DNA from: a virus
Virus record (IMG/VR): IMGVR_UViG_3300007072_000012
Location: 1-53,627 of that record
Reading direction: 5' to 3' (one strand)
Length of the DNA stretch: 53,627 nucleotides
Shown piece by piece: positions 1-53,627 of this stretch. The translations under genes were made by a program, and so were the position numbers. How positions within the stretch are numbered: position 1 is the first letter of the stretch; every line of letters starts with the position of its first letter. Under the pieces are notes generated by a model that was not told where the DNA came from, searched no databases, and saw nothing but the letters and a program-made list of their open reading frames with translations.

Positions 1-1572
1 ATTAATGCTGAACCACTGAGTGCCGGAATCTAGTGTATTTGCCGCTGGACGATCTGCATGTAATCCATAGAGGATTTTAGAACCTACCCACATTCTACGC
101 ATGGTTTCAATACCAGATGCATAGGTAGTTAGTGCTGTAGTATCGCCACCAGTAACCATTGCACGTCTTAAAGTTTCGATACCTGAAGCATATTCTGTTA
201 ACTCTTGTAAATCAACAATAACACCAGATAGTGTATTAGTATTTGATGTTAATTCATTTTGTACAAGAATTAATTGACCATTAATACCAGATGCATAGGT
301 TGTTACTGCTGTGGTATCACCACCAGTAACCATTTGCCTACGCATAGATTCAATACCAGAGGCATATGCTTCTATTGCTGTGGTGTCACCACCAGTAGAG
401 GAACCAGAAACACCATTTAAAACACCACGGTAGCTAACTACGATGCCTTTTGTGTCACTAATGGCAATCATTACAGGTTTTGAAATAGTACCGCTTGTAA
501 TTGGTTCAGTTGGTGTTAACTCACCTAAGTTATCAGCAGACAGGAAGTACACAATACCGGGAATTAAACCGCTTTGATTTTCAATTTCACCCTCAAATAC
601 AGCAGTAAATTGATTACCTGATGTAGATTCAATGATAGCAACTGATTCAGCAGTAACAATATTGTCTGCTTTAGCTTTTGCCCACTGTTCACCAGTGGTT
701 CTATAAATTGCATTTAATGCAGAAAAATCGTGTGTTTGAATATAAGTTTGACGAATGCTTGATCCGGTAGCCGTAGACGTACCACCAGCAGGTCTTGCAC
801 CTATTCCTGAAGCATATTCTGTTAACTCTCTTAAATCAGTAATAATGCCTGATGTTGTATTAGTATTTGATGTTAATTCATTTTGTACAAGAATTAATTG
901 ATTATTGATACCAGATGCATAAGATTCTAACACAGGATTGGAAGAAACCATGACCCGACGCATAGACTCAATACCGGATGCGTAGGATTCAATTTCTCGT
1001 GAATCAATAATTAATCCCGATAATGTATTACTAGCAGCAGTTTGATTTATTTGAATTACATTTAGTAGCGTTTTTGTTCCAGAAGCATAACCAGTAATAT
1101 AGTAAATATTTGATTGGTTAACAATTGCTAACGCACCAATACCAGATATATATGGTTCTAGTGCTGGATTTGAACCACCACCAGACAAAATCATTGAATC
1201 TACATAATGTTTATTAGTTAAATCGGCAGGAATGGTTGGCCAACGATATTGTAACGCTCTTTCAAAGGATTTAATACCAGATAAATTCTGGTTTCCTTGA
1301 GTTCTAATATATGTAATAATGTCGGCTAAGTGGGCAGATGTTATAACACCAGAAGCAATATTTTCTGGAACTGTAATAATCTCGCCTAAGTCGGTTCCAG
1401 AGGTTAATTTATCTCCGGTAATAGTCCCATTGGCTATTAATTCGTTAGTGATTGCTTCTAAGGAGATGTGTCTTGTTTGAATATAACCATCTTGTATGTC
1501 AGGATTTGGGTAAGCACCTTGTAAGGCACCACCCGCAGCATCACCATATCTAATTGGGTCAGTTAAAGCCAA
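1..1572 (-). CDS. Repeat-rich fibre-like virion protein, 3' end outside window
   Basis: This is an open frame of 524 codons running off the left edge. There is no ATG near its 5' end and an in-frame TGA lies two codons upstream, so I start it at TTG (1570-1572) preceded by AGGGA at about 7 nt; translation then begins MALTDPIRYGDAAGG. The protein carries about eight copies of a YASGI-type motif, several extended to YASGIESMRR or YASGINxQLILVQNEL, plus GGDTTA linkers and many short SGI/SGV units. Such periodic, Gly/Ser/Thr-rich sequence fits a trimeric tail-fibre or virion shaft, but no named family was recognised. It is the last visible gene of the minus-strand block. Confidence 0.75.
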   Translation of the reverse strand, partial: MALTDPIRYGDAAGGALQGAYPNPDIQDGYIQTRHISLEAITNELIANGTITGDKLTSGTDLGEIITVPENIASGVITSAHLADIITYIRTQGNQNLSGIKSFERALQYRWPTIPADLTNKHYVDSMILSGGGSNPALEPYISGIGALAIVNQSNIYYITGYASGTKTLLNVIQINQTAASNTLSGLIIDSREIESYASGIESMRRVMVSSNPVLESYASGINNQLILVQNELTSNTNTTSGIITDLRELTEYASGIGARPAGGTSTATGSSIRQTYIQTHDFSALNAIYRTTGEQWAKAKADNIVTAESVAIIESTSGNQFTAVFEGEIENQSGLIPGIVYFLSADNLGELTPTEPITSGTISKPVMIAISDTKGIVVSYRGVLNGVSGSSTGGDTTAIEAYASGIESMRRQMVTGGDTTAVTTYASGINGQLILVQNELTSNTNTLSGVIVDLQELTEYASGIETLRRAMVTGGDTTALTTYASGIETMRRMWVGSKILYGLHADRPAANTLDSGTQWFSIN

Positions 1573-1687
1573 GGTTCATTCCCTGCTGGTTCGACCTAAC
1601 AGGAATACCGCCCATCAGAGACGGTACTTTCCATAGTAATATAATCGTTAATTAGGCAGGGAATTGCTGTTTAGGAAGGAAAAATTA
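1573..1687 (-). other. Short intergenic leader with hairpin
   Basis: This is a 115-bp gap upstream of the fibre gene. On the minus strand it holds a small hairpin with TACCG/CGGTA arms (about 1602-1625) just before the TTG start region. No sigma70 promoter is visible here, so the fibre gene may depend on upstream or late-type transcription. Confidence 0.3.
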
Positions 1688-1864
1688 TTACAAAATTGGT
1701 TTTGTTTTACGAATACCAGTTTCACACTCAATACAGATATTGTCATTTGGACGTACAGACTTAATACGCACTTTAGCACCACATTTACAACATTTGCCTT
1801 CAAACATATAAATTGTGGCTTTTAGTTTTCCATCACAGTAGAGAGTTGTATTATTCTGTCTCAT
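1688..1864 (-). CDS. Small two-CxxC zinc-ribbon protein
   Basis: The product is 58 aa with CCKC and CIEC knuckles about 17 residues apart, the layout of a small zinc ribbon, and a basic tail. The frame is open further upstream to 1897, but that start has its Shine-Dalgarno almost touching the codon. The ATG at 1864 overlaps the end of the preceding gene by 14 nt, which suggests coupled translation, but an internal start is also possible. Function unknown. Confidence 0.5.
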   Translation of the reverse strand: MRQNNTTLYCDGKLKATIYMFEGKCCKCGAKVRIKSVRPNDNICIECETGIRKTKPIL

Positions 1865-2276
1865 TGAGTGCACTCTGTGCCTTATTAATTCTAGCATCCT
1901 CTAAAGTTTGAAATGATATTTCTCGTAAAGACCCTTTTAGTAATGGAAAATCTCGTCCGAACCCAACTCCGAACACTTTAATTTCAACAGAACTTGCACC
2001 TTCATCTACTTGGTATAATCCGGTAAATGAGCGTCTTTCATCCGGTCCTAACCCACGTAATCCAACTTTTGATTCAACACGAATAATATCACCTGTTTCA
2101 CAATCTACAGGTTTTTGGTACCACATTCTTGTATATCGTTGTGCTAAAGGAGTTAAATAAATTCCTTCGTCATCTTTTTGAATTTCAACTTTAGAATCAT
2201 TAATAAATATTTCCAACTTAGAACCTTCTTTCAGGTTCTTACAAAATCCAATTTGTACAAATATTTTAGTGCTCAT
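1851..2276 (-). CDS. Hypothetical protein, 141 aa
   Basis: A soluble 141-aa protein with no membrane segment. The N-terminal half looks beta-rich (KIFVQIGF, KLEIFINDSKVEI) and the centre has charged turns. Its ATG directly follows the TAA of the gene before it (2277-2279), so the two are likely translated together. Its position next to a fibre gene allows a virion or assembly role, but nothing in the sequence proves it. Confidence 0.6.
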   Translation of the reverse strand: MSTKIFVQIGFCKNLKEGSKLEIFINDSKVEIQKDDEGIYLTPLAQRYTRMWYQKPVDCETGDIIRVESKVGLRGLGPDERRSFTGLYQVDEGASSVEIKVFGVGFGRDFPLLKGSLREISFQTLEDARINKAQSALNETE

Positions 2277-2585
2277 TTAATTCTCAATAATGTTATTTTC
2301 TTCGTCATTAACAAAAGATAAAAATAAAAGAAATATGGCATTAGAAAATGTTTTTAAAAACCTATTGGGATGAAATAAAATTTCCCAAGTAAAAAATATT
2401 CGTAATTTCCAAGGAACAGTTTCAAATGTTAAAGGTTTTGCACTTTCAATAATTCGTTTTCGGTCAGCTTCAACTATTTGTTTAATTTTATTTACTATAA
2501 TTTCCTGTCCCGTTACTTGCCCAACATTTCCTAATCCATAAATTTCTTTGGCTGTTTCTAACATTAACTTAGTAGTGTAAACCAT
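2277..2585 (-). CDS. Hypothetical protein with C-terminal hydrophobic segment
   Basis: A 102-aa protein. Residues about 60-92 (IFFTWEILF...NAIFLLFLSFV) are hydrophobic and aromatic and may form one membrane helix near the C terminus; the N-terminal part is charged. It lies between the 77-aa gene at 2604-2837 and the 141-aa gene, in one transcript from the promoter at 2868-2895. Not recognised. Confidence 0.5.
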   Translation of the reverse strand: MVYTTKLMLETAKEIYGLGNVGQVTGQEIIVNKIKQIVEADRKRIIESAKPLTFETVPWKLRIFFTWEILFHPNRFLKTFSNAIFLLFLSFVNDEENNIIEN

Positions 2586-2603
2586 GTTGTTCTCATTTCT
2601 ATT

Positions 2604-2837
2604 TTATGTTGCGTTAGATTCCTGTTCATTATCAATATGCCAATCTTCAATATCATAGTCGTAATCATCTACAAAATCATCATAAATACCCTGCTGTTGT
2701 AATATCATAGTTTCTAACTCTTGTTTAAAGTCTATAATTTTTTCTAATACTTCTTTGTCAATTTCCTTATGTCGTTTCATTTCATTTGTGGCCATACTTA
2801 ACAGACTTACAATTTTTTGCTGTGATTCTGGTATCAT
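2604..2837 (-). CDS. Hypothetical acidic protein, 77 aa
   Basis: A short protein, mainly helical in its first 50 residues (lysine/glutamate-rich, likely coiled coil), followed by a very acidic tail (DDFVDDYDYDIEDWH). It is the first gene behind the promoter at 2868-2895, with GGAGA ahead of the ATG. The acidic tail could mimic DNA or bind a basic partner, but that is inference. Confidence 0.55.
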   Translation of the reverse strand: MIPESQQKIVSLLSMATNEMKRHKEIDKEVLEKIIDFKQELETMILQQQGIYDDFVDDYDYDIEDWHIDNEQESNAT

Positions 2838-2867
2838 AGTATGTCTCCTATACCTTTCCCATTAGAT

Positions 2868-2895
2868 ATTATACAGTCATAACACAAATTGTCAA
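2868..2895 (-). promoter_or_regulatory. Promoter for 2837-1 transcript
   Basis: -35 TTGACA (2890-2895) and -10 TATAAT (2868-2873) with a 16-bp spacer, about 30 bp upstream of the ATG at 2837. Confidence 0.75.
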
Positions 2896-2901
2896 GTTAA
2901 T

Positions 2902-5361
2902 TTAGCCACATTTAGACCAACCACAATCTCTACATGTAATACAGCCTGATTCACGAGCTAGATTCGTGGATTTACAAGCAGGACATTCTTCACCTGTAAC
3001 TTTAGTACCATCAACGACGTATGATTTTAGAACACGTGCAATTGCTTTGGCAAAACTGTTCCAATCGCCTTCCACCTTTTCTAATTGATGAACAATAAAT
3101 GCTACGTCAGCACCATGTCGTAATGAGGCAGAAATAAGTCTTGTTATTGCTGCTTCTTCGGGTTCTAGTGCCTTGTGTGTATCCTTGACTAAAACTTCAC
3201 CTTTATCAGTTTTAACTACATAATGTCCACGTGTAATTTTACTAATTGTACCATGTTGTTTGTCATGTGCAATTAGATTTTCATCATTGGTATGCATGGC
3301 AAATACCTCATATGGATCATTGCCAAAATTACCAACAATGATAAGAATTTTAGATTTCTTATTTGGCAATATAAATAAATCACAGGGTAAGCTTTTTGGT
3401 CGTTTAGGAGCATGAGTTTTTGTAATACTAGTGAGTAATGTTTCTGCTTTTTTGGATATTAATACTCCATCTCTGCAACCTTCACGATAAATTGTAATTC
3501 CTTTACAGCCAGCTTTCCATGCTGTTTCATAGATTTCGGCAGTCTTCTCGTAACTTATATCTTTTGGTAAATTGATTGTTGACGAGATACTATGATCTAC
3601 ATGCTTTTGTATTGCTGCTTGAAGTTTAACACGATTAATCCAATCTATATCCATTGCACAACAATTATTCCAAGGAGATTTTTTAAGGTCTGTCTCTCCT
3701 GTAACTTCTTTCCACATAGCAACTTTAGGATGGTACACAGTATACTCTTGCCACTTGTCACCATTCTTGTCAATAAAATCAGGTTTTACAGTTTCAGCAT
3801 GTGTAATTTTTCGTCTTCGTATATAAGAAAGTTTATATACTGGTTCCACACCAGAACTCGTCTGTGTTAAAATACTAACCGATCCTGTAGGTGCTGTAGT
3901 AAGTAATGAGATGTTCCTACGTCCTGATTTACTCATTCGTTTATACAGGTCAGCACCAGAGACAGTTTCTCCCTCACCCAACGAAATAGTTTCATCTTTG
4001 AAACGATTAAGAAATTCATTGTCTTTTTCTAATTCAAAATTCCAAATAGGGAATGGTCCAATTTCTTCTGCCATTTCAATTGACGATTCATATGCTGCAA
4101 ATTTAATCGTCCGATAAATTTTCTCTGCTTTAGCAATACTTTCCTTACTGCCATACTGAATTCCAAGAGCAGCTAAAGCATCACCAAGAGCCGTAATACC
4201 TGTTCCTGTTCTACGACCATTCATGCATTTTTCTTTAATTTTATGCCACAGATTAAGTTCTGTTTGTTTGGTTTCTTTTGGTTCAGGATCATTTTTAATT
4301 TTTGTAATAATTCGATCAATATGTTCAAGTTCTAAATCAATTAAATTATCCATTAACCTCTGTGTAATTTTTGCAATATTATAAAATTGTTTAAAATCAA
4401 ATTTTGCATATTTAGTAAATGGATTTAACACAAAAGAGAATAGATTGATTGCCATTAAACGACAAGAATCATATGCACAAAGTGGTAACTCAGCACATGG
4501 ATTTGTTGCAATTGTTTGAAACCCAACCGAAGCATATGAGTCAGCAGGAGAATTTCGGATAATGTTATCCCAAAATAACAATCCCGGTTCAGCCCAATCT
4601 CTTGCAGCAGCAATAATTTCCTTCCAAACCTTCTTAGCACTGATCTTTTGTGTTATCTTTGGTATTCCGGTTACAGGCCAACGAAGCTCATACTCAGTAT
4701 CCTTTTCAACCGCTTTCAAAAACTCATCCGTAAGTTTAATAGAGATGTTGGCACCAGTAACTTTTGTCAAGTCTTGTTTAATTTTACAAAATTCTAATAT
4801 TTCAGGATGGTGAACTGAAACACAAATCATTAAGGCACCACGTCTATTTGCTTGACCAACTTCACGAATAGAATTGGAAAAGCGTTCCATGAATGGAATA
4901 ATGCCAGTAGATGAGTGTGAGGAATTAGTTGTCAATGTGCCATTAGGACGCAAACAAGAAACATCAAGGCCAGAACCACCCCTACGCTTACAGATTTGTA
5001 CTATCTCTTGATCTGCTTGGCAAATACCACCATAAGAATCTTGTAAATCTACAACAAAACAATTTGATAAGCTTATATATTTACTTTTATTACCAATTCC
5101 ATACATTGGACTACCTTGTGGCACGATCCATTTAAAATGATCAAACCATTGAAATATGTCTTCCTTGGTTAAAGGCTTTTTAAATTTCTTGGCATCAATC
5201 CTAGCAAGTTCTGTTGCCATTCGCCAATGCATGTCTGTAGGTGTTTTTTCTAAATAAGTTCCCTCTTCATTCTTTAAGGCATATTTTAGAAAAACATCGG
5301 CAGGAAGTGCGTCATTAAAGTATTCTGTAGAGGCTTTTACAACCTCTTCTTTACTGAACAT
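2902..5361 (-). CDS. nrdJ: Adenosylcobalamin-dependent (class II) ribonucleotide reductase
   Basis: This enzyme reduces ribonucleotides to deoxyribonucleotides in the cytosol, supplying dNTPs for phage replication. The 819-aa protein shows the SNCFVV segment near residue 100, GSGLDVS-type nucleotide-loop sequence, NPCAELPL with the catalytic N, C and E, and TAPTGSVS near residue 490. The C terminus ends in a cysteine cluster (CPACxxxN...CxTCxDCGWSKCG), as in class II enzymes where C-terminal cysteines re-reduce the active site. No NrdB or NrdD-type partner is seen, which fits the B12-dependent class. Length is normal for the family and the gene looks intact. Confidence 0.93.
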   Translation of the reverse strand: MFSKEEVVKASTEYFNDALPADVFLKYALKNEEGTYLEKTPTDMHWRMATELARIDAKKFKKPLTKEDIFQWFDHFKWIVPQGSPMYGIGNKSKYISLSNCFVVDLQDSYGGICQADQEIVQICKRRGGSGLDVSCLRPNGTLTTNSSHSSTGIIPFMERFSNSIREVGQANRRGALMICVSVHHPEILEFCKIKQDLTKVTGANISIKLTDEFLKAVEKDTEYELRWPVTGIPKITQKISAKKVWKEIIAAARDWAEPGLLFWDNIIRNSPADSYASVGFQTIATNPCAELPLCAYDSCRLMAINLFSFVLNPFTKYAKFDFKQFYNIAKITQRLMDNLIDLELEHIDRIITKIKNDPEPKETKQTELNLWHKIKEKCMNGRRTGTGITALGDALAALGIQYGSKESIAKAEKIYRTIKFAAYESSIEMAEEIGPFPIWNFELEKDNEFLNRFKDETISLGEGETVSGADLYKRMSKSGRRNISLLTTAPTGSVSILTQTSSGVEPVYKLSYIRRRKITHAETVKPDFIDKNGDKWQEYTVYHPKVAMWKEVTGETDLKKSPWNNCCAMDIDWINRVKLQAAIQKHVDHSISSTINLPKDISYEKTAEIYETAWKAGCKGITIYREGCRDGVLISKKAETLLTSITKTHAPKRPKSLPCDLFILPNKKSKILIIVGNFGNDPYEVFAMHTNDENLIAHDKQHGTISKITRGHYVVKTDKGEVLVKDTHKALEPEEAAITRLISASLRHGADVAFIVHQLEKVEGDWNSFAKAIARVLKSYVVDGTKVTGEECPACKSTNLARESGCITCRDCGWSKCG

Positions 5362-5413
5362 TTATCACTCCGAAGATCATTACAAGGTAATTATTGAAGT
5401 TTATCCCACTCTC

Positions 5414-5893
5414 TTACTCAGTATAATCTTGAAACCATGATGGAATTGGCCTAGTCGTCCACTTTGCAAATCGACGTTTTTCTCCTTTGTAATAATTTCT
5501 ATAAGCTGTTACAGGATTTGGATTTTTATACTGTTCAGGCATACATTGTGCAAAGGGAGTTTGACTAATTTGAGAAAAATTAATTTTATGGCTGTTTGAA
5601 ACCATTTCCTTAATCAAAGCCTCACACTTATGTATTTTACCATAACGATGTGTATACTCTTTACAAAGACATAGCGCCATATTGCTTAACCATTTAAAAT
5701 TTTCTAAAGACGCAGAAGCCCAAATAGAAGCTGGATGATTTTTATGTGTTTGTTTGTATACACCCTGTAAATTATGTTTCCAAAAGGCATTAGAGAGAAG
5801 CTGTGTGGATTCAAGAATCATCTTTACTGTGTGTTTGTCGCAATGATATTCTGCTGCAAGCATTGGGTCTTCATCTAACACGAAGATATTCAT
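5414..5893 (-). CDS. Conserved phage hypothetical protein (DEDPMLAAEYHCDKH family)
   Basis: A 159-aa soluble protein opening MNIFVLDEDPMLAAEYHCDKHTVKM, a beginning I recall from many phage hypotheticals of similar length; the biochemical role is unknown. Conserved-looking Asp, His and Cys residues (DKH, HKNHPASIW) could bind metal. A strong promoter (5900-5927) lies only a few bases upstream, so this gene begins a transcript that continues into nrdJ. Confidence 0.7.
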   Translation of the reverse strand: MNIFVLDEDPMLAAEYHCDKHTVKMILESTQLLSNAFWKHNLQGVYKQTHKNHPASIWASASLENFKWLSNMALCLCKEYTHRYGKIHKCEALIKEMVSNSHKINFSQISQTPFAQCMPEQYKNPNPVTAYRNYYKGEKRRFAKWTTRPIPSWFQDYTE

Positions 5894-5899
5894 GTCTAT

Positions 5900-5927
5900 A
5901 TTATACTACCTGTTGTGGTTTTGTCAA
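5900..5927 (-). promoter_or_regulatory. Promoter for 5893 gene and nrdJ
   Basis: -35 TTGACA (5922-5927) and -10 TATAAT (5900-5905), spacer 16. The ATG at 5893 lies only 7 nt beyond the -10, so the transcript is almost leaderless. Confidence 0.75.
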
Positions 5928-5933
5928 GAGAAT

Positions 5934-6302
5934 TTAGTTCAGCTTCTTGACCGCTTCTTCTGACCAGTACGTTTCAGTAGTCCAGTTGGGATTCTTGGTG
6001 AAGCAGACATATCGAAGAGTCTCACCGTTGGTAAGGTGCAGTAGAAGTGTGGGCTTGGAAAGTTCAACGGAACTAGTGGTGTGAGCAATCGACCCAAGGT
6101 GCACAACTTCCCACTTTTCAGGATTGCGAATCTTACCATTCTCAAAGATTACAATTGCACAGGTTTTAACTTCCTCATTCTTTTCGTTTCGACGCATGAT
6201 GCAGGCTTCAGCACTGGCAATTTTTGCACCAAACTCGTTGATAAGCACTGCCGCCTTAATCCAGTTGAAGATGTTGTAGGTGAAAGTCATGTTCAGGTTC
6301 AT
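5934..6302 (-). CDS. Hypothetical protein, 122 aa
   Basis: A beta-rich 122-aa protein with no recognised motif. The start MNLNMTF has AAGGAGAAGG just upstream. A promoter at 6323-6351 precedes it. Codon use here is somewhat richer in G+C than in its neighbours. Function unknown. Confidence 0.6.
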   Translation of the reverse strand: MNLNMTFTYNIFNWIKAAVLINEFGAKIASAEACIMRRNEKNEEVKTCAIVIFENGKIRNPEKWEVVHLGSIAHTTSSVELSKPTLLLHLTNGETLRYVCFTKNPNWTTETYWSEEAVKKLN

Positions 6303-6322
6303 TTCCTTCTCCTTTCATTAGT

Positions 6323-6351
6323 ATTATACTGCTATTACTAATGAAAGTCAA
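6323..6351 (-). promoter_or_regulatory. Promoter for 6302 gene
   Basis: -35 TTGACT (6346-6351) and -10 TATAAT (6323-6328), spacer 17. The -35 overlaps the last codons of the gene ending at 6348. The flanks CATTAGTAAT / ATTACTAATG form an inverted repeat that could serve as an operator. Confidence 0.7.
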
Positions 6352-6569
6352 GAAGTTTCTCCCATTTCTTTCGAGGCAAATTTTGCCTCTAATCTTCGTG
6401 CTTCTTCCATAATCATTTTAACAGATTCCATTGGATCACGATTTTCCATGTTTTCTTTTGCCACAAGGTGCATTTCTAATTCTCTAATTTGATTTTCGGT
6501 TAAATCCTCTAACCTGCTTTGATATACACTTTTGGCTAACTTTTTTAATTCTTTTATGTGCTTATCCAT
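6348..6569 (-). CDS. Hypothetical helical protein, 73 aa
   Basis: I start this at MDKHIKELKKL (ATG 6569), which has GAGG about 10 nt upstream; the frame is open to 6653 but that part lies inside the preceding gene. The product is charged and helical throughout (long KEL/EEARRLEAK runs), likely a coiled coil. It overlaps the end of the 135-aa gene by 8 nt, a sign of coupled translation. Confidence 0.6.
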   Translation of the reverse strand: MDKHIKELKKLAKSVYQSRLEDLTENQIRELEMHLVAKENMENRDPMESVKMIMEEARRLEAKFASKEMGETS

Positions 6570-6969
6570 TTTTCTTAATCCTCTTTTGTAAAGTTGATAG
6601 ACCGGATGCTGCTTTTCGTAATTCCTTGTTTCCTTTGATAAGACATGCTTCAATAGTTGCGACAGAAAATCTAGTGACCATAGGTAAATCTTTTGCTTCT
6701 TGTATTGAAAAATGAAAATTATTGCTCAAAGTATAATTAAAATTTCTGAAAATAATTTGCACTTTAAATGTTAATATATTATTAAAAAATTCATAAGCAA
6801 GATTAATACTATACATAGGTTTTATAATCACCCACATTAACACTGTTCTATTGTAACCAGCATCATCAATAAATACATGTTCATCAATTTGCTCTTTTAG
6901 TCTTTCGTTAAGAGCAGTTTTTAGATTTATTAAATGTAAATTATTACAAAGTTCTGTCATTGACATCAC
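6562..6969 (-). CDS. Hypothetical protein, 135 aa
   Basis: A soluble 135-aa protein with a helical N terminus, a central beta-rich part (TVLMWVIIKPMYSINLAYEFFNNI) and a basic C terminus. MTELCNN at 6960 is an alternative start. It is co-directional with the glycosyltransferase genes upstream, separated by 6 nt. Not recognised. Confidence 0.6.
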   Translation of the reverse strand: MMSMTELCNNLHLINLKTALNERLKEQIDEHVFIDDAGYNRTVLMWVIIKPMYSINLAYEFFNNILTFKVQIIFRNFNYTLSNNFHFSIQEAKDLPMVTRFSVATIEACLIKGNKELRKAASGLSTLQKRIKKNG

Positions 6970-6975
6970 TTTCTC

Positions 6976-7635
6976 CTATCGTGGATGAGTAATAGCATAT
7001 TTACGATCATGCATACCCAAATGACCATCTAAAATCCAAGGATTAATTGGTTTTCTACCATAAAAAGAACAAACCTCTTCCCACTGTTTTACTATTATAT
7101 TATATCCTTTATTTTGTAATATTTTAATAGTATGCATCATAGTTAAATCTTCAGAAACCAAATGTGGTTTTTCCTTATTAGGAATTGCAAAGGCTTCAGG
7201 TTCAATATAAGCCTCAATTAGATATTTAGCTAACTTCTTACTAATTCCTTTAACACCACCTTGAATATGGTCATGTATGTACGTACCAAAATAATCTGCA
7301 TCAGGTAATGGGTCTTCAAAATGTCTAAAAATTTCACAGTCTGGATCTAATTTAATTAGATACTCTACATCTTTACTTTCAAAAATTTTAAGATATCGAC
7401 TAATCCATTTTGTTCCATTTGCAATTGGTTTAAGATACTCGCCTAAATGTGTCATAAAATAGTCAGTATTGTCTCTAAATGTCCAATTAAATTGGTCACA
7501 TTCTTTTTGTTGGTCGTATCCATCAAATACTACATCACAATAAGTGTCAGGGAAATACCAATTAATTTCCCTGTAGAGATGTATAGCTTTGCCAACATCA
7601 TCACGGACATTAATTAAGAAACTGAATTCTTCCAT
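6976..7635 (-). CDS. GT-A-fold glycosyltransferase-like protein
   Basis: A 219-aa protein beginning FSFLINVRDD with a DPDCE motif at about residue 98, in the position where GT-A glycosyltransferases carry the DxD that binds the metal-nucleotide sugar. It overlaps the following GT4 gene by 22 nt, so the two likely act together. Substrate unknown. Part of a group of at least five transferase-like genes between 7 and 15.4 kb. Confidence 0.6.
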   Translation of the reverse strand: MEEFSFLINVRDDVGKAIHLYREINWYFPDTYCDVVFDGYDQQKECDQFNWTFRDNTDYFMTHLGEYLKPIANGTKWISRYLKIFESKDVEYLIKLDPDCEIFRHFEDPLPDADYFGTYIHDHIQGGVKGISKKLAKYLIEAYIEPEAFAIPNKEKPHLVSEDLTMMHTIKILQNKGYNIIVKQWEEVCSFYGRKPINPWILDGHLGMHDRKYAITHPR

Positions 7636-8687
7636 ACGTTTTCAACCACACTTGTTAAGTTTTTTGCAAAAATTTCTTCAGTATATTTCTCACGCTCATG
7701 TAATATGTTTTCTCTGAATTTTTTAGTTATTGCATTTTCATTGGAAAATAAATCATATGCAAACTCTAAATCGCGTTTAGTAAGATTAGCATCCTTATTT
7801 GGGTTAGTCATTAAGAAAGCATTGTCATCTGTTAAGACTTCATTAACACCATCTACTGTTGTCGCTGCAATAGGTAATCCCATTGCCATTGCTTCTAACA
7901 GTGCAATTGGAGTGCCTTCGTAGAAACTTGGCAAAATGAATGCATCAGCAGAAGCATAGATATCAGGCATTACCTCTCTAACCATCTGCTCAATCATATG
8001 AATATTTGTATTTAATCCAGTATCCTGTAAAATGCTGTAAAGTTGATAATAATCCGTGCCATCGCCAACCCAAATCCAATGTAAATTATTAAAGTTCTTT
8101 TCTTTTTCTCTAAGTTTATGAATTACATCAAGTTGGAGATGATATCCTTTTGTTCTGTCAGTTCTCGCAACAGTTAAAAATACTCGTGCTGTCTTGGGAA
8201 TTTGAAGAACTTCACGTGCATAAAATGGGTCAGACGTTTTGTAACGATTTGTATTAAATTCTTTGTCAAAACAGGGGTAAATAACTACGCCTTTATCTTT
8301 TGGTAATCCTAAATCCTGTAATGATTTAAGTGTGTTTTGACTAACTGCAATAACTTCCTCTGCACCTTTCAAGGCACATTCCACCCATGCTTTATCATTG
8401 CAGACTTCTTTATACTGTTCTGGAACTAAATGAGCCACAGAAACATAAGGAATACCCACTAGAATAGCTTTTGTCTTTTCAAGTTTATTTGATTCTGGTG
8501 ATTTGTCACTGAATATGATTAAATCTGGTGTGACATGCTCTAACAATGAGACGAAATTTCTACGGTCCTTATCAGACCATGAAAAGGTCAGTTTATATTG
8601 TGCCTCTAAATTTCGACACGCTGCCTCATTCCAAACTTGAATACCATATTTAGGATAGTCTGTGTAGATTAATATGTTTTTACTCAT
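7614..8687 (-). CDS. GT4-family glycosyltransferase (GT-B fold)
   Basis: This 357-aa protein transfers a sugar from a nucleotide donor. The C-terminal half carries the GT4 signature: VFLTVARTDRTKGYHL, then FILPSFYEGTPIALLEAMAMGLPIAAT with the ExGxPxxLLEAMAxGxPxxA pattern and the EGT/E pair near residues 258-266. The N-terminal half is a Rossmann-like acceptor domain. The target may be phage DNA, virion protein or host surface glycan; the sequence does not say. Confidence 0.88.
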   Translation of the reverse strand: MSKNILIYTDYPKYGIQVWNEAACRNLEAQYKLTFSWSDKDRRNFVSLLEHVTPDLIIFSDKSPESNKLEKTKAILVGIPYVSVAHLVPEQYKEVCNDKAWVECALKGAEEVIAVSQNTLKSLQDLGLPKDKGVVIYPCFDKEFNTNRYKTSDPFYAREVLQIPKTARVFLTVARTDRTKGYHLQLDVIHKLREKEKNFNNLHWIWVGDGTDYYQLYSILQDTGLNTNIHMIEQMVREVMPDIYASADAFILPSFYEGTPIALLEAMAMGLPIAATTVDGVNEVLTDDNAFLMTNPNKDANLTKRDLEFAYDLFSNENAITKKFRENILHEREKYTEEIFAKNLTSVVENVWKNSVS

Positions 8688-9063
8688 TTAGCCTTTCCAG
8701 TAGATTTTTCCTTGTTTCGGTTAATTTTTCCTTATAAAGACCTAAAGACAAGTAATAATCTATTTTAGCAATTGCATTTTTAATGTCTTTTATTTTATTT
8801 CCACCTAGTTTGGGTTGACTCTTTAATTCTCGTTTAGTCCTTCTAGCAGCAAAATTTAAATAATTTATAACATGAAAATCATCTTTAGTATATGTATGTT
8901 CTATTTTGTCTTCTACGTATCCACCAGAAAGTCGTCTATCTTCCTTTGCAGCTATTACCATTCCAAGAGGATACAACATTAAATATTCGTCAGTTGATTC
9001 ATCCCACAAACTACACTTCTCCCTCACAGGAGAATATAAACTAGTTGGTATGCTCGTTATCAT
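8680..9063 (-). CDS. Hypothetical protein, 127 aa
   Basis: A 127-aa protein with a Tyr/Trp-rich N-terminal half and a basic helical C-terminal half (AARRTKRELKSQPKLGGNKIKDIKN). It overlaps both neighbours (8 nt with the GT4 gene, 23 nt with the gene before), so it belongs to the same translational unit. Not recognised. Confidence 0.6.
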   Translation of the reverse strand: MITSIPTSLYSPVREKCSLWDESTDEYLMLYPLGMVIAAKEDRRLSGGYVEDKIEHTYTKDDFHVINYLNFAARRTKRELKSQPKLGGNKIKDIKNAIAKIDYYLSLGLYKEKLTETRKNLLERLNE

Positions 9064-9274
9064 TATTTAATTCTTTCAATAGATTAGATAATTGTGCTAA
9101 AGCTTCTTTTTTAGTTGTAAATTCACCAAGATAGAAATTTTCCCTGTCCGTTGAATTTGGGTAATAAAACTCAGCAAGAATGAAGAATTTATTTTCATTT
9201 GCAGTTGCAACACGAAGTTGCCCTATGTACCGAGTATTTATCAATGTTTCATTTGTAGTCACTAACCATTTCAT
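9041..9274 (-). CDS. Hypothetical protein, 77 aa
   Basis: A small beta-alpha protein (RYIGQLRVATANENKFFILAEF... then ALAQLSNLLKELN). It is the first gene after the promoter at 9294-9322 with AAGGAGAAA ahead of the ATG. Function unknown. Confidence 0.6.
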   Translation of the reverse strand: MKWLVTTNETLINTRYIGQLRVATANENKFFILAEFYYPNSTDRENFYLGEFTTKKEALAQLSNLLKELNNDNEHTN

Positions 9275-9293
9275 TGCGTTTCTCCTTAGTTTA

Positions 9294-9322
9294 ATTATAC
9301 GACCACGTTAGTCTTTTGTCAA
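9294..9322 (-). promoter_or_regulatory. Promoter for the 9274-6348 gene set
   Basis: -35 TTGACA (9317-9322) and -10 TATAAT (9294-9299), spacer 17, about 20 bp upstream of the 9274 ATG. The -35 overlaps the 3' end of the methyltransferase gene. Confidence 0.75.
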
Positions 9323-9967
9323 GTAAATAAAGTTGGTTTTCTCTGGATGGAACCAATTTAAACTTGACATTGTGTTCACAAAATGACACACTCCATCATG
9401 TACAGATTCGTTTAAAATACCTTTTTCTATGTTTGGAATTTCATTAGGATTTACAACTTTGCCATAAATAAAATCATGTATTACAATAATACCACCAGAA
9501 CGAACCATTTTCATTGCTTTATCAAAATCATGTTTGATGTAAGGATAGGTGTGATTTCCATCAACCAAACAGAAGTCAATATCTTTAATGTTATGTTCTT
9601 CTGCTTTAAATTGTATACTGTCCATAATGAGAAAATCTATATTACCATCGTTTTTACATTCCATTCCAATTTCATCTTTAGGTAATACTTTATTTCCTTG
9701 TACAGGGTTATATGCAGAAGAGTCTTTAGGAATTACATAATCTAAAGTCCAGATATGTTGACCTGTAACACAATGTAGTACATGGGTAGTTAGTCCGCGC
9801 CAAGTTCCAAATTCGTATATTCCCTTACCAGTATTGGATTTACATGCAAGAACACACAGAACTTGACGTTCATATTTTGTCATCATATGTTCGTGAACAT
9901 ATGGAATTTTATTTAATTCTGATGAATATTTTATAATTTCATCATTAAAATTTACTACTGTTATCAT
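9308..9967 (-). CDS. Class I SAM-dependent methyltransferase
   Basis: A 219-aa protein of the Methyltransf_24-like type. IYEFGTWRGLTTHVL (about residue 50) is motif I of the SAM-binding Rossmann fold, FCLVDGNHTYPYIKHDFDKA (about 130) is the acidic metal/substrate region, and GGIIVIHDF follows. Related enzymes often modify sugars or small molecules, which fits the glycosyltransferase neighbours. It overlaps the next gene by 4 nt (ATGA). Confidence 0.8.
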   Translation of the reverse strand: MITVVNFNDEIIKYSSELNKIPYVHEHMMTKYERQVLCVLACKSNTGKGIYEFGTWRGLTTHVLHCVTGQHIWTLDYVIPKDSSAYNPVQGNKVLPKDEIGMECKNDGNIDFLIMDSIQFKAEEHNIKDIDFCLVDGNHTYPYIKHDFDKAMKMVRSGGIIVIHDFIYGKVVNPNEIPNIEKGILNESVHDGVCHFVNTMSSLNWFHPEKTNFIYLTKD

Positions 9968-10365
9968 TTTTGTATTGTGTTCTTTTTAAGTAAATTTATT
10001 AATGATTTTTCAGTTTTTACAACGTATACTTCTGGTAAATAATGAAAACACTGCCAACGCTCACCATACACAACAAGCATATATTCCATCGCAAGACCAA
10101 ATCCGAACTCGCAATGTCTAGCACCACGAGAGCCATTGTCACCAAATACCTCACAAGCTACTATTGTATCTGCACGTTGTAAATCAGCTAAATCATTTAG
10201 AGCTTCTTTCCGCATCTTTTTGGGGGTTACTTTACCATATGGCACAGACACCTTATTTGGACTGTGCCAAGTTGAGACAATTTCTTGCCCCTCTGCTATT
10301 AGTCTTTGTGCTAAAGCTTCAACCTGATCCTTTGCACCATATCGTGCAGCAAGATAAATTTTCAT
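9964..10365 (-). CDS. Nucleoside 2-deoxyribosyltransferase-like protein
   Basis: I take the start at MKIYLAARYG (ATG 10365), with GGAGA about 10 nt upstream; a longer frame to 10410 overlaps the neighbour. The 133-aa product has the family's N-terminal IYLAxxxxAxD-like strand, a central RADTIVACEV and GARHCEFGFGLAM (equivalent to the G...E.G.A catalytic glutamate region). Such enzymes exchange or hydrolyse bases on deoxyribose, suiting the nucleotide-metabolism context. The exact reaction is unproven. Confidence 0.75.
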   Translation of the reverse strand: MKIYLAARYGAKDQVEALAQRLIAEGQEIVSTWHSPNKVSVPYGKVTPKKMRKEALNDLADLQRADTIVACEVFGDNGSRGARHCEFGFGLAMEYMLVVYGERWQCFHYLPEVYVVKTEKSLINLLKKNTIQK

Positions 10366-10619
10366 GGTAGTGTAGTCTCCATTATCCAATCGTAAAATGT
10401 TGCATAGCAAAAAGATAAATATTGTAAAGCGTCAGCACGGCTTATTTCTAATATCTCATTTTTATTATAATTTTTATTGTAACAAATTTCTATAGAATGT
10501 ACAGAAGGATGTCTACTATAATTTACTACACAAACATATCCTTGGACTGTTAATTTATTTGGTATTACAAAAATAACACGATTAAATAGTTGTATGCGGT
10601 CTAATTCTTCTTCGGTCAT
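10362..10619 (-). CDS. Hypothetical protein, 85 aa
   Basis: I start this at MTEEELDRIQLF (ATG 10619) with AGGA about 7 nt upstream; the upstream extension lies within thyX. An 85-aa beta-rich protein, otherwise featureless. It overlaps the deoxyribosyltransferase-like gene by 4 nt. Confidence 0.6.
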   Translation of the reverse strand: MTEEELDRIQLFNRVIFVIPNKLTVQGYVCVVNYSRHPSVHSIEICYNKNYNKNEILEISRADALQYLSFCYATFYDWIMETTLP

Positions 10620-10627
10620 AAAATTTC

Positions 10628-11077
10628 CTAGACTTTGGGGAATTTTGGTGTCCAATGACCTTCTACAAGATTAAAGTCATCAAAAATTAATGGTTCTTCA
10701 GCTTGCATTACTTTCAACATAGCAGTTGCAACTAAAAGAATCTCTTCTTCAGCAGCAGCACAACAACGAAGATTAAAAATATGTCTAAGAGCACGTAGAT
10801 TACCCGTCCAAACCCCTCCCGTTGCTACCCCCATTGGGATAATACGACGCATCATACTTGTAATTTGTTTCTTATATTTAAATTTTGACTCAGGAGAAAG
10901 TTCATCCTTCCAAATATCAACCAATTTGGTGTAATAATCTTCAACAAGAGTAAATACATTATTGACAATCTCTCTTGATTTTTGTTTTTTTGCAGCTAAT
11001 AGACAATTATCTCCATCTTCCTCTTGAAGACTGGTTGGCATCCAAAAAGGAATGTCTTCATACCGAATATAACGCAT
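10628..11077 (-). CDS. thyX: ThyX thymidylate synthase, C-terminal part (frameshifted)
   Basis: Flavin-dependent thymidylate synthase makes dTMP from dUMP using FAD and methylenetetrahydrofolate. This frame (149 aa) begins MRYIRYEDIPFW, the end of the ThyX signature, and contains GVATGGVWTGNLRALRHIFNLRCCAAAEEEI, matching the family C-terminal core. The rest of the signature lies in the frame at 10996-11439, which overlaps it by 82 nt. Whether it is translated on its own, by frameshifting, or not at all is open. Confidence 0.8.
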   Translation of the reverse strand: MRYIRYEDIPFWMPTSLQEEDGDNCLLAAKKQKSREIVNNVFTLVEDYYTKLVDIWKDELSPESKFKYKKQITSMMRRIIPMGVATGGVWTGNLRALRHIFNLRCCAAAEEEILLVATAMLKVMQAEEPLIFDDFNLVEGHWTPKFPKV

Positions 11078-11439
11078 TGAACCTTAGAAATGGCCATACC
11101 AGCACGATGTCGGTTCATTTCTCCTGTGAAAACTCTGCTAACATTTTCAAGAGCAAAGGTATAATTAACATGTTCCATGACAGAACCATGTCCACTTTTG
11201 AGAATATTGTCAATATATTCCTTTGCATCATCACGAACTTTTGTAACATTGGGATTAAGCAGTGGTACAAAAGCTTTATAACACCTTTTACCAGCAAGCA
11301 TCATAAGTTGCTCACCCGGTGTTCTATTAGGATCAAGTTTGTAGTCTTCTGCTTCAAGACTATCAAGCCAGTCTCTTGCATTATTATTGCAAATTTGTGT
11401 TTTAGCTAACAAAAAAACAGTTGGCTGAACATTGTGCAT
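10996..11439 (-). CDS. thyX: ThyX thymidylate synthase, N-terminal part (frameshifted)
   Basis: Residues 1-118 are ThyX-like: PGEQLMMLAGKRCYKAF, SGHGSVMEHVNYTFALENVSR (the conserved H..S..EH..F.F) and EMNRHRAGMAIS, the start of the RHR signature. After SKVQ the frame departs from the family and continues as unrelated sequence to 10996. The matching continuation (MRYIRY...) is in another frame near 11077. A one-base change around 11070-11085 separates the two halves. A good AGGAGAAGG lies upstream of ATG 11439. Confidence 0.8.
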   Translation of the reverse strand: MHNVQPTVFLLAKTQICNNNARDWLDSLEAEDYKLDPNRTPGEQLMMLAGKRCYKAFVPLLNPNVTKVRDDAKEYIDNILKSGHGSVMEHVNYTFALENVSRVFTGEMNRHRAGMAISKVQCVIFGMKTFLFGCQPVFKRKMEIIVY

Positions 11440-11462
11440 TACCTTCTCCTATTTACTATTCC

Positions 11463-11636
11463 TTAAAAAACGTAAGCTAAAAATTTATCTTTAATTTCAA
11501 ATATTACAGAATTACCTGTAAATAATGCTCCTTGAGTAATTATTGCTTCTTTAGATATTTTTAACTTATTTAACATAATATCTAGATTATTTTGAGCTTT
11601 TTCTTTAGAAACACCCACAGCAATTTTACAAAGCAT
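11463..11636 (-). CDS. Hypothetical protein, 57 aa
   Basis: A complete small frame, ATG at 11636 to TAA at 11463. The product (MLCKIAVGVSKEKAQNNL...) looks like a compact alpha/beta protein: an amphipathic helix with LDIMLNKLKISKEA, then a beta hairpin ALFTGNSVIFEIKDKFLAYVF. It sits tightly between the 69-aa gene at 11639 and thyX in one transcript. Not recognised. Confidence 0.55.
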   Translation of the reverse strand: MLCKIAVGVSKEKAQNNLDIMLNKLKISKEAIITQGALFTGNSVIFEIKDKFLAYVF

Positions 11637-11638
11637 AT

Positions 11639-11848
11639 TTATTCCTCATATGGAATACTGAACGACCACTCATCTTTCAACAAATCAGAATCACGTAAAT
11701 ATCCAGAAAAACTATTTGTACTGTCACGAATAGGAACTATTCTTTCTTCATTAATCCAATTTATCATTCCTATAAAATAAATTTTTTCATGCTTGGTATT
11801 ATAAATACCTTGAAAATTACATAACCAGTTAATTTCTTCTTTGGTCAT
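11639..11848 (-). CDS. Hypothetical protein, 69 aa
   Basis: A 69-aa Trp/Ile-rich protein (INWLCNFQGIY...YFIGMINWINEERIVPIRD). It is first behind the promoter at 11865-11892, with AGGAGAAAGT before the ATG, and heads the transcript that includes thyX. Function unknown. Confidence 0.6.
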   Translation of the reverse strand: MTKEEINWLCNFQGIYNTKHEKIYFIGMINWINEERIVPIRDSTNSFSGYLRDSDLLKDEWSFSIPYEE

Positions 11849-11864
11849 ACTTTCTCCTGACTAT

Positions 11865-11892
11865 ATTATACAATGAGAGATTGAAATGTCAA
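11865..11892 (-). promoter_or_regulatory. Promoter for 11848 gene and thyX
   Basis: -35 TTGACA (11887-11892) and -10 TATAAT (11865-11870), spacer 16. Confidence 0.75.
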
Positions 11893-11947
11893 GGAAAAAC
11901 CTGAAGAGTGAAATATATATTCACTAACTCAGTATGACGGTCGTGAT

Positions 11948-13120
11948 TTACTTCTTACTCTCTTCATTGGTCTTGGTTTTATTACCCAAATTCCTCTGAG
12001 AGTCTTTGTTTATCCTCTGCCGTGAATCCTCACGGTGGAGTAAGGCAAAAGCTTTTATGTTTTTCGCTGCATTAATATCTCGATCATGGAAAGTGTTACA
12101 TTTAGCACATGTCCATTCTCTGTGTTGTAACTTTAGGTTTTTATTTATTTCTCCACAAACTGAACATATTTTGCTACTTGGTTTAAATTGTCCTATAAAT
12201 AAGAGATTTCTACCATACCATTCTGATTTATAAGTTAGCTGGCGTTTAAACTCATACCAACTAACATTACTTATAGCTTTGGCTAATTTATGATTTTTTA
12301 ACATATCTGTAATATTTAAATCTTCTAAGCAAATTGTTTGGTTCTCACGAATTAGCTTAGTAGACAATTTTTGCAAAAAATCATATTTTTGATTCGTAAT
12401 TTTTTCATAAATTTTTGCTACAATGAGTTTTTGTTTTTCTCTGTTTTTGCTTCCTTTCTGTTTTTTATTGAACATTCGTTGATGATGTTTTAGTCTTTTT
12501 TCTTGTTTATTAAAATATTTAGGATTTGTAATTTTATCACCATTTGAAGTTACACAAATATCTTTAAGTCCCAAATCTATACCAATTGTTGTATTGCTTA
12601 CAATGGGTGGTTTAGTGGGAATTGGTTCACCAGTATCAACTAGTATACAAGCAAAGTATTTATTTGTTTTTGTTTTTACAATGGTTGTAGTTTTAATCTT
12701 ACCTGTAAATTGTCTATGAAAAACACATTTAATATTTGGAATTTTCATAATGTGTAATAAACTATTATTAAAATCTACTTTTGTATATTGAGGGCATTGA
12801 AATGTTTGTTTTTTATTTTTAGATTTAAATACTGGAAATTTTGCTTTGTTATTATTAAAATTTGTGAAAGCATTATCAAGATTCATAAGAGCCATCATTA
12901 CTGCTTGACTATTTACTACTTTTAACCAGGGTAATTCCTGTTTTAATTTTGGTAGTTGTTTTTTAATTTCATAACAAGTGATTTTTTTGTTTTCTGCTTG
13001 GGTTTTAAGTCGTTGTTCTAGCCCCCAATTATAAATATATCTACAACACCCAAAATGCTGCCCTAAAAATTTCTTTTGTTTTTCTGTAGGATATATTTTA
13101 TATTTATAAGTTTTTAACAT
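11948..13120 (-). CDS. tnpB: TnpB RNA-guided nuclease (OrfB of IS605 family)
   Basis: A 390-aa protein. The N-terminal helix-turn-helix begins LKTYKYKIYPTEKQKKFL. The RuvC fold has its three acidic residues in GIDLGLKD (about residue 191), CLEDLNITDML (about 274) and DRDINAAKNI (about 343), with a four-cysteine zinc finger CSVCGE...CAKC between the last two. All key residues are present, so the nuclease could be active. TnpB cleaves DNA at sites set by an RNA made from the element's right end, favouring retention of the element. A guide RNA is expected to read out past 11930 towards lower coordinates. Confidence 0.93.
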   Translation of the reverse strand: MLKTYKYKIYPTEKQKKFLGQHFGCCRYIYNWGLEQRLKTQAENKKITCYEIKKQLPKLKQELPWLKVVNSQAVMMALMNLDNAFTNFNNNKAKFPVFKSKNKKQTFQCPQYTKVDFNNSLLHIMKIPNIKCVFHRQFTGKIKTTTIVKTKTNKYFACILVDTGEPIPTKPPIVSNTTIGIDLGLKDICVTSNGDKITNPKYFNKQEKRLKHHQRMFNKKQKGSKNREKQKLIVAKIYEKITNQKYDFLQKLSTKLIRENQTICLEDLNITDMLKNHKLAKAISNVSWYEFKRQLTYKSEWYGRNLLFIGQFKPSSKICSVCGEINKNLKLQHREWTCAKCNTFHDRDINAAKNIKAFALLHREDSRQRINKDSQRNLGNKTKTNEESKK

Positions 13121-13180
13121 TTAGAGAATCTTTATCCCCTTTCTAAGTATATAATCTAGTTTTTTATAAAAAATAGAGGG

Positions 13181-13230
13181 AAATGGTTAATTTAAATAGT
13201 ATGACGGTCCCGTATTTAAATTAACCATTT
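13181..13230. repeat. 18-bp perfect inverted repeat at tnpB element end
   Basis: AAATGGTTAATTTAAATA (13181-13198) pairs perfectly with 13213-13230 around a 14-nt loop that holds GTATGACGGTC. Likely the left-end hairpin of the element; it could also end transcription of the upstream glycosyltransferase gene. Confidence 0.8.
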
Positions 13231-13949
13231 CTATTTACAAAGTCTACCGTCTTTGTAAATATTTTTTCCTCTATAAACTCTTTACTCTCCAAGTACTTAT
13301 CGAAATTTTCAAACAAGATGTTCTTCTGTCCTTCAGTGTACCCATATTCTATAATCGTACATGGACATTTTGAATTCCAAAAGATTGTTCGTGGAATTCT
13401 ATAACACGTAGCCATGTGCATAAAGAAACTGTCAAGCCCAATATAATGTTTACAGGAGGATAAAATCTTTATTGCCAACTCTAAATTTTGAATTTCATCC
13501 AAATCTATAAATGTTATATTGTTATCGTCTAACTTTTTTATTAGCTTTTTCCATAATTCTTCAGGAAGCTGTTTTAGATTTTTAAATGTTGAGCATTTAT
13601 TACTAATAGCAATAATATTACTAGTTTGCACCACAGGTATTTGTGGTGGCATAGTAGTATAATTTCTAGAAACTTTTACTCCTGTAATAAATTGAACTTT
13701 GTCCAATATATAATCTGCGTGGCTTGTTGATGCATGAATTCCTGCTTTAAATGGATACAGAACTTTGATTTCACCAAAGGAACGTCCAAATTTAAAATTG
13801 TACCCAAGCAATGTTAATAGAAAGTTATATTTTTTATAATCAATAAACACTTCTATGTCAGAATTAGCAAGATTTGTAAATGCATTATGACTAAGTATTA
13901 TATCTCCTATGGCACCGGGATGTAAATGCCTAAGTGTTACAACTCTCAT
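13221..13949 (-). CDS. GT9 (heptosyltransferase)-like protein
   Basis: This 242-aa protein resembles GT-B transferases of the heptosyltransferase type. The GAIGDIILS loop follows the first strand, and YIGLDSFFMHMATC matches the conserved G.DSG..H.A region near residue 190. I chose the ATG at 13949, which overlaps the previous stop as ATGA; 13955 is 2 codons longer. The family normally moves heptose or similar sugars on lipopolysaccharide. The last codons fall within the tnpB element hairpin, so the C terminus may have been altered by insertion. Confidence 0.65.
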   Translation of the reverse strand: MRVVTLRHLHPGAIGDIILSHNAFTNLANSDIEVFIDYKKYNFLLTLLGYNFKFGRSFGEIKVLYPFKAGIHASTSHADYILDKVQFITGVKVSRNYTTMPPQIPVVQTSNIIAISNKCSTFKNLKQLPEELWKKLIKKLDDNNITFIDLDEIQNLELAIKILSSCKHYIGLDSFFMHMATCYRIPRTIFWNSKCPCTIIEYGYTEGQKNILFENFDKYLESKEFIEEKIFTKTVDFVNRNG

Positions 13950-14626
13950 ATCCATTTCTTAACAGGATGCCATAGACCTTTTTGTGTTACATCTATATTA
14001 GATTCTAGTTTTTGAAAACTAATATTACCTTGATAATTACTAAATCCTTTTGGTGGGTAGCCAACCCTATTTGCTAAAGTTGGAAAACGTACCTCACAGA
14101 AAACGCTGACAAATTCCTTTTGTAATAATTCTACCATTTTAGCCAGAACAATATCATCAATTAGAATTACTGTAAAAGGCATTATACCAGTATAAAATGG
14201 CTTATAGCTTTCAGGCAAGTTATTATACTCTTTCTTCCAGTACCATTCTCCGTCTGTTATTCCTGCTCGTCCAGCAACTACAAAAGGATCGTTCCAGTTA
14301 TCACCCCAAAACTCCTTGAGATTCATATTGCATCGTACATCAGCTTCAAGTAAAACCCACTTTTTACAATTATTCTTTTTGTTTAACCACCAGAGATAGT
14401 TTAATAAATCACAATTTTGCCAAGCTTTGTTTTTATTGATTGCCACACGTTGCCAAATATCATTTAAATCGTGTAGCTTTTTCGCGGCTAAACCATCTTT
14501 GAATGGAATGTTACCTGAAATAGTTTCAATGGGTACATTAGGATTATGTTGTTTCATTAATTCAATATGTTTTGTTGTAACATCATTTGTATCAATGTGT
14601 CTTACAACAATTCCATATTCTAACAT
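13946..14626 (-). CDS. Putative glycosyltransferase, GT-A-like
   Basis: A 226-aa protein with an N-terminal strand YGIVVRHIDTND and WVLLEADVRCNMNLKEF near residue 95, the layout of a GT-A core where a D/E-x-D binds the sugar nucleotide. The family is not certain. It sits in an operon-like row (ATGA overlap to the GT9-like gene, 4 nt from the GT14-like gene), which supports a shared glycan pathway. Confidence 0.5.
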   Translation of the reverse strand: MLEYGIVVRHIDTNDVTTKHIELMKQHNPNVPIETISGNIPFKDGLAAKKLHDLNDIWQRVAINKNKAWQNCDLLNYLWWLNKKNNCKKWVLLEADVRCNMNLKEFWGDNWNDPFVVAGRAGITDGEWYWKKEYNNLPESYKPFYTGIMPFTVILIDDIVLAKMVELLQKEFVSVFCEVRFPTLANRVGYPPKGFSNYQGNISFQKLESNIDVTQKGLWHPVKKWI

Positions 14627-14629
14627 GTG

Positions 14630-15382
14630 TTAGTCCAAAAACGTTGATTCGTCATTAAACTTTCTAGCAAATAGGCATTCATGTGTTCCATACGCATCAG
14701 TATGTATATTATAATTTAATGCTTCTTGATATTCATCCGCAGTCAAGACTTCTGGACCATGTTTACCTTTGATATGGTTATAATACATTAAATGATGTTT
14801 TGTGTTTAATGAAAATTTTGCTAACATGGTTTGAAAGTAAAACTCAACAGGGAATATCGTATTTCGTTCTAGGAACAACCTTCGTCTATCATTTTTCCAT
14901 CTATCTAATACATGTCGTGCTGCATCCTTGGTAATTGCCCAATATGCATATCCACAATAAGGGTCTAATTCGTGGTAAACAATATTGAAATCTTTAGGAA
15001 TACGTACCGCTGGTTTATCACCTTCTGGCCAAGGTAACTTTTCACAGCTTATGAATTCATTATATTCATTTGTATTGAAAAAATCATTAATATAATCAGG
15101 TTTGACAATAGGATAGTCAGAACCACTTAAAAGTACAATATGTGTTACGTCTTGTGAAACACCATATTCTAGCAAATTAATAGTTGCTTTAATGGTGTTC
15201 CAATCTGCCCAACCAGTTCTTTGTGGATTATTAATTTGTTTGGATAGGCATAACTCAGAAAATTCAGTAGGATAAAATGTATCTAGATTGAGAAATACTT
15301 TTGCATATGGTTGGTCAATAGCCGTAATAAGCCTATGAAGATGCTTCGGATTATTATGAGCTAATATACAGTATGCTATCAT
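14630..15382 (-). CDS. GT14 (core-2/I-branching)-like glycosyltransferase
   Basis: A 250-aa protein starting MIAYCILAHNNPKHLHRLI, the typical opening of the Branch/GT14 family, followed by ADWNTIKATINLL and HIVLLSGSDYPI, the family's SG.D.P motif. These enzymes add N-acetylglucosamine or xylose branches. The start at 15382 overlaps the guaC-like stop as ATGA. Confidence 0.82.
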   Translation of the reverse strand: MIAYCILAHNNPKHLHRLITAIDQPYAKVFLNLDTFYPTEFSELCLSKQINNPQRTGWADWNTIKATINLLEYGVSQDVTHIVLLSGSDYPIVKPDYINDFFNTNEYNEFISCEKLPWPEGDKPAVRIPKDFNIVYHELDPYCGYAYWAITKDAARHVLDRWKNDRRRLFLERNTIFPVEFYFQTMLAKFSLNTKHHLMYYNHIKGKHGPEVLTADEYQEALNYNIHTDAYGTHECLFARKFNDESTFLD

Positions 15383-16341
15383 TGAACCACCCAATTTACC
15401 TTTTTGAATGCTTTTAAGTCTCTACCACCAGCATATGAAATGCTGCTACGAAGGCTTTGGTCAATTTCTTTATATTTATCAACTATAGAGCCACGATATG
15501 GAATTTCAATTTTGCAACCTTCTACGTATTCTTTAACACCCTTATTATGTTCACTAGCAGAACCAAAGTATTCTTTTACAATTCGTCCATCAGGATAGAT
15601 AATCTTTTTTCCCGGTGATTCTTCAAATCCAGCCACTAAATTTCCAGTCATAACCCAACTAGCACCAGCAACTAATGCCTTAGCAATATCTCCATTCTGA
15701 GTAATACCCCCATCAGATATAATGGGTTTCTTTGCAAAAGCAGCACATTCCAAAACAGCAGAGAATTGTGGTCTGGAAAATCCTGTTTGAAGTTTGGTAA
15801 TGCAAACTTTTCCACTTCCTATTCCAACCTTAGTCGCATCTGCTCCCCAAGACTCTAATGCGTGTACACCGTTCCCTGTGCATACATTGCCAGCAATAAC
15901 AAAAGTGTCAGGAAGATTTTCCTTAATAAGAGCAATCATCTTCTTCATTTTGTCACAATGACCATGAGCAATGTCAATTGTAATATAATGAATTTTTATT
16001 TTTAGTTTTTTTAATTTTTTAATAACCTCAATACTGTCTTGGTTGACGCCAACAGAAATTGAAACTAGGCCAATTTTTTGCATCTTTTTTGCAAAGTCAA
16101 TAATATCAACACCAAATCTATGCATAACATAGAAGTAACCATTTTGAGTTAGCCATTTTGCTAAATTAAAGTCTATAATAGTTTTCATATTAGCAGGAAT
16201 GATAGGAAGTTTAAACTTCCAATTTCCTATAGTTTGCCACGTACTTACTTGTTCTCGTGAGTCAACAAGTGCTTCATTTGGTAATAATAGAATATCGTTG
16301 TAATGATATTCTTTATGTTTAGACATCAAATGCTCGTTCAT
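15379..16341 (-). CDS. guaC: GMP reductase / IMP dehydrogenase family enzyme
   Basis: A 320-aa (beta/alpha)8 barrel protein. The sequence runs from YNDILLLPNEALVDSREQVST through IPANMKTI, TIDIAHGHCDKM, DTFVIAGNVCTGNGVHAL, GADATKVGIGSGKVCITKLQTGFSRPQ (active-site loop with the catalytic Cys) and IISDGGITQNGDIAKALVAGASWVM. There is no CBS insert and the length suits GMP reductase, which turns GMP into IMP with NADPH. This can rebalance purines in the infected cell. The start overlaps the upstream stop (ATGA). Confidence 0.88.
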   Translation of the reverse strand: MNEHLMSKHKEYHYNDILLLPNEALVDSREQVSTWQTIGNWKFKLPIIPANMKTIIDFNLAKWLTQNGYFYVMHRFGVDIIDFAKKMQKIGLVSISVGVNQDSIEVIKKLKKLKIKIHYITIDIAHGHCDKMKKMIALIKENLPDTFVIAGNVCTGNGVHALESWGADATKVGIGSGKVCITKLQTGFSRPQFSAVLECAAFAKKPIISDGGITQNGDIAKALVAGASWVMTGNLVAGFEESPGKKIIYPDGRIVKEYFGSASEHNKGVKEYVEGCKIEIPYRGSIVDKYKEIDQSLRSSISYAGGRDLKAFKKVNWVVQ

Positions 16342-16790
16342 TCATTCTTCTCCCAAGGAAATATGATCCAATCATCTGTCTCTTTTCCAATGTAAACAGG
16401 TTTATATGGACACCAAGGCTTTAAAACCAATGCTGCTGTGCCTTGCCAATACCAGCGTTCATCAGCTATGTAATCTTTAATTGTATAACCAGTGTCATAA
16501 ACATCATCAATTAATAATTGTCCTTCTTGATGAAAGTGCACTGGTGGTTTTTTGATAATTTTAAGATCAAGTTTTAATACATAAGCTAGTATAGATGCTG
16601 GAATTATACCACCATTGGCAATTGCAACAATACCAGTAAATTTATGAATATCCGGTTTGATCTGTTCTGCTAACTTATTACAAAGATCAAAAACCTCTTC
16701 CCATGTCATTTCATGTAGTCGTTTAGATGGAGAACGATTCTGTGAATCCATACTTGCTGCTTTATATAGAGCCGCTAATTGTTCGTTCAT
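16338..16790 (-). CDS. Purine phosphoribosyltransferase-like protein
   Basis: A 150-aa type I PRTase. QLLIDDVYDTGYT near residue 92 is the PRPP-binding DDVxDTG loop, and GIVAIANGGIIPASILAYVL is the preceding conserved segment. The family attaches purines to PRPP; xanthine-guanine or hypoxanthine types are closest by eye. Coupling to guaC by an ATGA overlap points to purine salvage or interconversion. Confidence 0.8.
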   Translation of the reverse strand: MNEQLAALYKAASMDSQNRSPSKRLHEMTWEEVFDLCNKLAEQIKPDIHKFTGIVAIANGGIIPASILAYVLKLDLKIIKKPPVHFHQEGQLLIDDVYDTGYTIKDYIADERWYWQGTAALVLKPWCPYKPVYIGKETDDWIIFPWEKNE

Positions 16791-17413
16791 TAAAAGTTTC
16801 CTTTAACCACTTGCTTGTACTGTTTATCAGGAGGATAAGCCCGTAAAAAAGCTTTACATAATTTTATCATATACTTGTACCAATATTTTTTATGATACAT
16901 CTGTGGCAAATCATTCATACTTTCTATTCTACGTTTTTCTATTAAATTTTTTGTATTACACCACAAATATAAAGCATTTCTTTTAGCTAAAAAGATTCTA
17001 CAAGAATAGAATAAGGACAACATTTGACAGAAAAACTCATGCTGATCATAAAAATCTTTCATTGTAAGTTTTTGTATCTTTTTATTGTATAAATAAGCAT
17101 GACCATACTCATGTACTAATGTACCTAGCAAATCTGTAGCACTGTGTGCATTGTAGAAATTATAACCAAGAGTTATAATTTTTAAAGTGTCATCATATTC
17201 TGCCAATCTATCATTACAAATTTTGTTTAATACAGTAATAGGAATTGATCTAATGGATATTGGCAATACGATTAAGTTTTTCTGATTTTTGTTTACAAAA
17301 GGACCAATATCTGTTTGAGTTATATAAATAATTGCCTTTTTCAAATCACGTTTTAATCTATAATTTTTAAGAATTTTATCATATGTCCTAAAATTAGTAA
17401 TAAGTTTATGCAT
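16790..17413 (-). CDS. HExxH zincin-like metallopeptidase
   Basis: A 207-aa protein with TLVHEYGHAYLYN near residue 112, the HExxH zinc site of zincin proteases. I start it at MHKLITNFR (17413), which has AAGGA 7 nt upstream; 17431 overlaps the gene before. The rest is Lys/Tyr-rich and unlike a known peptidase family. It is a soluble enzyme with no signal peptide. Confidence 0.6.
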   Translation of the reverse strand: MHKLITNFRTYDKILKNYRLKRDLKKAIIYITQTDIGPFVNKNQKNLIVLPISIRSIPITVLNKICNDRLAEYDDTLKIITLGYNFYNAHSATDLLGTLVHEYGHAYLYNKKIQKLTMKDFYDQHEFFCQMLSLFYSCRIFLAKRNALYLWCNTKNLIEKRRIESMNDLPQMYHKKYWYKYMIKLCKAFLRAYPPDKQYKQVVKGNF

Positions 17414-17424
17414 GATAAAATCCT

Positions 17425-17886
17425 TTACCACCGGCTACAAAAATCAAAAATTACAGGTTTACCTCTATACCAACCAACATTATTAGAATGAACATCATAT
17501 TTTGCATGAATATCTTTTTTGTATCTATCCAAAATAGTTCTCCACGCCTTGTATTGACGTGTTAATTTAACTTCATTCTGAATTAGTATTTTTCTAGTTT
17601 TATAAATTGGGTGTAAATAATCTTCCTTTATATCTTTTGGAACATAATAGCTATCATACTTATAACTATCTGAATGTCTATATACTTTAATTATATATTC
17701 AGGATACTTTGGATGCTTTAAAATATTTTTGTAATATCCGTGGTTGCTTTTACAAATTAAATGAATAAATCCATTTTCTGTTAGCTTTTTTACAATTTTA
17801 TCTCCATTATTAATTTTACTTACTTCTAATTTTTGTATTACAGCAATAAGTTTCTTTCCTTTGTCGCATGGCTTTACAATAGGCAT
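17425..17886 (-). CDS. Protein-kinase-like fold protein
   Basis: A 153-aa protein. Near the C terminus YDVHSNNVGWYRGKPVIFDF resembles a kinase catalytic loop (HxDxxxxN / DFG-like) in a phosphotransferase-like arrangement (D...N then DF). YIIKVYR near residue 70 could supply the ATP-site lysine. It is short for a kinase, so it may be a minimal or inactive version. Similar short phage proteins exist but I cannot name the family. Confidence 0.45.
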   Translation of the reverse strand: MPIVKPCDKGKKLIAVIQKLEVSKINNGDKIVKKLTENGFIHLICKSNHGYYKNILKHPKYPEYIIKVYRHSDSYKYDSYYVPKDIKEDYLHPIYKTRKILIQNEVKLTRQYKAWRTILDRYKKDIHAKYDVHSNNVGWYRGKPVIFDFCSRW

Positions 17887-17895
17887 ATGAAACCC

Positions 17896-18153
17896 CTAAT
17901 AAGGAATAATATCTCCATTTTCCTTCATGGCTTGGTCTTCTCGTTTATCCAAGTAACGTCTTCGGAACTCATCAGCACAATGTTGTGCTGCATAAGTACA
18001 ATCATGTAATGTTGTATATCGTTTTTCTTTCTTTTCCATATATAACTTCATTAATGTAAAAATACAATATTCCAATTCACCCTTTGTCTCAATATTTGGT
18101 AATAAGTATAAATCATCAAACCTCTTACGATCTTTTTCTTTGATGTATGGCAT
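17896..18153 (-). CDS. Conserved phage hypothetical protein, 85 aa
   Basis: The product begins MPYIKEKDRKRFDDLYLLP and is helical with an Arg/Lys-rich end (DEFRRRYLDKRED). The opening MPYI-x-x-x-DRxxFD and ETKGELEYCI are familiar from small phage proteins of unknown function. The ATG has GGAGAAG upstream. Confidence 0.65.
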   Translation of the reverse strand: MPYIKEKDRKRFDDLYLLPNIETKGELEYCIFTLMKLYMEKKEKRYTTLHDCTYAAQHCADEFRRRYLDKREDQAMKENGDIIPY

Positions 18154-18155
18154 GG

Positions 18156-18332
18156 CTACTTCTCCTTTTTCTGAGTTTGTCCTATATTATTTTTTTGTTC
18201 TGCTTCCATGATGTATCTAAGAGCAGTTTGATGCCTAGTCTCTCCCCCAAATTTACTAGAAACAGCAAGAAGCAACTCATTATATTTTTTACGAATCTCA
18301 TTCGTTTTACGTGCTCTATGATTGTGGCTCAT
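18156..18332 (-). CDS. Hypothetical protein, 58 aa
   Basis: A small complete frame, ATG 18332 to TAG 18156. The product MSHNHRARKTNEIRKKYNELL is basic and helical, ending in a hydrophilic Lys/Gln tail. It ends 2 nt before the next ATG, whose Shine-Dalgarno (GGAGAAG) lies in its last codons. Function unknown. Confidence 0.5.
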   Translation of the reverse strand: MSHNHRARKTNEIRKKYNELLLAVSSKFGGETRHQTALRYIMEAEQKNNIGQTQKKEK

Positions 18333-18349
18333 AATTATTTTTCCTTAAA

Positions 18350-18931
18350 TTAATGTAAATCATTACACAAAGTAGGATTGAAAAATTTAAAACCAACTTC
18401 TATTTTTTTATAGAAATCAATTAATGTGGCATCATTGGTAATTAAATAATCAAAATTATCAATCATCCAACCCTTCTCTGATTCATGAGTATCTGTATTA
18501 ACTAATGATGGACGAACAATCTTAATAACTTTGCCATCTAATTCATGGATAGCATCAACTTCATGTTGAAATCTAACATCAGCAATAATGATATTAGAGT
18601 CTTTATTTACATTTCTTAAAAGAGATTTGACCCAAAGCTTTCTTCCAGTGGTAGTTTCAAACTGAGGGAACATTTTACAAAGCATTAACTGACCCCACTC
18701 CGTACCAATTGTGGTTAATGCTTGCCTAGGTGAGATGCCCCAAAAAGGATCAACAACCTCTTTTAAATCACCATTAACATGCTCTTCTGTCCAACCAAAG
18801 ATAATTTTTACCGCTTCTTTCATAGGTGTTGCCAATGACCGTTTTTCATAAGAAGGATCAATATTTCGTATAATGTAGTCAGCAGCAGTGTCTTTGCCAA
18901 CACGCTTTTGTCCTAACATTCCTAGAATCAT
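18350..18931 (-). CDS. Deoxynucleoside monophosphate kinase (T4 gp1-like)
   Basis: This kinase phosphorylates dNMPs to dNDPs, feeding phage DNA synthesis. ILGMLGQKRVGKDTAADYI is the P-loop (GxxxxGKDT) at the N terminus. IGTEWGQL, SNIIIADVRFQHEVDAI and NDATLIDFYKKI follow in family order. I use MILGML (18931), which has GGAGG 5 nt upstream; the earlier ATG lies inside that site. About 193 aa, as expected. Confidence 0.85.
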   Translation of the reverse strand: MILGMLGQKRVGKDTAADYIIRNIDPSYEKRSLATPMKEAVKIIFGWTEEHVNGDLKEVVDPFWGISPRQALTTIGTEWGQLMLCKMFPQFETTTGRKLWVKSLLRNVNKDSNIIIADVRFQHEVDAIHELDGKVIKIVRPSLVNTDTHESEKGWMIDNFDYLITNDATLIDFYKKIEVGFKFFNPTLCNDLH

Positions 18932-18948
18932 AGTATCCTCCATTTCAA

Positions 18949-18977
18949 ATTATACAGGTGTATCAGGGTTTTGTCAA
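18949..18977 (-). promoter_or_regulatory. Promoter for the 18931-13221 nucleotide/glycan gene set
   Basis: -35 TTGACA (18972-18977) and -10 TATAAT (18949-18954), spacer 17. No further clear promoter is seen until the tnpB element, so this may drive the dNMP kinase through the glycosyltransferases. Confidence 0.75.
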
Positions 18978-19607
18978 GCGAAATTTCTTTCCATTTTTAG
19001 ATCGTTGATAAGGGTCAAATTTATTCTTACTCATTCTATATAGTTGATTAAACCACGCATCAGGAATTGGCAATATTTTTTGTATCTTATCTTTAATTTT
19101 ACTATTTGCATAATCATACCAAAAACAATAATCAACACTAAGGCAGATAGCCACAGCTTTTACCTGTTTTAGTGGTATTTTATATAGATTTCTATGAGAG
19201 ACAACTTTAGTATGAGTATTCCAACCTGAAGAATCTGTACTAAATGGATCAGCTTCGTCTTTTAGTGTACAAACACCGGATTTATTAGTATAATTATCCA
19301 TTTTAGGTGGTAACCAAATAAACTTACCTTTGTTACGCCATATAATATGATTACCCCAAGTGCCGCAGGTTAGCCTTGGTGGTGTTTTTTTCTGTGTATC
19401 ATCAGCAAGATCACTGTGATAATCTACATTAATTAGAAGATCACAAGGATTCTTATTTGCCCAATTTAATATATGATGATGTTCATGATAAATCCGTATT
19501 GGAGCAGAGCAATTTTTTAATAGATATTTTATATATTTTGATAATGGTGTAATACTTTCCCAATAATCAAGATCAATAGACAGAAAAATAGACTTATTTT
19601 TAAACAT
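18963..19607 (-). CDS. Arginase/deacetylase-like (UPF0489-type) protein
   Basis: A 214-aa protein with metal-ligand-like motifs in order: SIDLDYW near residue 10, HEHHHIL near 41, and INVDYHSDL near 59, then TCGTWGNHIIW. Paired Asp/His clusters of this sort occur in arginase-fold hydrolases and UPF0489 proteins. The reaction is unknown. The assignment rests on pattern only. Confidence 0.45.
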   Translation of the reverse strand: MFKNKSIFLSIDLDYWESITPLSKYIKYLLKNCSAPIRIYHEHHHILNWANKNPCDLLINVDYHSDLADDTQKKTPPRLTCGTWGNHIIWRNKGKFIWLPPKMDNYTNKSGVCTLKDEADPFSTDSSGWNTHTKVVSHRNLYKIPLKQVKAVAICLSVDYCFWYDYANSKIKDKIQKILPIPDAWFNQLYRMSKNKFDPYQRSKNGKKFRLTKP

Positions 19608-19633
19608 ATCTATCCTTTTAAAAATTATTCAGG

Positions 19634-19822
19634 TTATTTTTCGGCTTTATCGTCATTCAACGCATCCCAAATACCTCTTCGGAATACGTCTGGTTGATTC
19701 ACTTCCAGCCATTTCACCATTGCCGAAATCTTGCTCTCTAACTTCTCAATGCGCGAGTTGAGTTCATCAAGCCTGTCGCACCATTCTCCGCAATGTGGGC
19801 AGACATTCTTGCCATCGGCCAT
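19634..19822 (-). CDS. Small zinc-knuckle plus coiled-coil protein
   Basis: A 62-aa protein: CPHCGEWC at residues 8-15, then a heptad-rich helix (LDELNSRIEKLESKISAMVKWL). Only one knuckle is present, so zinc may be bound across a dimer. The G+C content here is visibly higher than in the flanking genes. GGAGGATGG precedes the ATG. Confidence 0.6.
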   Translation of the reverse strand: MADGKNVCPHCGEWCDRLDELNSRIEKLESKISAMVKWLEVNQPDVFRRGIWDALNDDKAEK

Positions 19823-19841
19823 GCACCATCCTCCTTAATTA

Positions 19842-20279
19842 TTAATCGTCTTTTATTGAGTTAGCATGTAAATCATGAATTGCACGAAGACACATTGCAG
19901 CAGTTTGTAATAATTCTGTACATATTTGTTCTTCACTCCGTTTTTCTCGTTTCAATCGCACCTGTTCCCAATATTCATCTAATTCTTCTAAAATAACAGC
20001 ATAAGCTTCATGATCCGAATTCATTGAGGCATGTAATTTCATTGCCCGTGTTAATTCAGATTCTAATTTACAAAGCATTATGTCTATGCATTTTTCATTT
20101 ATTAAATCTGATTTACCTGATCCACAAACATACAACCTGCCTTTATTGTCCACCTTTGCGATTACCTGTCCCAGATATGAAGAATTTACTATTCCACTGT
20201 CTCCCGGCTTGCACCATCGACCAAAATGATAATATCTACCAAATAATTTCATTATTGGAGCAAGTAAACGAATTATCAT
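19842..20279 (-). CDS. Hypothetical protein with MazG-like helical C terminus
   Basis: I start this at MIIRLLAPIMKLF (20279), whose ATG overlaps the previous TGA. The 145-aa product has a C-terminal segment HEAYAVILEELDEYWEQV...ELLQTAAMCLRAIHDL, which resembles the EExxE / ExxD helices of MazG-type nucleotide pyrophosphohydrolases. The spacing is not canonical, so catalytic activity is uncertain. Confidence 0.5.
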   Translation of the reverse strand: MIIRLLAPIMKLFGRYYHFGRWCKPGDSGIVNSSYLGQVIAKVDNKGRLYVCGSGKSDLINEKCIDIMLCKLESELTRAMKLHASMNSDHEAYAVILEELDEYWEQVRLKREKRSEEQICTELLQTAAMCLRAIHDLHANSIKDD

Positions 20280-20473
20280 TTTCTTCTGTACCTTTTTTCC
20301 CATGTTGCTAAAGCAACATCTGCACGTTTAAATTCTTTTGTCTGACACCCACAATTATCATTACAACAAACAACAGTAAAATATGAATTTACAATATCAT
20401 AGAATTCGGTTTCTATATATTCATCTCTAGTTTGTAATTTAGCCTTTGAATTACAGAATGGACATCGTTTCAT
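20276..20473 (-). CDS. Lar-like zinc-ribbon protein
   Basis: A 65-aa protein of the Lar restriction-alleviation type: MKRCPFCNSKA at the start, CCNDNCGC in the middle and ALATWEKRYRR at the end, the CPFC...C..C...A...WN.R pattern. Relatives are often annotated as restriction alleviation proteins, though most phage copies are untested. It overlaps the next gene as ATGA. Confidence 0.65.
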   Translation of the reverse strand: MKRCPFCNSKAKLQTRDEYIETEFYDIVNSYFTVVCCNDNCGCQTKEFKRADVALATWEKRYRRK

Positions 20474-20477
20474 TTTT

Positions 20478-20750
20478 CTACCAATCTACCTTTTTAGCAT
20501 TGATACAAGCATAGCCATAAATAGCAGTTAATGCAACATCTAACAACTCTTCTTTAAGTTTTTTAGCGGAACCACTATGCACAGCCTCATTGAATTCATC
20601 AAATTCTTCTTTTAGTAATCCTTGAATTTCGTGTCTAGAACTAAATGTGTGTGGTCCTTTTCGTTTTATTTCTTTAAACAGCTTGGCTATCAAAGCATCA
20701 ATAGCTACATTTACTTCATTTGTGGTTAGCTTTGGTCGTTTAGATAGCAT
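20478..20750 (-). CDS. MazG-like nucleotide pyrophosphohydrolase-related protein
   Basis: A 90-aa helical protein. LLKEEFDEFNEAV and LKEELLDVALTAIYGY near residues 48-82 match the metal-binding EExxE and ExxD helices of small MazG-like proteins, which hydrolyse NTPs or dNTPs to monophosphates. It sits with the other nucleotide genes. All four acidic ligands appear present. Confidence 0.65.
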   Translation of the reverse strand: MLSKRPKLTTNEVNVAIDALIAKLFKEIKRKGPHTFSSRHEIQGLLKEEFDEFNEAVHSGSAKKLKEELLDVALTAIYGYACINAKKVDW

Positions 20751-21246
20751 CTGGTTTATCTATTCCACAATGTTTACAACAATATCTAATACTATTAAAA
20801 CCAAAATTAACCCATTGATGATTACAAACTTTTACTGTTTCTGTTTTTACTTCCATTTCACCATTAACAAGATGCGGTTTTAATGCTGGATGAATTATTG
20901 TCATATTTAAAGTAGAAGCACCATTTAATATGTCATCTACTGTGTCATATAAATCATTACTTGCTTTTGAATAATCAACATCATAAAAAATTATAAATTC
21001 TCTATTGTTAATACCTAATGGAAGTGGTGGGTCTTTTGGTAAAACAAAACCACCAGAACCCTGATAAAAATTCCAAACACCATATTGTGGGTTTAAAAAA
21101 TTAAATATCTCTAATAAAAATCTTTTTGGATTAGACTCTTTCGTATGACATAAAACATACCTTTTGGACACACAACCACTAATTACTTCGTCATAATAAT
21201 GCATAATTAATTTTTTATTTGACGAATTAACAGTTTGAATATTCAT
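20740..21246 (-). CDS. Hypothetical protein with C-terminal zinc motif
   Basis: A 168-aa protein. The main part is alpha/beta and aromatic-rich (FLNPQYGVWNFYQGSGGFVLP, FIIFYDVDY); the last 30 residues hold CNHQW...CCKHCGI, a Cys/His cluster that may bind zinc. It overlaps the MazG-like gene by 11 nt. Not recognised. Confidence 0.6.
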   Translation of the reverse strand: MNIQTVNSSNKKLIMHYYDEVISGCVSKRYVLCHTKESNPKRFLLEIFNFLNPQYGVWNFYQGSGGFVLPKDPPLPLGINNREFIIFYDVDYSKASNDLYDTVDDILNGASTLNMTIIHPALKPHLVNGEMEVKTETVKVCNHQWVNFGFNSIRYCCKHCGIDKPDAI

Positions 21247-21265
21247 ATTTTAATATTTCCTAAAA

Positions 21266-21682
21266 TTAATATTCAGGATACGGAGTAGGAGGAATAAATT
21301 TCTTTACTGGATAAGTACGACACTTGGGATTGATAGCTTCCTTCCAAGCAGTGGCAACTTGATTATAGTGCATAAGCCTGTTATATGCAGACGTTGGAAC
21401 ACTAGGTGCTTTGTCTACAAGCTGTTCTGCAATAGCTTCAAAGTACTTAGCCCAAAGCTCATTACGATGTTCTGGCTTCAATATCTTTGAAAGACGTGAC
21501 AGTGCAAGCTTTCGACCGAACCATTTATTATACTGGTCCCTTGGGTTACAACTTGCACACTCTTCTTTAATAGGTACCCAAGCACCATTAACATCAATGC
21601 TAAGAACAACCAATGTGTCACCAAAAATATGCTTAAACGCCACACGGTGCTTCCTGCCGCTAAAAACTGTGTAAAATTTCAT
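21266..21682 (-). CDS. Hypothetical protein, 138 aa
   Basis: A 138-aa soluble protein, beta-rich at first (FYTVFSGRKHRVAFKHIFGDTLVVLSI) and helical later, with a Pro/Tyr-rich end. It is the first gene after the promoter at 21712-21739 and has AAGGAGAAC before the ATG. Function unknown. Confidence 0.6.
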   Translation of the reverse strand: MKFYTVFSGRKHRVAFKHIFGDTLVVLSIDVNGAWVPIKEECASCNPRDQYNKWFGRKLALSRLSKILKPEHRNELWAKYFEAIAEQLVDKAPSVPTSAYNRLMHYNQVATAWKEAINPKCRTYPVKKFIPPTPYPEY

Positions 21683-21711
21683 ACGTGTTCTCCTTTTCGT
21701 TTCCTAGTTAT

Positions 21712-21739
21712 ATTATACTGTCTCAAAAGCCAATGTCAA
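21712..21739 (-). promoter_or_regulatory. Promoter for 21682-18963 gene set
   Basis: -35 TTGACA (21734-21739) and -10 TATAAT (21712-21717), spacer 16. Confidence 0.75.
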
Positions 21740-21751
21740 GCGTTTTCTTCC

Positions 21752-21808
21752 CTAGAAATTAACCAACGCATATTCTGCACCATGTGAAGTGTCAAATTCA
21801 GCAATCAT
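21752..21808 (-). CDS. Possible 18-aa microprotein
   Basis: A tiny frame (MIAEFDTSHGAEYALVNF) whose ATG overlaps the previous gene's TGA as ATGA and whose Shine-Dalgarno (AAAGGAGAG) lies in that gene. The coupling is well formed but the frame is so short that chance is possible. Confidence 0.25.
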   Translation of the reverse strand: MIAEFDTSHGAEYALVNF

Positions 21809-22110
21809 AGTACACACTCTCCTTTTAATCTTCGTTCCTGTTTCTTTTTAAGCTTCTCTAAACTATCAAGTGGTAAGAATGTTACTATTTGTGCTCGTAA
21901 TTTGTCATAAACTACTAATACACTCTTACCCTTACATTCAAGTTTCCAAACTGTTGCCCTGTTAGAAGATTTGTAAATGAACTCACCCTTATTACTTTGT
22001 ATGTCATTTACTAATGCTTCCAAGTCAAGTCTGTTAACTATTAGTTTGTATCTTTGCCTTGCTCTCCTTTTTGCATGGTCACGTTCTGCCCTTCGCTTAG
22101 AATGGCTCAT
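21805..22110 (-). CDS. Conserved small phage protein (SKRRAERDHAKRRARQRY type)
   Basis: I start this at MSHSKRRAERDHAKRR (22110), with GGAG 6 nt upstream. The 101-aa product has a very basic helical N terminus, then beta strands including SNRATVWKLECKGKSVLVVYDKLRAQIVTFLPL, which recalls a ParE/RelE-like or DUF4258-like fold. I recall similar phage proteins, but no function is established; an RNA-binding or RNase-like role is inference. Confidence 0.6.
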   Translation of the reverse strand: MSHSKRRAERDHAKRRARQRYKLIVNRLDLEALVNDIQSNKGEFIYKSSNRATVWKLECKGKSVLVVYDKLRAQIVTFLPLDSLEKLKKKQERRLKGECVL

Positions 22111-22149
22111 GCTGTACTCCATATTGAATTGTCAACATACCCTATTCAA

Positions 22150-22178
22150 ATTATACAGGCAGATAGGGCATTTGTCAA
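22150..22178 (-). promoter_or_regulatory. Promoter for 22110 gene
   Basis: -35 TTGACA (22173-22178) and -10 TATAAT (22150-22155), spacer 17. It faces left, away from the plus-strand virion genes. Confidence 0.75.
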
Positions 22179-22273
22179 GCATGTTTTTAATTTTTAATAA
22201 GGTTTCACTTAAAAGTTTGTAATAATTTTGGGATTATAATAGATGGGAGACTTTGTTTAGGAGTAACACTTAA

Positions 22274-22582
22274 ATGGCTAATAATTTGCCTAGTGATGGA
22301 AATAATCGTGCAGTTCAGGCTTTAAAGCCTGTTGTTGGTTCATGGCAACGAATTGAGTTCAATACTATATCTGGTAATAAGTTTAACATTAGGGATGCTG
22401 AAATTGTACGGTTTCGTGCATCTCAGGAATGTTACATAGCATTCGGTGAAACTGTTTCCAGTGGTTGTATGGTTTTAGATGATAAAGCCGCTGAATACTT
22501 CCATGTTACAGGTTTTGACCGGATTGAAGTTCTAGGAGTGTCTACTGCTGGCTATCTTAGCAAATTGAAAATGGATTACTAA
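22274..22582 (+). CDS. Small virion-associated-like protein
   Basis: A 102-aa Ser/Gly/Asn-rich protein (MANNLPSDGNNRAVQALKP..., then RFRASQECYIAFGE, YFHVTGFDRIEVLG) with the beta-strand pattern of decoration or fibre-tip proteins. GGAG lies upstream of the ATG. It directly precedes the tailspike and is on the same strand, opposite to its other neighbours. No consensus TTGACA/TATAAT pair precedes it, so a late promoter is likely. Confidence 0.6.
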   Translation: MANNLPSDGNNRAVQALKPVVGSWQRIEFNTISGNKFNIRDAEIVRFRASQECYIAFGETVSSGCMVLDDKAAEYFHVTGFDRIEVLGVSTAGYLSKLKMDY

Positions 22583-22604
22583 TCCCTTCTTTGAGGTTTT
22601 ACCA

Positions 22605-24899
22605 ATGCTAGGTTCTCCCGGCAGGTTAACAAGAGTTGGAAATGTTTCATTAAATGCTATTAAAAAAATTTTAAATAAGATTGGATTAGGATATTTAGCA
22701 AATAATGTTGTTTATATGCTTTACCCAAATGATCCTTCAAGGTCTGAAGGTAATAGGCATTATCTTTACACGCCGACCGGCGGCTGGGCGCTTTCTGGGA
22801 CCATGACAGGCACGATGGACGCCTACGGGGATGTGACGGGCGGCACGTTTGCTATGTCTGTTCCTGCTGGCACGGTAGATATGGTTTCGTACTGGGGCAC
22901 TCCGCTCAAACACACGAAATTCCCGTTCCTGTCCATCGGATTCAACCGCTCGCTGACCGCTGGAGAGATTGCATCCTTCACGTCTGCGCTGTCAACTTAC
23001 GCTACGGCTGCTGGCGTTACGCCAGCCACTGCAAGCGTTACGTTCAAGTACGGATATTCGACCAAGTACCCAACAATCACAGGGACAACCTACTACGTCG
23101 ATCCAGTGGACGGGAACGATGCGAACGCCGGGACTGCTCCGGGTGCTGGCAATGCGTGGAAGACAGTAGCCAAGGTAAACGGATTCGCATTCAACGCTGG
23201 CGACGGTGTTCTATTTAAGGGGGGTAACACATACACGACCGCGCTGAAGCCAACTGCGTCAGGCACGTCTACTGCTCCGATAGTGTTTGGCGCATACGGA
23301 GTCGCAGGCTCAACGCCTCCGATTATCAACGCTGCAAGCCCAATACAATGCAACGGGAAAAGCGGCCTGATGTTTAGAGGGTTGGTTCTTAGAGGTTCTG
23401 GGGCGCAAGTAACGGCGCAGTCAAACGAGAGTTATATCTGGCTCCTGTCGTGCATCTTCGAGTCTGCCGGAACATTTGGATTCTACGGATCTGCTAATGC
23501 AGCCGTAGTTATTGACGGGTGCGTGTTCTCGCGTCCTGCTCGATACCCAATATATTGCTCTGGGGCGTCAACAATCACCGCAAGAAATTGCGTAATCTTG
23601 CCATGTGTCACATCATCGGATGAAGGTCCATACAGTATAGGCACTGGCGGTTCGCTGGATATAGATTACAGCATAGTGAATACGCTGGTCACGCCATCGA
23701 CAACAAGAGTAACGTATGGGTCGAACAATATCACAAGGGGCACACCTGGATTCACGTCATATCCTCCGACACCCGCCGTTACTCCGAGAATCACGTTTAC
23801 GGTCGATGATACAGCAAATCTGGCAGACTTCAGCGCGTTCTGTTCTGGCGTCCTTGACCCGCTTGGATTGAAGGCCACGATTTTTGTATCACCTGCTGGT
23901 ATGTCCGCTGGAGATCAGGCGACATGCGCAACCTTGGCGGCTGCGGGTCACGAAATAGCGAATCACACGCTTAACCACGAAGACCTTTCCGCGACAAATG
24001 CCTTCACGGTTACTTCGACCAACACGAACCCTACGGTGGACGTTGACGTTGCAACCACAACCATCGCATTCTCGTGTGATGAAGTCGGAAACCGCGTCAC
24101 GTTCGATTGGTCTGGCGGCAAGACACTCACTGACCTCAAAGCGGCAGTGGCGGGAAAAGGCTGGACGCTGACTAACTCGGTGGAGAATGGGAAAACGAGA
24201 CAGAATGGCTTGCTGATTGATTCGCTTGCTGATACGTCTGGAGCGCAAGCCGTACCATATACATGCGCTCTCGATATTTCCGCTACAAGTAAATTCTGGG
24301 ATCACGAAATCAACGACGCAACGACGCAGATTGCCGCGATAACTGGAGTTACTCCGACGACGATGGCTTACCCATATGGCTTCAGTACAGCAAATTTAAG
24401 AACTTGGCTGGCGGCGCACACATCGCTGCTCGCCGCAAGAACGGTCGGAGGCGCAGTTCCGTCGCTCGCCTCGGTCCCCCAGTGGTTGATGATTCAGAGG
24501 CCATATCTTTACACCGCGTCATCCACAGAGGCGGATGTTCGGAAAATCGCAAGGGCGTTTCTTGCATTCGGAGCGTCTTGTCCGTCATATAATATTTTCT
24601 ACGATCACGCCATGTCTTCGGACTTGAGGCAGCGTCACGCATGGTTCATCAATGAGTTTGTAACACTTGGCGGTGGAACACTGATGACGTTCGGCGCATT
24701 GGCCGCATGGATTAATGCGGACCATACGCTATCAAGCGGAACATGGACTAAGACGTATGACGTTACCGGAGCAGATTACACGCCATCATCTGGATCTGCG
24801 ATGCTGACCGTAGGGAATCCATCCGCACCACACATCACGGTGGATGCGCTTGGCACATCCGCGCCAGTGTTTAGCAGCATTGGCGCAGTCCAGAAGTGA
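22605..24899 (+). CDS. Tailspike: beta-helix plus polysaccharide deacetylase (NodB) domain
   Basis: A 764-aa virion protein likely used to bind and modify host surface glycan. Residues 1-50 are AT-rich and probably anchor the spike to the particle. From about residue 165 (TYYVDPVDGNDANAGT...AWKTVAKVN) to 370 the sequence looks like a right-handed beta-helix. From about 395 a NodB domain shows ITFTVDD (metal Asp pair), GHEIANHTLNHEDL (HTxxH) and MAYPYGFS. NodB enzymes deacetylate N-acetyl sugars. The body from about 22755 is sharply richer in G+C than the start and all neighbours, indicating recent acquisition. RBS GAGG, 8 nt from ATG. Confidence 0.88.
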   Translation: MLGSPGRLTRVGNVSLNAIKKILNKIGLGYLANNVVYMLYPNDPSRSEGNRHYLYTPTGGWALSGTMTGTMDAYGDVTGGTFAMSVPAGTVDMVSYWGTPLKHTKFPFLSIGFNRSLTAGEIASFTSALSTYATAAGVTPATASVTFKYGYSTKYPTITGTTYYVDPVDGNDANAGTAPGAGNAWKTVAKVNGFAFNAGDGVLFKGGNTYTTALKPTASGTSTAPIVFGAYGVAGSTPPIINAASPIQCNGKSGLMFRGLVLRGSGAQVTAQSNESYIWLLSCIFESAGTFGFYGSANAAVVIDGCVFSRPARYPIYCSGASTITARNCVILPCVTSSDEGPYSIGTGGSLDIDYSIVNTLVTPSTTRVTYGSNNITRGTPGFTSYPPTPAVTPRITFTVDDTANLADFSAFCSGVLDPLGLKATIFVSPAGMSAGDQATCATLAAAGHEIANHTLNHEDLSATNAFTVTSTNTNPTVDVDVATTTIAFSCDEVGNRVTFDWSGGKTLTDLKAAVAGKGWTLTNSVENGKTRQNGLLIDSLADTSGAQAVPYTCALDISATSKFWDHEINDATTQIAAITGVTPTTMAYPYGFSTANLRTWLAAHTSLLAARTVGGAVPSLASVPQWLMIQRPYLYTASSTEADVRKIARAFLAFGASCPSYNIFYDHAMSSDLRQRHAWFINEFVTLGGGTLMTFGALAAWINADHTLSSGTWTKTYDVTGADYTPSSGSAMLTVGNPSAPHITVDALGTSAPVFSSIGAVQK

Positions 24900-25002
24900 G
24901 TGAAAGGTAACCGGACTTACCTTGATATGCCAAGTGCCGCAGGATTGGCTAATGTAGCAACATTGACTGCTCGTGGTTGGGACATGCTAGTTTCTAGTTA
25001 GT
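24900..25002 (+). pseudogene. AT-rich C-terminal remnant of a displaced fibre gene
   Basis: After the TGA the same frame stays open to TAG at 25000-25002 and encodes NRTYLDMPSAAGLANVATL and then TARGWDMLVSS. This looks like the end of a different, repeat-type surface or fibre protein and has the AT-rich composition of the phage. It is either the leftover 3' end of the original gene or, if the TGA is read through, a C-terminal extension of the spike. Confidence 0.45.
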
Positions 25003-25243
25003 GTTCTACTTTCTTAATCCAAACATTTGTAGGAATTTGTACCACGAAAGTTTTGTATTTTAAGGGAATAATAATACCAGTAAAGTTTTTATCATAAACT
25101 GGTCTTCGTAAAATACATCTATCTGTAACAACATCAATAAAATTGAATCCTTTTCGTGTAACCTTTACAAACTTAACAATTCGATGATTATAAGTAAACA
25201 ACTCACCTAATGTAGCTTTTAAACTATAGAAGTTTGGAATCAT
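24998..25243 (-). CDS. Hypothetical protein, 81 aa
   Basis: A small beta-rich protein (RIVKFVKVTRKGFNFIDVVTDRCILRR) possibly with an SH3-like barrel. It overlaps the Tat-like gene by 4 nt and is last in this minus-strand run, converging on the tailspike. Function unknown. Confidence 0.55.
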   Translation of the reverse strand: MIPNFYSLKATLGELFTYNHRIVKFVKVTRKGFNFIDVVTDRCILRRPVYDKNFTGIIIPLKYKTFVVQIPTNVWIKKVEH

Positions 25244-25494
25244 ACACTATAGTTTCTCCACTTTTTTGTGTTGTAAGTCCAATTCTCACCAAGAGGAATG
25301 ACATGACTCCAAACAATAGTTTGATTTGGGTCAAGGTATGTATTATTTAACAACTCTTGATATTCTCTAATCTCTTCTGGTGTTGCTGGTTTTGCTTTTC
25401 CTATCTTAGCTACTTTCTTTGGTTCAGGCTCAATGCCAAATATTCTAGCAGCAGTTGTGCCTGTTACTAATGATAGAAACTTTCGTCTATCCAT
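25240..25494 (-). CDS. Small protein with twin-arginine-like signal
   Basis: I start this at MDRRKFLSLVTGTTAARIFG (25494). RRKFL followed by a short weakly hydrophobic stretch is a twin-arginine (Tat) pattern, and the following EPEPKKVAK is mature-like. The 84-aa product then has PATPEEIREYQELLNNTYLDP, helical and hydrophilic. Export of a phage protein by Tat would be unusual; the hydrophobic core is short, so the motif could be chance. Confidence 0.5.
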   Translation of the reverse strand: MDRRKFLSLVTGTTAARIFGIEPEPKKVAKIGKAKPATPEEIREYQELLNNTYLDPNQTIVWSHVIPLGENWTYNTKKWRNYSV

Positions 25495-25948
25495 TTTTTC
25501 TCTCATATGATGAACTGAGCTTAATACGATTATTGAAACACATATGTAAAATTTCACTAAATGACATTTTCTCTAATTCTTCTGGATACATAAGACAACC
25601 ACCAGCAAAAATAATATTCATTGCCAACTCTTTTAAAAATTGCTTCTTTTGATTTTCCCTATCTTCTGGCAGTGCTGGTTTTAGTGGTGGTAAAGGCAGC
25701 TTATCATTAATAATTACAGGAATAAGATATTGTTCATCTGGTGATGCATATTCATAATATTCGATTATTTCTGAAGTGTCCAAAAAACTAATAGAATACT
25801 TAAATTTATATTTAGAACAATCACATAATTCATTACATATTACAGATAAAACCTTATGCACTTGAGCTAAATCATATGGGTATGTCTTAAACAATAGATA
25901 GTCACCTTGTTTAATTTCAGAAAGACGTTTCAATTCAATTCTCATCAT
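25487..25948 (-). CDS. Hypothetical protein, 153 aa
   Basis: A 153-aa protein. The N-terminal half reads like a small beta barrel (IKQGDYLLFKTYPYDLAQVHKVL) and the C-terminal half is a Pro-rich linker and helix. It overlaps the Tat-like gene by 8 nt and follows the previous stop as TAATG. Not recognised. Confidence 0.55.
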   Translation of the reverse strand: MMRIELKRLSEIKQGDYLLFKTYPYDLAQVHKVLSVICNELCDCSKYKFKYSISFLDTSEIIEYYEYASPDEQYLIPVIINDKLPLPPLKPALPEDRENQKKQFLKELAMNIIFAGGCLMYPEELEKMSFSEILHMCFNNRIKLSSSYERKNG

Positions 25949-26316
25949 TACTTATCTCCATAAAGGTCTTTGTAAATCTTACGAAGGAAATTTAACATGT
26001 TCTGTGCCGCAACAAGTTTATCTGCTTCCGTTGCATGTTCTGTCCAAGCATAATCATCATATGGAGTATTTTGGCAATATTCTTTACCTGTTTTATCTTT
26101 AATTGGACAACCACTACATGTAGCAAATCCATGATAACGAAGACAAAGACCACAAGTAATGCTGCCGTTATCATCTTTAATATTACCACAATTATCAACA
26201 ATATACTTCCATTTAGCAATAGACCAGCGTAATGCTTCTCGCCTGTCTTTAGGTTTTTTGCTTTTGTCCAGAAGGTCCAACACACCATCCGCGCCAATCT
26301 TAAATTCTGCTTTCAT
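25948..26316 (-). CDS. Cys-rich conserved phage protein, 122 aa
   Basis: I start this at MKAEFKIGADGVLD (26316), with AAGGA upstream. Cysteines are spaced CGLCLRYHGFATCSGCPI...YCQNTPY, a pattern found in phage proteins that may bind a metal or form a knuckle; WxxHAT and FLRKIYK follow. A structural or regulatory role is likely but unassigned. Confidence 0.6.
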   Translation of the reverse strand: MKAEFKIGADGVLDLLDKSKKPKDRREALRWSIAKWKYIVDNCGNIKDDNGSITCGLCLRYHGFATCSGCPIKDKTGKEYCQNTPYDDYAWTEHATEADKLVAAQNMLNFLRKIYKDLYGDK

Positions 26317-26317
26317 A

Positions 26318-26554
26318 TTAGTTTCCTTTTTCAACAGGCTTTTTTTCGTCAAGAACCCAAACTAAATGCATTCGACCACAACTGTCTGTTACTGGCTTTT
26401 GAACATAACCATTTTCCATAGCTTTAATGGTTATTGAAGCATCATTATTATAAATTATGTATGTAGTTAATGGAACACAAACAGCAATAGCAAGGAAAAA
26501 TATAATTACTGGAAAATATTCTGATTCTACTAATGTTTTAAGTATGTCTTTCAT
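26318..26554 (-). CDS. Single-pass membrane protein, 78 aa
   Basis: Residues 12-35 (EYFPVIIFFLAIAVCVPLTTYII) form one clear transmembrane helix; the rest is hydrophilic. It sits in the membrane with a short N terminus and a 43-residue tail that ends in VWVLDEKKPVEKGN. No signal cleavage site is evident. Function unknown. Confidence 0.55.
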   Translation of the reverse strand: MKDILKTLVESEYFPVIIFFLAIAVCVPLTTYIIYNNDASITIKAMENGYVQKPVTDSCGRMHLVWVLDEKKPVEKGN

Positions 26555-26565
26555 ATTAAATCTCC

Positions 26566-26958
26566 TTAGTAGTAGCTTTTATACATTTTGTAATTTTTAA
26601 TATCTACACGTTTTGTAATTTTAACTGCATCACATCCAATAGTGCCAGTGGGAGGGATTCGATTGAAACAAGGATATTTCCAAAAATCAATAAGGTTATA
26701 ATGGTTCCAAGTCATAATAGGATTATACTTTGGGTTTTTAACTTCACATTCATATACCCTAGCATAACTACTTTTTCTAACCATCGGCCAAAATTTAAAC
26801 AAAGCCTCTAAAGAACTAAACACATATAAACAGGAATTTTTAATTTTGGGTTTTGTCCATTTACCTGTTCGGTATCGAACAACACTAGGTCGGCAGTTAT
26901 TAGTTAAATGTGAATAAAGCTTCTTGTTCTTTGCAGTCAACAGTTTGTAATAAGTCAT
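26566..26958 (-). CDS. YECEV-family paralogue, full-length
   Basis: The longest intact member (130 aa) of a local family: TYYKLL.AKNKKLYS at the start, VRYRTGKWTKPKIKNSCLYVFSSLEA in the middle, VYECEVKNP near residue 85 and AVKITKRV near the end. Other copies lie at 27699-28154, 28209-28532, 28747-28983 and 28964-29134. Family function unknown; no catalytic motif is visible. Confidence 0.6.
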   Translation of the reverse strand: MTYYKLLTAKNKKLYSHLTNNCRPSVVRYRTGKWTKPKIKNSCLYVFSSLEALFKFWPMVRKSSYARVYECEVKNPKYNPIMTWNHYNLIDFWKYPCFNRIPPTGTIGCDAVKITKRVDIKNYKMYKSYY

Positions 26959-26979
26959 TTCATCCCTCCTTTAGTTTCT

Positions 26980-27008
26980 ATTATACTGTTAGGTGGGTAG
27001 AATGTCAA
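26980..27008 (-). promoter_or_regulatory. Promoter for 26958-24998 gene set
   Basis: -35 TTGACA (27003-27008) and -10 TATAAT (26980-26985), spacer 17. The -35 overlaps the final codons of the preceding gene. Confidence 0.75.
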
Positions 27009-27232
27009 GACCTTTTCTTCTTTTTTGTTGGGTCTTTTCTAAAGCTGTATTTGTTAAATCCTTTTGCTTCAGCCATAGTAACATCACTTATTTTTGGAAT
27101 TGGTTTAATAGGTACAGCTAAATTATTCATAAACATGGTAATTTCTTGATATGCTTTTATCGGATTAAAAATTTTAGCAAAATCAAGTTCTTTAAGTCGT
27201 GAATTGTAACAAATTGTATGTTGTTGTGACAT
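27005..27232 (-). CDS. C-terminal part of a gene interrupted by in-frame TAG
   Basis: The stretch from MSQQHTICYN (27232) to 27005 has KELDFAKIFNPIKAYQEITMFMNNLA and AEAKGFNKYSFRKDP. In the same frame it is open upstream to TAG at 27317-27319, giving TLHVGEYEKQYIKVFEEKRCPIF before the Met. From memory, many phages carry one protein with both this end and the start found at 27317-27697, so this is probably its C-terminal half. Confidence 0.6.
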   Translation of the reverse strand: MSQQHTICYNSRLKELDFAKIFNPIKAYQEITMFMNNLAVPIKPIPKISDVTMAEAKGFNKYSFRKDPTKKKKRS

Positions 27233-27316
27233 ACTATAATTTATTACAAAAATAGGACAACGTTTTTCTTCAAAAACTTTAATATACTGTTTTTCATATT
27301 CACCAACATGTAAGGT

Positions 27317-27697
27317 CTACTCTTTAAAGAATTTTCCAAAATAATCCCTATTTAAAATTCGTATTTTGTGGCTATACTTTGGTGATTCAAAATACTGGTC
27401 AATAACTTCCTTCTTGTAATATGTTTGAATAAAATTATCAATTTGTTTTAAATTATAACAATATGAAATGTTAAAGTGTGGAAGTGGAGCATTTAGTTTA
27501 AGTAATGGATATAATTTTCCACAAAAACCAACAACTGACAATTCAAATGTTGGGTCATAGTTTCCCCAACCATATAAGGTTGGAAAGTTCCAACAATGTT
27601 CTTCATGTATCTCTTTACGAAGGTAAAGAGTTTGTTTGTCTAGGTCAAGTTTTTGACCACAATCGTAATAGTCATGGAAATCACTGATAATTCTCAT
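27317..27697 (-). CDS. N-terminal part of a conserved phage protein, ended by TAG
   Basis: The product starts MRIISDFHDYYDCGQ (ATG 27697, 1 nt after the previous TAA) and runs 126 aa through FCGKLYPLLKL to NRDYFGKFFKE, then TAG. The opening and FCGKLYP are hallmarks of a recurrent phage hypothetical of about 230 aa. The continuation follows in the same frame beyond the stop (to 27005). Either a nonsense mutation, readthrough or a sequence error splits the gene. Confidence 0.65.
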   Translation of the reverse strand: MRIISDFHDYYDCGQKLDLDKQTLYLRKEIHEEHCWNFPTLYGWGNYDPTFELSVVGFCGKLYPLLKLNAPLPHFNISYCYNLKQIDNFIQTYYKKEVIDQYFESPKYSHKIRILNRDYFGKFFKE

Positions 27698-27698
27698 A

Positions 27699-28154
27699 TT
27701 AATCCCGCCCAACCTCTTCCCAATATGATTTGCAGTTAAACTTATTATGCACACGCACTTTTCGTGTAATCTTAAGAGTGGAACATATTAAAGTTTCTTT
27801 TGGTGCACACTGGTACGGCATATTTGGTAGACAATGTTTATTTTTTCGTTGTTTCCAAAAAGTTGCTAAATCCTCTCTCTTACACATCATAATATCAGGA
27901 AATTTTTTAATACCGGCGACATCTTTTGCCTCACACTTCCAAATTTCATCACCTAATTCTACTTTTTGGGCGTCCTTTAACGTTTTAAAAATAAACAGCT
28001 TGCTATGTTTTATCTCAGGAGTGGTTCAAATATTATAGTTGTAACCAATGCACACATCATCACAAGCACGGCACAATGAAATCTTTTTAGGTAACCATAA
28101 CTGTAATGCTTTAGTATAATAATTATGACAAATTATTTTATAATAAGTTTTCAT
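27699..28154 (-). pseudogene. YECEV-family paralogue with in-frame TGA
   Basis: The frame starts at ATG 28154 (AGGAGA upstream), gives MKTYYKIICHNYYTKALQ and reaches TGA at 28026-28028 after 42 codons. It then continues without change of frame for another 108 codons. Aligned with the copy at 26566-26958, the TGA falls exactly on the conserved Trp of GKWTKPKIK (here NI-stop-TTPEIK), so a TGG to TGA change explains it. Downstream residues include KITRKVRV like its relatives. It could be dead, read through, or start again at 27890. Confidence 0.65.
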
Positions 28155-28185
28155 TTATATCTCCTATTAGTTAATTTCCATTTTA

Positions 28186-28212
28186 ATTATCCCATGATAA
28201 GAACTATGTCAA
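28186..28212 (-). promoter_or_regulatory. Weaker promoter for 28154 gene
   Basis: -35 TTGACA (28207-28212) with a GATAAT-like -10 (28186-28191) and a spacer of only 15, less ideal than neighbouring promoters. Confidence 0.45.
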
Positions 28213-28532
28213 GAACTTTGTATTCTTTTAATCAATTTAACTTTTTTAACATAATATTCTTCCGTTTTAAGAAGTATAAGCTTTCCGATAATTCCTGAAA
28301 CTTTACATTCATAAATAGCACCCGTTTTCCTCTGACAGGCTTCAATATCTGTACGCAAAATACTTTTGGCCATGCAAAGACTAGTTGTTACAAATAGACG
28401 TGGGTGCTTTTTATCTCTAGATTTAACCCAACTCCCAATCATATAACGAACAGGCTTAAAATGAAACATATGAGCAAAGCTAGAATATAGCTTTTTGTTT
28501 TTACGAAGCACTACTTTGTAATAAGTTTTCAT
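28209..28532 (-). CDS. YECEV-family paralogue
   Basis: I start this at MKTYYKVVLRKNKKLYS (28532) with AAAGGGA upstream. The 107-aa product keeps the family order: VRYMIGSWVKSRDKKHPRLFVTTSLCMAKSIL, IYECKVSG and KVKLIKRI. It is intact but shorter in the middle than the 26566-26958 copy. Role unknown. Confidence 0.6.
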   Translation of the reverse strand: MKTYYKVVLRKNKKLYSSFAHMFHFKPVRYMIGSWVKSRDKKHPRLFVTTSLCMAKSILRTDIEACQRKTGAIYECKVSGIIGKLILLKTEEYYVKKVKLIKRIQSS

Positions 28533-28544
28533 TATCAATTCCCT

Positions 28545-28754
28545 TTAATTTTTATTGTTTTTAATTCGCCACAGACATTGCATAATATCTGTTACATAAC
28601 AATTATGACCGTATGTACAATTTTTGCAAAGTTTTGCACAGAGTTTTTCTGAAATATTAGAAATACGAGTTTCTAATATTTCTTTTTGGGCTTGTAATTT
28701 TTCCATTTTTGACGCAAGCTCAATGACTGACTTTTTTGTTTTTTTATCAAACAT
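28545..28754 (-). CDS. Small coiled-coil plus Cys-cluster protein
   Basis: I start this at MFDKKTKKSVIELASKM (28754). The 69-aa product has a heptad helix (MEKLQAQKEILETRISNISEKL) then CAKLCKNCTYGHNC...MQC, a cluster that could hold zinc. It overlaps the preceding gene by 8 nt. Confidence 0.5.
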   Translation of the reverse strand: MFDKKTKKSVIELASKMEKLQAQKEILETRISNISEKLCAKLCKNCTYGHNCYVTDIMQCLWRIKNNKN

Positions 28755-28983
28755 ATATAACTCTTTTAGTAAGTTTAACTTTGTCAACTAAAACTGTTGG
28801 TGCGCCATCAGAATCTTTATCTTTTACAGGATTTTCTACTTCACATTCATAGATAGAACCATTATTATCACAATCATATTTTAATATACTTGCTGCATAA
28901 TTTAAATTTGTTGTTACAAATAGTTGTGGATTGGCTAAGTCTCTAGAAGCTACCCACTTATTTTTAATATTTTGCTTGTTCAA
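28747..28983 (-). CDS. YECEV-family paralogue lacking its N terminus
   Basis: A 78-aa frame beginning at TTG (28983) without a clear Shine-Dalgarno. NKWVASRDLANPQLFVTTNLNYAASIL, IYECEVENP and KVKLTKRV match the middle and end of the family, but the YYK...KNKKLYS start is missing. That start is present in the overlapping frame at 28964-29134, so the pair may be the product of a fusion or deletion between two copies. Confidence 0.45.
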   Translation of the reverse strand: MNKQNIKNKWVASRDLANPQLFVTTNLNYAASILKYDCDNNGSIYECEVENPVKDKDSDGAPTVLVDKVKLTKRVIYV

Positions 28984-29134
28984 TGGTTGGACAAATCCAA
29001 AGAAGTGTATCTTTAACTTTAGGTTTCATCCACTTATTTTTTGTGTAACGAATAGATATATCTGGTCTAAAAATGAATGACCATAATTGCTTATTTCGTG
29101 AACTCAAAACTTTGTATCCATAATTAATTTCCAT
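28964..29134 (-). CDS. YECEV-family paralogue lacking its C terminus
   Basis: A 56-aa frame, ATG 29134 to TAA 28964: MEINYGYKVLSSRNKQLWS, then SIRYTKNKWMKPKVKDTLLWI. This is the family's N-terminal half; the YECEV and KLTKRV part is missing. It overlaps the start of the 28747-28983 frame by 20 nt in another frame. Confidence 0.45.
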   Translation of the reverse strand: MEINYGYKVLSSRNKQLWSFIFRPDISIRYTKNKWMKPKVKDTLLWICPTIEQAKY

Positions 29135-29147
29135 AGTTATTAACCCC

Positions 29148-29420
29148 TTATATTATTTCTTTTTCAGGTGTAAAAAACGGTTTCTCCTTCAAAACCGCAA
29201 TACACAGTTCTTTAATTCTATTCTCTACCTCTTCCCAATCCTTATTAATAGAAGGTTGCCAATTGTCAACTACCCATTGTAATCCTTTTCTAGCCATTTC
29301 ATAATCATCTAAACTAGTCAATTCCATTGATCCGGTATTGCACTCATGAACAAACTCACAAGTTTGTAATATGTCACATTTTATCCATTTTGGCCTATAT
29401 CCATCTTCACATCGTGCCAT
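29148..29420 (-). CDS. Hypothetical protein, 90 aa
   Basis: A 90-aa helical protein with ARCEDGYRPKWIKCDILQTCEF near the N terminus and WQPSINKDWEEVENRIKEL later. Three cysteines could bind metal. It lies in the same transcript as the Cys-rich genes upstream. Not recognised. Confidence 0.55.
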   Translation of the reverse strand: MARCEDGYRPKWIKCDILQTCEFVHECNTGSMELTSLDDYEMARKGLQWVVDNWQPSINKDWEEVENRIKELCIAVLKEKPFFTPEKEII

Positions 29421-29431
29421 ATTTTAACTCC

Positions 29432-29605
29432 TTATTTAACTACGTATGGTTCTTCGGGTTGTGCCTTTTTACATTCATGGCACATATTGTACAAAGTCCA
29501 TCGTACACCACAGTTTTCACATAGTATACATCCACAAACACTACATCGTCGTACTTTTTTACTGGGTACTGATTCGTTACATTCTTTGCAATAATGAGTT
29601 TTCAT
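29432..29605 (-). CDS. Double zinc-ribbon small protein, 57 aa
   Basis: Complete small frame, ATG 29605 (overlapping the previous TGA as ATGA) to TAA 29432. Cysteines come as CKEC, CSVCGC, CENC and CHEC, eight or more in pairs, typical of a tiny treble-clef or double zinc ribbon (MKTHYCKECNESVPSKKVRRC). A nucleic-acid- or protein-binding role is likely by analogy only. Confidence 0.6.
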   Translation of the reverse strand: MKTHYCKECNESVPSKKVRRCSVCGCILCENCGVRWTLYNMCHECKKAQPEEPYVVK

Positions 29606-29784
29606 TCTTTATCCTCAAATTGTTTACATTTGCATAAATCACAATGACCATCAAAGTGATCTTTGCATTGATGCCCACATTTGCAAAGCTGGTCACACTC
29701 ATGGGCTTCGTCCCAATGTTGGCAAAATGGTCCAGAGTCATAGTTTGCCCAATAATCGTCTTCGTTTTCTTCTTCATCTTCCAT
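29602..29784 (-). CDS. Acidic Cys/His-rich small protein, 60 aa
   Basis: The product begins MEDEEENEDDYWANYD (strongly acidic) and continues with CQHWDEAHECDQLCKCGHQCKDHFDGHCDLCKC, about ten Cys and several His residues, suitable for two metal sites. It overlaps the next gene by ATGA. Its initiation region AAAGGAACGCACCTAATGG is nearly identical to two other genes nearby. Confidence 0.6.
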   Translation of the reverse strand: MEDEEENEDDYWANYDSGPFCQHWDEAHECDQLCKCGHQCKDHFDGHCDLCKCKQFEDKE

Positions 29785-29810
29785 TAGGTGCGTTCCTTTC
29801 CATATGTTTC

Positions 29811-29839
29811 ATTATACAGTCACATAGTATTCTTGTCAA
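29811..29839 (-). promoter_or_regulatory. Promoter for 29784 onward
   Basis: -35 TTGACA (29834-29839) and -10 TATAAT (29811-29816), spacer 17. The -35 lies in the stop region of the gene ending at 29836. Confidence 0.75.
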
Positions 29840-30060
29840 GAGTTTTTAACTTGTAATCTTTTAAGTGTCCAACCTTTTCTCAAAACCCAATTGTTACCTT
29901 TTACATCATAACAGGTAAATGATGGATTGTTTACAAGTTGACGAAGTGCTTCTTCAGCATTCGTTCCATATAAAATACCCATCATCTTTTTATTCTTTCG
30001 TAACACATACAAATGTTTCGGGTTATATACGTCACCTTCATATGGTATATTGAATTTCAT
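29836..30060 (-). CDS. Hypothetical protein, 74 aa
   Basis: A 74-aa protein (KFNIPYEGDVYNPKHLYVLRKNKKMMGILYGTNAEEAL) of likely alpha/beta shape, basic at the end. Its AGGAG lies upstream of the ATG. Function unknown. Confidence 0.55.
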   Translation of the reverse strand: MKFNIPYEGDVYNPKHLYVLRKNKKMMGILYGTNAEEALRQLVNNPSFTCYDVKGNNWVLRKGWTLKRLQVKNS

Positions 30061-30070
30061 TACATAACTC

Positions 30071-30397
30071 CTATGAATTTAAATACTTAATAATTTCTTT
30101 AATAACATCATCATTACCATGTTCCACTGAATTATAAGCATCTTTGTATACTTGTTTAAATAAATTAAAATGCTCCATCATTTTATGCGTGGAATATGTC
30201 GCCAAGTTGCTAAAAGAATCACTATCAAAGATTCTAAGGTAATAGTGACCGCTATATTGTTCACTTTTTTCAATTTCAATGTACTTATTACCAATTTTAC
30301 ATCTATACACATTTGAAATTGGTGTTCGCTCCCACACAATGTTCTTTTCAGTATGTACCAAACTGTCAAGTAATTTAAAAACTATCTCATTTTCCAT
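30071..30397 (-). CDS. Hypothetical protein, 108 aa
   Basis: I start this at MENEIVFKLLDSL (30397); its TIR AAAGGAATGCACCTAATGG is shared with the 31023 gene and, with small changes, the 29784 gene. The product has VYRCKIGNKYIEIEKSEQYSGHYYLRIFDSDSFSN, a compact beta sheet, then a helix. Not recognised. Confidence 0.55.
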   Translation of the reverse strand: MENEIVFKLLDSLVHTEKNIVWERTPISNVYRCKIGNKYIEIEKSEQYSGHYYLRIFDSDSFSNLATYSTHKMMEHFNLFKQVYKDAYNSVEHGNDDVIKEIIKYLNS

Positions 30398-30708
30398 TAG
30401 GTGCATTCCTTTGTATTGTCCCATGAAATTACAAAATAAAGATTTGTATTAGTAAGTATAACTTTATAACCTAATGGAGCAAAAATCTGTTTCATTCTGT
30501 TAAAAACAGTATCAAGGCTATGACGTTCACAAAGCTCTAATGGAGTCGGAACAACCCATTGATAGCATCCACGATCACTAGCTTTAACTATTTCAACGGC
30601 AGCTTGAATTTTAAGCCCATTAATATATGTCTCAAGTTCTTGCTGGCTACAAATGTCTGAATTCTTCCTTAATACATCTGCTGAAGGTATTTCTGATGTT
30701 GCTAACAT
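30397..30708 (-). CDS. Hypothetical protein, 103 aa
   Basis: A 103-aa alpha/beta protein (QELETYINGLKIQAAVEIVKAS...FNRMKQIFAPLGYKVILTNTNLYFVISW). Its TAA touches the next ATG. The last strand pair resembles other small phage proteins but no family is assigned. Confidence 0.55.
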   Translation of the reverse strand: MLATSEIPSADVLRKNSDICSQQELETYINGLKIQAAVEIVKASDRGCYQWVVPTPLELCERHSLDTVFNRMKQIFAPLGYKVILTNTNLYFVISWDNTKECT

Positions 30709-30720
30709 AATTTTACTCCT

Positions 30721-31023
30721 TTAATTTTTATTTAGTATCATAAAATTAATTACATTATCTTTATCTTCTATTTGTGCAATCTTTGGCTCACCAAGTTCTT
30801 CCAATATACCATTGAGTAATCCAATTACACGAATATAATTAAAGAAATTTTTACCATCACAACTTCGGCCAATTGGAATTTTAGGATGATTTGCTAAATT
30901 ATTATTACATTTACATTTCGTTAGCATTAATTGCTGTATTGCATCTTGGTCAAGGTCGTATGCTTCCTGTAAAATCTTAAGAATAGCATTCGTTACATTG
31001 TGTTTTTTGTTTCTTTTTGCCAT
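30721..31023 (-). CDS. Hypothetical protein, 100 aa
   Basis: I start this at MAKRNKKHNVTNAIL (31023). The product is helical with CKCNNNLANHPKIPIGRSCDG in the middle and a hydrophobic helix IRVIGLLNGILEELGEP after it. The leader AAAGGAATGCACCAAATGG matches the one before 30397. Not recognised. Confidence 0.55.
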   Translation of the reverse strand: MAKRNKKHNVTNAILKILQEAYDLDQDAIQQLMLTKCKCNNNLANHPKIPIGRSCDGKNFFNYIRVIGLLNGILEELGEPKIAQIEDKDNVINFMILNKN

Positions 31024-31090
31024 TTGGTGCATTCCTTTATATCATTTTATCTTTGCCATTAATGATATTTGGGTATTGTTTAATTATCTC

Positions 31091-31393
31091 TCATAAACAA
31101 TCCGCACATATACTTGCCGTAGCAGACTCATAATCTGGCTCTTGTCCAACCTGTACTACTTCATTAACATTCCTACCACAATTATCACACGTGCAACGTG
31201 TCCAACTATCATTTCCAATGATTTTATTTACTTCCTCTGGTTCAGGTGAATCTCCCAACGCTTTTAATTTATTGTATATTTCCTCACTGTCATCTCTATA
31301 AGAGTTCCATTTAGTACCGTTGTAATATTGTTGCTTCCATCGTTTGGCAGCAATTGCAGCATTTGTTTTCGTTGACATATATGTAATTGGCAT
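31091..31393 (-). CDS. Hypothetical protein with zinc knuckles, 100 aa
   Basis: The N-terminal half is helical and basic (MSTKTNAAIAAKRWKQQYY); the C-terminal half has CTCDNCGRN and CADC, a possible zinc ribbon. AAAGGA lies 7 nt before ATG 31393. It follows the RMF-like gene in the same transcript. Confidence 0.55.
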   Translation of the reverse strand: MPITYMSTKTNAAIAAKRWKQQYYNGTKWNSYRDDSEEIYNKLKALGDSPEPEEVNKIIGNDSWTRCTCDNCGRNVNEVVQVGQEPDYESATASICADCL

Positions 31394-31455
31394 AGTTCAA
31401 TCCTTTCTTACTTTTAACCCGGTACTGTTTTTTAGTACCCCATCTTCCATAATTC

Positions 31456-31623
31456 TCACTTTTTGCCTGACAACCATCCTCTTTGCCATTCATAATATGG
31501 AGCATGGTTTTTACTTGCCTTATCTTTTGGTTTATTATAAGGGTTAGAAGTTATGGGTCGTCCTTTATTCTTTGCACGTTTTCCTTGTTTATAGGCAAGG
31601 GCCAGTTCTTCAAATGGAACCAA
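31456..31623 (-). CDS. RMF-like (ribosome modulation factor-type) small protein
   Basis: A TTG-initiated frame of 55 codons (31623 to TGA 31456): VPFEELALAYKQGKRAKNKG, NPYNKPKDKASKNHAPYYEW and QRGWLSGKK. The A-x-x-x-G...NPY...A..W..G motif order matches the RMF-like domain seen in phage and bacterial small proteins. RMF itself binds and dimerises ribosomes; that role here is inference. A run of six G 9 nt upstream may act as a Shine-Dalgarno. It begins a transcript with a 290-nt structured leader. Confidence 0.65.
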   Translation of the reverse strand: MVPFEELALAYKQGKRAKNKGRPITSNPYNKPKDKASKNHAPYYEWQRGWLSGKK

Positions 31624-31777
31624 TTTTTAGTACCCCCCGTGTTATTTTTCGCATAAATCATATTTTTGTCATTTTATGGAAGCATTGTAATAAATTATTA
31701 CAATTTTTCCAAAAATTTTATATGAATGTCTGCGCGATAATCCACCCACGCAACGCATTCATAACAATCCTATTTTT

Positions 31778-31802
31778 CCCCCACTCCCATACCCCTACCC
31801 CC
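31778..31802 (-). other. G-quadruplex-capable tract
   Basis: On the minus strand the sequence has GGGGG-TA-GGGG-TAT-GGG-AGT-GGGGG, four G-runs of at least three with loops of 2-3 nt. This fits the canonical quadruplex pattern and is striking in an AT-rich genome. Confidence 0.6.
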
Positions 31803-31831
31803 ATGTAACCCTAGGAAGCTATGGGACTTAT

Positions 31832-31870
31832 GGGATGGATAGGACAGTATCCCAGCATCCTATCCATCCC
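31832..31870 (-). repeat. 13-bp perfect hairpin
   Basis: GGGATGGATAGGA (31832-31844) pairs with its exact complement at 31858-31870 across a 13-nt loop. It lies in the leader of the RMF-like gene and could also act as an attenuator. Confidence 0.7.
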
Positions 31871-31918
31871 ACTATGATAGCCGAAGCGGCGAAGCTCCGA
31901 CTTCATTCCCACATCTAC

Positions 31919-31947
31919 ATTATACAGGCAACCTATTCACTTGTCAA
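31919..31947 (-). promoter_or_regulatory. Promoter for structured leader and RMF-like gene
   Basis: -35 TTGACA (31942-31947) and -10 TATAAT (31919-31924), spacer 17. Likely drives 31623 down to 29836. Confidence 0.75.
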
Positions 31948-31950
31948 GGA

Positions 31951-32217
31951 TTATTCCCAATAAACTTTACCAGATACAGAACCAACACACCGAGTCAAAC
32001 CCATATCTCGCATAATGCTATTCCTACAACGTGCAGCATTATTTGCACGTTGTGTCTTGCGACGTGCATTGACTGCCTTCTGAAAGCTTTGCGAACCAGC
32101 AGAAATTGCTTCACTCTGCGTACAGGTTCCCTTTGCAGACATTGCCCAAAGATAAGCAAACTCTGCATTATCATGGCATTCTTGCGAAAGAATCTGAACC
32201 CATTCGTTCTTACTCAT
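31951..32217 (-). CDS. Hypothetical protein, 88 aa
   Basis: An 88-aa helical, basic protein (AVNARRKTQRANNAARCRNSIMRDMGL in the C-terminal half). The first half has WVQILSQECHDNAEFAYLWAMSAKG. The basic helix could bind nucleic acid. Single gene with its own promoter at 32245-32272. Function unknown. Confidence 0.55.
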   Translation of the reverse strand: MSKNEWVQILSQECHDNAEFAYLWAMSAKGTCTQSEAISAGSQSFQKAVNARRKTQRANNAARCRNSIMRDMGLTRCVGSVSGKVYWE

Positions 32218-32244
32218 TGTTTCGATCCCTCTCTCTCTGCTTAC

Positions 32245-32272
32245 ATTGTACGACTAACTTTAGCAATGTCAA
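32245..32272 (-). promoter_or_regulatory. Promoter for 32217 gene
   Basis: -35 TTGACA (32267-32272), -10 TACAAT (32245-32250), spacer 16. Confidence 0.7.
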
Positions 32273-32299
32273 GAACTATTATCAAGATATTACAAATTG

Positions 32300-32400
32300 G
32301 CACTAATGCCATTTGCTGCCATGCTGCAAGGCGATAGATGGCAGACTGCCATTGTCATACTTATTACAACCGTTTGCTAAATGGCAGCAAGGTAAACGTT
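32300..32400. repeat. Cluster of TGGCAG/CTGCCA inverted repeats
   Basis: The 100 bp carries several copies of TGCCA or CTGCCA and the complement, including TTGCTGCCAT (near 32312) and ATGGCAGCAA (near 32385), and a TGGCAGACTGCCA palindrome between. No ORF is present. The arrangement resembles an operator or a fold-back RNA, beside the first of the five RNA units. Confidence 0.45.
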
Positions 32401-32470
32401 ACTACAGGTAAGACAGGTGAATACTTCACGAGTCAACAGACAGGCATTCAAAGATTCTCAAAGTTAGTTC

Positions 32471-32498
32471 TTGACTTTGGCATTCTCATCTGTACAAT
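32471..32498 (+). promoter_or_regulatory. Promoter of RNA unit A
   Basis: -35 TTGACT (32471-32476), -10 TACAAT (32493-32498), spacer 16. The stretch between is nearly the same as in the promoter at 38736-38763. Confidence 0.7.
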
Positions 32499-32504
32499 GT
32501 AGAC

Positions 32505-32580
32505 AGAAGACAACTTAATGGAGTAACGAACGGGGTGAAGGTAGGGTAGCCGTGAAGGTACAAGCGGGAAACTCTACAAC
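32505..32580 (+). ncRNA. RNA unit A of a five-copy family
   Basis: The unit follows its own promoter and has no meaningful ORF. It contains GACAACTTAA, GAACGGGGTGAAGGTAGGGT, AGCCGTGAAGGT and GCGGGAAACTCTA, nearly identical to unit C (38287-38362). The arms ACGG (32530-32533) and CCGT (32550-32553) can pair. Towards its end it runs into the opposing unit E, with GCGGG / CCCCGC arms that may form a shared terminator. Function unknown. Confidence 0.6.
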
Positions 32581-32596
32581 ACATTGTGCAATTGGA

Positions 32597-32675
32597 ATGG
32601 AATTCCCCGCTCACACATTCATGGATTCCCGATACGTTTCCCCATTCATTCCCAATCGTATTTAGTTGTCTTTTC
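32597..32675 (-). ncRNA. RNA unit E of the five-copy family
   Basis: Transcribed leftwards from the promoter at 32683-32711 and converging on unit A. It has GACAACTAAA, GAATGGGGAAACGTATCGGG and ATCCATGAATGT, close to unit B. The pairing arms are ATGG and CCAT, the changed but still complementary form of ACGG/CCGT in units A, C and D. The region cannot code (the frame after its ATG stops at codon 4). Confidence 0.55.
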
Positions 32676-32682
32676 TATTTGA

Positions 32683-32711
32683 ATTATACAATGAGAGATT
32701 CCCAAAGTCAA
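32683..32711 (-). promoter_or_regulatory. Promoter of RNA unit E, within inverted repeat
   Basis: -35 TTGACT (32706-32711), -10 TATAAT (32683-32688), spacer 17. GAGAGATTCCC (32693-32703) and GGGAATCTCTC (32713-32723) flank the -35, an arrangement repeated at the next two promoters upstream. Confidence 0.7.
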
Positions 32712-32730
32712 GGGGAATCTCTCATGATTT

Positions 32731-32940
32731 TTACTGTCTCACGGTTCTTACAAATTCATAACCTTCGCCATTAATGTCAATAGTGTAACCAGCATGGTCG
32801 TCATTCTTTGCCCACAATTCAAACACGCTAGAATCGTCATTGTCTTGAAGGATTACCATATCCTTGTCTTTCCACCCCGCAACGTGCATTCCTGATTCAC
32901 TAATCGGTTCTCGGTTCTGACTTCCACGTTTCGTAATCAT
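32731..32940 (-). CDS. Hypothetical protein, 69 aa
   Basis: I start this at MITKRGSQNREPISESG (32940) with AGAGAGGG upstream. A 69-aa acidic beta-rich protein (MHVAGWKDKDMVILQDNDDSSVFELWAKND). Monocistronic, ahead of the promoter of unit E. Function unknown. Confidence 0.55.
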   Translation of the reverse strand: MITKRGSQNREPISESGMHVAGWKDKDMVILQDNDDSSVFELWAKNDDHAGYTIDINGEGYEFVRTVRQ

Positions 32941-32966
32941 GATCAATCCCTCTCTTTCTTAATTAC

Positions 32967-32995
32967 ATTATACAATGAGAGATTCCCAAAGTCAA
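32967..32995 (-). promoter_or_regulatory. Promoter for 32940 gene, within inverted repeat
   Basis: -35 TTGACT (32990-32995), -10 TATAAT (32967-32972), spacer 17. The arms GAGAGATTCCC (32977-32987) and GGGAATCTCTC (32997-33007) enclose the -35. Confidence 0.7.
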
Positions 32996-33029
32996 GGGGA
33001 ATCTCTCACGATTTTGAAAAGTCATAAGT

Positions 33030-33308
33030 CTAACGGTTTTGTTCAATAAACGTCTTTAAAGCTTCCACGTGCATAGGAATAGTATTCATCAAGGGGTTAG
33101 ACTGACTCTTATGCTTGCTAGTCGTTACAGAATACTTGCTGATATTCTCATACCAAAAGCCACAATCAGAACAGACAAACAACGGCCAGTGATGGCCATA
33201 ACTGTATACAACATAAAGGTTTCCATCCTGTGCACCAAACAGGTTATTAGCCTTGAATGGCTTCCGTTCCTGCACAAACTTCCGAGCGTTCCGGTTTGCA
33301 ATCTTCAT
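33030..33308 (-). CDS. Hypothetical protein, 92 aa
   Basis: A 92-aa protein with a basic N terminus (MKIANRNARKFVQERKPFKA), a central aromatic beta part (NLYVVYSYGHHWPLFVCSDCGFWYEN) and a helical end. The CSDC pair hints at metal binding. Monocistronic. Function unknown. Confidence 0.55.
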   Translation of the reverse strand: MKIANRNARKFVQERKPFKANNLFGAQDGNLYVVYSYGHHWPLFVCSDCGFWYENISKYSVTTSKHKSQSNPLMNTIPMHVEALKTFIEQNR

Positions 33309-33333
33309 GTTTGATCCGTCCTTTCTTAATTAC

Positions 33334-33362
33334 ATTATACATGGGAGATTCCCCAAAGTCAA
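33334..33362 (-). promoter_or_regulatory. Promoter for 33308 gene, within inverted repeat
   Basis: -35 TTGACT (33357-33362), -10 TATAAT (33334-33339), spacer 17. Arms GAGATTCCCC (33345-33354) and GGGGAATCTC (33363-33372) flank the -35 as in the two promoters downstream. Confidence 0.7.
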
Positions 33363-33385
33363 GGGGAATCTCTCACATTTGTTAT

Positions 33386-33838
33386 TTATGCAATGTTTTG
33401 AAGAATTGATAGAGTATTGACAAGTTGGGAAACATTTTCACCGCGACTGTTGATAAATTCCAAGTCTTTCTTCAAAAGCTTAATAAACCGAGTTTTCCAA
33501 TTGCCACTAACAAACAAACTAAGATAAAAGGGTATTCCGTCTTCTGCTCGTTTTGTAATATTTTGAATTCGTCCTACCATTTTACTATTCCAATGTGCCC
33601 ACACAATCTTACCATTTTTATTTGATTCAACAATATCACCAAGAGAAATATGTGCAGAAACACTATACCGGCGAACGTAATCATACCCTGCCCAATCAAA
33701 GAAATAGCGAAGGGTAAACTTTCCAATTTGAATTGTATACTCTGTACACCAACTACTCTTTTGTCTTTTTGCCATAAATCCAAGTGCACGAAAGAACTTA
33801 GTTACATCTTTCACGTCACCATTAATTAGCTTAGGCAT
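33386..33838 (-). CDS. Hypothetical protein, 150 aa
   Basis: I start this at MPKLINGDVKDVTKFFRAL (33838) with AAAGGAG upstream. The product has WCTEYTIQIGKFTLRYFFDWAGYDYVRRYSV and HISLGDIVESNKNGKIVWAHWN, beta-rich and aromatic. Longer than its neighbours, own promoter at 33876-33904. Not recognised. Confidence 0.55.
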   Translation of the reverse strand: MPKLINGDVKDVTKFFRALGFMAKRQKSSWCTEYTIQIGKFTLRYFFDWAGYDYVRRYSVSAHISLGDIVESNKNGKIVWAHWNSKMVGRIQNITKRAEDGIPFYLSLFVSGNWKTRFIKLLKKDLEFINSRGENVSQLVNTLSILQNIA

Positions 33839-33875
33839 TTTCTTCTCCTTTGATCTTTGTTCTTCACACATTTAC

Positions 33876-33904
33876 AGTATACAAGTAAGACTGTCATTTG
33901 TCAA
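33876..33904 (-). promoter_or_regulatory. Promoter for 33838 gene
   Basis: -35 TTGACA (33899-33904), -10 TATACT (33876-33881), spacer 17. Confidence 0.7.
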
Positions 33905-33929
33905 GTTTAATTTATTACAAACTTTTTCC

Positions 33930-33958
33930 TTGACAAACAGACTTTCCACTTGTACAAT
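33930..33958 (+). promoter_or_regulatory. Promoter of RNA unit B
   Basis: -35 TTGACA (33930-33935), -10 TACAAT (33953-33958), spacer 17. Diverges from the 33876-33904 promoter. Confidence 0.7.
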
Positions 33959-33964
33959 AAAAAT

Positions 33965-34048
33965 AGAAAGACAATCGAATAGGTGAGAACTACCAGAATG
34001 GGGAAACGTATCGGGTATCCATGAACGTAAGAGCGGGAAACTCTATTT
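33965..34048 (+). ncRNA. RNA unit B of the five-copy family
   Basis: Starts just after its own -10 and carries GACAATCGAA, GAATGGGGAAACGTATCGGG, TATCCATGAACGT and GAGCGGGAAACTCTA. Arms ATGG and CCAT can pair, as in unit E, in place of ACGG/CCGT. A 23-codon frame from its ATG exists but is not kept in the other copies, so this is an RNA. It leads into the palindrome cluster at 34081-34260. Confidence 0.55.
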
Positions 34049-34080
34049 TAAAAAATCTAATCATTCCACAGTCGGACGGC

Positions 34081-34260
34081 ATGCCATTTTGACACGGTTG
34101 GCACCATGTCATTTTGACACGGTTTTATTGTCATAATGACATTAATGCCATTCGTTGCACATTGTGATCATGTCAAAATGATATGGTCATTCTGACATGA
34201 TTCGTAACTTGTAATAATCTTATCGTGCCATAATGACAATAGAGTTTGTCAAAATGGCGT
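34081..34260. repeat. Array of about eight TGTCA-NNN-TGACA-like palindromes
   Basis: The 180 bp has no ORF. Sites of the form TGYCA-WWW-TGRCA recur: ATGCCATTTTGACAC, ATGTCATTTTGACAC, TTGTCATAATGACAT, ATGTCAAAATGATAT, TGGTCATTCTGACAT, GTGCCATAATGACAA and TTGTCAAAATGGCG. Spaced dyads of this kind suit a DNA-binding protein (operator or replication-type iteron array); the RNA strands could also fold. Further copies lie near 38366 and 38394. Confidence 0.6.
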
Positions 34261-34366
34261 GTAGGATTATCAAATCTGTAAATTTGTTACAAATGGTAGT
34301 CTGTTACAATCCTTTCTCGGACCATAACAGACTACCACAACCTACATATTACATTCTACAGACTGA

Positions 34367-34627
34367 CTAACCATTTGTCAAGGTAAATTGTGGATAATTC
34401 CTAATTGGGCTATGGTTACAGTATTTTTGCACAAACTCCAAACTAATGCCCTTAGCCTTACAAGTTTCCACAAACGTTGTTGCGTCACAGTCTTCTTCCA
34501 AGTAAACCGTCTTACCCTTCTGATAAGAATAAGGCGTAATCTTATCAAGAATGCCTAACGTGACAAGCAATTCCCTTTTGACTGCCATCCACCCATGTCC
34601 TGCATCCGAGTAAAATTTAACTTTCAT
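34367..34627 (-). CDS. Hypothetical protein, 86 aa
   Basis: I start this at MKVKFYSDAGHGWMAVKRELL (34627). The opening VKFYSDAGHGWMAV and the later KTVYLEEDCDATTFVE recall small phage proteins in which a beta sheet faces a helix. It has a single promoter at 34653-34680. Function unknown. Confidence 0.6.
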   Translation of the reverse strand: MKVKFYSDAGHGWMAVKRELLVTLGILDKITPYSYQKGKTVYLEEDCDATTFVETCKAKGISLEFVQKYCNHSPIRNYPQFTLTNG

Positions 34628-34652
34628 GTTTTGATCCATCCTTTCTACTTAC

Positions 34653-34680
34653 ATTCTACAATTAACTTTAGCAATGTCAA
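34653..34680 (-). promoter_or_regulatory. Promoter for 34627 gene
   Basis: -35 TTGACA (34675-34680), -10 TAGAAT (34653-34658), spacer 16. Confidence 0.65.
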
Positions 34681-34862
34681 GAACCAAATATTACATTTCC
34701 AGTCCAGTACTCGAATACGTTAATGCCTGAATTGATATTTCTCCCTTTCCTCTGATTCACATATTCTCGTGCCTGATTGTACGTATCAAAATTCGCTACA
34801 AGTTCACTGTTATGAAACACATTAAAGGTCCGGTCATTGCTGCGTTTGATCGTGAAGTTCAT
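34677..34862 (-). CDS. Hypothetical protein, 61 aa
   Basis: A 61-aa protein, NFTIKRSNDRTFNVFHNSELVANF with beta-hairpin character, then NQAREYVNQRKGRN. Small and soluble. Own promoter at 34889-34917. Function unknown. Confidence 0.55.
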   Translation of the reverse strand: MNFTIKRSNDRTFNVFHNSELVANFDTYNQAREYVNQRKGRNINSGINVFEYWTGNVIFGS

Positions 34863-34888
34863 CTTTCTTCCCTCTCTTTCTTAATTAC

Positions 34889-34917
34889 ATTATACAGAGA
34901 GAGATTTTAAATGTCAA
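34889..34917 (-). promoter_or_regulatory. Promoter for 34862 gene
   Basis: -35 TTGACA (34912-34917), -10 TATAAT (34889-34894), spacer 17. Confidence 0.75.
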
Positions 34918-34919
34918 GA

Positions 34920-35069
34920 ACTATTATTACAAATTTAAATCCTTGATATGATTAGACTTAGCTTTGTTGCGCGGGAAAGGTAGAAATTACAACCTTTATA
35001 CTTATTCTAAAGGCAATACGTGAGACTACCCTATTATATTAGGATAATCTCACGATTTGCATTATTTAA
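34920..35069. other. Non-coding gap with two hairpins
   Basis: No ORF is seen. The gap holds AAAGGT/ACCTTT arms (about 34976-35001) and a longer fold-back of GTGAGACTACCCTA with its near complement TTAGGATAATCTCAC (about 35020-35053), the latter a likely transcription terminator for the 35070 gene. Confidence 0.4.
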
Positions 35070-35327
35070 TTAAGTATTAAACACCTTTACATACTCGTTC
35101 TTAGTCAATAGCCTAACACCAAACGTCTCAGCATTATTATACTTCATCGCATCACGCCAGCAACAACCGTCACTCAAACTAATAAGAATATTAGAATCTC
35201 CCCGCATAACTATTACACCCTTGTTTGCTGCAACCAGATGATTCACGATAACACCCACTTGCCCAAATTCCATTTTTGCAGGACAAACTAAAACTTCACT
35301 TTGTGTTCCGTATAATGCGCAAGCCAT
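35070..35327 (-). CDS. GQVGVI-family small protein (paralogue of 47408 gene)
   Basis: An 85-aa protein with EFGQVGVIVN, GVIVMRGDSNILISLSDGCCWRD and a hydrophobic end. The gene at 47408-47656 has the matching GQVGVIT...GRVVMKIHDDMLVLLDNGDFWR. The two are therefore distant copies of one beta-rich fold on opposite arms of the window. Function unknown. Confidence 0.6.
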   Translation of the reverse strand: MACALYGTQSEVLVCPAKMEFGQVGVIVNHLVAANKGVIVMRGDSNILISLSDGCCWRDAMKYNNAETFGVRLLTKNEYVKVFNT

Positions 35328-35354
35328 TGTTTTTTCCCTACCTTTCTTATTTAC

Positions 35355-35382
35355 ATTGTACAGGCAACTTGTAATAAGTCAA
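35355..35382 (-). promoter_or_regulatory. Promoter for 35327 gene
   Basis: -35 TTGACT (35377-35382), -10 TACAAT (35355-35360), spacer 16. Confidence 0.7.
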
Positions 35383-35386
35383 GAAA

Positions 35387-35845
35387 TTAATCCCTAAAAG
35401 GACCAAGAGCAGAATTTACTTCACTCAAATCATGTTGTATCTTTTCTCGCTCTGCCAGCAGGTTTTCTACCTGTTCCACGGTGTAATAATCTGGCAGGTT
35501 AATAGGAGCGTACAGGTTTTTAATGATAGCATTGTCAAGACGGGCCACATACACCGGAATCTCTTGATAGACGCAACCGCAGGCACCTTCTACCTGTTCC
35601 CAAGTTTTAACTGTCCAGCCAAGGGAATAGTCAGAATTATGTTTATAAATCTGCACATTGACCGGCAGGTTATTGAATTTTGGCAGCAATTCCTTAACCG
35701 CCAAAAGAAGGCTTCCGTCTGCCTTCAAAACCTTTTTTCCCACGTATCCGGCAAAAAATTCCTGCATCTTGTCATTGACAATCTTTGCGTAGTCAATGCA
35801 CCGATTGTACGCTTTCACCTTTGCAGCCAGTTCGTTCTTGTTCAT
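35387..35845 (-). CDS. Hypothetical protein, 152 aa
   Basis: A 152-aa protein: a helical N terminus (NELAAKVKAYNRCIDYAKIVNDKMQEF), a beta-rich centre (YSLGWTVKTWEQVEG, CGCVYQEIPVYVARL) and a helical coiled end (TVEQVENLLAEREKIQHDLSEV). The helix-sheet-helix layout suggests an oligomeric binding protein. Own promoter. Not recognised. Confidence 0.55.
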   Translation of the reverse strand: MNKNELAAKVKAYNRCIDYAKIVNDKMQEFFAGYVGKKVLKADGSLLLAVKELLPKFNNLPVNVQIYKHNSDYSLGWTVKTWEQVEGACGCVYQEIPVYVARLDNAIIKNLYAPINLPDYYTVEQVENLLAEREKIQHDLSEVNSALGPFRD

Positions 35846-35871
35846 GTTTTGATCCGTCCTTTCTTAATTAC

Positions 35872-35900
35872 ATTGTACAGACTGAAAAGGTAAAAGTCAA
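35872..35900 (-). promoter_or_regulatory. Promoter for 35845 gene
   Basis: -35 TTGACT (35895-35900), -10 TACAAT (35872-35877), spacer 17. Confidence 0.7.
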
Positions 35901-35910
35901 GAATTATTTA

Positions 35911-36189
35911 TTACAAAATATCTGGCAAATTATTCTCACAAATTCCACCATGTTTTTTAATTAATTCATGAATTACACTAACTGGCACGTAACCATAAAC
36001 AGTCATACAAGGATTTTCTGGAGTTTCTGCATAAGGCAACAACAATTCTTCTACCTGATTAGGGTATCCCAATTCTACTTCTGTATAAGGCCCAACATCA
36101 TACCTTGGTGTACAGTAATGCGTACTAGACGCTTGTATGCTTACTGAAAATCCATCGTTGAACACGGTTATTTTGTTTAGCTCTTTCAT
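35911..36189 (-). CDS. Hypothetical protein, 92 aa
   Basis: I start this at MKELNKITVFNDGFSVSIQ (36189). A beta-rich 92-aa protein with YDVGPYTEVELGYPNQVEELLLPYAE and a helix VSVIHELIKKHGGI. The VFNDGFSVSIQAS opening is familiar from small phage proteins, function unknown. Confidence 0.6.
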   Translation of the reverse strand: MKELNKITVFNDGFSVSIQASSTHYCTPRYDVGPYTEVELGYPNQVEELLLPYAETPENPCMTVYGYVPVSVIHELIKKHGGICENNLPDIL

Positions 36190-36211
36190 GTTTCCCACCT
36201 TTCTTAATTAC

Positions 36212-36239
36212 ATTACACGGCTAACTTCAAGAATGTCAA
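36212..36239 (-). promoter_or_regulatory. Promoter for 36189 gene
   Basis: -35 TTGACA (36234-36239), -10 TGTAAT (36212-36217), spacer 16. Confidence 0.65.
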
Positions 36240-36242
36240 GAA

Positions 36243-36449
36243 TTATCTAACATAAATCCTAGTCTCAACCGTTTGACAATCCAGTACCTTAAACTTCTCT
36301 TGCAGCATAGCCTTTATGGTATCTTCGGAAATATTCCCCATTGTCTGTATCGTTACCTTAAACTCAATAACCTTATGGTCTTGCATATGACAATTGTTGT
36401 CTGTCACAGGCTGACCGTTGTTTGCATACAGAATCTTAACCTTATCCAT
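36243..36449 (-). CDS. Hypothetical protein, 68 aa
   Basis: I start this at MDKVKILYANNGQPVTDN (36449, ATG; an upstream TTG is less likely). A single beta-alpha-beta unit (KVIEFKVTIQTMGNISEDTIKAMLQEKFKVLDCQTVETRIYV). Monocistronic. Function unknown. Confidence 0.55.
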   Translation of the reverse strand: MDKVKILYANNGQPVTDNNCHMQDHKVIEFKVTIQTMGNISEDTIKAMLQEKFKVLDCQTVETRIYVR

Positions 36450-36475
36450 GATCAAATCCTCTCTTTCTTAATTAC

Positions 36476-36504
36476 ATTATACAAATGAGAATACCATTTG
36501 TCAA
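36476..36504 (-). promoter_or_regulatory. Promoter for 36449 gene
   Basis: -35 TTGACA (36499-36504), -10 TATAAT (36476-36481), spacer 17. Confidence 0.75.
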
Positions 36505-36773
36505 ATGGTAACTAGGAATTTTCCAAGATTAATTGTATTGTCTTTGTAATCAAGGCCAGAATCTTTCAGAATTCGTTCTGTCTGCTTTGTGGCACTAATG
36601 GCAAAGGTTGTGCCAGAAATGCCCACATTCTGAATTGAAACAGCAAAATCATGAGCATAGTCGTCAGGTTCAACGACAATGGCAGTCAGTCCATAGTATC
36701 CAACCGACCGATACTCCAACACGTCAAGATTCAGAAGACTACAAAACTCGGTCAGCAATTCTTGCCTTGACAT
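36501..36773 (-). CDS. Hypothetical protein, 90 aa
   Basis: A 90-aa alpha/beta protein (QELLTEFCSLLNLDVLEYRSVG, LTAIVVEPDDYAHDFAVSIQ). Own promoter at 36801-36829. Not recognised. Confidence 0.55.
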   Translation of the reverse strand: MSRQELLTEFCSLLNLDVLEYRSVGYYGLTAIVVEPDDYAHDFAVSIQNVGISGTTFAISATKQTERILKDSGLDYKDNTINLGKFLVTI

Positions 36774-36800
36774 GGTTTTGATCCTCTCTTTCTTAATTAC

Positions 36801-36829
36801 ATTATATGGACAACAAGGGTAAATGTCAA
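36801..36829 (-). promoter_or_regulatory. Promoter for 36773 gene
   Basis: -35 TTGACA (36824-36829), -10 TATAAT (36801-36806), spacer 17. Confidence 0.75.
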
Positions 36830-36834
36830 GTTTA

Positions 36835-37455
36835 TTATTTATTTTTCCTGTTACCGTGAAAAAGAATCTCTATCGTTTTTCCGCTCACAATACGGCAAAT
36901 ATTGCATGTTTTACAGTTACCTTGACACAGGAAATTATTGCCGGTTGGCTGTTTTACAGGTTTAAATCTATTTGTATCATTCTTATACCTTTCGCTGTCT
37001 CCGCTCAAGTTAAGGCTAACACCTAGTGCAATCAATTGTGACAAGTCAAGGTCAATTCTGGCAGTATACCCGTAAATTTTCCAGCCATACGTGATTAATC
37101 TAGAAGCAAAGAAAGCAAAGAGATTAACCTGTGCCTGATTAACAAAATCTCCTGCCTCATTGAATCGCAATACCTTATCTTTTCCCTGTGTCTTACGTCT
37201 ATTCCTTTGCAATTCCAATTCGTCCGCACATTTCAATACATCTTTTAGTGTAGCTTTTTTCCACCATTTCATTTGTTTAAGTCTATAGGGTAAAACCTGT
37301 TTATACATTTCTTCGGCATGTAAAGCATAGCAATTATTTGGGCATTGACACAATCCTAAAGCTTTAGACGGGCAGCATTTAGCAGGGGTAAAATTAATAA
37401 TTACAAATGGCACCTTAGTATTTCCAATTGAGTAAGGCAAGCCATTTGCATTCAT
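36835..37455 (-). CDS. gp88-like cysteine-rich phage protein
   Basis: A 206-aa protein resembling the phage gp88 family. It has FTPAKCCPSKALGLCQCPNNCYALHAEEM near the N terminus, LRFNEAGDFVNQAQ in the middle (compare the FRWHDSGDF of relatives), YGYTARIDLD, and a second Cys group CQGNCKTCNICR near the end. The cysteine layout could hold a metal cluster. Family function is not established. Own promoter at 37481-37509. Confidence 0.6.
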   Translation of the reverse strand: MNANGLPYSIGNTKVPFVIINFTPAKCCPSKALGLCQCPNNCYALHAEEMYKQVLPYRLKQMKWWKKATLKDVLKCADELELQRNRRKTQGKDKVLRFNEAGDFVNQAQVNLFAFFASRLITYGWKIYGYTARIDLDLSQLIALGVSLNLSGDSERYKNDTNRFKPVKQPTGNNFLCQGNCKTCNICRIVSGKTIEILFHGNRKNK

Positions 37456-37480
37456 CTTTGATCCTCTCTTTCTTAATTAC

Positions 37481-37509
37481 AGTATACAGATGGGAATACT
37501 GTTTGTCAA
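37481..37509 (-). promoter_or_regulatory. Promoter for 37455 gene
   Basis: -35 TTGACA (37504-37509), -10 TATACT (37481-37486), spacer 17. Confidence 0.7.
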
Positions 37510-37841
37510 GAGTATTTCTTGAAATTCTTGACAAATTCCTCATGTAGCTTTTTCCCGCTGTCCGGTATAACCGTTGCCAGTTTAGGTTCTGTCTTAGCCA
37601 GTTCGGTTATCTCATTCGATGTCTTTTTGCCAGTAATGCCATTAGAGACTAGGGCAATATAGGCAATCGTACCCCACACCTTATCATTGTAATTGTCACT
37701 CTTCTTTAACTCGAAAATACGCACAGGATTAACCGATAGATTGCCAGCAGGTTTTCGGCCTTTACCAGTGTGAGGATTTTTGTCATAGTTCTTAATTACT
37801 CCCAGTTTTTCCATTTCGCTGAAAAGCCATTCTGAAAACAT
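37506..37841 (-). CDS. Hypothetical protein, 111 aa
   Basis: I start this at MFSEWLFSEMEKLGVIKNYD (37841), with GAGGGA upstream. A soluble 111-aa protein; the middle has RKPAGNLSVNPVRIFELKKS and the end KLHEEFVKNFKKYS. Basic and helical. Function unknown. Confidence 0.55.
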   Translation of the reverse strand: MFSEWLFSEMEKLGVIKNYDKNPHTGKGRKPAGNLSVNPVRIFELKKSDNYNDKVWGTIAYIALVSNGITGKKTSNEITELAKTEPKLATVIPDSGKKLHEEFVKNFKKYS

Positions 37842-37866
37842 GGTTCTTTCCCTCATTCCTATTTAC

Positions 37867-37895
37867 AGTATAAAGATGAAACTGTCATTTGTCAA
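37867..37895 (-). promoter_or_regulatory. Promoter for 37841 gene
   Basis: -35 TTGACA (37890-37895), -10 TATACT (37867-37872), spacer 17. Confidence 0.7.
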
Positions 37896-37901
37896 GAATT
37901 A

Positions 37902-38171
37902 TTACTTCAATTGCGGTCCTTTCTCCAAAAGCGTTACCATCGTATTAAATGGGAAAGTAGATTCTTCATGCCCAATATAGGGTATTACGCTTGTATAGTT
38001 GTTTCCCCCATAAGAAAAGTCTGCCACGTGAATATATGGCCGAATTGTAGTAACCTCTTTCCGCTCTGTATTGATTTTGATTACTGTACAATGGGAATAT
38101 GGATACTCGGCAAGTGTTACGATATCCCCAAGGTTTAGAAACTTTGCTTTTACTCCGCTTAGTGTCTTCAT
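37902..38171 (-). CDS. Hypothetical protein, 89 aa
   Basis: An 89-aa beta-rich protein (KAKFLNLGDIVTLAEYPYSHCTVIKINTERKEVTTIRPYIHV) likely a small barrel. Own promoter at 38199-38227. Function unknown. Confidence 0.55.
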   Translation of the reverse strand: MKTLSGVKAKFLNLGDIVTLAEYPYSHCTVIKINTERKEVTTIRPYIHVADFSYGGNNYTSVIPYIGHEESTFPFNTMVTLLEKGPQLK

Positions 38172-38198
38172 GTTTTTGATCCTCTCTTTCTTAATTAC

Positions 38199-38227
38199 AT
38201 TCTACGGGCATACTTGCCATTTGTCAA
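38199..38227 (-). promoter_or_regulatory. Promoter for 38171 gene
   Basis: -35 TTGACA (38222-38227), -10 TAGAAT (38199-38204), spacer 17. Confidence 0.65.
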
Positions 38228-38252
38228 GTTTAATTTATTACAATCTTTTTTC

Positions 38253-38280
38253 TTGACTTTGGTATTCTCGTTTGTACAAT
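38253..38280 (+). promoter_or_regulatory. Promoter of RNA unit C
   Basis: -35 TTGACT (38253-38258), -10 TACAAT (38275-38280), spacer 16. Confidence 0.7.
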
Positions 38281-38286
38281 GTAAAT

Positions 38287-38362
38287 AGAGACAGACAACT
38301 TAACGCAGTACCGAACGGGGTGAAGGTAGGGTAGCCGTGAAGGTCGGAGCGGGAAACTCTAT
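38287..38362 (+). ncRNA. RNA unit C of the five-copy family
   Basis: The best-preserved copy with unit A: GACAACTTAACGCAGTACCG, AACGGGGTGAAGGTAGGGTA, GCCGTGAAGGT and GAGCGGGAAACTCTA. ACGG (38314-38317) can pair with CCGT (38335-38338) and GAG with CTC near the end. It leads directly into TGTCA-type palindromes. No ORF. Confidence 0.6.
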
Positions 38363-38363
38363 C

Positions 38364-38412
38364 GTGTCATATTGACATGATATGAAAAAATTACCATGTC
38401 GTTTTGACATGG
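38364..38412. repeat. TGTCA-type palindromes with 11-bp hairpin
   Basis: GTGTCATATTGACATGA (from about 38365) is followed by ATTACCATGTC-GTTTT-GACATGGTAAT (about 38389-38415), an 11-bp perfect hairpin. It lies between unit C and the converging gene at 38439 and may end transcription from both sides, besides matching the dyads at 34081-34260. Confidence 0.55.
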
Positions 38413-38438
38413 TAATCCTTGCTACCTATTCAATAATA

Positions 38439-38711
38439 CTACAATATTACCTGCCCAACATGCACCTTATTAGTAATATCAATAATGCTCAACGTAGCGT
38501 ACACCTTGCTATCGTCCTTTTTCAATTGATTAGTCAATCCAACAAACTCCCAAAAGGTTTCCCAAGCTTTCTCTTCGGAATCATGCACAATAACCGTGCC
38601 ACTAAACATGCGGCGAATTGCTCTAGTTATTGCATCCTCATTAAGAGTAGCAAGCACAAGTCGGAAAATTTCGCTTCGCTTTGTCGTTGTTTCCATTCCC
38701 TTAGTATTCAT
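38439..38711 (-). CDS. Hypothetical protein, 90 aa
   Basis: I start this at MNTKGMETTTKRSEIFRLVL (38711). A 90-aa protein with a helical first half (RLVLATLNEDAITRAIRRMF) and a beta end (VYATLSIIDITNKVHVGQVIL). Own promoter at 38736-38763. Function unknown. Confidence 0.55.
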   Translation of the reverse strand: MNTKGMETTTKRSEIFRLVLATLNEDAITRAIRRMFSGTVIVHDSEEKAWETFWEFVGLTNQLKKDDSKVYATLSIIDITNKVHVGQVIL

Positions 38712-38735
38712 CTTTGATCCTCTCTTTCTATTTGA

Positions 38736-38763
38736 ATTGTACAAACGAGAATGCCAAAGTCAA
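38736..38763 (-). promoter_or_regulatory. Promoter for 38711 gene
   Basis: -35 TTGACT (38758-38763), -10 TACAAT (38736-38741), spacer 16. Its spacer is almost the same as in RNA unit A. Confidence 0.7.
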
Positions 38764-38797
38764 GGAATTAGTTAAAGAAAATTATTACAGAAAAGAA

Positions 38798-38825
38798 TTG
38801 ACTTTTGAATTCTTGTCTTTATAAT
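38798..38825 (+). promoter_or_regulatory. Promoter for the UvrD-like helicase
   Basis: -35 TTGACT (38798-38803), -10 TATAAT (38820-38825), spacer 16. Confidence 0.75.
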
Positions 38826-38846
38826 GTGAGTAAAGGGAGAATGAAA

Positions 38847-40391
38847 ATGAAGATCAAGAAATTCAGCAAGCTTCAAGAGAACGGTTTTGATGCGGTTTCT
38901 AACTCCGCTGAAAACCTTTTCTTGTCTGCCGTTGCTGGTAGCGGTAAGACGACTTGGCTAGTTGAAGCTTGCAAGCGTTTGCCCTTGTCCGTCAAGGCTG
39001 TTTTTTGTGCCTTCAATAAGCATATTGCGGATGAATTGCGTGGTAAGCTTCCCAAGAATGTTCCTGCCGCTACGCTGCATAGCCTTGGCTTTGCCACTAT
39101 TCGCCAGAATCTTGCTAATGCTGTTCATGTTTGTGAGGATAAGACTGACCGAATTTTGGAACAGTTCATTAAGGTTGAATCAGAAGAATACAAGTTTAAT
39201 GCTGCACCTATCAAGAAACTGGTTAGCCTTGCCAAGAATAACTACATGGTGAAACCGGAAAAGGCTGACTGGGATAGCCTAATTGAACAGTATGGTGTGA
39301 TTCTCCCTAACGGTTCTTTCGATTGGACTGCTCTTAATGAGACGTATGCTTTGGCTACTGCAAGGCAGTATAAGGCAAAGCTTTATAACAAATTCTTTAA
39401 GCGTGAAGTAGAATTGCCCGTCATTGATTTCGATGATATGCTTTTCTATCCGGCAATTGAAGGTTGGAATATTGCTAAAAATCTCAATTGTCTCTTTGTT
39501 GACGAATCACAGGATTTGAATGCGGTTCAGATTAAGCTTTTGGAAACTGCCAATAAGAATGGTACTCGCATCATTTGCGTAGGTGACTCTGCACAGGCTA
39601 TCTATGGTTTCAGGGGTGCAAGCATTGAAAGCATTGATAACCTTACTAACCTGTTTAACATGAAGACGTTGCCGTTGTCGGTTACCTATCGTTGCAGTAA
39701 GGCAGTAGTCGAATACGCTAAACGATACGTGCCTGAAATTGAAGCTAGGGAAGGTGCGCCGGAAGGTAATGTTTCGGAAATTAGTTTGGCTAATTTAAAG
39801 GTTGAAAGCTTCCGGCATGGTGATTTGGTTGTTTGCCGCACTAATGCTCCGCTTGTCGGTTTGGCTTATGCTTTGCTCCGTTTGAATAGTGGCATTAAAT
39901 TCCGCATTCAAGGCGTGGAATTGGGGCAGGAATTGGGCAGACTTGTGGGTTATCTTACCTTCAAGAATAACCTGCAAGACGTTGATATGGCTGGATTTAT
40001 GAAGGCATTGTCCGTCTATGAACAGCATATGACCGAGAAATACATGCAACTTAAGGCTAACGGAGAAAAATATATTGCGGAATTGCAGGATAAGCTTGAA
40101 GTTATTTCCCTTGTCGCTGGTAATTCCAAAACCATTTCGGGAATCAAAATTAACCTGTGCAAGCTTTTCGCGGATAGTGACGACCGAAATTGTGTTTTGC
40201 TGTCGTCTATCCATCGTGCAAAAGGTTTGGAAGTCCTTGCGGAAGATAATACTTGTATCGTTCTTCGGACTGACTTGCTGCCACATCCTAAAGCTACACG
40301 AGACTGGGAATTGATTCAAGAGTCTAACCTTATCTATGTGGCTTATACCCGCGCCAAGTCTAATCTGGTTTTGGTGCATAAGGAAAAATAA
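38847..40391 (+). CDS. UvrD/Rep-type superfamily 1 DNA helicase
   Basis: An ATP-driven DNA helicase. From ATG 38847 (RBS GGGAG, 7 nt) it is 514 aa; the frame is open to 38805 but that lies over the promoter. Motifs in order: I AVAGSGKTTWLVEA (about residue 29), II LFVDESQDLNAVQ (about 220), III VGDSAQAIYGFRGA (about 245), IV LSVTYRCSKAVVEY (about 275), V SSIHRAKGLE (about 460) and VI IYVAYTRAKSNLVLVH at the end. It may serve replication or repair. Codon use is slightly richer in G+C than the neighbours. Confidence 0.92.
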   Translation: MKIKKFSKLQENGFDAVSNSAENLFLSAVAGSGKTTWLVEACKRLPLSVKAVFCAFNKHIADELRGKLPKNVPAATLHSLGFATIRQNLANAVHVCEDKTDRILEQFIKVESEEYKFNAAPIKKLVSLAKNNYMVKPEKADWDSLIEQYGVILPNGSFDWTALNETYALATARQYKAKLYNKFFKREVELPVIDFDDMLFYPAIEGWNIAKNLNCLFVDESQDLNAVQIKLLETANKNGTRIICVGDSAQAIYGFRGASIESIDNLTNLFNMKTLPLSVTYRCSKAVVEYAKRYVPEIEAREGAPEGNVSEISLANLKVESFRHGDLVVCRTNAPLVGLAYALLRLNSGIKFRIQGVELGQELGRLVGYLTFKNNLQDVDMAGFMKALSVYEQHMTEKYMQLKANGEKYIAELQDKLEVISLVAGNSKTISGIKINLCKLFADSDDRNCVLLSSIHRAKGLEVLAEDNTCIVLRTDLLPHPKATRDWELIQESNLIYVAYTRAKSNLVLVHKEK

Positions 40392-40406
40392 AAAAATATT
40401 TTTTTC

Positions 40407-40434
40407 TTGACTTTTTAATTTTTTGATGTATAAT
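40407..40434 (+). promoter_or_regulatory. Promoter for 40461 gene
   Basis: -35 TTGACT (40407-40412), -10 TATAAT (40429-40434), spacer 16, in a very A/T-rich stretch. Confidence 0.7.
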
Positions 40435-40460
40435 TACAATATAGAAAGTGAGGATTTGAA

Positions 40461-40604
40461 ATGGATGAAATGATCAGAGAACGAAAATTGCTTCGCCCCT
40501 GTTGGAGTTGGGAATTCAGGGGTAAAGCAGATAAGAAAATTAATCGTCGGATTGTGCGACATAGAATGAAACAAAGAGACAGAAAAAATAACTTGACAGA
40601 TTGA
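40461..40604 (+). CDS. Hypothetical basic protein, 47 aa
   Basis: A small complete frame (MDEMIRERKLLRPCWSWEF...RRIVRHRMKQRDRKNNLTD) with GAGG ahead of the ATG and its own promoter. It is highly Arg/Lys-rich, so nucleic-acid or ribosome binding is possible. Function unknown. Confidence 0.5.
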   Translation: MDEMIRERKLLRPCWSWEFRGKADKKINRRIVRHRMKQRDRKNNLTD

Positions 40605-40690
40605 ACTAAAACAGGGGGTCGGAGTTAGAGATTTAATGTGGTAAACAATCCACAGTCTCGAAACGATGTATCCCCTTATTTTTTAAAAAA
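40605..40690 (+). terminator. Structured 3' end and terminator
   Basis: GGGG (about 40614) and CCCC (about 40672), GAGA and TCTC, TGTGG and CCACA nest to form a long hairpin ending in TTATTTTTT. It probably terminates the 40461 transcript; the internal structure is more elaborate than a plain terminator needs. Confidence 0.5.
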
Positions 40691-40711
40691 AATAAAAAAT
40701 ATTTTTTTCTT

Positions 40712-40740
40712 TCCCTTAAAATATTTTAGGGTCTTTTTCC
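40712..40740. terminator. Bidirectional terminator hairpin
   Basis: CCCTTAAAATATTTTAGGG is a near-perfect fold-back with T-rich flanks on both sides (TCTTTTT on plus, long A/T run on minus). It can end the 40461 transcript and RNA unit D. Confidence 0.55.
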
Positions 40741-40806
40741 CCCTCATTTCCCCACTCACGGATACCCTAACTTCACCCCGTTCGGTACTGCATTAGGTTG
40801 TCTGTC
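40735..40806 (-). ncRNA. RNA unit D of the five-copy family
   Basis: Transcribed leftwards from 40816-40844. It has GACAACCTAATGCAGTACCG, AACGGGGTGAAGTTAGGGTA and TCCGTGA, so the first two thirds match units A and C. Arms ACGG and CCGT are kept. After CCGTGA it diverges (GTGGGGAAATGAGGGGG), lacking the GAGCGGGAAACTC end. It leads to the terminator at 40712-40740. Confidence 0.5.
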
Positions 40807-40815
40807 TCTATTTAC

Positions 40816-40844
40816 ATTGTACAGGCAAAAGTATCATTTGTCAA
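40816..40844 (-). promoter_or_regulatory. Promoter of RNA unit D
   Basis: -35 TTGACA (40839-40844), -10 TACAAT (40816-40821), spacer 17. Confidence 0.7.
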
Positions 40845-40868
40845 GAAAAAATAAAAAATATTTTTTTC

Positions 40869-40896
40869 TTGACTTTTTAAATTTTAGCTGTACAAT
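40869..40896 (+). promoter_or_regulatory. Promoter of the tRNA-like RNA
   Basis: -35 TTGACT (40869-40874), -10 TACAAT (40891-40896), spacer 16. Confidence 0.7.
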
Positions 40897-40920
40897 TTTA
40901 ATATGACAAGTGAATAAGTC

Positions 40921-41090
40921 GGGGGTGTAGCCTAGAGGACAGGCGATACTTGCGTATTATGGCAAGTGAGTATAATGACTGCGCTAACAGCATTATATAA
41001 ACTGCGATAATGCAAAAAACAGGTAACTAATAGCTTTAGCGAGTTATTACTATCTGCGTATAGACGCTGGTTCGATTCCAGCCACCCCCT
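40921..41090 (+). ncRNA. tRNA-like RNA with about 110-nt insertion replacing the anticodon arm
   Basis: The ends fold like a tRNA: acceptor GGGGGTG (40921-40927) with CACCCCC (41083-41089), D-arm GCCT (40930-40933) / AGGC (40941-40944) with a GG-containing loop, and T-arm GCTGG-TTCGATT-CCAGC (41066-41082). Instead of an anticodon arm there are hairpins: ACTTGC/GCAAGT (40948-40967), GCATTAT/ATAATGC (40990-41013) and GGTAACT/AGTTATT (41022-41048). TGCG occurs four times, in loops or joints. No CCA is encoded, unlike the two other tRNAs here. It lacks the group I intron core, so splicing is not obvious. Confidence 0.6.
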
Positions 41091-41109
41091 GCCTTTTTAA
41101 AAATAATTC

Positions 41110-41138
41110 TTGACAAATACCTATCTTGAGCGTATAAT
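41110..41138 (+). promoter_or_regulatory. Promoter for 41157 gene
   Basis: -35 TTGACA (41110-41115), -10 TATAAT (41133-41138), spacer 17. Confidence 0.75.
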
Positions 41139-41156
41139 ATAGATAGGAGAATGGAA

Positions 41157-41375
41157 ATGATTTTTCATAGCTTTAAAGATTTGGTAGTTTTCCTTGAAAA
41201 AAAGATGTATGTTGAATATGGTGAAGCTTTTACAATGGCTTGGGAATTAGTAGTAAGTAAGGAAATACTTTGGGATAGTGAATCAAAAGGTTACATTTGG
41301 CCTAGTAATTTAACAGATGAAATGCTATATGATGTACTGGATATTGGATTAGAGAAAGAAATGTTGCCTTTCTAA
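41157..41375 (+). CDS. Hypothetical protein, 72 aa
   Basis: I start this at the second ATG (41157), 7 nt after AGGAG. The helical product (SFKDLVVFLEKKMYVEYGEAFTMAWELVVSKEILW) has an acidic, aromatic end. Function unknown. Confidence 0.55.
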   Translation: MIFHSFKDLVVFLEKKMYVEYGEAFTMAWELVVSKEILWDSESKGYIWPSNLTDEMLYDVLDIGLEKEMLPF

Positions 41376-41388
41376 AAGGAAATAAAAA

Positions 41389-41646
41389 ATGTCAAATATC
41401 TTAGTTTCTACTACTGCTGAACAACATGGATATGGAAGTGACCCATACAAACATGTATCTCGTCTAACAAAAGAAGAACAAGAACATGTGAAAAAGGGTG
41501 GAATTGTAATTTTTAAATCCGAGCGAAAGTCTGGTGGGCTTTATCATGGAACGTATTGGCGAGTAGTGCGCTATCATCGTAAATATGGCTATTTTCCAAG
41601 GGTTGCTAGTCCTGAAGATGTAAAAGCTATGGGATTTGAATATTGA
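41389..41646 (+). CDS. Hypothetical protein, 85 aa
   Basis: An 85-aa protein with GIVIFKSERKSGGLYHGTYWRVVRYHRKYGYFPRVASPEDV, beta-rich and basic. It follows the 72-aa gene by 13 nt and shares its promoter. Function unknown. Confidence 0.55.
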   Translation: MSNILVSTTAEQHGYGSDPYKHVSRLTKEEQEHVKKGGIVIFKSERKSGGLYHGTYWRVVRYHRKYGYFPRVASPEDVKAMGFEY

Positions 41647-41655
41647 GAATATTTC

Positions 41656-41684
41656 TTGACAAATGACAATTAAAGCTGTATAAT
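41656..41684 (+). promoter_or_regulatory. Promoter for 41712 gene
   Basis: -35 TTGACA (41656-41661), -10 TATAAT (41679-41684), spacer 17. Confidence 0.75.
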
Positions 41685-41711
41685 GTAAATAAGAAAGGTA
41701 GGGAAAAAACA

Positions 41712-41972
41712 ATGCCTGCGACTCCAATGGTAGTTCTTCCTACTAAGGCAAGAATTGAAAGATTGCCTGAAGAAACTCTTGCTATTACATATCCAGCCAA
41801 GTTTGGCGAACATTTGAAGATTAGTTTCCTGTTTGAAAATAAGACGCACAAGTTTTTTCGCATGGATTATTATAATACGTCAAATGAGAACAGGATTAGC
41901 CGTAGCTACTTCGTAGGTATGGATGTTAAGACAGGCATTCCGGTTAGGATGGATTATAATGCAAACGTCTAA
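41712..41972 (+). CDS. Hypothetical protein, 86 aa
   Basis: An 86-aa protein (MPATPMVVLPTKARIERLPEETLAITYPAKFGEHLKI), beta-rich in its second half. The leader AAGAAAGGTAGGGAAA is nearly identical to those of several other genes in this arm. Function unknown. Confidence 0.55.
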   Translation: MPATPMVVLPTKARIERLPEETLAITYPAKFGEHLKISFLFENKTHKFFRMDYYNTSNENRISRSYFVGMDVKTGIPVRMDYNANV

Positions 41973-42153
41973 GCGTAAACCTAAGAAGAAGTATAAGATA
42001 GGTTCCTATATTGACTATTATGGTATTGTACAGTCAATAGAGTGGGATTCTGATAATAAGGAATGGCTTTACCATACGCAAAAGTCTTTTTGGGAAGGTA
42101 AATATATGATGCAGCTAGAATTCCGAGAACGGTTTGAAAAGAATAGGGAATAA
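41959..42153 (+). CDS. Hypothetical protein, 64 aa
   Basis: I start this at MQTSKRKPKKKYKIGSYIDY (41959), overlapping the gene before by 14 nt. A very basic N terminus, then a small beta sheet (SYIDYYGIVQSIEWDSDNKEWLYHTQKSFWE). Function unknown. Confidence 0.5.
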   Translation: MQTSKRKPKKKYKIGSYIDYYGIVQSIEWDSDNKEWLYHTQKSFWEGKYMMQLEFRERFEKNRE

Positions 42154-42167
42154 TCATAAATTAATTC

Positions 42168-42196
42168 TTGACAAATGCTATTATTGCCTGTATACT
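42168..42196 (+). promoter_or_regulatory. Promoter for 42220 gene
   Basis: -35 TTGACA (42168-42173), -10 TATACT (42191-42196), spacer 17. Confidence 0.7.
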
Positions 42197-42219
42197 ATAA
42201 ATAAGAAAGGTAGGATCAA

Positions 42220-42654
42220 ATGGCATCTTACTGCACGATTAGTTTGAATGAAATGGAATCCTTTCTTGAAACTCGTGGTTTTCACCAAGTGAATGTTGAT
42301 AAATGCCAAGAATTGGTTTGGGAAAAGGTTTCCAAACAGGATGGAAGGCTTGCATTGCGTGTTTATAGTTCACTGACTAACGGTGTTTCTCGCGGAGTCG
42401 GTGAAGATGCTATCCGTATCGTCATTTGGGATTATTCTATTAGTCGTCCGGTTACAGGTGCAATTCGTACTAATCGTGTAGCTGGCTGGCAGGATAGAAT
42501 GCTTGCCAAGCTTAAGAGTCTGGCATCTTCTTTTAAATTTGCCAAGTGTCCTCATTGTGGGAATTATATGATGGAACGGAGTGGGAAGTATGGAACGTTT
42601 TTGGGCTGTTCCAATTTTCCCAATTGTAAACACATTGCTGCGAAAGGAATGTAA
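42220..42654 (+). CDS. Protein with C-terminal topoisomerase-type zinc finger
   Basis: A 144-aa protein. The last 40 residues, CPHCGNYMMERSGKYGTFLG then CSNFPNCKH, match the four-Cys zinc finger of type IA topoisomerases (CPxCG...R.GKYGxFxGCSxFPxC), which binds DNA. The first 100 residues are alpha/beta and lack a topoisomerase core, so it is probably a DNA- or RNA-binding protein rather than an enzyme of that family. Confidence 0.75.
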   Translation: MASYCTISLNEMESFLETRGFHQVNVDKCQELVWEKVSKQDGRLALRVYSSLTNGVSRGVGEDAIRIVIWDYSISRPVTGAIRTNRVAGWQDRMLAKLKSLASSFKFAKCPHCGNYMMERSGKYGTFLGCSNFPNCKHIAAKGM

Positions 42655-42656
42655 AA

Positions 42657-42953
42657 ATGGATAAAGCTAATCTTAAAGACGGAATTGAAATTCCTTTTGT
42701 GGTTAAACAAAAATATCCACAGGAAGAACGAACATTGCTGTTTATAATTTTTCAAAGCAATGATGGTAAAGGTTGCTATTTAGAAGAAGTATTAAAAAAT
42801 AAAACTGTAAAAATTGCTTCTAATAGTTCTTTTTATAAAATTGCGGGTATTCTTAAAAATATGGGTGCAGTACCCAAAAATTTTGGGGAATATGTAACTG
42901 ATTATTTCAAATATAATGATGCTCCAAAGAGTACTCATAGAGATAATTGGTAA
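42657..42953 (+). CDS. Hypothetical protein, 98 aa
   Basis: A 98-aa protein (IEIPFVVKQKYPQEERTLLFIIFQSNDGKGCYLEEVLKNKT), mixed alpha/beta. It starts 2 nt after the zinc-finger gene and shares its transcript. Function unknown. Confidence 0.55.
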   Translation: MDKANLKDGIEIPFVVKQKYPQEERTLLFIIFQSNDGKGCYLEEVLKNKTVKIASNSSFYKIAGILKNMGAVPKNFGEYVTDYFKYNDAPKSTHRDNW

Positions 42954-42961
42954 GATAATTC

Positions 42962-42990
42962 TTGACAAGGTTAATCTTTCTTTGTATAAT
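42962..42990 (+). promoter_or_regulatory. Promoter for SprT-like gene
   Basis: -35 TTGACA (42962-42967), -10 TATAAT (42985-42990), spacer 17. Confidence 0.75.
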
Positions 42991-43014
42991 ATAATTAAGA
43001 AAGGAATTACAAAG

Positions 43015-43638
43015 ATGATTAACGAAATGGATCTTGTTTCTCGGTTTCCTGATTTTCGGACTCTGATCAATTCGCTGCCAAAGACTCCGAATTTTAAACC
43101 TTACGTAGAGTCTGCCGACACGCAAAACAATCCTCATCAGACTAAGGAATGGGCGCAGGAACGTGTTAATCACTGGTGGAATGTTGCAATTTCTAAGTTT
43201 GCTCCAAGATTCATTAATCGGCATGATGCACCAAGAGTGCGATTTGATGATAGGATGAATGCCAGAAATGGTGGCACTGCACATAGTGGTAAGCATCTTA
43301 TCACTCTGACTACTCGTTACTTGCAGGAAGATGATTTTGAAAATACCATTGTGCATGAAGTATGCCATATTGTGGCAACTTATCATTTCGGAGCAAATTG
43401 TGCTCATAGTGCACGATGGAAAACTGTGATGCTCGCTACTGGCTACATTCCTCATCGTTGCCATACGTATAACCTTGCCAAGTCTGCACTTACATGCAAG
43501 TGTGGGCATGATAATATTCTGGCAAACGTGGACATTATGAAGAAACTGAAACAGGGTATTACTACTTATCGTTGTGAAAAGTGTAAGATGGTGCTTGAAC
43601 TGCCAAAATCTTATGAATTGCATGGAATTACAAAATAG
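43015..43638 (+). CDS. SprT-like zinc metalloprotease
   Basis: I start this at MINEMDLVSRFPD (43015), with AAAGGA upstream; the frame is open to 42916 but that lies over the promoter. The 207-aa product has ENTIVHEVCHIVATYHFG (HExxH) then CAHSARWKTVMLATGY, as in SprT/Spartan proteins, and a C-terminal zinc ribbon CKCGHDN...CEKCKM. The family digests DNA-linked proteins; here it may remove DNA-protein crosslinks or act on host proteins. Confidence 0.85.
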   Translation: MINEMDLVSRFPDFRTLINSLPKTPNFKPYVESADTQNNPHQTKEWAQERVNHWWNVAISKFAPRFINRHDAPRVRFDDRMNARNGGTAHSGKHLITLTTRYLQEDDFENTIVHEVCHIVATYHFGANCAHSARWKTVMLATGYIPHRCHTYNLAKSALTCKCGHDNILANVDIMKKLKQGITTYRCEKCKMVLELPKSYELHGITK

Positions 43639-43641
43639 TTC

Positions 43642-43670
43642 TTGACAAAGGATAGTAATAGCCTTATAAT
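43642..43670 (+). promoter_or_regulatory. Promoter for 43694 gene
   Basis: -35 TTGACA (43642-43647), -10 TATAAT (43665-43670), spacer 17. Confidence 0.75.
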
Positions 43671-43693
43671 AGAAATAGGAAAGGATTAAACAA

Positions 43694-43834
43694 ATGCCAA
43701 AATGTAGAGATTGTGATAATGAGGCAGTACACGTAGATGAATGTTCTGGTTTGGCATTTTGTAAATCTTGTGAAGAGTCTGATTATCAAGAATGGTTTTG
43801 GAACGAACGTGCAAGAGAATATTGGCTGAAATGA
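43694..43834 (+). CDS. Cys-rich small protein, frame continues past TGA
   Basis: The product MPKCRDCDNEAVHVDECSGL runs 46 aa to TGA at 43832-43834, with CRDC, CSG and CKSC pairs. In the same frame the sequence then continues for 33 more codons of the same style (IKCDDCSGYQEW, CTCCETYTKICC, CLC) to TAA at 43934-43936. The YQEW element occurs in both parts. The two halves may be one zinc protein split by a nonsense change, or the TGA may be read through. Confidence 0.5.
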   Translation: MPKCRDCDNEAVHVDECSGLAFCKSCEESDYQEWFWNERAREYWLK

Positions 43835-43961
43835 ATTAAATGTGATGATTGCAGTGGCTATCAAGAGTGGTGTACTTGTTGTGAAACATACACTAAAATT
43901 TGTTGTGTACCATATGGAACTTGTTTGTGTTCATAATGGATGATATTATTAAAAATTATCC

Positions 43962-43990
43962 TTGACAAACCATACTTGAATTAGTATAAT
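43962..43990 (+). promoter_or_regulatory. Promoter for 44013 gene
   Basis: -35 TTGACA (43962-43967), -10 TATAAT (43985-43990), spacer 17. Confidence 0.75.
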
Positions 43991-44012
43991 ACATATAGAA
44001 AGGAATTCAAAT

Positions 44013-44321
44013 ATGGGATACACAGTTCATGCCTTTGAAAGAATTCAAAAGCGTCTGGTTGAAGCTGGTCTTAATCAGGCTCAAATCAAGGCACTAGAAA
44101 TGCTTGCTGGATTGTGGGCAAAACGGTCAACCGTAGAATCTGAAGCGATTAGACTCTGCAAGCTGGCAAAGCAGACTAATACCCCTTGGTCAGAAGTTAG
44201 CAATGGGAATGAAGTGTGGGCAATCGTCCGTCAAAAGGATTTGGTTACAGTTATGTTTCGACGTGAAACACAACCTAAGACTCCTGAAGCTTTGCGAGTT
44301 GAAAAGGTTACGGTTCTTTAA
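44013..44321 (+). CDS. Hypothetical protein, 102 aa
   Basis: A 102-aa protein (HAFERIQKRLVEAGLNQAQIKALEMLAGLW, then VWAIVRQKDLVTVMFRRETQP). A helix bundle followed by a beta hairpin, rather like small ParE/BrnT-fold proteins, but the match is by eye only. Function unknown. Confidence 0.55.
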   Translation: MGYTVHAFERIQKRLVEAGLNQAQIKALEMLAGLWAKRSTVESEAIRLCKLAKQTNTPWSEVSNGNEVWAIVRQKDLVTVMFRRETQPKTPEALRVEKVTVL

Positions 44322-44331
44322 GGAGAATAAA

Positions 44332-44496
44332 ATGTTTTGGTTTTCTTGTATCTTTCTGTCTGTTATGGCGCTTCTTCATGTTATAAGTTGTGTGCGGGAA
44401 ATGTGCAAAAATGAAGAAGCAGCAAAAGCTGTAATAAATTTACTTTTTGCTATGTGCTTTCTTGCTATTGTTATCTGGTTAGGAATGACAAAATAG
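44332..44496 (+). CDS. Small membrane protein, 54 aa
   Basis: I start this at MFWFSCIFLSVMALLHVISC (44332), with AAGGAG 7 nt upstream. Two hydrophobic segments (residues 1-18 and 35-51, NLLFAMCFLAIVIWLG) make this a two-helix membrane protein with a short polar loop. Function unknown. Confidence 0.55.
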   Translation: MFWFSCIFLSVMALLHVISCVREMCKNEEAAKAVINLLFAMCFLAIVIWLGMTK

Positions 44497-44499
44497 GAC

Positions 44500-44528
44500 T
44501 TGACAAACGCCATTTGATTCTGTATAAT
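44500..44528 (+). promoter_or_regulatory. Promoter for tRNA-Lys
   Basis: -35 TTGACA (44500-44505), -10 TATAAT (44523-44528), spacer 17; the tRNA begins about 11 nt after the -10. Confidence 0.8.
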
Positions 44529-44538
44529 GTAAATAAGA

Positions 44539-44614
44539 GCGGGGATAGCTCAGTTGGTAGAGTAGCGGACTTTTAATCCGTTGGTCGTGGGTTCGATCCC
44601 CACTCCCCGCACCA
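44539..44614 (+). tRNA. tRNA-Lys (anticodon UUU)
   Basis: A complete cloverleaf of 76 nt: acceptor GCGGGGA with its complement TCCCCGC, D-arm GCTC...GAGT-like, anticodon stem CGGAC-region with loop CTTTTAA (anticodon TTT), T-arm with GTGGG-TTCGATC-CCCAC, discriminator A and encoded CCA. It supplies AAA/AAG decoding, useful for this lysine-rich, AT-rich gene set. Confidence 0.95.
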
Positions 44615-44633
44615 AAACTAAAGGATTGCTAGA

Positions 44634-44801
44634 ATGGAAAGTAATAATAATAAGATTATCGTTTACCGAAATCAATGGGAAAAGGATGCAGACGAGTTTT
44701 GGCATTCTGAAACTGGTCTGTATACTATTGGTGTTTTGGTTCTTGTTATATTAATTCCTATTCTTGGTTCTAAGATTTGGTCATACGTTAAAGGAAAGTA
44801 A
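44634..44801 (+). CDS. Small membrane protein, 55 aa
   Basis: A complete frame, MESNNNKIIVYRNQWEKDAD then TIGVLVLVILIPILGSKIW, which is one transmembrane helix followed by a short basic tail. It directly follows tRNA-Lys. Function unknown. Confidence 0.5.
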   Translation: MESNNNKIIVYRNQWEKDADEFWHSETGLYTIGVLVLVILIPILGSKIWSYVKGK

Positions 44802-44803
44802 AA

Positions 44804-44983
44804 GTGAAAAATAAGAAGAAAAAACTTAAGTATGTTCTAAAGGCAGAAAGAGCCACTAATTTATTGTATGAACTATGTGAGAGATTAATTCAAAATGGTG
44901 TTTGGGATAAGTTTGTAACGATTGATTTGAATAAGTGGTTTGTAGAAACTAACATGAAGAAAATTAGTATTTTAAAGCAGTAA
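44804..44983 (+). CDS. Hypothetical protein with GTG start, 59 aa
   Basis: The frame begins at GTG (44804) with AAAGGAAAG upstream and encodes a basic helical protein (KNKKKKLKYVLKAERATNLL, then WDKFVTIDLNKWFVETNMKK). It starts 2 nt after the previous stop. Function unknown. Confidence 0.45.
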   Translation: MKNKKKKLKYVLKAERATNLLYELCERLIQNGVWDKFVTIDLNKWFVETNMKKISILKQ

Positions 44984-45024
44984 AAAGATAAACTAGAAAA
45001 ATCTCAACAAGAAGGAAAGTAAAC

Positions 45025-45255
45025 ATGTCTGCTATGAATTTGCGTCCAGAAACAGATAAAGCTGTTATGCACATTATGGATGTTTTTACTGGTGCAGATG
45101 GTGGTGCAGAATTTTGGAAGTTTCGAGTATTTATGGAAGAGTTTGACAAACGGGCATCTAATGGAGATACCGCAGCACAAGAGTTGATTAATGTTGTAAT
45201 AACATTTAATCATCTTCTTAATGTAAGTCAAAAAATATTTGATAAAAAGAATTGA
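45025..45255 (+). CDS. Hypothetical protein, 76 aa
   Basis: A 76-aa helical protein (MSAMNLRPETDKAVMHIMDVF...FKRVFMEEFDKRASNG in outline), AAGGAAAG before the ATG. Its TGA overlaps the -35 of the next promoter. Function unknown. Confidence 0.55.
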   Translation: MSAMNLRPETDKAVMHIMDVFTGADGGAEFWKFRVFMEEFDKRASNGDTAAQELINVVITFNHLLNVSQKIFDKKN

Positions 45256-45280
45256 CAAATGCCATTCTTGTCTGTATAAT
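45252..45280 (+). promoter_or_regulatory. Promoter for 45307 gene and tRNA-Leu
   Basis: -35 TTGACA (45252-45257), -10 TATAAT (45275-45280), spacer 17. No other promoter is seen before the tRNA-Leu. Confidence 0.75.
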
Positions 45281-45306
45281 TTAGATAAGAAAGGTAGGGA
45301 AAAACA

Positions 45307-45510
45307 ATGTACGTTAGTCCGAATTTCAAGACTAAGAAGGCGTTGAAGGAAGCTGTAAACGCTGGTCAGACGGTTCAAGTTTTCTCCCCCGGTCCATTTC
45401 CTGCCCCAACGCAGGGTAAGACTTGCGTAGAAGGTCCACACTATCCAGAACCGCATAAGTGGTATGCGGAAGTGGAAATTAAGAATGGAATTGTCATAAA
45501 GGTTAAGTAG
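45307..45510 (+). CDS. Hypothetical protein, 67 aa
   Basis: A 67-aa protein with TKKALKEAVNAGQTVQVFSPGPFPAPTQGKTCVEGPHYPEPHKW, the look of a small beta protein found in many phages (the SPGPFPAPxxGxxxxEGPHYPxPHxWYAxV segment). RBS AAAGGTAGGGAAA. Conserved but function unknown. Confidence 0.65.
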   Translation: MYVSPNFKTKKALKEAVNAGQTVQVFSPGPFPAPTQGKTCVEGPHYPEPHKWYAEVEIKNGIVIKVK

Positions 45511-45548
45511 AAGTTGATTTTGTAGTTGCTCATTGAAAATTCAAATAT

Positions 45549-45841
45549 GCCGGAATGGCGGAACAGGAAGACGCTACGGACTTTTTAATGGGTCGCTTAT
45601 AGGGAAACCTATAAGTAAGTAACCTGTCAAATTCGGTAAACGCTGAAATGCCAATACCGAGCTAACTGCACTAAGTGCAGGAATGTGTAGAGACTAAACG
45701 GCAGGAATCTAAACCTAGAGATAGGCATGATTAAGATATAGTCCAGACCACAAACCTAACAGGGTAGCGAAAGCTATAGTGGTAGGTAAAATCCGTTCTC
45801 CCCAAAAGGAGGTGTGGGTTCAAATCCCACTTCCGGCACCA
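45549..45841 (+). tRNA. tRNA-Leu (anticodon UAA) interrupted by a group I intron
   Basis: Exon 1 begins GCCGGAATGGCGGAACAGG with a long leucine-type D-arm and reaches ACGGACT (to 45582). Exon 2 from 45787 reads TAAAATCCGT, then a long variable arm (TCTCC...GGAG), T-arm GTGGG-TTCAAAT-CCCAC, TTCCGGC, A and CCA. Joined, the anticodon loop is CTTAAAA, anticodon TAA. The intron lies at the 5' side of the anticodon; the T-run makes the 5' junction ambiguous by a base or so. Confidence 0.85.
45583..45786 (+). other. Group I intron (204 nt) in tRNA-Leu
   Basis: The core elements are visible: GTAGAGACTAAACGGCAG (P7/R-like region, about 45688-45705) and AAGATATAGTCC (S-like region, about 45734-45745), the same signature as in T-even phage introns. 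The intron follows a U and ends in G, as the class requires. Too short to encode a nuclease itself; two HNH genes lie just downstream on the other strand. Confidence 0.8.
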
Positions 45842-45843
45842 TT

Positions 45844-46218
45844 TTACCAATAATTTTTGGTTAAAAGATTACCATGATATTTTCTATGACAATTATTACA
45901 TAAACAAACACATTTTTCAATTTCTTTTAAAATTTCTTCTTTAGTATGATTTTTGTATTTTGATAATGAAAATTTTTTCCTTTCAGGATTTTTATGATGA
46001 AAGTCTAAACAGGGTAATCTAGACTCACCACAAACTAAACATTTTTGTTTTTGGCTATTTATTGCAGGTAATTTTTCTTGTTTTTGTTTCTTATAGGATT
46101 GTTTATTTCTTTGTTTAGAGTACTCTCTACATGTGCCACAAAGACCATCTTTTTTAGCTATTGATTTATTAAATTGATCCAAACTTAAAAATTGTTTACA
46201 AACATTACATTGTTTCAT
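45844..46218 (-). CDS. HNH endonuclease (homing-type)
   Basis: A 124-aa protein. N-terminal CNVCKQFLSLDQF...CGTC is a zinc knuckle, and CLVCGES...LDFHHKNPERK...CVCLCNNCHRKYH is the His-Asn-His catalytic region with its structural Cys pairs. Its stop is just after the tRNA-Leu CCA. Such nucleases often promote intron homing, so it may support the adjacent intron. Confidence 0.82.
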   Translation of the reverse strand: MKQCNVCKQFLSLDQFNKSIAKKDGLCGTCREYSKQRNKQSYKKQKQEKLPAINSQKQKCLVCGESRLPCLDFHHKNPERKKFSLSKYKNHTKEEILKEIEKCVCLCNNCHRKYHGNLLTKNYW

Positions 46219-46546
46219 TTAGTTTTATCCATCCTGCCCCAACAAGCCTATGACAGTTACCACATAAACAAATACATTTCTCAATTTCTTTTAATAAAAT
46301 ATCTTTTTTACAAGAAGTTCTACTAAAACAAAAATCAAATAATTTTTTAGATGGGTCTTTATGATGAAAGTCAATACAAATTTTTTCAGACTCTCCGCAA
46401 ACTACACAAGGTGTTTTCTGATTATTTACAAACTGTTTAAGTTTTTGTCTATATTCTAATTTATATTGTTTTTGTTTTTCAGAAATTTGTCTTTTTTTCC
46501 ATTTATGTTTATTCTTTTTATAATAGTTGCGCATATAAATACGCAT
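46205..46546 (-). CDS. HNH endonuclease, likely missing its N terminus by frameshift
   Basis: The frame gives 113 aa with CVVCGESEKICIDFHHKDPSK and CICLCGNCHRLVGAGW, the HNH core. Upstream, ATG 46632 starts MKLCSKCKK, and in the reading frame of this gene FEDFEFKKPTICKYC follows, matching the N-terminal knuckle of its neighbour. The two are separated by one missing base in a run of seven T (46605-46611). Overlaps the other HNH gene by 14 nt. Confidence 0.75.
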   Translation of the reverse strand: MRIYMRNYYKKNKHKWKKRQISEKQKQYKLEYRQKLKQFVNNQKTPCVVCGESEKICIDFHHKDPSKKLFDFCFSRTSCKKDILLKEIEKCICLCGNCHRLVGAGWIKLNETM

Positions 46547-46709
46547 ATAATTGTTATAACAATATTTACAGATTGTCGGTTTTTTAAATTCAAAGTCTTC
46601 AAAATTTTTTTACATTTGCTACAAAGTTTCATTTTGTCTCTCCTAAAAGAATATAATCCTAAAAAGACTCGAAACAGGAGAAGATTCTTAACCTCTCAAA
46701 TAATTTTTC

Positions 46710-46737
46710 TTGACAAGTGAGACTTAGTTTGTATAAT
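46710..46737 (+). promoter_or_regulatory. Promoter of the 46744 structured RNA
   Basis: -35 TTGACA (46710-46715), -10 TATAAT (46732-46737), spacer 16. The RNA's first paired base is about 7 nt beyond. Confidence 0.75.
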
Positions 46738-46743
46738 AGAAAT

Positions 46744-46900
46744 GGGCAGTCTGATGACGTGAGGAATTACGACCACTAGTAGCAAAGTAGCCTAGTACAA
46801 AGTTGGCTGAATTTCCTTGGTCGGAACGTTCAGAACTTAACTAGGTGAAAGGCCATACTAGGTAGTTCTCCATTGAGGGTCTGATTCCCTCATGCCCTTA
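46744..46900 (+). ncRNA. Structured RNA with tRNA-like 5' and 3' ends
   Basis: It begins GGGCAGTCTGATGACGTGAGG and ends with GAGGG-TCTGATT-CCCTC followed by ATGCCC. So GGGCA can pair with TGCCC, next to a T-arm-like stem-loop. Inside, CGACCA (about 46773) can pair with TGGTCG (about 46819), and GAACT...CTAG with CTAG...AGTTC further on. There is no ORF of note. It could be a degraded tRNA or an unrelated regulatory RNA feeding into the gene at 46933. Confidence 0.45.
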
Positions 46901-46932
46901 AAAAGGATCGTGTAAATAAAAGGAATAATAAA

Positions 46933-47382
46933 ATGACTGAAGAACTTGAAAGAGAAGTTATTGCGTTGTTAAAAGAAATTACTTCTTATAACAATATTTT
47001 TTCAGCAAAAGCTGAAAAGATTCTAAGTGAGCTAAAAGGTATTAAGGCTATTATTTTCAATGTGGGTACTGATACTCTTGATGAATATGAATTAGAGAAG
47101 CTTTATCTAAAAGCTGATGATGTAGTAATTTATAAGTATGAACAGGGTGCATATGATGGTAATGGAATTATTGTAGTTAAACACGGTAATGGTTCTGTAC
47201 AATATGCAAATCTTGGTCATTGCTCATGTTATGGTCCTACTGACCAAGTAACATGGAGTGACATTTCATTAGAGGCTTTACTTGATAATAAAGACGACCT
47301 TGGTCGCCGACGTACTCCAAACGATTATGATTACAGTATGTGGAATGTTATTTGTGAAAAAGCTAGAGAGATTTGGAGCTAA
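46933..47382 (+). CDS. Hypothetical protein, 149 aa
   Basis: A 149-aa protein: helical N terminus (EELEREVIALLKEITSYNNIFSAK), then an alpha/beta region ending in acidic and aromatic residues (YDYSMWNVICEKAREIW). Similar helix plus sheet layouts occur in small phage regulators; not recognised. RBS AAAGGAATA. Confidence 0.55.
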   Translation: MTEELEREVIALLKEITSYNNIFSAKAEKILSELKGIKAIIFNVGTDTLDEYELEKLYLKADDVVIYKYEQGAYDGNGIIVVKHGNGSVQYANLGHCSCYGPTDQVTWSDISLEALLDNKDDLGRRRTPNDYDYSMWNVICEKAREIWS

Positions 47383-47407
47383 TATAAAATAAAGGAGAAA
47401 CAAAATC

Positions 47408-47656
47408 ATGGCAAATGTTGAATTTAGCAACAATAGGATTCGTGAAGTAACCGCGAAAGAAATGAAAAATGGTCAGGTTGGAGTTATTACAAGTAGTGAG
47501 GGTACTTCAGGTAATTTTACTGGACGTGTTGTTATGAAAATTCATGATGATATGTTAGTTTTGCTTGATAATGGTGATTTTTGGCGTTACGCAAGTGAAA
47601 TGCGTATTAAAATTCATATTTTTGATAAAAATGAACCTGTTGTATTAACTAACTAA
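47408..47656 (+). CDS. GQVGVI-family small protein (paralogue of 35070 gene)
   Basis: An 82-aa protein sharing GQVGVI, VVMKIHDDMLVLLDNGDFWR with the minus-strand gene at 35070-35327. The shared core, on the two opposite early arms, points to an old duplication. AAAGGAGAAA precedes the ATG. Function unknown. Confidence 0.6.
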   Translation: MANVEFSNNRIREVTAKEMKNGQVGVITSSEGTSGNFTGRVVMKIHDDMLVLLDNGDFWRYASEMRIKIHIFDKNEPVVLTN

Positions 47657-47673
47657 AAATAATTAATTTTCTC

Positions 47674-47701
47674 TTGACAAAATGGAATTAGCCTGTATAA
47701 T
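47674..47701 (+). promoter_or_regulatory. Promoter for 47721 gene
   Basis: -35 TTGACA (47674-47679), -10 TATAAT (47696-47701), spacer 16. Confidence 0.75.
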
Positions 47702-47720
47702 TTAACTAAGGAGAGGAATC

Positions 47721-48236
47721 ATGAAAATTATGCTTCGTGTTGGTGACACCGTGCAGTGGTATAAGAATACTGCGGTACATAGGATTACAAAGATTGAAGA
47801 TGGTAAGATTTATTATCATGATACTACCAATAACTATGATACAAAGAACGCCGTCATTAATGCCATTAAAGATGGTTTTATGTTCAAATATACACCAGTT
47901 AAGGTAAAGAAGGAGAAGAAGGTAGAAAATAAAGTTATCAAGCTGGCAAATATTCCTTCAGTTTTGAAAAAGTCTAATGGCAAGATTTTCACAGTTGCAT
48001 TCTATAAGCGTTCTGACGGTTCAGTGCGTGTAATGAATGCTAGATTGAAGGTTCAAAAGAATCTCACTGGTCAAGGCATGTCATATAATGCCAAGAACTA
48101 TAACCTTATGACTGTCTTTGACATGCAGAAGAACGATTACCGTACTGTGGACCTTACTACTGTTATTTGGGCAAAGGTTAATGGCAAGATGTATACCGTT
48201 GACATGCTAGATTTGACTTTTAGTACTGCACGATAG
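47721..48236 (+). CDS. SH3-barrel-like phage protein (DUF2693 type)
   Basis: A 171-aa protein. The second half has KIFTVAFYKRSDGSVRVMNA, RLKVQKNLTGQGMSYNAKNY and NLMTVFDMQKNDYRTVDLTT, the pattern of the small phage and mobile-element family annotated DUF2693 (FTVxFxKRxDGxxRxM...YD...L..V.D.....YR...L). The first half looks like a second small barrel (GDTVQWYKNTAVHRITKIEDGKI). Function unknown. Confidence 0.65.
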   Translation: MKIMLRVGDTVQWYKNTAVHRITKIEDGKIYYHDTTNNYDTKNAVINAIKDGFMFKYTPVKVKKEKKVENKVIKLANIPSVLKKSNGKIFTVAFYKRSDGSVRVMNARLKVQKNLTGQGMSYNAKNYNLMTVFDMQKNDYRTVDLTTVIWAKVNGKMYTVDMLDLTFSTAR

Positions 48237-48244
48237 TTGTAAAA

Positions 48245-48392
48245 CAGACTAGAACGCTATTGGTGGTAACTTCTAGTCTGATTATACCTCCTGAGAAGTT
48301 AGTGCAAATTATGAGGAATTGCACAAACCGCCATAGCTTCTCAGATTAGATAATGGCATACTGGCCCATCCAAGGCAAGTATGCCATTTTTA
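48245..48392 (+). ncRNA. Structured 3' UTR RNA with kissing-loop and terminator
   Basis: P1 pairs CAGACTAGAA (48245-48254) with TTCTAGTCTG (48271-48280). P2 pairs CTGAGAAG (48291-48298) with CTTCTCAG (48337-48344) and encloses GTGCAA/TTGCAC. The P1 loop TGGTGG (48261-48266) can pair with CCGCCA (48328-48333) of P2, extended by CTA/TAG, making a kissing or pseudoknot contact. P4, ATGGCATACT (48353-48362) with AGTATGCCAT (48378-48387) and a T-run, is a terminator. Such a compact fold may resist 3' decay or sense something. Confidence 0.55.
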
Positions 48393-48396
48393 TTTG
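48353..48396 (+). terminator. Intrinsic terminator
   Basis: A 10-bp perfect stem ATGGCATACT/AGTATGCCAT followed by TTTTTATTT. Confidence 0.8.
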
Positions 48397-48408
48397 TAGT
48401 AATTCTTC

Positions 48409-48437
48409 TTGACAAACCATAGTTCAGTCTGTATAAT
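48409..48437 (+). promoter_or_regulatory. Promoter for 48458 gene
   Basis: -35 TTGACA (48409-48414), -10 TATAAT (48432-48437), spacer 17. Confidence 0.75.
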
Positions 48438-48457
48438 ATCAATAGGAGATAACAAAT

Positions 48458-48631
48458 ATGCTAAAGATAATTAAAAAGGGAAAGATACCAAACCAAGACA
48501 AAGAAGTAACTTGTGGGTATTGTAACACAGTTTTTACATATAATCAAGAAGATGTTGAATGTGACGACAGACCTTGTGCAATGCCTTTTGTTATTTGTCC
48601 TTTGTGTGGAAAACATGTGAAAACTATGTAA
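48458..48631 (+). CDS. Small zinc-ribbon protein, 57 aa
   Basis: Complete frame with AGGAGA ahead of the ATG. It has CGYCNTVF and CPLCGKH, a typical two-knuckle zinc ribbon, with an extra CDDRPC between. Probably nucleic-acid or protein binding by analogy. Confidence 0.6.
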   Translation: MLKIIKKGKIPNQDKEVTCGYCNTVFTYNQEDVECDDRPCAMPFVICPLCGKHVKTM

Positions 48632-48641
48632 GGACAATAAA

Positions 48642-48875
48642 ATGAAGATGGAATATAACAAGTATGGAGTGTTGACGGGTGAAGGCAGAGAATTAAAAGA
48701 TAAGATTATGTCATTGTTGAAAACAGAGATTAAAAGCAATTGTGAAGATATGACTAATGTGGACCTTCGTTTGCTTGAGCAGGAACTTACTACATCTTTG
48801 AACGCTTTTTTTGGTGAGCAAAGGTTGATGAAAGCTACAAAACTACACATGCAAGAACGAAAAGAATCACACTAA
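48642..48875 (+). CDS. Hypothetical helical protein, 77 aa
   Basis: A 77-aa charged helical protein (GEGRELKDKIMSLLKTEIKSN...LRLLEQELTTSLNAFFGEQRLMKA). Its TAA overlaps the next ATG. Function unknown. Confidence 0.55.
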   Translation: MKMEYNKYGVLTGEGRELKDKIMSLLKTEIKSNCEDMTNVDLRLLEQELTTSLNAFFGEQRLMKATKLHMQERKESH

Positions 48876-49099
48876 TGCCATACAAAGGCTACTCTGAATC
48901 CGGTGTAGAGAAGAAACAAGGTTTCAGTGTTGAACTTATTGGTGGTCCTTTTGATGGTGATAAACGAACTATTACTCACCCCAAAATTGGAACTACCCTA
49001 TATTTCTCATTTAATAATAGGTATACTGCGACCTATAAATTTAAGGTTAAGAACAGGAAATTCTTTGCATACTATGATGGAGGTTATAAGACAAAATGA
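48875..49099 (+). CDS. Hypothetical protein, 74 aa
   Basis: A 74-aa beta-rich protein (GFSVELIGGPFDGDKRTITHPKIGTTLYFSF). The GGPFDG segment followed by a small sheet recurs in many phage and bacterial hypotheticals. It overlaps the next gene as ATGA. Confidence 0.6.
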   Translation: MPYKGYSESGVEKKQGFSVELIGGPFDGDKRTITHPKIGTTLYFSFNNRYTATYKFKVKNRKFFAYYDGGYKTK

Positions 49100-49275
49100 C
49101 TAAACAAGAAAAAGAAAGACATAGTGCTGATTTAACTAAAGCCGAAGAAAAGCTTAAAGAACTTGAATTAGCTACAAAACGAATTGGTTTGTTTGAACTA
49201 TCACAAGAACTACAATATATTAGAGGTAGTGTTTCTTTTACGGCTTATATATTAAAAGGAGAGATTGAAAAATGA
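49096..49275 (+). CDS. Hypothetical coiled-coil protein, 59 aa
   Basis: Complete small frame overlapping both neighbours as ATGA. Heptad-rich (MTKQEKERHSADLTKAEEKL, KELELATKRIGLFELSQELQ). Function unknown. Confidence 0.55.
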   Translation: MTKQEKERHSADLTKAEEKLKELELATKRIGLFELSQELQYIRGSVSFTAYILKGEIEK

Positions 49276-49511
49276 ATATAACAGATAAATTCGGAAAGAT
49301 ACTACAATTATTGGCAGAAATTAGACAAGACATTGTTAGTGAAGAGCCTAAAATGGTTAATCCTCATAAACGTTGGGCCAATCAAGCAATTAGTGATTTA
49401 AAAGAACTAGAGCGAGTTTTAGCTAGTGATTTTGCAATTATGACAAAGGTTGACACAGTAATTCCTACTATCACTGAACTTAGGGAAAAATGGAATAGGA
49501 AGGACGTATAA
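49272..49511 (+). CDS. Hypothetical helical protein, 79 aa
   Basis: A 79-aa helical protein (DKFGKILQLLAEIRQDIVSEEP, NQAISDLKELERVLASDFAIM). AAAAGGAGAG precedes the ATG. Same transcript as 48458-49708. Function unknown. Confidence 0.55.
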   Translation: MNITDKFGKILQLLAEIRQDIVSEEPKMVNPHKRWANQAISDLKELERVLASDFAIMTKVDTVIPTITELREKWNRKDV

Positions 49512-49708
49512 TGGACTTCTTTTTACTTTGTATAACAATTATGGTCTTTAATATAGTCTACGTTGCTGGACCTATGCTTGCAATAAGCAAAATGAAAGAA
49601 GTCCCTTGGACACGAACTTGGAATATTAAAAGTTTCAGTTTACTTGTATATCTGCTAGGATTACAGATATATGCTCTTTTGTTTTTGTTACCCAATTTTT
49701 ATAGATAA
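49511..49708 (+). CDS. Two-helix membrane protein, 65 aa
   Basis: Residues 2-20 (FFLLCITIMVFNIVYVAGP) and 41-60 (FSLLVYLLGLQIYALLFLL) are hydrophobic, with a short basic loop between. Small holin-like proteins have this shape, but it sits among early-type genes. Function unknown. Confidence 0.5.
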   Translation: MDFFLLCITIMVFNIVYVAGPMLAISKMKEVPWTRTWNIKSFSLLVYLLGLQIYALLFLLPNFYR

Positions 49709-49714
49709 TAATTC

Positions 49715-49743
49715 TTGACATTTGGGTTGGAGGCTTGTATAAT
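49715..49743 (+). promoter_or_regulatory. Promoter for 49772 gene
   Basis: -35 TTGACA (49715-49720), -10 TATAAT (49738-49743), spacer 17. Confidence 0.75.
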
Positions 49744-49771
49744 GAGAAATAAGAAAGGTAGGAAAAAGAAA

Positions 49772-49960
49772 ATGACTAAGCAAGCCGAAAACGCAAAGAC
49801 GGGTGCTGCTGCTATGGCACATAGCACGTATAATCGGAAAACTGTAATTGATTCCAATAAGCGTGAAAAGCTTCATCAGATTCGTGAACGGGAAATGGAT
49901 GAAGAGATTCGTGATGCTCTTGCCATTAATGTTGATGAATACGCAGATTGGGATTTTTGA
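49772..49960 (+). CDS. Hypothetical protein, 62 aa
   Basis: I start this at MTKQAENAKTGAAAMAHSTY (49772), after AAGAAAGGTAGGAAAA; an upstream ATG lies inside the promoter. The product is helical and charged, acidic at the end. A 10-codon frame (MCYFSNKWDI) with GAGG follows immediately and may or may not be translated. Confidence 0.5.
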   Translation: MTKQAENAKTGAAAMAHSTYNRKTVIDSNKREKLHQIREREMDEEIRDALAINVDEYADWDF

Positions 49961-50005
49961 GGAACAAAAATGTGTTACTTTAGTAACAAGTGGGATATTT
50001 AATTT

Positions 50006-50206
50006 ATGCTTAAACTAGAATCAAGTTATGGTATTAAAATACGTTGGCTTCATTGTGATTTTTGTGATAATATTTATAAATATTATCGTCAAACAAATAT
50101 TTGTAGTGGCTGGCAGGCTAGAAAAGTCCGTCATAAAGCGAAAGAAGATGGTTGGATAAGGAAAAAGAAAAAGGATGTGTGTACTAGGTGTCATAATTTT
50201 ATTTAA
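50006..50206 (+). CDS. Zinc-finger-like basic protein, 66 aa
   Basis: A 66-aa protein with CDFCDN near residue 16 and CTRCHNF at the end, separated by a basic helix (GWQARKVRHKAKEDGWIRKKKK). Likely one split zinc ribbon. Weak ribosome-binding site. Function unknown. Confidence 0.5.
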   Translation: MLKLESSYGIKIRWLHCDFCDNIYKYYRQTNICSGWQARKVRHKAKEDGWIRKKKKDVCTRCHNFI

Positions 50207-50219
50207 TAATGATTAGTTC

Positions 50220-50248
50220 TTGACAAATGGCATTCCTGTTTGTATAAT
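50220..50248 (+). promoter_or_regulatory. Promoter for 50269 gene and RNA ligase
   Basis: -35 TTGACA (50220-50225), -10 TATAAT (50243-50248), spacer 17. Confidence 0.75.
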
Positions 50249-50268
50249 ACATATAGAAAGGGAATGAT

Positions 50269-50790
50269 ATGAAAAAGCTGAATCGAATTGGACTCACTAA
50301 GAAAGAATGGATTGAGTTCATTACCGAATCAATGCGTCTTGTTAATACAGAAGTTAAGATAAGCTTTACTCCTGAAGGTGTTTATATTGGTGATTGGGCA
50401 TTGATTGGTTATGGTGAGGAAGTTGTTAAAGGTCTTGAAGATTGTCTTCAGCGTGGATATACTCTCACAACATTTTCTTCGACTTATTCTTATATCAGTG
50501 GATATGATACCATTGACCAAGAACACGGATTCTTTAGAACGCCATTTGATGTTATTAGAAAACTTTGTAATATACGGCTTGAATACCAACTTTCTTCCGT
50601 ATATGAAACGGTAACATACCAAAGGCAGAAAGCAGAAGAAGAGAAGGCATATATGGAACTTGAAGAGTACTATGCACAACAACTAGCGGAAGAACAAATG
50701 AAACAGGCTGATGAAATAATGGAAGCTATGGATGAGGCTGATGAAGAATATTTTGAACGACGCAATAAGCAAGCACTAAAGGGTTTATAA
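50269..50790 (+). CDS. Hypothetical protein with acidic coiled-coil end, 173 aa
   Basis: The first 110 residues are alpha/beta; the last 60 (RQKAEEEKAYMELEEYYAQQLAEEQMKQADEIMEAMDEADEE in outline) are a long acidic coiled coil. It is directly followed by the RNA ligase gene (no gap), so the two may act together. Not recognised. Confidence 0.55.
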   Translation: MKKLNRIGLTKKEWIEFITESMRLVNTEVKISFTPEGVYIGDWALIGYGEEVVKGLEDCLQRGYTLTTFSSTYSYISGYDTIDQEHGFFRTPFDVIRKLCNIRLEYQLSSVYETVTYQRQKAEEEKAYMELEEYYAQQLAEEQMKQADEIMEAMDEADEEYFERRNKQALKGL

Positions 50791-51921
50791 ATGATTTCTG
50801 AAACTCCCCTACAGGCATATCTACGCTCTGTCACTAAAGAACATAATGCAGAGTTGGCATTAGAGTTACTTACAACAAAGTATGGTATTAATGTTTATAA
50901 GCATCCTACTCTGCCTCTGGTTGGGTTTAAATATAATCAAATTGAATCTCCTAAGTATGATCCTATCGTTCGCTGGTCACGTGGAACTGTGTTGGAATAT
51001 GAAACATGGAACCTAGTGGCACAGGGAATGAAGCGTTTTTATAATTGGGGCGAGTCTCCAATTGAAATGGAAATGTTCAATTGGAACTTCTTTCAAGCTA
51101 CAGGCAAAGAAGACGGAAGCTTAATACTTCTCTATAATTATAATAATGAATGGCATGTAAACACTTCTGGTTCATTTGGTTTTGGTACAATTAATGACAC
51201 AAATATTATTTGGCGTGATTTATTTTGGAAAACATTTGAAAAGCAGGGAATGCGACGAGATATATTGGTTAAAGGGTTAACCTATATTTTTGAGCTTTGC
51301 AGTCCTTATAACAAAGTTGTACGTTTATACACTGAACCTAAACTGTTTCATATTACAACATTTATAGATGATAAAGAAATTGGACTGCCATATGGAGAGG
51401 CTATTGGTTGTACTCCTGTAACTACTTATGCACTAAATAGTTATGAAGATGTTGTTGCCTTCATTAAAGAAAAGGAGCACACAGATTCTACTTTTGAAGG
51501 ATTGGTATTACGAGACAATAATGGTATTCGTTTTAAAGTAAAGACTACCACTTATGTAAATTTGCACCATTTGCATGATAATGGTAATATTTACAGTCTA
51601 AAGCGATTAGTACCCATTGTGCTTAAAGCTGAACAGGATGAAGTTGCCGCTGTATTTCCTGAATTGCAGGATAAGTTTCAGGTTATTAAGGGACAGTTGG
51701 ATGGTATTTATAATAACCTGCGAGACTTGTGGGCATTCACTAAAGATATTGAAAACCAGAAAGACTTTGCGCTTGCCATTGCTGCGCATCCTATGAAAGG
51801 CTTGCTGTTTATGGTTCGCAAGGTGCATGGTAAGAATCAGACAGAGACACACCTAAAGAATCTTTGGTGTGATTCTGCTGATTTGATTTTGAAATATTAT
51901 GAGAATGTTCTTGACAAATAG
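50791..51921 (+). CDS. rnlA: T4 Rnl1-type RNA ligase
   Basis: This enzyme seals RNA breaks using ATP, in T4 repairing tRNA cut by host anticodon nucleases. Motif I is TGKEDGSLI, with the AMP-accepting Lys at residue 106. Motif IIIa is YIFELCSPYNKVV, motif IV is FEGLVLRDNN and motif V is RFKVKTTTY. The 376-aa length and the C-terminal helical part match T4 Rnl1 (374 aa). tRNA genes are nearby, which suits a tRNA-repair role by inference. Confidence 0.9.
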   Translation: MISETPLQAYLRSVTKEHNAELALELLTTKYGINVYKHPTLPLVGFKYNQIESPKYDPIVRWSRGTVLEYETWNLVAQGMKRFYNWGESPIEMEMFNWNFFQATGKEDGSLILLYNYNNEWHVNTSGSFGFGTINDTNIIWRDLFWKTFEKQGMRRDILVKGLTYIFELCSPYNKVVRLYTEPKLFHITTFIDDKEIGLPYGEAIGCTPVTTYALNSYEDVVAFIKEKEHTDSTFEGLVLRDNNGIRFKVKTTTYVNLHHLHDNGNIYSLKRLVPIVLKAEQDEVAAVFPELQDKFQVIKGQLDGIYNNLRDLWAFTKDIENQKDFALAIAAHPMKGLLFMVRKVHGKNQTETHLKNLWCDSADLILKYYENVLDK

Positions 51922-51938
51922 ATTTTATTCTGTATAAT
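51911..51938 (+). promoter_or_regulatory. Promoter for structured leader and 52039 gene
   Basis: -35 TTGACA (51911-51916), -10 TATAAT (51933-51938), spacer 16, overlapping the ligase 3' end. Confidence 0.75.
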
Positions 51939-51948
51939 CTTAATAAGA

Positions 51949-52023
51949 GAACATAGTCCTAAAGGAAGCCCAAGAGGCAAAGCGGAAGGTTAAATAGCTA
52001 CGCATAGGTAGCTGGCTATGTTC
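51949..52023 (+). ncRNA. Cloverleaf-like leader RNA
   Basis: GAACATAG (51949-51956) pairs with CTATGTTC (52016-52023), an 8-bp closing helix. Inside are three hairpins: TCC/GGA (51957-51966), GCC/GGC (51968-51978) and AGCTAC/GTAGCT (51996-52013). The fold starts right after the promoter and ends 3 nt before the Shine-Dalgarno AGGAG of the 52039 gene. It resembles a small aptamer or tRNA mimic and could control that gene, but no known riboswitch class was recognised. Confidence 0.55.
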
Positions 52024-52038
52024 AAAAGGAGAATGGAA

Positions 52039-52392
52039 ATGTCTACGACTCGTTTGCAGGAATTGTTGGGTAAAATCGTTGTTGGTGTTACTCTGACTCT
52101 GGTGGAACGTGAAGAATTGTTACAGTTTATGCTTAAGTTCGCTGTGAATGAAAAGCTTGTTGGTACTTCTGTTATTTTCACTCTTCATGGTTTCAATGTT
52201 ACAAGGGAATTGTACGATGATGTTTGCTTAATTTTGAAGTCTGGTAAGTATTATGATGAATATGCAGGACAATTTCGTAACAACAATAAGATAAAAGCTA
52301 TTAAACTCATTCGTGAGCGGCTTGTCTGTGGTCTGAAGGAAGCTAAGGACATTTGTGAAGATAAGCATTTCCCTGCCTATGGACAGTACTAG
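52039..52392 (+). CDS. Protein with ribosomal L7/L12-like C-terminal motif, 117 aa
   Basis: I start this at MSTTRLQELLGKIVVG (52039), 7 nt after AAGGAG. The end, NNKIKAIKLIRERLVCGLKEAKDICE, matches the L7/L12 C-terminal helix motif (KIxxIKxxRxxxxxGLKEAKDxxE), which contacts translation factors on the ribosome. The N-terminal part does not look like L7/L12. The protein may bind translation GTPases or other partners of that domain; this is inference. Confidence 0.65.
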   Translation: MSTTRLQELLGKIVVGVTLTLVEREELLQFMLKFAVNEKLVGTSVIFTLHGFNVTRELYDDVCLILKSGKYYDEYAGQFRNNNKIKAIKLIRERLVCGLKEAKDICEDKHFPAYGQY

Positions 52393-52437
52393 GCTATATA
52401 AGTCGAAAGCGTAGACGGGACAGAATGAGGGGCTAAT

Positions 52438-52659
52438 ATGGAAACTCTTCTTTGGATAATGACATTTGTAGCAATTGCTGGTGTGATTCTTAATATTAAG
52501 AGGTATCGCATTAGCTTTGTGCTGTGGTTTATTTCCAATATGACGTTTGTAATTTTTAACATTTATGCAAAGCATTGGTCCCAAGCCTTTCTTTGGTTAG
52601 TTTATGCTAGTTTATCTGTTTGGGGTTGGTTTGAATGGGGAAAGAAAAATGAAAACTAG
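52438..52659 (+). CDS. PnuC-like small membrane protein, 73 aa
   Basis: Three hydrophobic segments (residues 3-20, 27-46, 50-66) and a YASLSVWGWFEW end like the last part of PnuC nicotinamide riboside/mononucleotide transporters. It is much shorter than the full transporter, as with other phage versions. Overlaps the next gene by 11 nt. Transport function is not assured. Confidence 0.65.
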   Translation: METLLWIMTFVAIAGVILNIKRYRISFVLWFISNMTFVIFNIYAKHWSQAFLWLVYASLSVWGWFEWGKKNEN

Positions 52660-53110
52660 ACAGGGTTTTGTCAGCAATTCAAGTAGTTCCAGTTTTGTAA
52701 TCATCGGTACTGGCAATATTAACATTCCTGAGAAAGATGATTTTTTAAGTGCTAATGATTCAAGCATATTTGTAATTTCTGCTAAAAATGGTGGAACAAG
52801 ACTATTTGGTTGGGAAGAAGGAAGACACAGGCGTTTTGAAGACCGTCTTAATTTTGCTGCAATTCAAGCAAGGGATGGTGGACAAGAATATGTTGATATG
52901 CTCCGTAAAGTAGTTTGTAAAGCTTTTGGCACAAAAGACATAAAGATTTTGTTGTCAAATGATTATGATGGTGGCGAGTGGGCATACATTGACCACCAAA
53001 GCTCTATTACTGAAGGACAGAATAAAGAATTGTTTGATTCAGAGGAAGCGTTGTATAACTTCCTATTCTCCGACAATTCTGAAATTCATACAGATAACGA
53101 TAATAAGTAA
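52649..53110 (+). CDS. MKTRQGFVSNSSSSSF-family protein, 153 aa
   Basis: I start this at MKTRQGFVSNSSSSSFVIIG (52649). This opening is conserved in many phage and bacterial hypothetical proteins; the Ser run with FVI suggests a processed or modified N terminus, but the role is unknown. The rest is alpha/beta with ILLSNDYDGGEWAYIDH near residue 110. Overlaps the PnuC-like gene. Confidence 0.7.
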   Translation: MKTRQGFVSNSSSSSFVIIGTGNINIPEKDDFLSANDSSIFVISAKNGGTRLFGWEEGRHRRFEDRLNFAAIQARDGGQEYVDMLRKVVCKAFGTKDIKILLSNDYDGGEWAYIDHQSSITEGQNKELFDSEEALYNFLFSDNSEIHTDNDNK

Positions 53111-53116
53111 TTTTAC

Positions 53117-53145
53117 TTGACAAAGTAGTTTGTGGTCTGTATAAT
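53117..53145 (+). promoter_or_regulatory. Promoter for 53173 gene
   Basis: -35 TTGACA (53117-53122), -10 TATAAT (53140-53145), spacer 17. Confidence 0.75.
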
Positions 53146-53172
53146 AACAATTAGAAAGGATGGCAAACTAAA

Positions 53173-53627
53173 ATGACTCTTAATGAACTTAAGAAGATTT
53201 TTCCTTATGCCACAAATGACACGTGGCATCGACACAGTAATGGTGGTGGTTGGGTGCAGAAGACAGCAGAAGTTGCTGATACAGCATATGTAGGTGTTAG
53301 TGCACTAGTTTGTGATAATGCACGAGTTTGTGATAATGCACGAGTTTGTGATAATGCACAAGTTTATGGTGATGCACAAGTTTGTGGTGATGCACAAGTT
53401 TGTGATAATGCACGAGTTTATGGTAATGCACGAGTTTATGGTAATGCACGAGTTTGTGGTAATGCACGAGTTTGTGGTGATGCACAAGTTTGTGGTAATG
53501 CAGTAGTTTATGGTAATGCACGAGTTTATGGTGATGCACAAGTTTATGGTGATGCACAAGTTTATGGTAATATGCAACTTATTGATAATAAGTGGGATTT
53601 CTCTCCCCTTAGTATCATTGGTTGCAA
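53173..53627 (+). CDS. Hexapeptide-repeat (left-handed beta-helix) protein, 3' end outside window
   Basis: The protein begins MTLNELKKIFPYATNDTWHR, then from about residue 30 (KTAEVADTAYVGVSA) carries about 18 hexapeptides such as VCDNAR, VYGDAQ, VCGNAR and VYGNAR. These are the Val-x-[GD]-[ND]-Ala-x turns of a left-handed beta-helix. The C-terminal part starts with MQLIDNKWDFSPLSIIG and runs off the window. Phage proteins of this shape are common but unassigned. Confidence 0.8.
   Translation, partial: MTLNELKKIFPYATNDTWHRHSNGGGWVQKTAEVADTAYVGVSALVCDNARVCDNARVCDNAQVYGDAQVCGDAQVCDNARVYGNARVYGNARVCGNARVCGDAQVCGNAVVYGNARVYGDAQVYGDAQVYGNMQLIDNKWDFSPLSIIGC
53306..53570 (+). repeat. 18-bp tandem coding repeats
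   Basis: An 18-bp unit (GCACGAGTTTGTGATAAT and variants) is repeated about 14 times, encoding the hexapeptides of the 53173 gene. The near-identical DNA units could recombine and vary in number. Confidence 0.85.

Follow-up and report, generated by a model that had tools for sequence, protein, structure and literature searches.

A chimeric phage gene of probable origin by module acquisition, and its likely product, a surface-glycan deacetylase on the virion

How did a large uncultivated phage of 35% GC come to carry a gene whose greater part is GC-rich and codes for a polysaccharide deacetylase domain, and what would the product of such a gene do? In this study, we have explored this question in the ORF at positions 22605-24899 (plus strand, 764 codons, TGA stop at 24897-24899) of a window, meaning the whole stretch of DNA analysed, of 53,627 bases and 35.2% GC, which matches bases 134,806-188,432 of the 194,473-base contig IMGVR_UViG_3300022554_000002. 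Our investigations demonstrate that the chimeric gene is real, and well supported by composition, codon use and homology at the joints. With moderate confidence, we read it as a gene made by module acquisition whose product is a surface-glycan deacetylase, probably borne on the virion. The function of the product as a virion-borne glycan deacetylase is likely, and the swap may have changed host recognition.

The composition of this ORF sets it apart from the rest of the phage. Compared with the 128 other ORFs of at least 150 amino acids in the 194 kb contig (35% GC), its GC content of 52.1% is 4.2 sd above the mean and its GC3 of 52.4% is 3.8 sd above; it is the top composition outlier of the contig, which has no GC island longer than this stretch. 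GC content is 30.5% at 22605-22755, 53.6% at 22755-24899, 46.6% at 24900-25002 and 29.5% at 25003-25300. Synonymous codons place the maximal foreign segment at 22767-24902, with 2-nat intervals of 22752-22770 for the left end and 24890-24947 for the right end, and the log-likelihood ratios (body versus phage codon usage) are -22.7 for the anchor, +291 for the body and -10.2 for the tail. A break in ancestry between anchor and body is therefore present as change points in both codons and GC, and the original prediction of an AT-rich anchor reaching to about 22755, followed by a GC-rich body at 22755-24899, is borne out by these values, with breaks at both ends of the body. On this basis, the resident 5' part, a putative virion-anchor segment of about 31% GC with phage-like codons, comprises residues 1-54 (22605-22766), and the foreign GC-rich body, which ends in a TGA stop of its own, extends from 22767 to 24899.

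Downstream of the TGA (24897-24899), the same frame stays open for 33 codons (24900-25001), reading VKGNRTYLDMPSAAGLANVATLTARGWDMLVSS, and closes at a TAG (24999-25001). An open frame of 33 codons is weak evidence when taken alone, and we regard this one as a resident remnant because its codon use is phage-like: its synonymous codon score of -10.2 compares with a median of -11.1 for random 33-codon pieces of the phage, and none of the sampled 33-codon pieces of the body scored as low. It is also the sole coding-like frame of the six (+4.7 with no stop, the other five ranging from -4.7 to -13.3), and its TAG overlaps the stop of a convergent minus-strand gene (24998-25243), a packing expected of a native gene end. 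The remnant had been predicted as AT-rich coding sequence at 24900-25002. Its frame and its phage-like coding character hold, and so does its AT-richness as to codon use (GC3 of 33%), but not as to raw GC, which is intermediate at 46.6%; its end lies at 25001. TGA is an ordinary stop in this phage (20 of 129 ORFs), and an alternative genetic code was rejected.

A feature new in this analysis is a peptide motif shared by both joints. The left copy, EGNRHYLYTPT (residues 48-58, 22746-22778), and the right copy, KGNRTYLDMPS, at the start of the remnant (24903-24935), are both in frame on the plus strand and align with a BLOSUM score of 31, a value above that of 99.9% of the 15-residue pieces drawn at random from the phage (p=0.0004). 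In the DNA, 20 of 28 bases match, with p=0.002 in a 70-base test and 0.01-0.02 in a wider test. Short homology is thus present at both joints, as in the module exchange of receptor-binding proteins (RBPs). Because the two copies have diverged at many positions, several of the differences being synonymous, the motif looks like shared protein ancestry and not like the recent duplication of a target site. It suggests that a short homologous junction was used for recombination, and may be compatible both with the replacement of an older body and with the simple insertion of a module. Displaced C-terminal "orphan" modules have been described for Rhs and CdiA proteins. By analogy, the motif might be a cassette site, and the displaced end, which has its own GNRxYLxxP copy, might be a silent module able to recombine back behind the anchor. 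We consider this very unlikely; if true, it would mean that a large phage can switch its receptor module reversibly.

The first part of the body points to a right-handed beta-helix (residues 150-394, 23052-23786). Residues 152-242 match the lacto-N-biosidase LnbX (GH136; PDB 5gqc) with an E-value of 1.5e-10, and Pfam Beta_helix (PF13229) reaches 24.2 bits, just under its cut-off; from these two matches, we take the first half of the body to have this fold. The two proteins are alike at the start of the beta-helix and, as the match is limited to about 90 residues, the likeness is to the start of the fold only. The beta-helix supplies the glycan-binding or depolymerase-type body that characterises tailspikes.

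From residue 395 onward, the protein matches Polysacc_deac_1 (PF01522) with an E-value of 4.5e-13 and 49.7 bits, against a curated cut-off of 23.1, and a profile made from the domain and three relatives reaches 40 PDB sequences, mostly of the NodB/CE4 type (PdaC, PdaA and PgdA, for example), in agreement with the polysaccharide deacetylase originally predicted. By Pfam, profile and alignment, the first half of the NodB/CE4 domain (23787-24026) contains motif 1, FTVDD (D401, D402), and motif 2, NHTLNH (H454, H458). The base and metal-ligand residues are thus kept, which makes an active deacetylase plausible. The alignment places an insertion of about 90 residues, with no family assigned, between motifs 2 and 3 (24027-24284); a likeness of this insert to a PhiKZ major capsid protein was dropped (E 0.011, under the curated cut-off). 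The second half of the domain (24285-24752) contains the motif-3-like AYPYG (588-592), without the canonical Arg of RxPxG, and a candidate motif-5 His in FYDH (H668), which by eye resembles the FYTH/FYSH of the NodB proteins of L021 and L022, the aligner having placed no match there. AlphaFold without relatives gave no usable model of the 764-aa protein (pLDDT of 37).

The phage encodes a ribonucleotide reductase, an IMP dehydrogenase-like protein, a dNMP kinase and an RNA ligase, and as the identity of its terminase to those of known phages does not exceed about 27%, it has no close named relative. The IMP dehydrogenase/GMP reductase-like protein (15379-16341, minus strand) has 54% identity to gp120 of Bacillus phage G, and an IS605 OrfB/TnpB-type transposase gene lies within the phage at 11948-13120 (minus strand). 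The tail-type and structural genes are on the minus strand and reach to about window position 1,570. Nearly all genes around our ORF, many of them small, are also on the minus strand, and several adjoining small proteins at 26566-29134 resemble divergent paralogues by eye, with the common patterns YK...NKKLYS...VRY..GKW.KPK and YECEV. Together with the gene directly upstream, in the same orientation, the ORF forms an isolated plus-strand pair, about 21 kb away from the tail/adsorption cluster. Tailspike genes usually, although not strictly, lie inside such a cluster, and this gap counts against a simple tailspike assignment. The upstream gene (22274-22582, plus strand) has resident codon usage (LLR -35.5) and encodes a 102-aa protein, possibly a small all-beta structural protein: its model is all-beta with low confidence (pLDDT 52), and a fold search with this weak model gave nothing at E 0.001. 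A perfect sigma-70 consensus promoter (TTGACA-17-TATAAT, 12/12) at 22150-22178 on the minus strand precedes the divergent minus-strand gene 21805-22122. Just outside the window, at contig positions 188,700-189,500, a second, smaller GC-rich stretch (about 50%) spans a gene for a helix-turn-helix-like protein and a non-coding tRNA-like sequence.

Searches for relatives and for a donor returned mostly the phage itself. Among phages, the whole 764-aa protein has no relatives at 1e-3 and no PHROG match, the anchor, the remnant and the two flanks joined into a 79-aa protein gave no matches or chance-level ones, and the 102-aa protein had chance-level matches at best. Residues 1-60 of the anchor have no relatives in phages or viral contigs, and the same anchor on different bodies was not seen there. 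Viral contigs scanned with the whole protein, the anchor, the body halves, the 102-aa protein and the dNMP kinase yielded the same phage and generic NodB proteins only, the 102-aa protein finding just the phage; genome contigs yielded one generic NodB protein only, and no donor of the body was found among phages, viral contigs or genome contigs. A degenerate pattern of the remnant had 18 matches which, apart from the phage itself, showed no resemblance beyond the pattern. The remnant had been expected on a longer fibre gene in related phages, and these searches found no relatives of anchor or remnant. The TerL search gave the same phage only; one of these matches is a fragment from a different metagenome, which stops short of covering the site, and a syntenic comparison was therefore impossible. 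As the searches of phages, viral contigs and genome contigs gave no relatives of the anchor, the remnant, the upstream protein or the complete body, it is by inference that we speak of a donor, of an older body (if there was one), of a place on the virion and of a change in host range.

These data could be explained without the loss of any older body. The ancestor would then have been a gene of about 80 codons, made of the anchor and the present tail, and the module would have entered at the GNRxYLxxP site with nothing removed. This fits with the recurrence of the motif at the very start of the tail and with the continuous short ORF that results when anchor and tail are joined there. However, the motif copies differ (20/28 nt), which a newly duplicated target would not, a gene for just 80 residues including a putative anchor would be unusual, and the joined 79-aa protein is without relatives in phages; we hold such an insertion to be possible but unlikely. 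It could also be that the gene is of foreign derivation and that its product is not a spike but an intracellular or released moron enzyme, which would modify host surface glycans or a defence glycan. The distance from the tail genes, the absence of a PHROG match and the unrecognised N terminus all speak for this. Yet a signal peptide is not evident on inspection, a beta-helix followed by a glycan esterase is a typical spike layout, and annotated minor tail proteins carry NodB domains, and we thus find a moron enzyme rather doubtful.

Two further explanations also have to be weighed, and both appear extremely improbable to us. The sharpness of the composition breaks is what would be expected if a bacterial or other phage contig had been joined to this phage during assembly, but the left break lies within one continuous reading frame, the frame goes on with phage-type codons past the stop, and both flanks run on into the same phage. 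Moreover, both joints and the region of the chimeric gene are identical in the second assembly, IMGVR_UViG_3300022554_000002, which differs from the window by a single-base indel within a run of T and by five bases near the end, although the two assemblies may share reads. Alternatively, the TGA could be read through, the tail being expressed as a C-terminal extension of the chimera, as the open frame and its phage-like codons would allow; against this, TGA is a normal stop of this genome, and the codon break falls at the stop, for which the simplest account is that it arrived with the foreign module.

We therefore favour module acquisition by a resident phage gene. That part of the original prediction in which a foreign module of higher GC was fused, with the frame kept, to a resident 5' end, leaving resident-type coding sequence behind a new stop, agrees with GC, codons and domains and gains weight from the peptide common to both joints; its further parts, that a receptor-binding body was replaced, that the protein is a tailspike of the virion and that the host range changed, may hold as well. 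A possible sequence of events would begin with recombination at or beside the short sequence coding for GNRxYLxxP, by which the resident gene gained a foreign 2.1 kb segment; this segment codes for a beta-helix followed by a NodB-type (CE4) deacetylase and carries a stop codon of its own. The resident start and the first 54 or so codons would have been kept, so that the new body would today be expressed from them and probably be anchored by them, and the 33 old C-terminal codons would have been left untranslated behind the new stop. On the virion, the product would be a spike-like protein whose beta-helix may bind a host glycan and whose NodB domain may strip capsule, LPS, exopolysaccharide or peptidoglycan of N- (or O-) acetyl groups. 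Such deacetylation could aid adsorption or entry, and the swap could have altered the hosts recognised.

There are parallels with known systems. When RBP (tailspike) modules are exchanged in E. coli phages, the swapped domain is flanked on both sides by conserved motifs (Pas et al., 2023; PMC10408124). There, as in the acquisition that we propose, the resident anchor is kept, the receptor-binding body is exchanged and short conserved sequences flank it. Unlike that study, ours reads a single genome by its composition, without an allele series, and here the motif recurs in the coding frame and an end of the old gene is still present. Proteins annotated as minor tail proteins contain NodB domains in the Gordonia phages OneDirection (gp24), Lton and Eyre, and such domains are further present in Arthrobacter phage Gorpy gp36, a Pseudomonas phage, a TM7 phage and Bacillus phage G gp673. 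The Gordonia proteins, as well as those of L021 and L022, share PF01522 with ours and carry it in a protein annotated as a tail protein or in tail-like surroundings. The proteins of L021 and L022, in which the motif AGHEIANH is present, are distant relatives (only about 32-34% identity over the matched stretch) and differ in having neither a beta-helix match nor the insert of about 90 residues in the catalytic domain. The first 88 or so residues of the L021 protein are shared with proteins of Arthrobacter phages whose annotations differ, among them glycoside hydrolase, esterase, hydrolase and tail fibre; one N terminus under different C-terminal annotations illustrates the design of an anchor with an exchangeable body. 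Like our phage, Bacillus phage G is large, and its gp673 is a multidomain protein with a glycosidase (GH113) followed by NodB; unlike ours, it has this other glycan-active partner domain and no beta-helix match. The tailspike gp41 of Aristophanes deacetylates the capsule without cleaving it, by O-deacetylation with an SGNH fold (PMC8471582). It is a deacetylating spike, as our product may be, of the SGNH type whereas ours is NodB, and in the literature considered here, the spike deacetylases shown by experiment are SGNH esterases (PMC8471582; PMC13123978).

In conclusion, the event described here is a new, well-marked case of the known exchange of receptor modules in phages. As a rule, such exchange is recognised only when many relatives are compared. 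In the present case, a single genome presents the donor-type body, the resident start, the resident end and the joint motif together, in a large phage without close relatives. Its body is a candidate spike-type deacetylase of the NodB family, as compared to the SGNH esterases that are described experimentally in the literature considered here (PMC8471582; PMC13123978).

Follow-up and report, generated by a model that had tools for sequence, protein, structure and literature searches.

The window, a 53,627-nucleotide stretch within a 194-kb phage contig, contains five related units behind strong sigma-70-type promoters, all within 8.3 kb. They lie where a preliminary description of this DNA had placed them, with the boundaries of the conserved blocks redrawn for A, E, B, C, and D. 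Unit A (32508..32577, + strand) follows the promoter TTGACT-16-TACAAT (32471..32498, +). It is faced by unit E (32597..32671, − strand), whose promoter is TTGACT-17-TATAAT (32683..32711, −). Unit B (33969..34046, +) is preceded by TTGACA-17-TACAAT (33930..33958, +) and unit C (38293..38362, +) by TTGACT-16-TACAAT (38253..38280, +). Unit C sits at the minimum of the GC skew, close to the switch in the main gene direction. Unit D (40726..40803, −) has the promoter TTGACA-17-TACAAT (40816..40844, −). By sequence comparison, the conserved part of the units is about 70–80 nt, and their purine content is 65–69%. There are two subtypes: A, C, and D are type I, while B and E are type II, with B combining a type II core and a type I-like 3' end. 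The units had been described as following their promoters at the same distance. The gap from the −10 box to AGACAA is indeed similar, but not identical (A, 9 nt; E, 11 nt; B, 10 nt; C and D, 12 nt).

By sequence, the unit promoters are of the same class as those of the neighboring genes, which are putative early genes. Strong promoters crowd this region, as 43 of the 94 listed sit at 160–190 kb of the contig. We examined 38 other promoter-like sites in this interval and, by a loose rule, 32 of them lead into a ribosome-site-like stretch followed by an open frame of 30 codons or more. The AAGAAAGG(N)AGG leader that is usual at such sites is missing from the five units. Past A, B, C, and D, the first gene runs antisense to the unit; E is followed, about 0.4 kb downstream, by a same-strand gene with its own promoter. 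Units A and E were thought to share a terminator, but a terminator scan found no U-tract terminator between them. Five exact TGNCANNNTGNCA palindromes are clustered at 34082..34238, starting about 35 nt beyond B. One palindrome of this cluster (34107–34119) is part of a hairpin with imperfect pairing, which, together with the TTTTATTG that comes after it, may terminate B; this arrangement was seen by eye and is absent from the terminator-scan list. Two palindromes of the same family (38365..38409) begin 3 nt past C, one exact and the other with one mismatch to TGTCANNNTGACA.

With C and its promoter as the query, we found A (E = 2.8e-35), D (E = 1.9e-27), and B (E = 3.4e-17). The match to E was confined to the promoter part (E = 8.2e-6), and E is tied to the family by B, with which it shares 29/30 core bases. 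The similarity of A and C starts at the promoter and stops at the second helix described below (S2). When only A, C, and D are used, with the promoter left out, the resulting model (R2) recovers B (E = 9.4e-6) and E (E = 1.5e-4); the next match has E = 3.9. In the 194-kb contig, a promoter-free model identifies exactly five units and no sixth, and no such core is behind any other promoter. Core matches are 28 nt long in one type and 29 nt in the other, a net difference of 1 nt. The models, the promoters, and the scans reported below all support the view of these units as a five-member, promoter-driven, apparently non-coding family that has no Rfam match.

The units share a short helix, S1 (ACGG/CCGU; 32530–32533/32550–32553 in A). 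As originally noticed, ACGG/CCGU in A, C, and D becomes AUGG/CCAU in B and E; this two-sided change leaves the helix paired in 5/5 units. Because the same change at a single pair is all that is seen, and it splits the two subtypes, it may be a single event. When alignment columns were shuffled, any fully paired covarying helix of at least 4 pairs appeared in 1/300 shuffles; with one unpaired sequence allowed, two covarying helices appeared in 23/300 and one in 94/300. A second helix, S2 (32541–32547/32571–32577 in A), was absent from the preliminary description. The 3' ends of S2 in A and E are about 20 bp apart. The 3' tail of D aligns poorly, and D was said to be without the matching 3' end, but it does carry ACCCUAA, which forms 7 Watson-Crick pairs with its own UUAGGGU. 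Counting Watson-Crick pairs only, 0/5000 single-base shuffles of the 40-nt tail of D paired as well, and the corresponding fractions were 0.25 for A, 0.74 for C, 0.82 for E, and 1.0 for B. With G-U pairs allowed, the fractions were 0.043 for D, 0.049 for A, 0.082 for C, 0.93 for B, and 0.95 for E.

Three of the 35 cells of S2 are unpaired (in B and E). Also, S2 depends on one alignment (A1), while alignments A2 and A3 put the core gap and the 3' strand elsewhere. When each is combined with S1, a rival helix, CUUA/UAGG, scores about equal to S2: among 500 shuffles for each combination, 6 (with S2) and 5 (with CUUA/UAGG) reached the observed number of paired cells, 9 and 5 reached the covariation score, and 200 and 148 reached the number of pairs with two-sided changes. 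Since such pairs are common in shuffles, covariation by itself cannot decide. We consider S1 to be moderately supported and S2 less so. If both form, the modeled S1 and S2 would close an H-type pseudoknot. The nested folds of the units show no clear gain in stability over those of shuffled sequences (z = −1.80 for A, 1.56 for E, 0.69 for B, 0.13 for C, and −1.66 for D), and the numbers of shuffles (out of 200) that fold equally well are 8, 191, 152, 108, and 10, respectively. At 65 °C the nested folds are very weak (A, −5.1; E, −1.2; B, −0.7; C, −5.3; D, −5.5 kcal/mol) compared to the phage's tRNA-Lys (−16.9 kcal/mol).

No Rfam 15 family reaches its gathering score on any unit, in agreement with the earlier impression that the consensus corresponds to no named RNA family. 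At E up to 5, nothing in Rfam overlapped B, C, or D, and a weak mir-281 match overlapped A/E (20 bits vs. a cut-off of 70). At the sensitivity used, we found no relative in IMG/VR, GTDB genomes, INPHARED phages, or PLSDB plasmids (C only). A pattern for the GAAC/GAAT core with a variable gap matched, in IMG/VR, the five known copies and 6 other contigs, whose matches lack the promoter and the flanking unit sequence (by eye). A looser pattern with AGACAA gave the known copies and 11 more loci (4 of identical sequence), all of them in stop-free frames of 126–3064 aa, and core-only patterns gave nothing beyond the known copies. Using blastn with E up to 10, we obtained 4 and 3 records from INPHARED (for C and B) and 3 from PLSDB (for C); all were short, with E of 4 or worse. 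Neither 20 kb by megablast nor 1.9 kb by blastn had a match in INPHARED. Thus, the additional copies with covarying helices that were hoped for did not turn up in the contig or in the databases scanned. A search of the literature, with most subscription papers outside its coverage, did not find a description of this RNA family.

We compared the units to known types of RNA. The HK022 put antiterminator RNA lies between an early promoter and the genes read by that promoter, which does not fit the downstream gene order of any of the five units. The guide RNA (reRNA) of TnpB has its scaffold at the 3' end of tnpB; in the window, about 19 kb separate tnpB (11948–13120) from the closest unit, and there is no unit-like match at the gene, so we rejected this assignment as well. 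ToxI is a tandem array of ~36-nt repeats, and an H-type pseudoknot is its protein-binding form. The units would resemble ToxI in the hypothetical pseudoknot. They do not match the ToxI layout, as they are dispersed, on both strands, and not tandem, and among the 20 listed of at least 60 direct-repeat families, no tandem copies lie within a unit. The neighboring proteins that were scanned are a helicase, a GP88-like protein, and unknowns, with no toxin gene among them. Some phages mimic antitoxin RNAs, according to passages in PMC10651486. Those passages also document Racrs, which are dose-dependent RNA mimics made from a strong native promoter; Racr units in viral genomes are described there as short, solitary, non-coding, often directly behind a predicted promoter, and untied to cas genes. 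The units described here are also solitary and directly behind promoters, and no Cas protein turned up among the scanned proteins of the window. They differ from Racrs in being five dispersed copies in two subtypes. We know of no CRISPR repeat with the sequence of these units.

The copies of the Listeria small RNA LhrC have their own promoters. As in the phage, there are five copies, and they bind lapB mRNA via CU-rich sites (PMC4132741), whereas our units are purine-rich and phage-encoded. The phage small RNAs OOP, sar, c4, and PreS act on phage or host genes (parts of PMC12197685); these have a named target or a link to Hfq, in contrast to five paralogs for which we found no antisense target. 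More broadly, what this 2025 review says in those parts is that phage small RNAs are mostly single RNAs whose role is antisense or Hfq-linked. That a large phage devotes five strong promoters to a single RNA family suggests that the RNA works stoichiometrically, for example by titrating a host factor.

Our leading explanation, which we hold tentatively, is that the units are five paralogous phage small-RNA genes whose products would be trans-acting early titrators of a host factor. Each strong host-type promoter would produce a short purine-rich untranslated RNA that carries S1 and possibly S2, closing the pseudoknot. Several strong copies would yield many RNA molecules early in infection, which would act in trans by occupying the host factor; an RNA-binding protein is the likeliest candidate, and the two subtypes may serve two targets or two variants. 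The five units without a sixth in 194 kb, the pairing of S1 in 5/5, and the retention of S2 by D in a tail of different sequence argue for this reading, as do the absence of a frame retained in all five and of a convincing phage target for base pairing. So do the resemblance of the unit promoters to those of neighboring genes, the extent of the A/C similarity from the promoter to S2, and the Racr precedent. The weak nested folds, the competing helix CUUA/UAGG, the gaps in S2, and its dependence on the alignment count against it, as does the position at the GC-skew minimum, which suits a role in replication equally well. Mimicry of a host RNA, which had been suggested earlier, was addressed by one strict full-unit pattern scan of 84,980 species genomes. 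The scan gave 3 matches, none of them supportive: 3/3 are inside stop-free frames of the matched strand (284, 394, and 769 aa).

The main rivals to titration are base pairing with host mRNAs and a role at the replication origin. The former, a multicopy family that would work by analogy to Listeria LhrC1-5 (the five-copy precedent of PMC4132741), seems rather unlikely to us. The copies do have long conserved, weakly structured cores, and three predicted phage starts each rank among the top 15 sites for four of the five units. But antisense action on phage mRNAs, one form of the antisense role suggested earlier, is not borne out at 248 predicted gene starts, aside from a marginal best for E: for A, B, C, and D, the best duplex falls inside the spread of 5 single-base shuffles of that unit, and that of E is at −36.8 vs. 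−35.5 for the best of its 5 shuffles. A and C have the same best site (window 39006), a start that lies out of frame within the helicase gene. We give a similarly low probability to an origin-linked role, in which the units would lie in the region where phage replication starts and the B and C transcripts would enter the palindrome clusters to prime synthesis, form R-loops, or control copy number. Transcription-dependent phage origins of the T4 type have a promoter with a transcript that enters the origin region. The units resemble these in having a promoter and a predicted transcript that would enter a putative origin region (recognized here from skew and palindromes) and differ in being five similar RNAs in both orientations. 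Along the 194-kb contig, cumulative GC skew reaches its lowest value at 172–174 kb (window 37.2–39.2 kb), where C sits; the units flank this minimum, and all five are at most about 6 kb from its midpoint; however, the main gene direction flips at the same place, and that alone can flip the skew. Exact TGNCANNNTGNCA sites are enriched in the window (8 vs. 0.91 expected) and in the contig (11 vs. 2 for the reversed pattern), and besides the five past B and the one past C, another is about 120 nt upstream of the A promoter. On the other hand, D has no nearby palindrome, and the nearest one past the 3' end of E is about 250 nt on. The orientations do not fit well either, as A and E converge and D and E read the opposite way. 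A UvrD-type helicase gene adjoins C, and the purine-rich composition would also suit an origin, but purine-rich RNA is common in thermophiles, and strong promoters are concentrated in this region regardless.

We think it very unlikely that the units are mini-genes in which the [AG]TG of CC[AG]TGA begins a short peptide. GTG or ATG is retained in 5/5 units, and the differences between B and E by codon position are 1, 1, and 5 (P = 0.045; one of three frames). The preliminary statement that there is no conserved peptide holds across all five units, but A, B, and C do share VxAGNS in one frame. In contrast, E reaches TGA after 3 codons, the peptide from D is unrelated, and the lengths vary widely (A, 37; E, 3; B, 23; C, 12; D, 27 codons). 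The third-position excess is absent in A/C, A/D, and C/D. Because of the 1-nt net difference between the cores, the two types do not share a frame upstream of the start. A normal ribosome site was not seen by eye, and the B peptide has no INPHARED match, no PHROG, and one Pfam match below the cut-off. It is just as improbable that the units are mere duplicated promoter DNA with the initially transcribed region and no function. The promoters of this phage are themselves repeated within the genome, but the similarity of the units extends about 70 nt beyond the promoter, their core is behind no other promoter by the promoter-free model, and their sequence differences leave S1 paired.

The titration reading leaves a compact, testable family, and an origin link would bear on how replication starts in large phages. 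A more specific picture, which we consider unlikely, is of a new RNA family from a hot-spring phage with five promoter-driven copies in two subtypes around the origin, which would form the pseudoknot only when protein-bound at ~65 °C and would either capture a host protein (RNA-binding or defensive) early in infection or prime phage replication. Protein scans for related phages (helicase, RNA ligase, and TerL) returned the 194-kb contig only, except that TerL also gave a 31-kb contig with an identical TerL. The large bacterial virus that carries the units is probably of hot-spring origin, and the identical terminase stems from a hot spring at 64.7 °C.

We read the five candidate RNA genes in sequence and then aligned them (alignment A1): units A (window 32508-32577, +), E (32671-32597, -), B (33969-34046, +), C (38293-38362, +), and D (40803-40726, -). 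They form two types. Type I (A, C, and D) has the consensus GAACGGGGUGAAGxUAGGGUAxCCGUGA, and type II (B and E) has GAAUGGGGAAACGUAUCGGGxAUCCAUGA; the net difference between the two cores is 1 nt. The 3' end AGCGGGAAACUCUA is common to A, B, and C, while E has a variant of it and D ends differently. A promoter-free model built from A, C, and D recovers B and E, well separated from the next match, and on the 194-kb contig that contains the window it lists exactly the five units at E values up to 10. The five-member model that includes the promoter and leader gives the five units plus five weak matches, which are to the promoter/leader part only. No relatives were found in IMG/VR viral scans by protein and DNA pattern, one genome scan, Rfam, or BLAST; exact-pattern scans miss diverged relatives.

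Every unit (5/5) has a near-consensus sigma-70 site upstream. By a simple rule, the whole contig has 94 sigma-70-like sites, 43 of them at 160-190 kb. Most of the non-unit sites in that region (32/38) lead into a frame of 30 or more codons that is preceded by a ribosome-site-like stretch. By this rule, B, C, D, and E open no frame, and A is assigned a GTG frame of 37 codons. The leader AAGAAAGG(N)AGG is present in the neighbours and absent from the units. A and E are convergent, and the ends of their proposed helix S2 are ~20 bp apart; we found no U-tract terminator between them. By eye, there is an imperfect hairpin with TTTTATTG 3' of B, as well as a hairpin and a later U-rich stretch 3' of D; the terminator scan lists neither.

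Read in the frame set by the shared [AG]TG, A, B, and C all contain VxAGNS, and B and E differ 1, 1, and 5 times at codon positions 1, 2, and 3. However, A/C, A/D, and C/D have no such codon-position pattern, E has a stop three codons into the frame, and the peptide from D is unrelated to the others. The 1-nt net difference between the two cores also counts against a shared peptide. Searching the contig with the B peptide returned only B and E, the latter with an internal TGA. The B peptide had no match in INPHARED or PHROG and one match, under the cut-off, in Pfam.

Two helices are proposed for the unit RNAs. S1 (ACGG/CCGU or AUGG/CCAU) is paired in all five units; the subtypes differ at one pair, in which both bases have changed. 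The strands of S2 are GUAGGGU/ACUCUAC in A, GUAGGGU/ACUCUAU in C, UUAGGGU/ACCCUAA in D, AUCGGGU/ACUCUAU in B, and AUCGGGA/AUUCCAU in E; 32 of 35 cells pair, and the outermost pair is GC in A, GU in C, UA in D, and AU in B and E. D is the best support for S2 because its tail is otherwise hard to align. Together, S1 and S2 would interlock, forming an H-type pseudoknot whose junction is 2 nt long. However, a competing helix (CUUA/UAGG) uses the same UAGG and scores about as well as S2, and the placement of the core gap and the 3' strand changes in other MAFFT runs. Also, the nested folds are not clearly better than those of shuffled sequences (z of about -1.7 for A and D, and zero or above for B, C, and E), and at 65 C the units alone are predicted to be nearly open. 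For these reasons, we consider S1 to be moderately supported, S2 to be plausible, and the pseudoknot to be hypothetical.

Of the readings considered, we find it likeliest that the five RNAs would be produced early in infection and would work in trans, in quantity, on a host factor. Copy number, promoter strength, and the lack of a convincing phage target all argue for this reading. We consider it about half as probable that the unit RNAs base-pair with host mRNAs. Known phage sRNAs, as covered in sections of a review (PMC12197685), work mostly by antisense or Hfq-linked mechanisms. In layout, the nearest known system is the Racrs, which are solitary CRISPR-repeat-like viral RNA units (PMC10651486).

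We give an origin-linked role, too, around half the probability of the host-factor reading. Cumulative GC skew along the contig reaches its minimum at 172-174 kb (window 37.2-39.2 kb), where C is located. The palindromes TGNCANNNTGNCA are enriched, with 8 exact copies in the window versus 0.91 expected, and 11 in the contig versus 2 for the reversed pattern. They cluster in the non-coding gaps that hold B (window 34082-34238), C (38365-38409), and A (32339-32351): five sites lie from 35 nt past B onward, and one starts 3 nt past C. These might be operator, initiator, or terminator sites. The skew minimum and the palindromes fit a replication origin, but the skew is explicable by gene direction alone. 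When frames of 150 codons or more are roughly counted, nearly all of those at contig 30-150 kb lie on the minus strand. Most of those from 180 kb to the end and at 0-20 kb are on the plus strand, and 150-180 kb is mixed.

Judging from its protein matches, the source of the window is a large phage: these include a terminase (contig 131.2-131.8 kb), an RNA ligase/tail-fibre attachment protein, ribonucleotide reductase, and a UvrD-type helicase. The window corresponds to positions 134,806-188,433 of contig IMGVR_UViG_3300022554_000002 (194,473 bp) at 99.989% identity; the alignment spans 53,628 positions and differs by 5 mismatches and 1 gap. This pair is too similar to yield any variation within the population. 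No close relative could be named. An identical terminase is on a 31-kb contig from metagenome 3300007072, which PMC8098120 describes as Dewar Creek DC9 (64.7 C, pH 7.94), so the host is probably thermophilic. We infer that the window's own sample came from the same kind of site. Repeated segments at window 53141-53627 recur at contig 188-194 kb, and their last 63 bases are also the contig's first 63; this is probably the point of an assembly break.

Four other RNA features noted in the window are on the + strand. A tRNA gene (40921-41090), with its own promoter at 40869-40896, has its anticodon loop enlarged by a structured insertion of 101 nt. It is Ser(GCT) according to ARAGORN with introns allowed, and Arg(GCG) is possible by eye; neither default ARAGORN nor Rfam at gathering detects it (fold z -5.3). 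A tRNA-Leu(TAA) at 45549-45841 is split by a 204-nt group I intron (RF00028, 61.5 bits). An RNA-like stretch at 46744-46898 starts about where its promoter would begin transcription. It has a tRNA-like closing stem (GGGCA/UGCCC) and a T-arm-like hairpin, with an arm of ~110 nt replacing the anticodon arm; it has no ARAGORN or Rfam call (fold z -4.0). A stable hairpin and then UUAUUUUUU (40613-40676) lie 3' of a 47-codon frame, and the fold z for 40605-40690 is -3.3. Finally, a TnpB-type gene (11948-13120, -) has its best plasmid relatives at 45-50% identity, first in methanogens, and its catalytic motifs are apparently intact.
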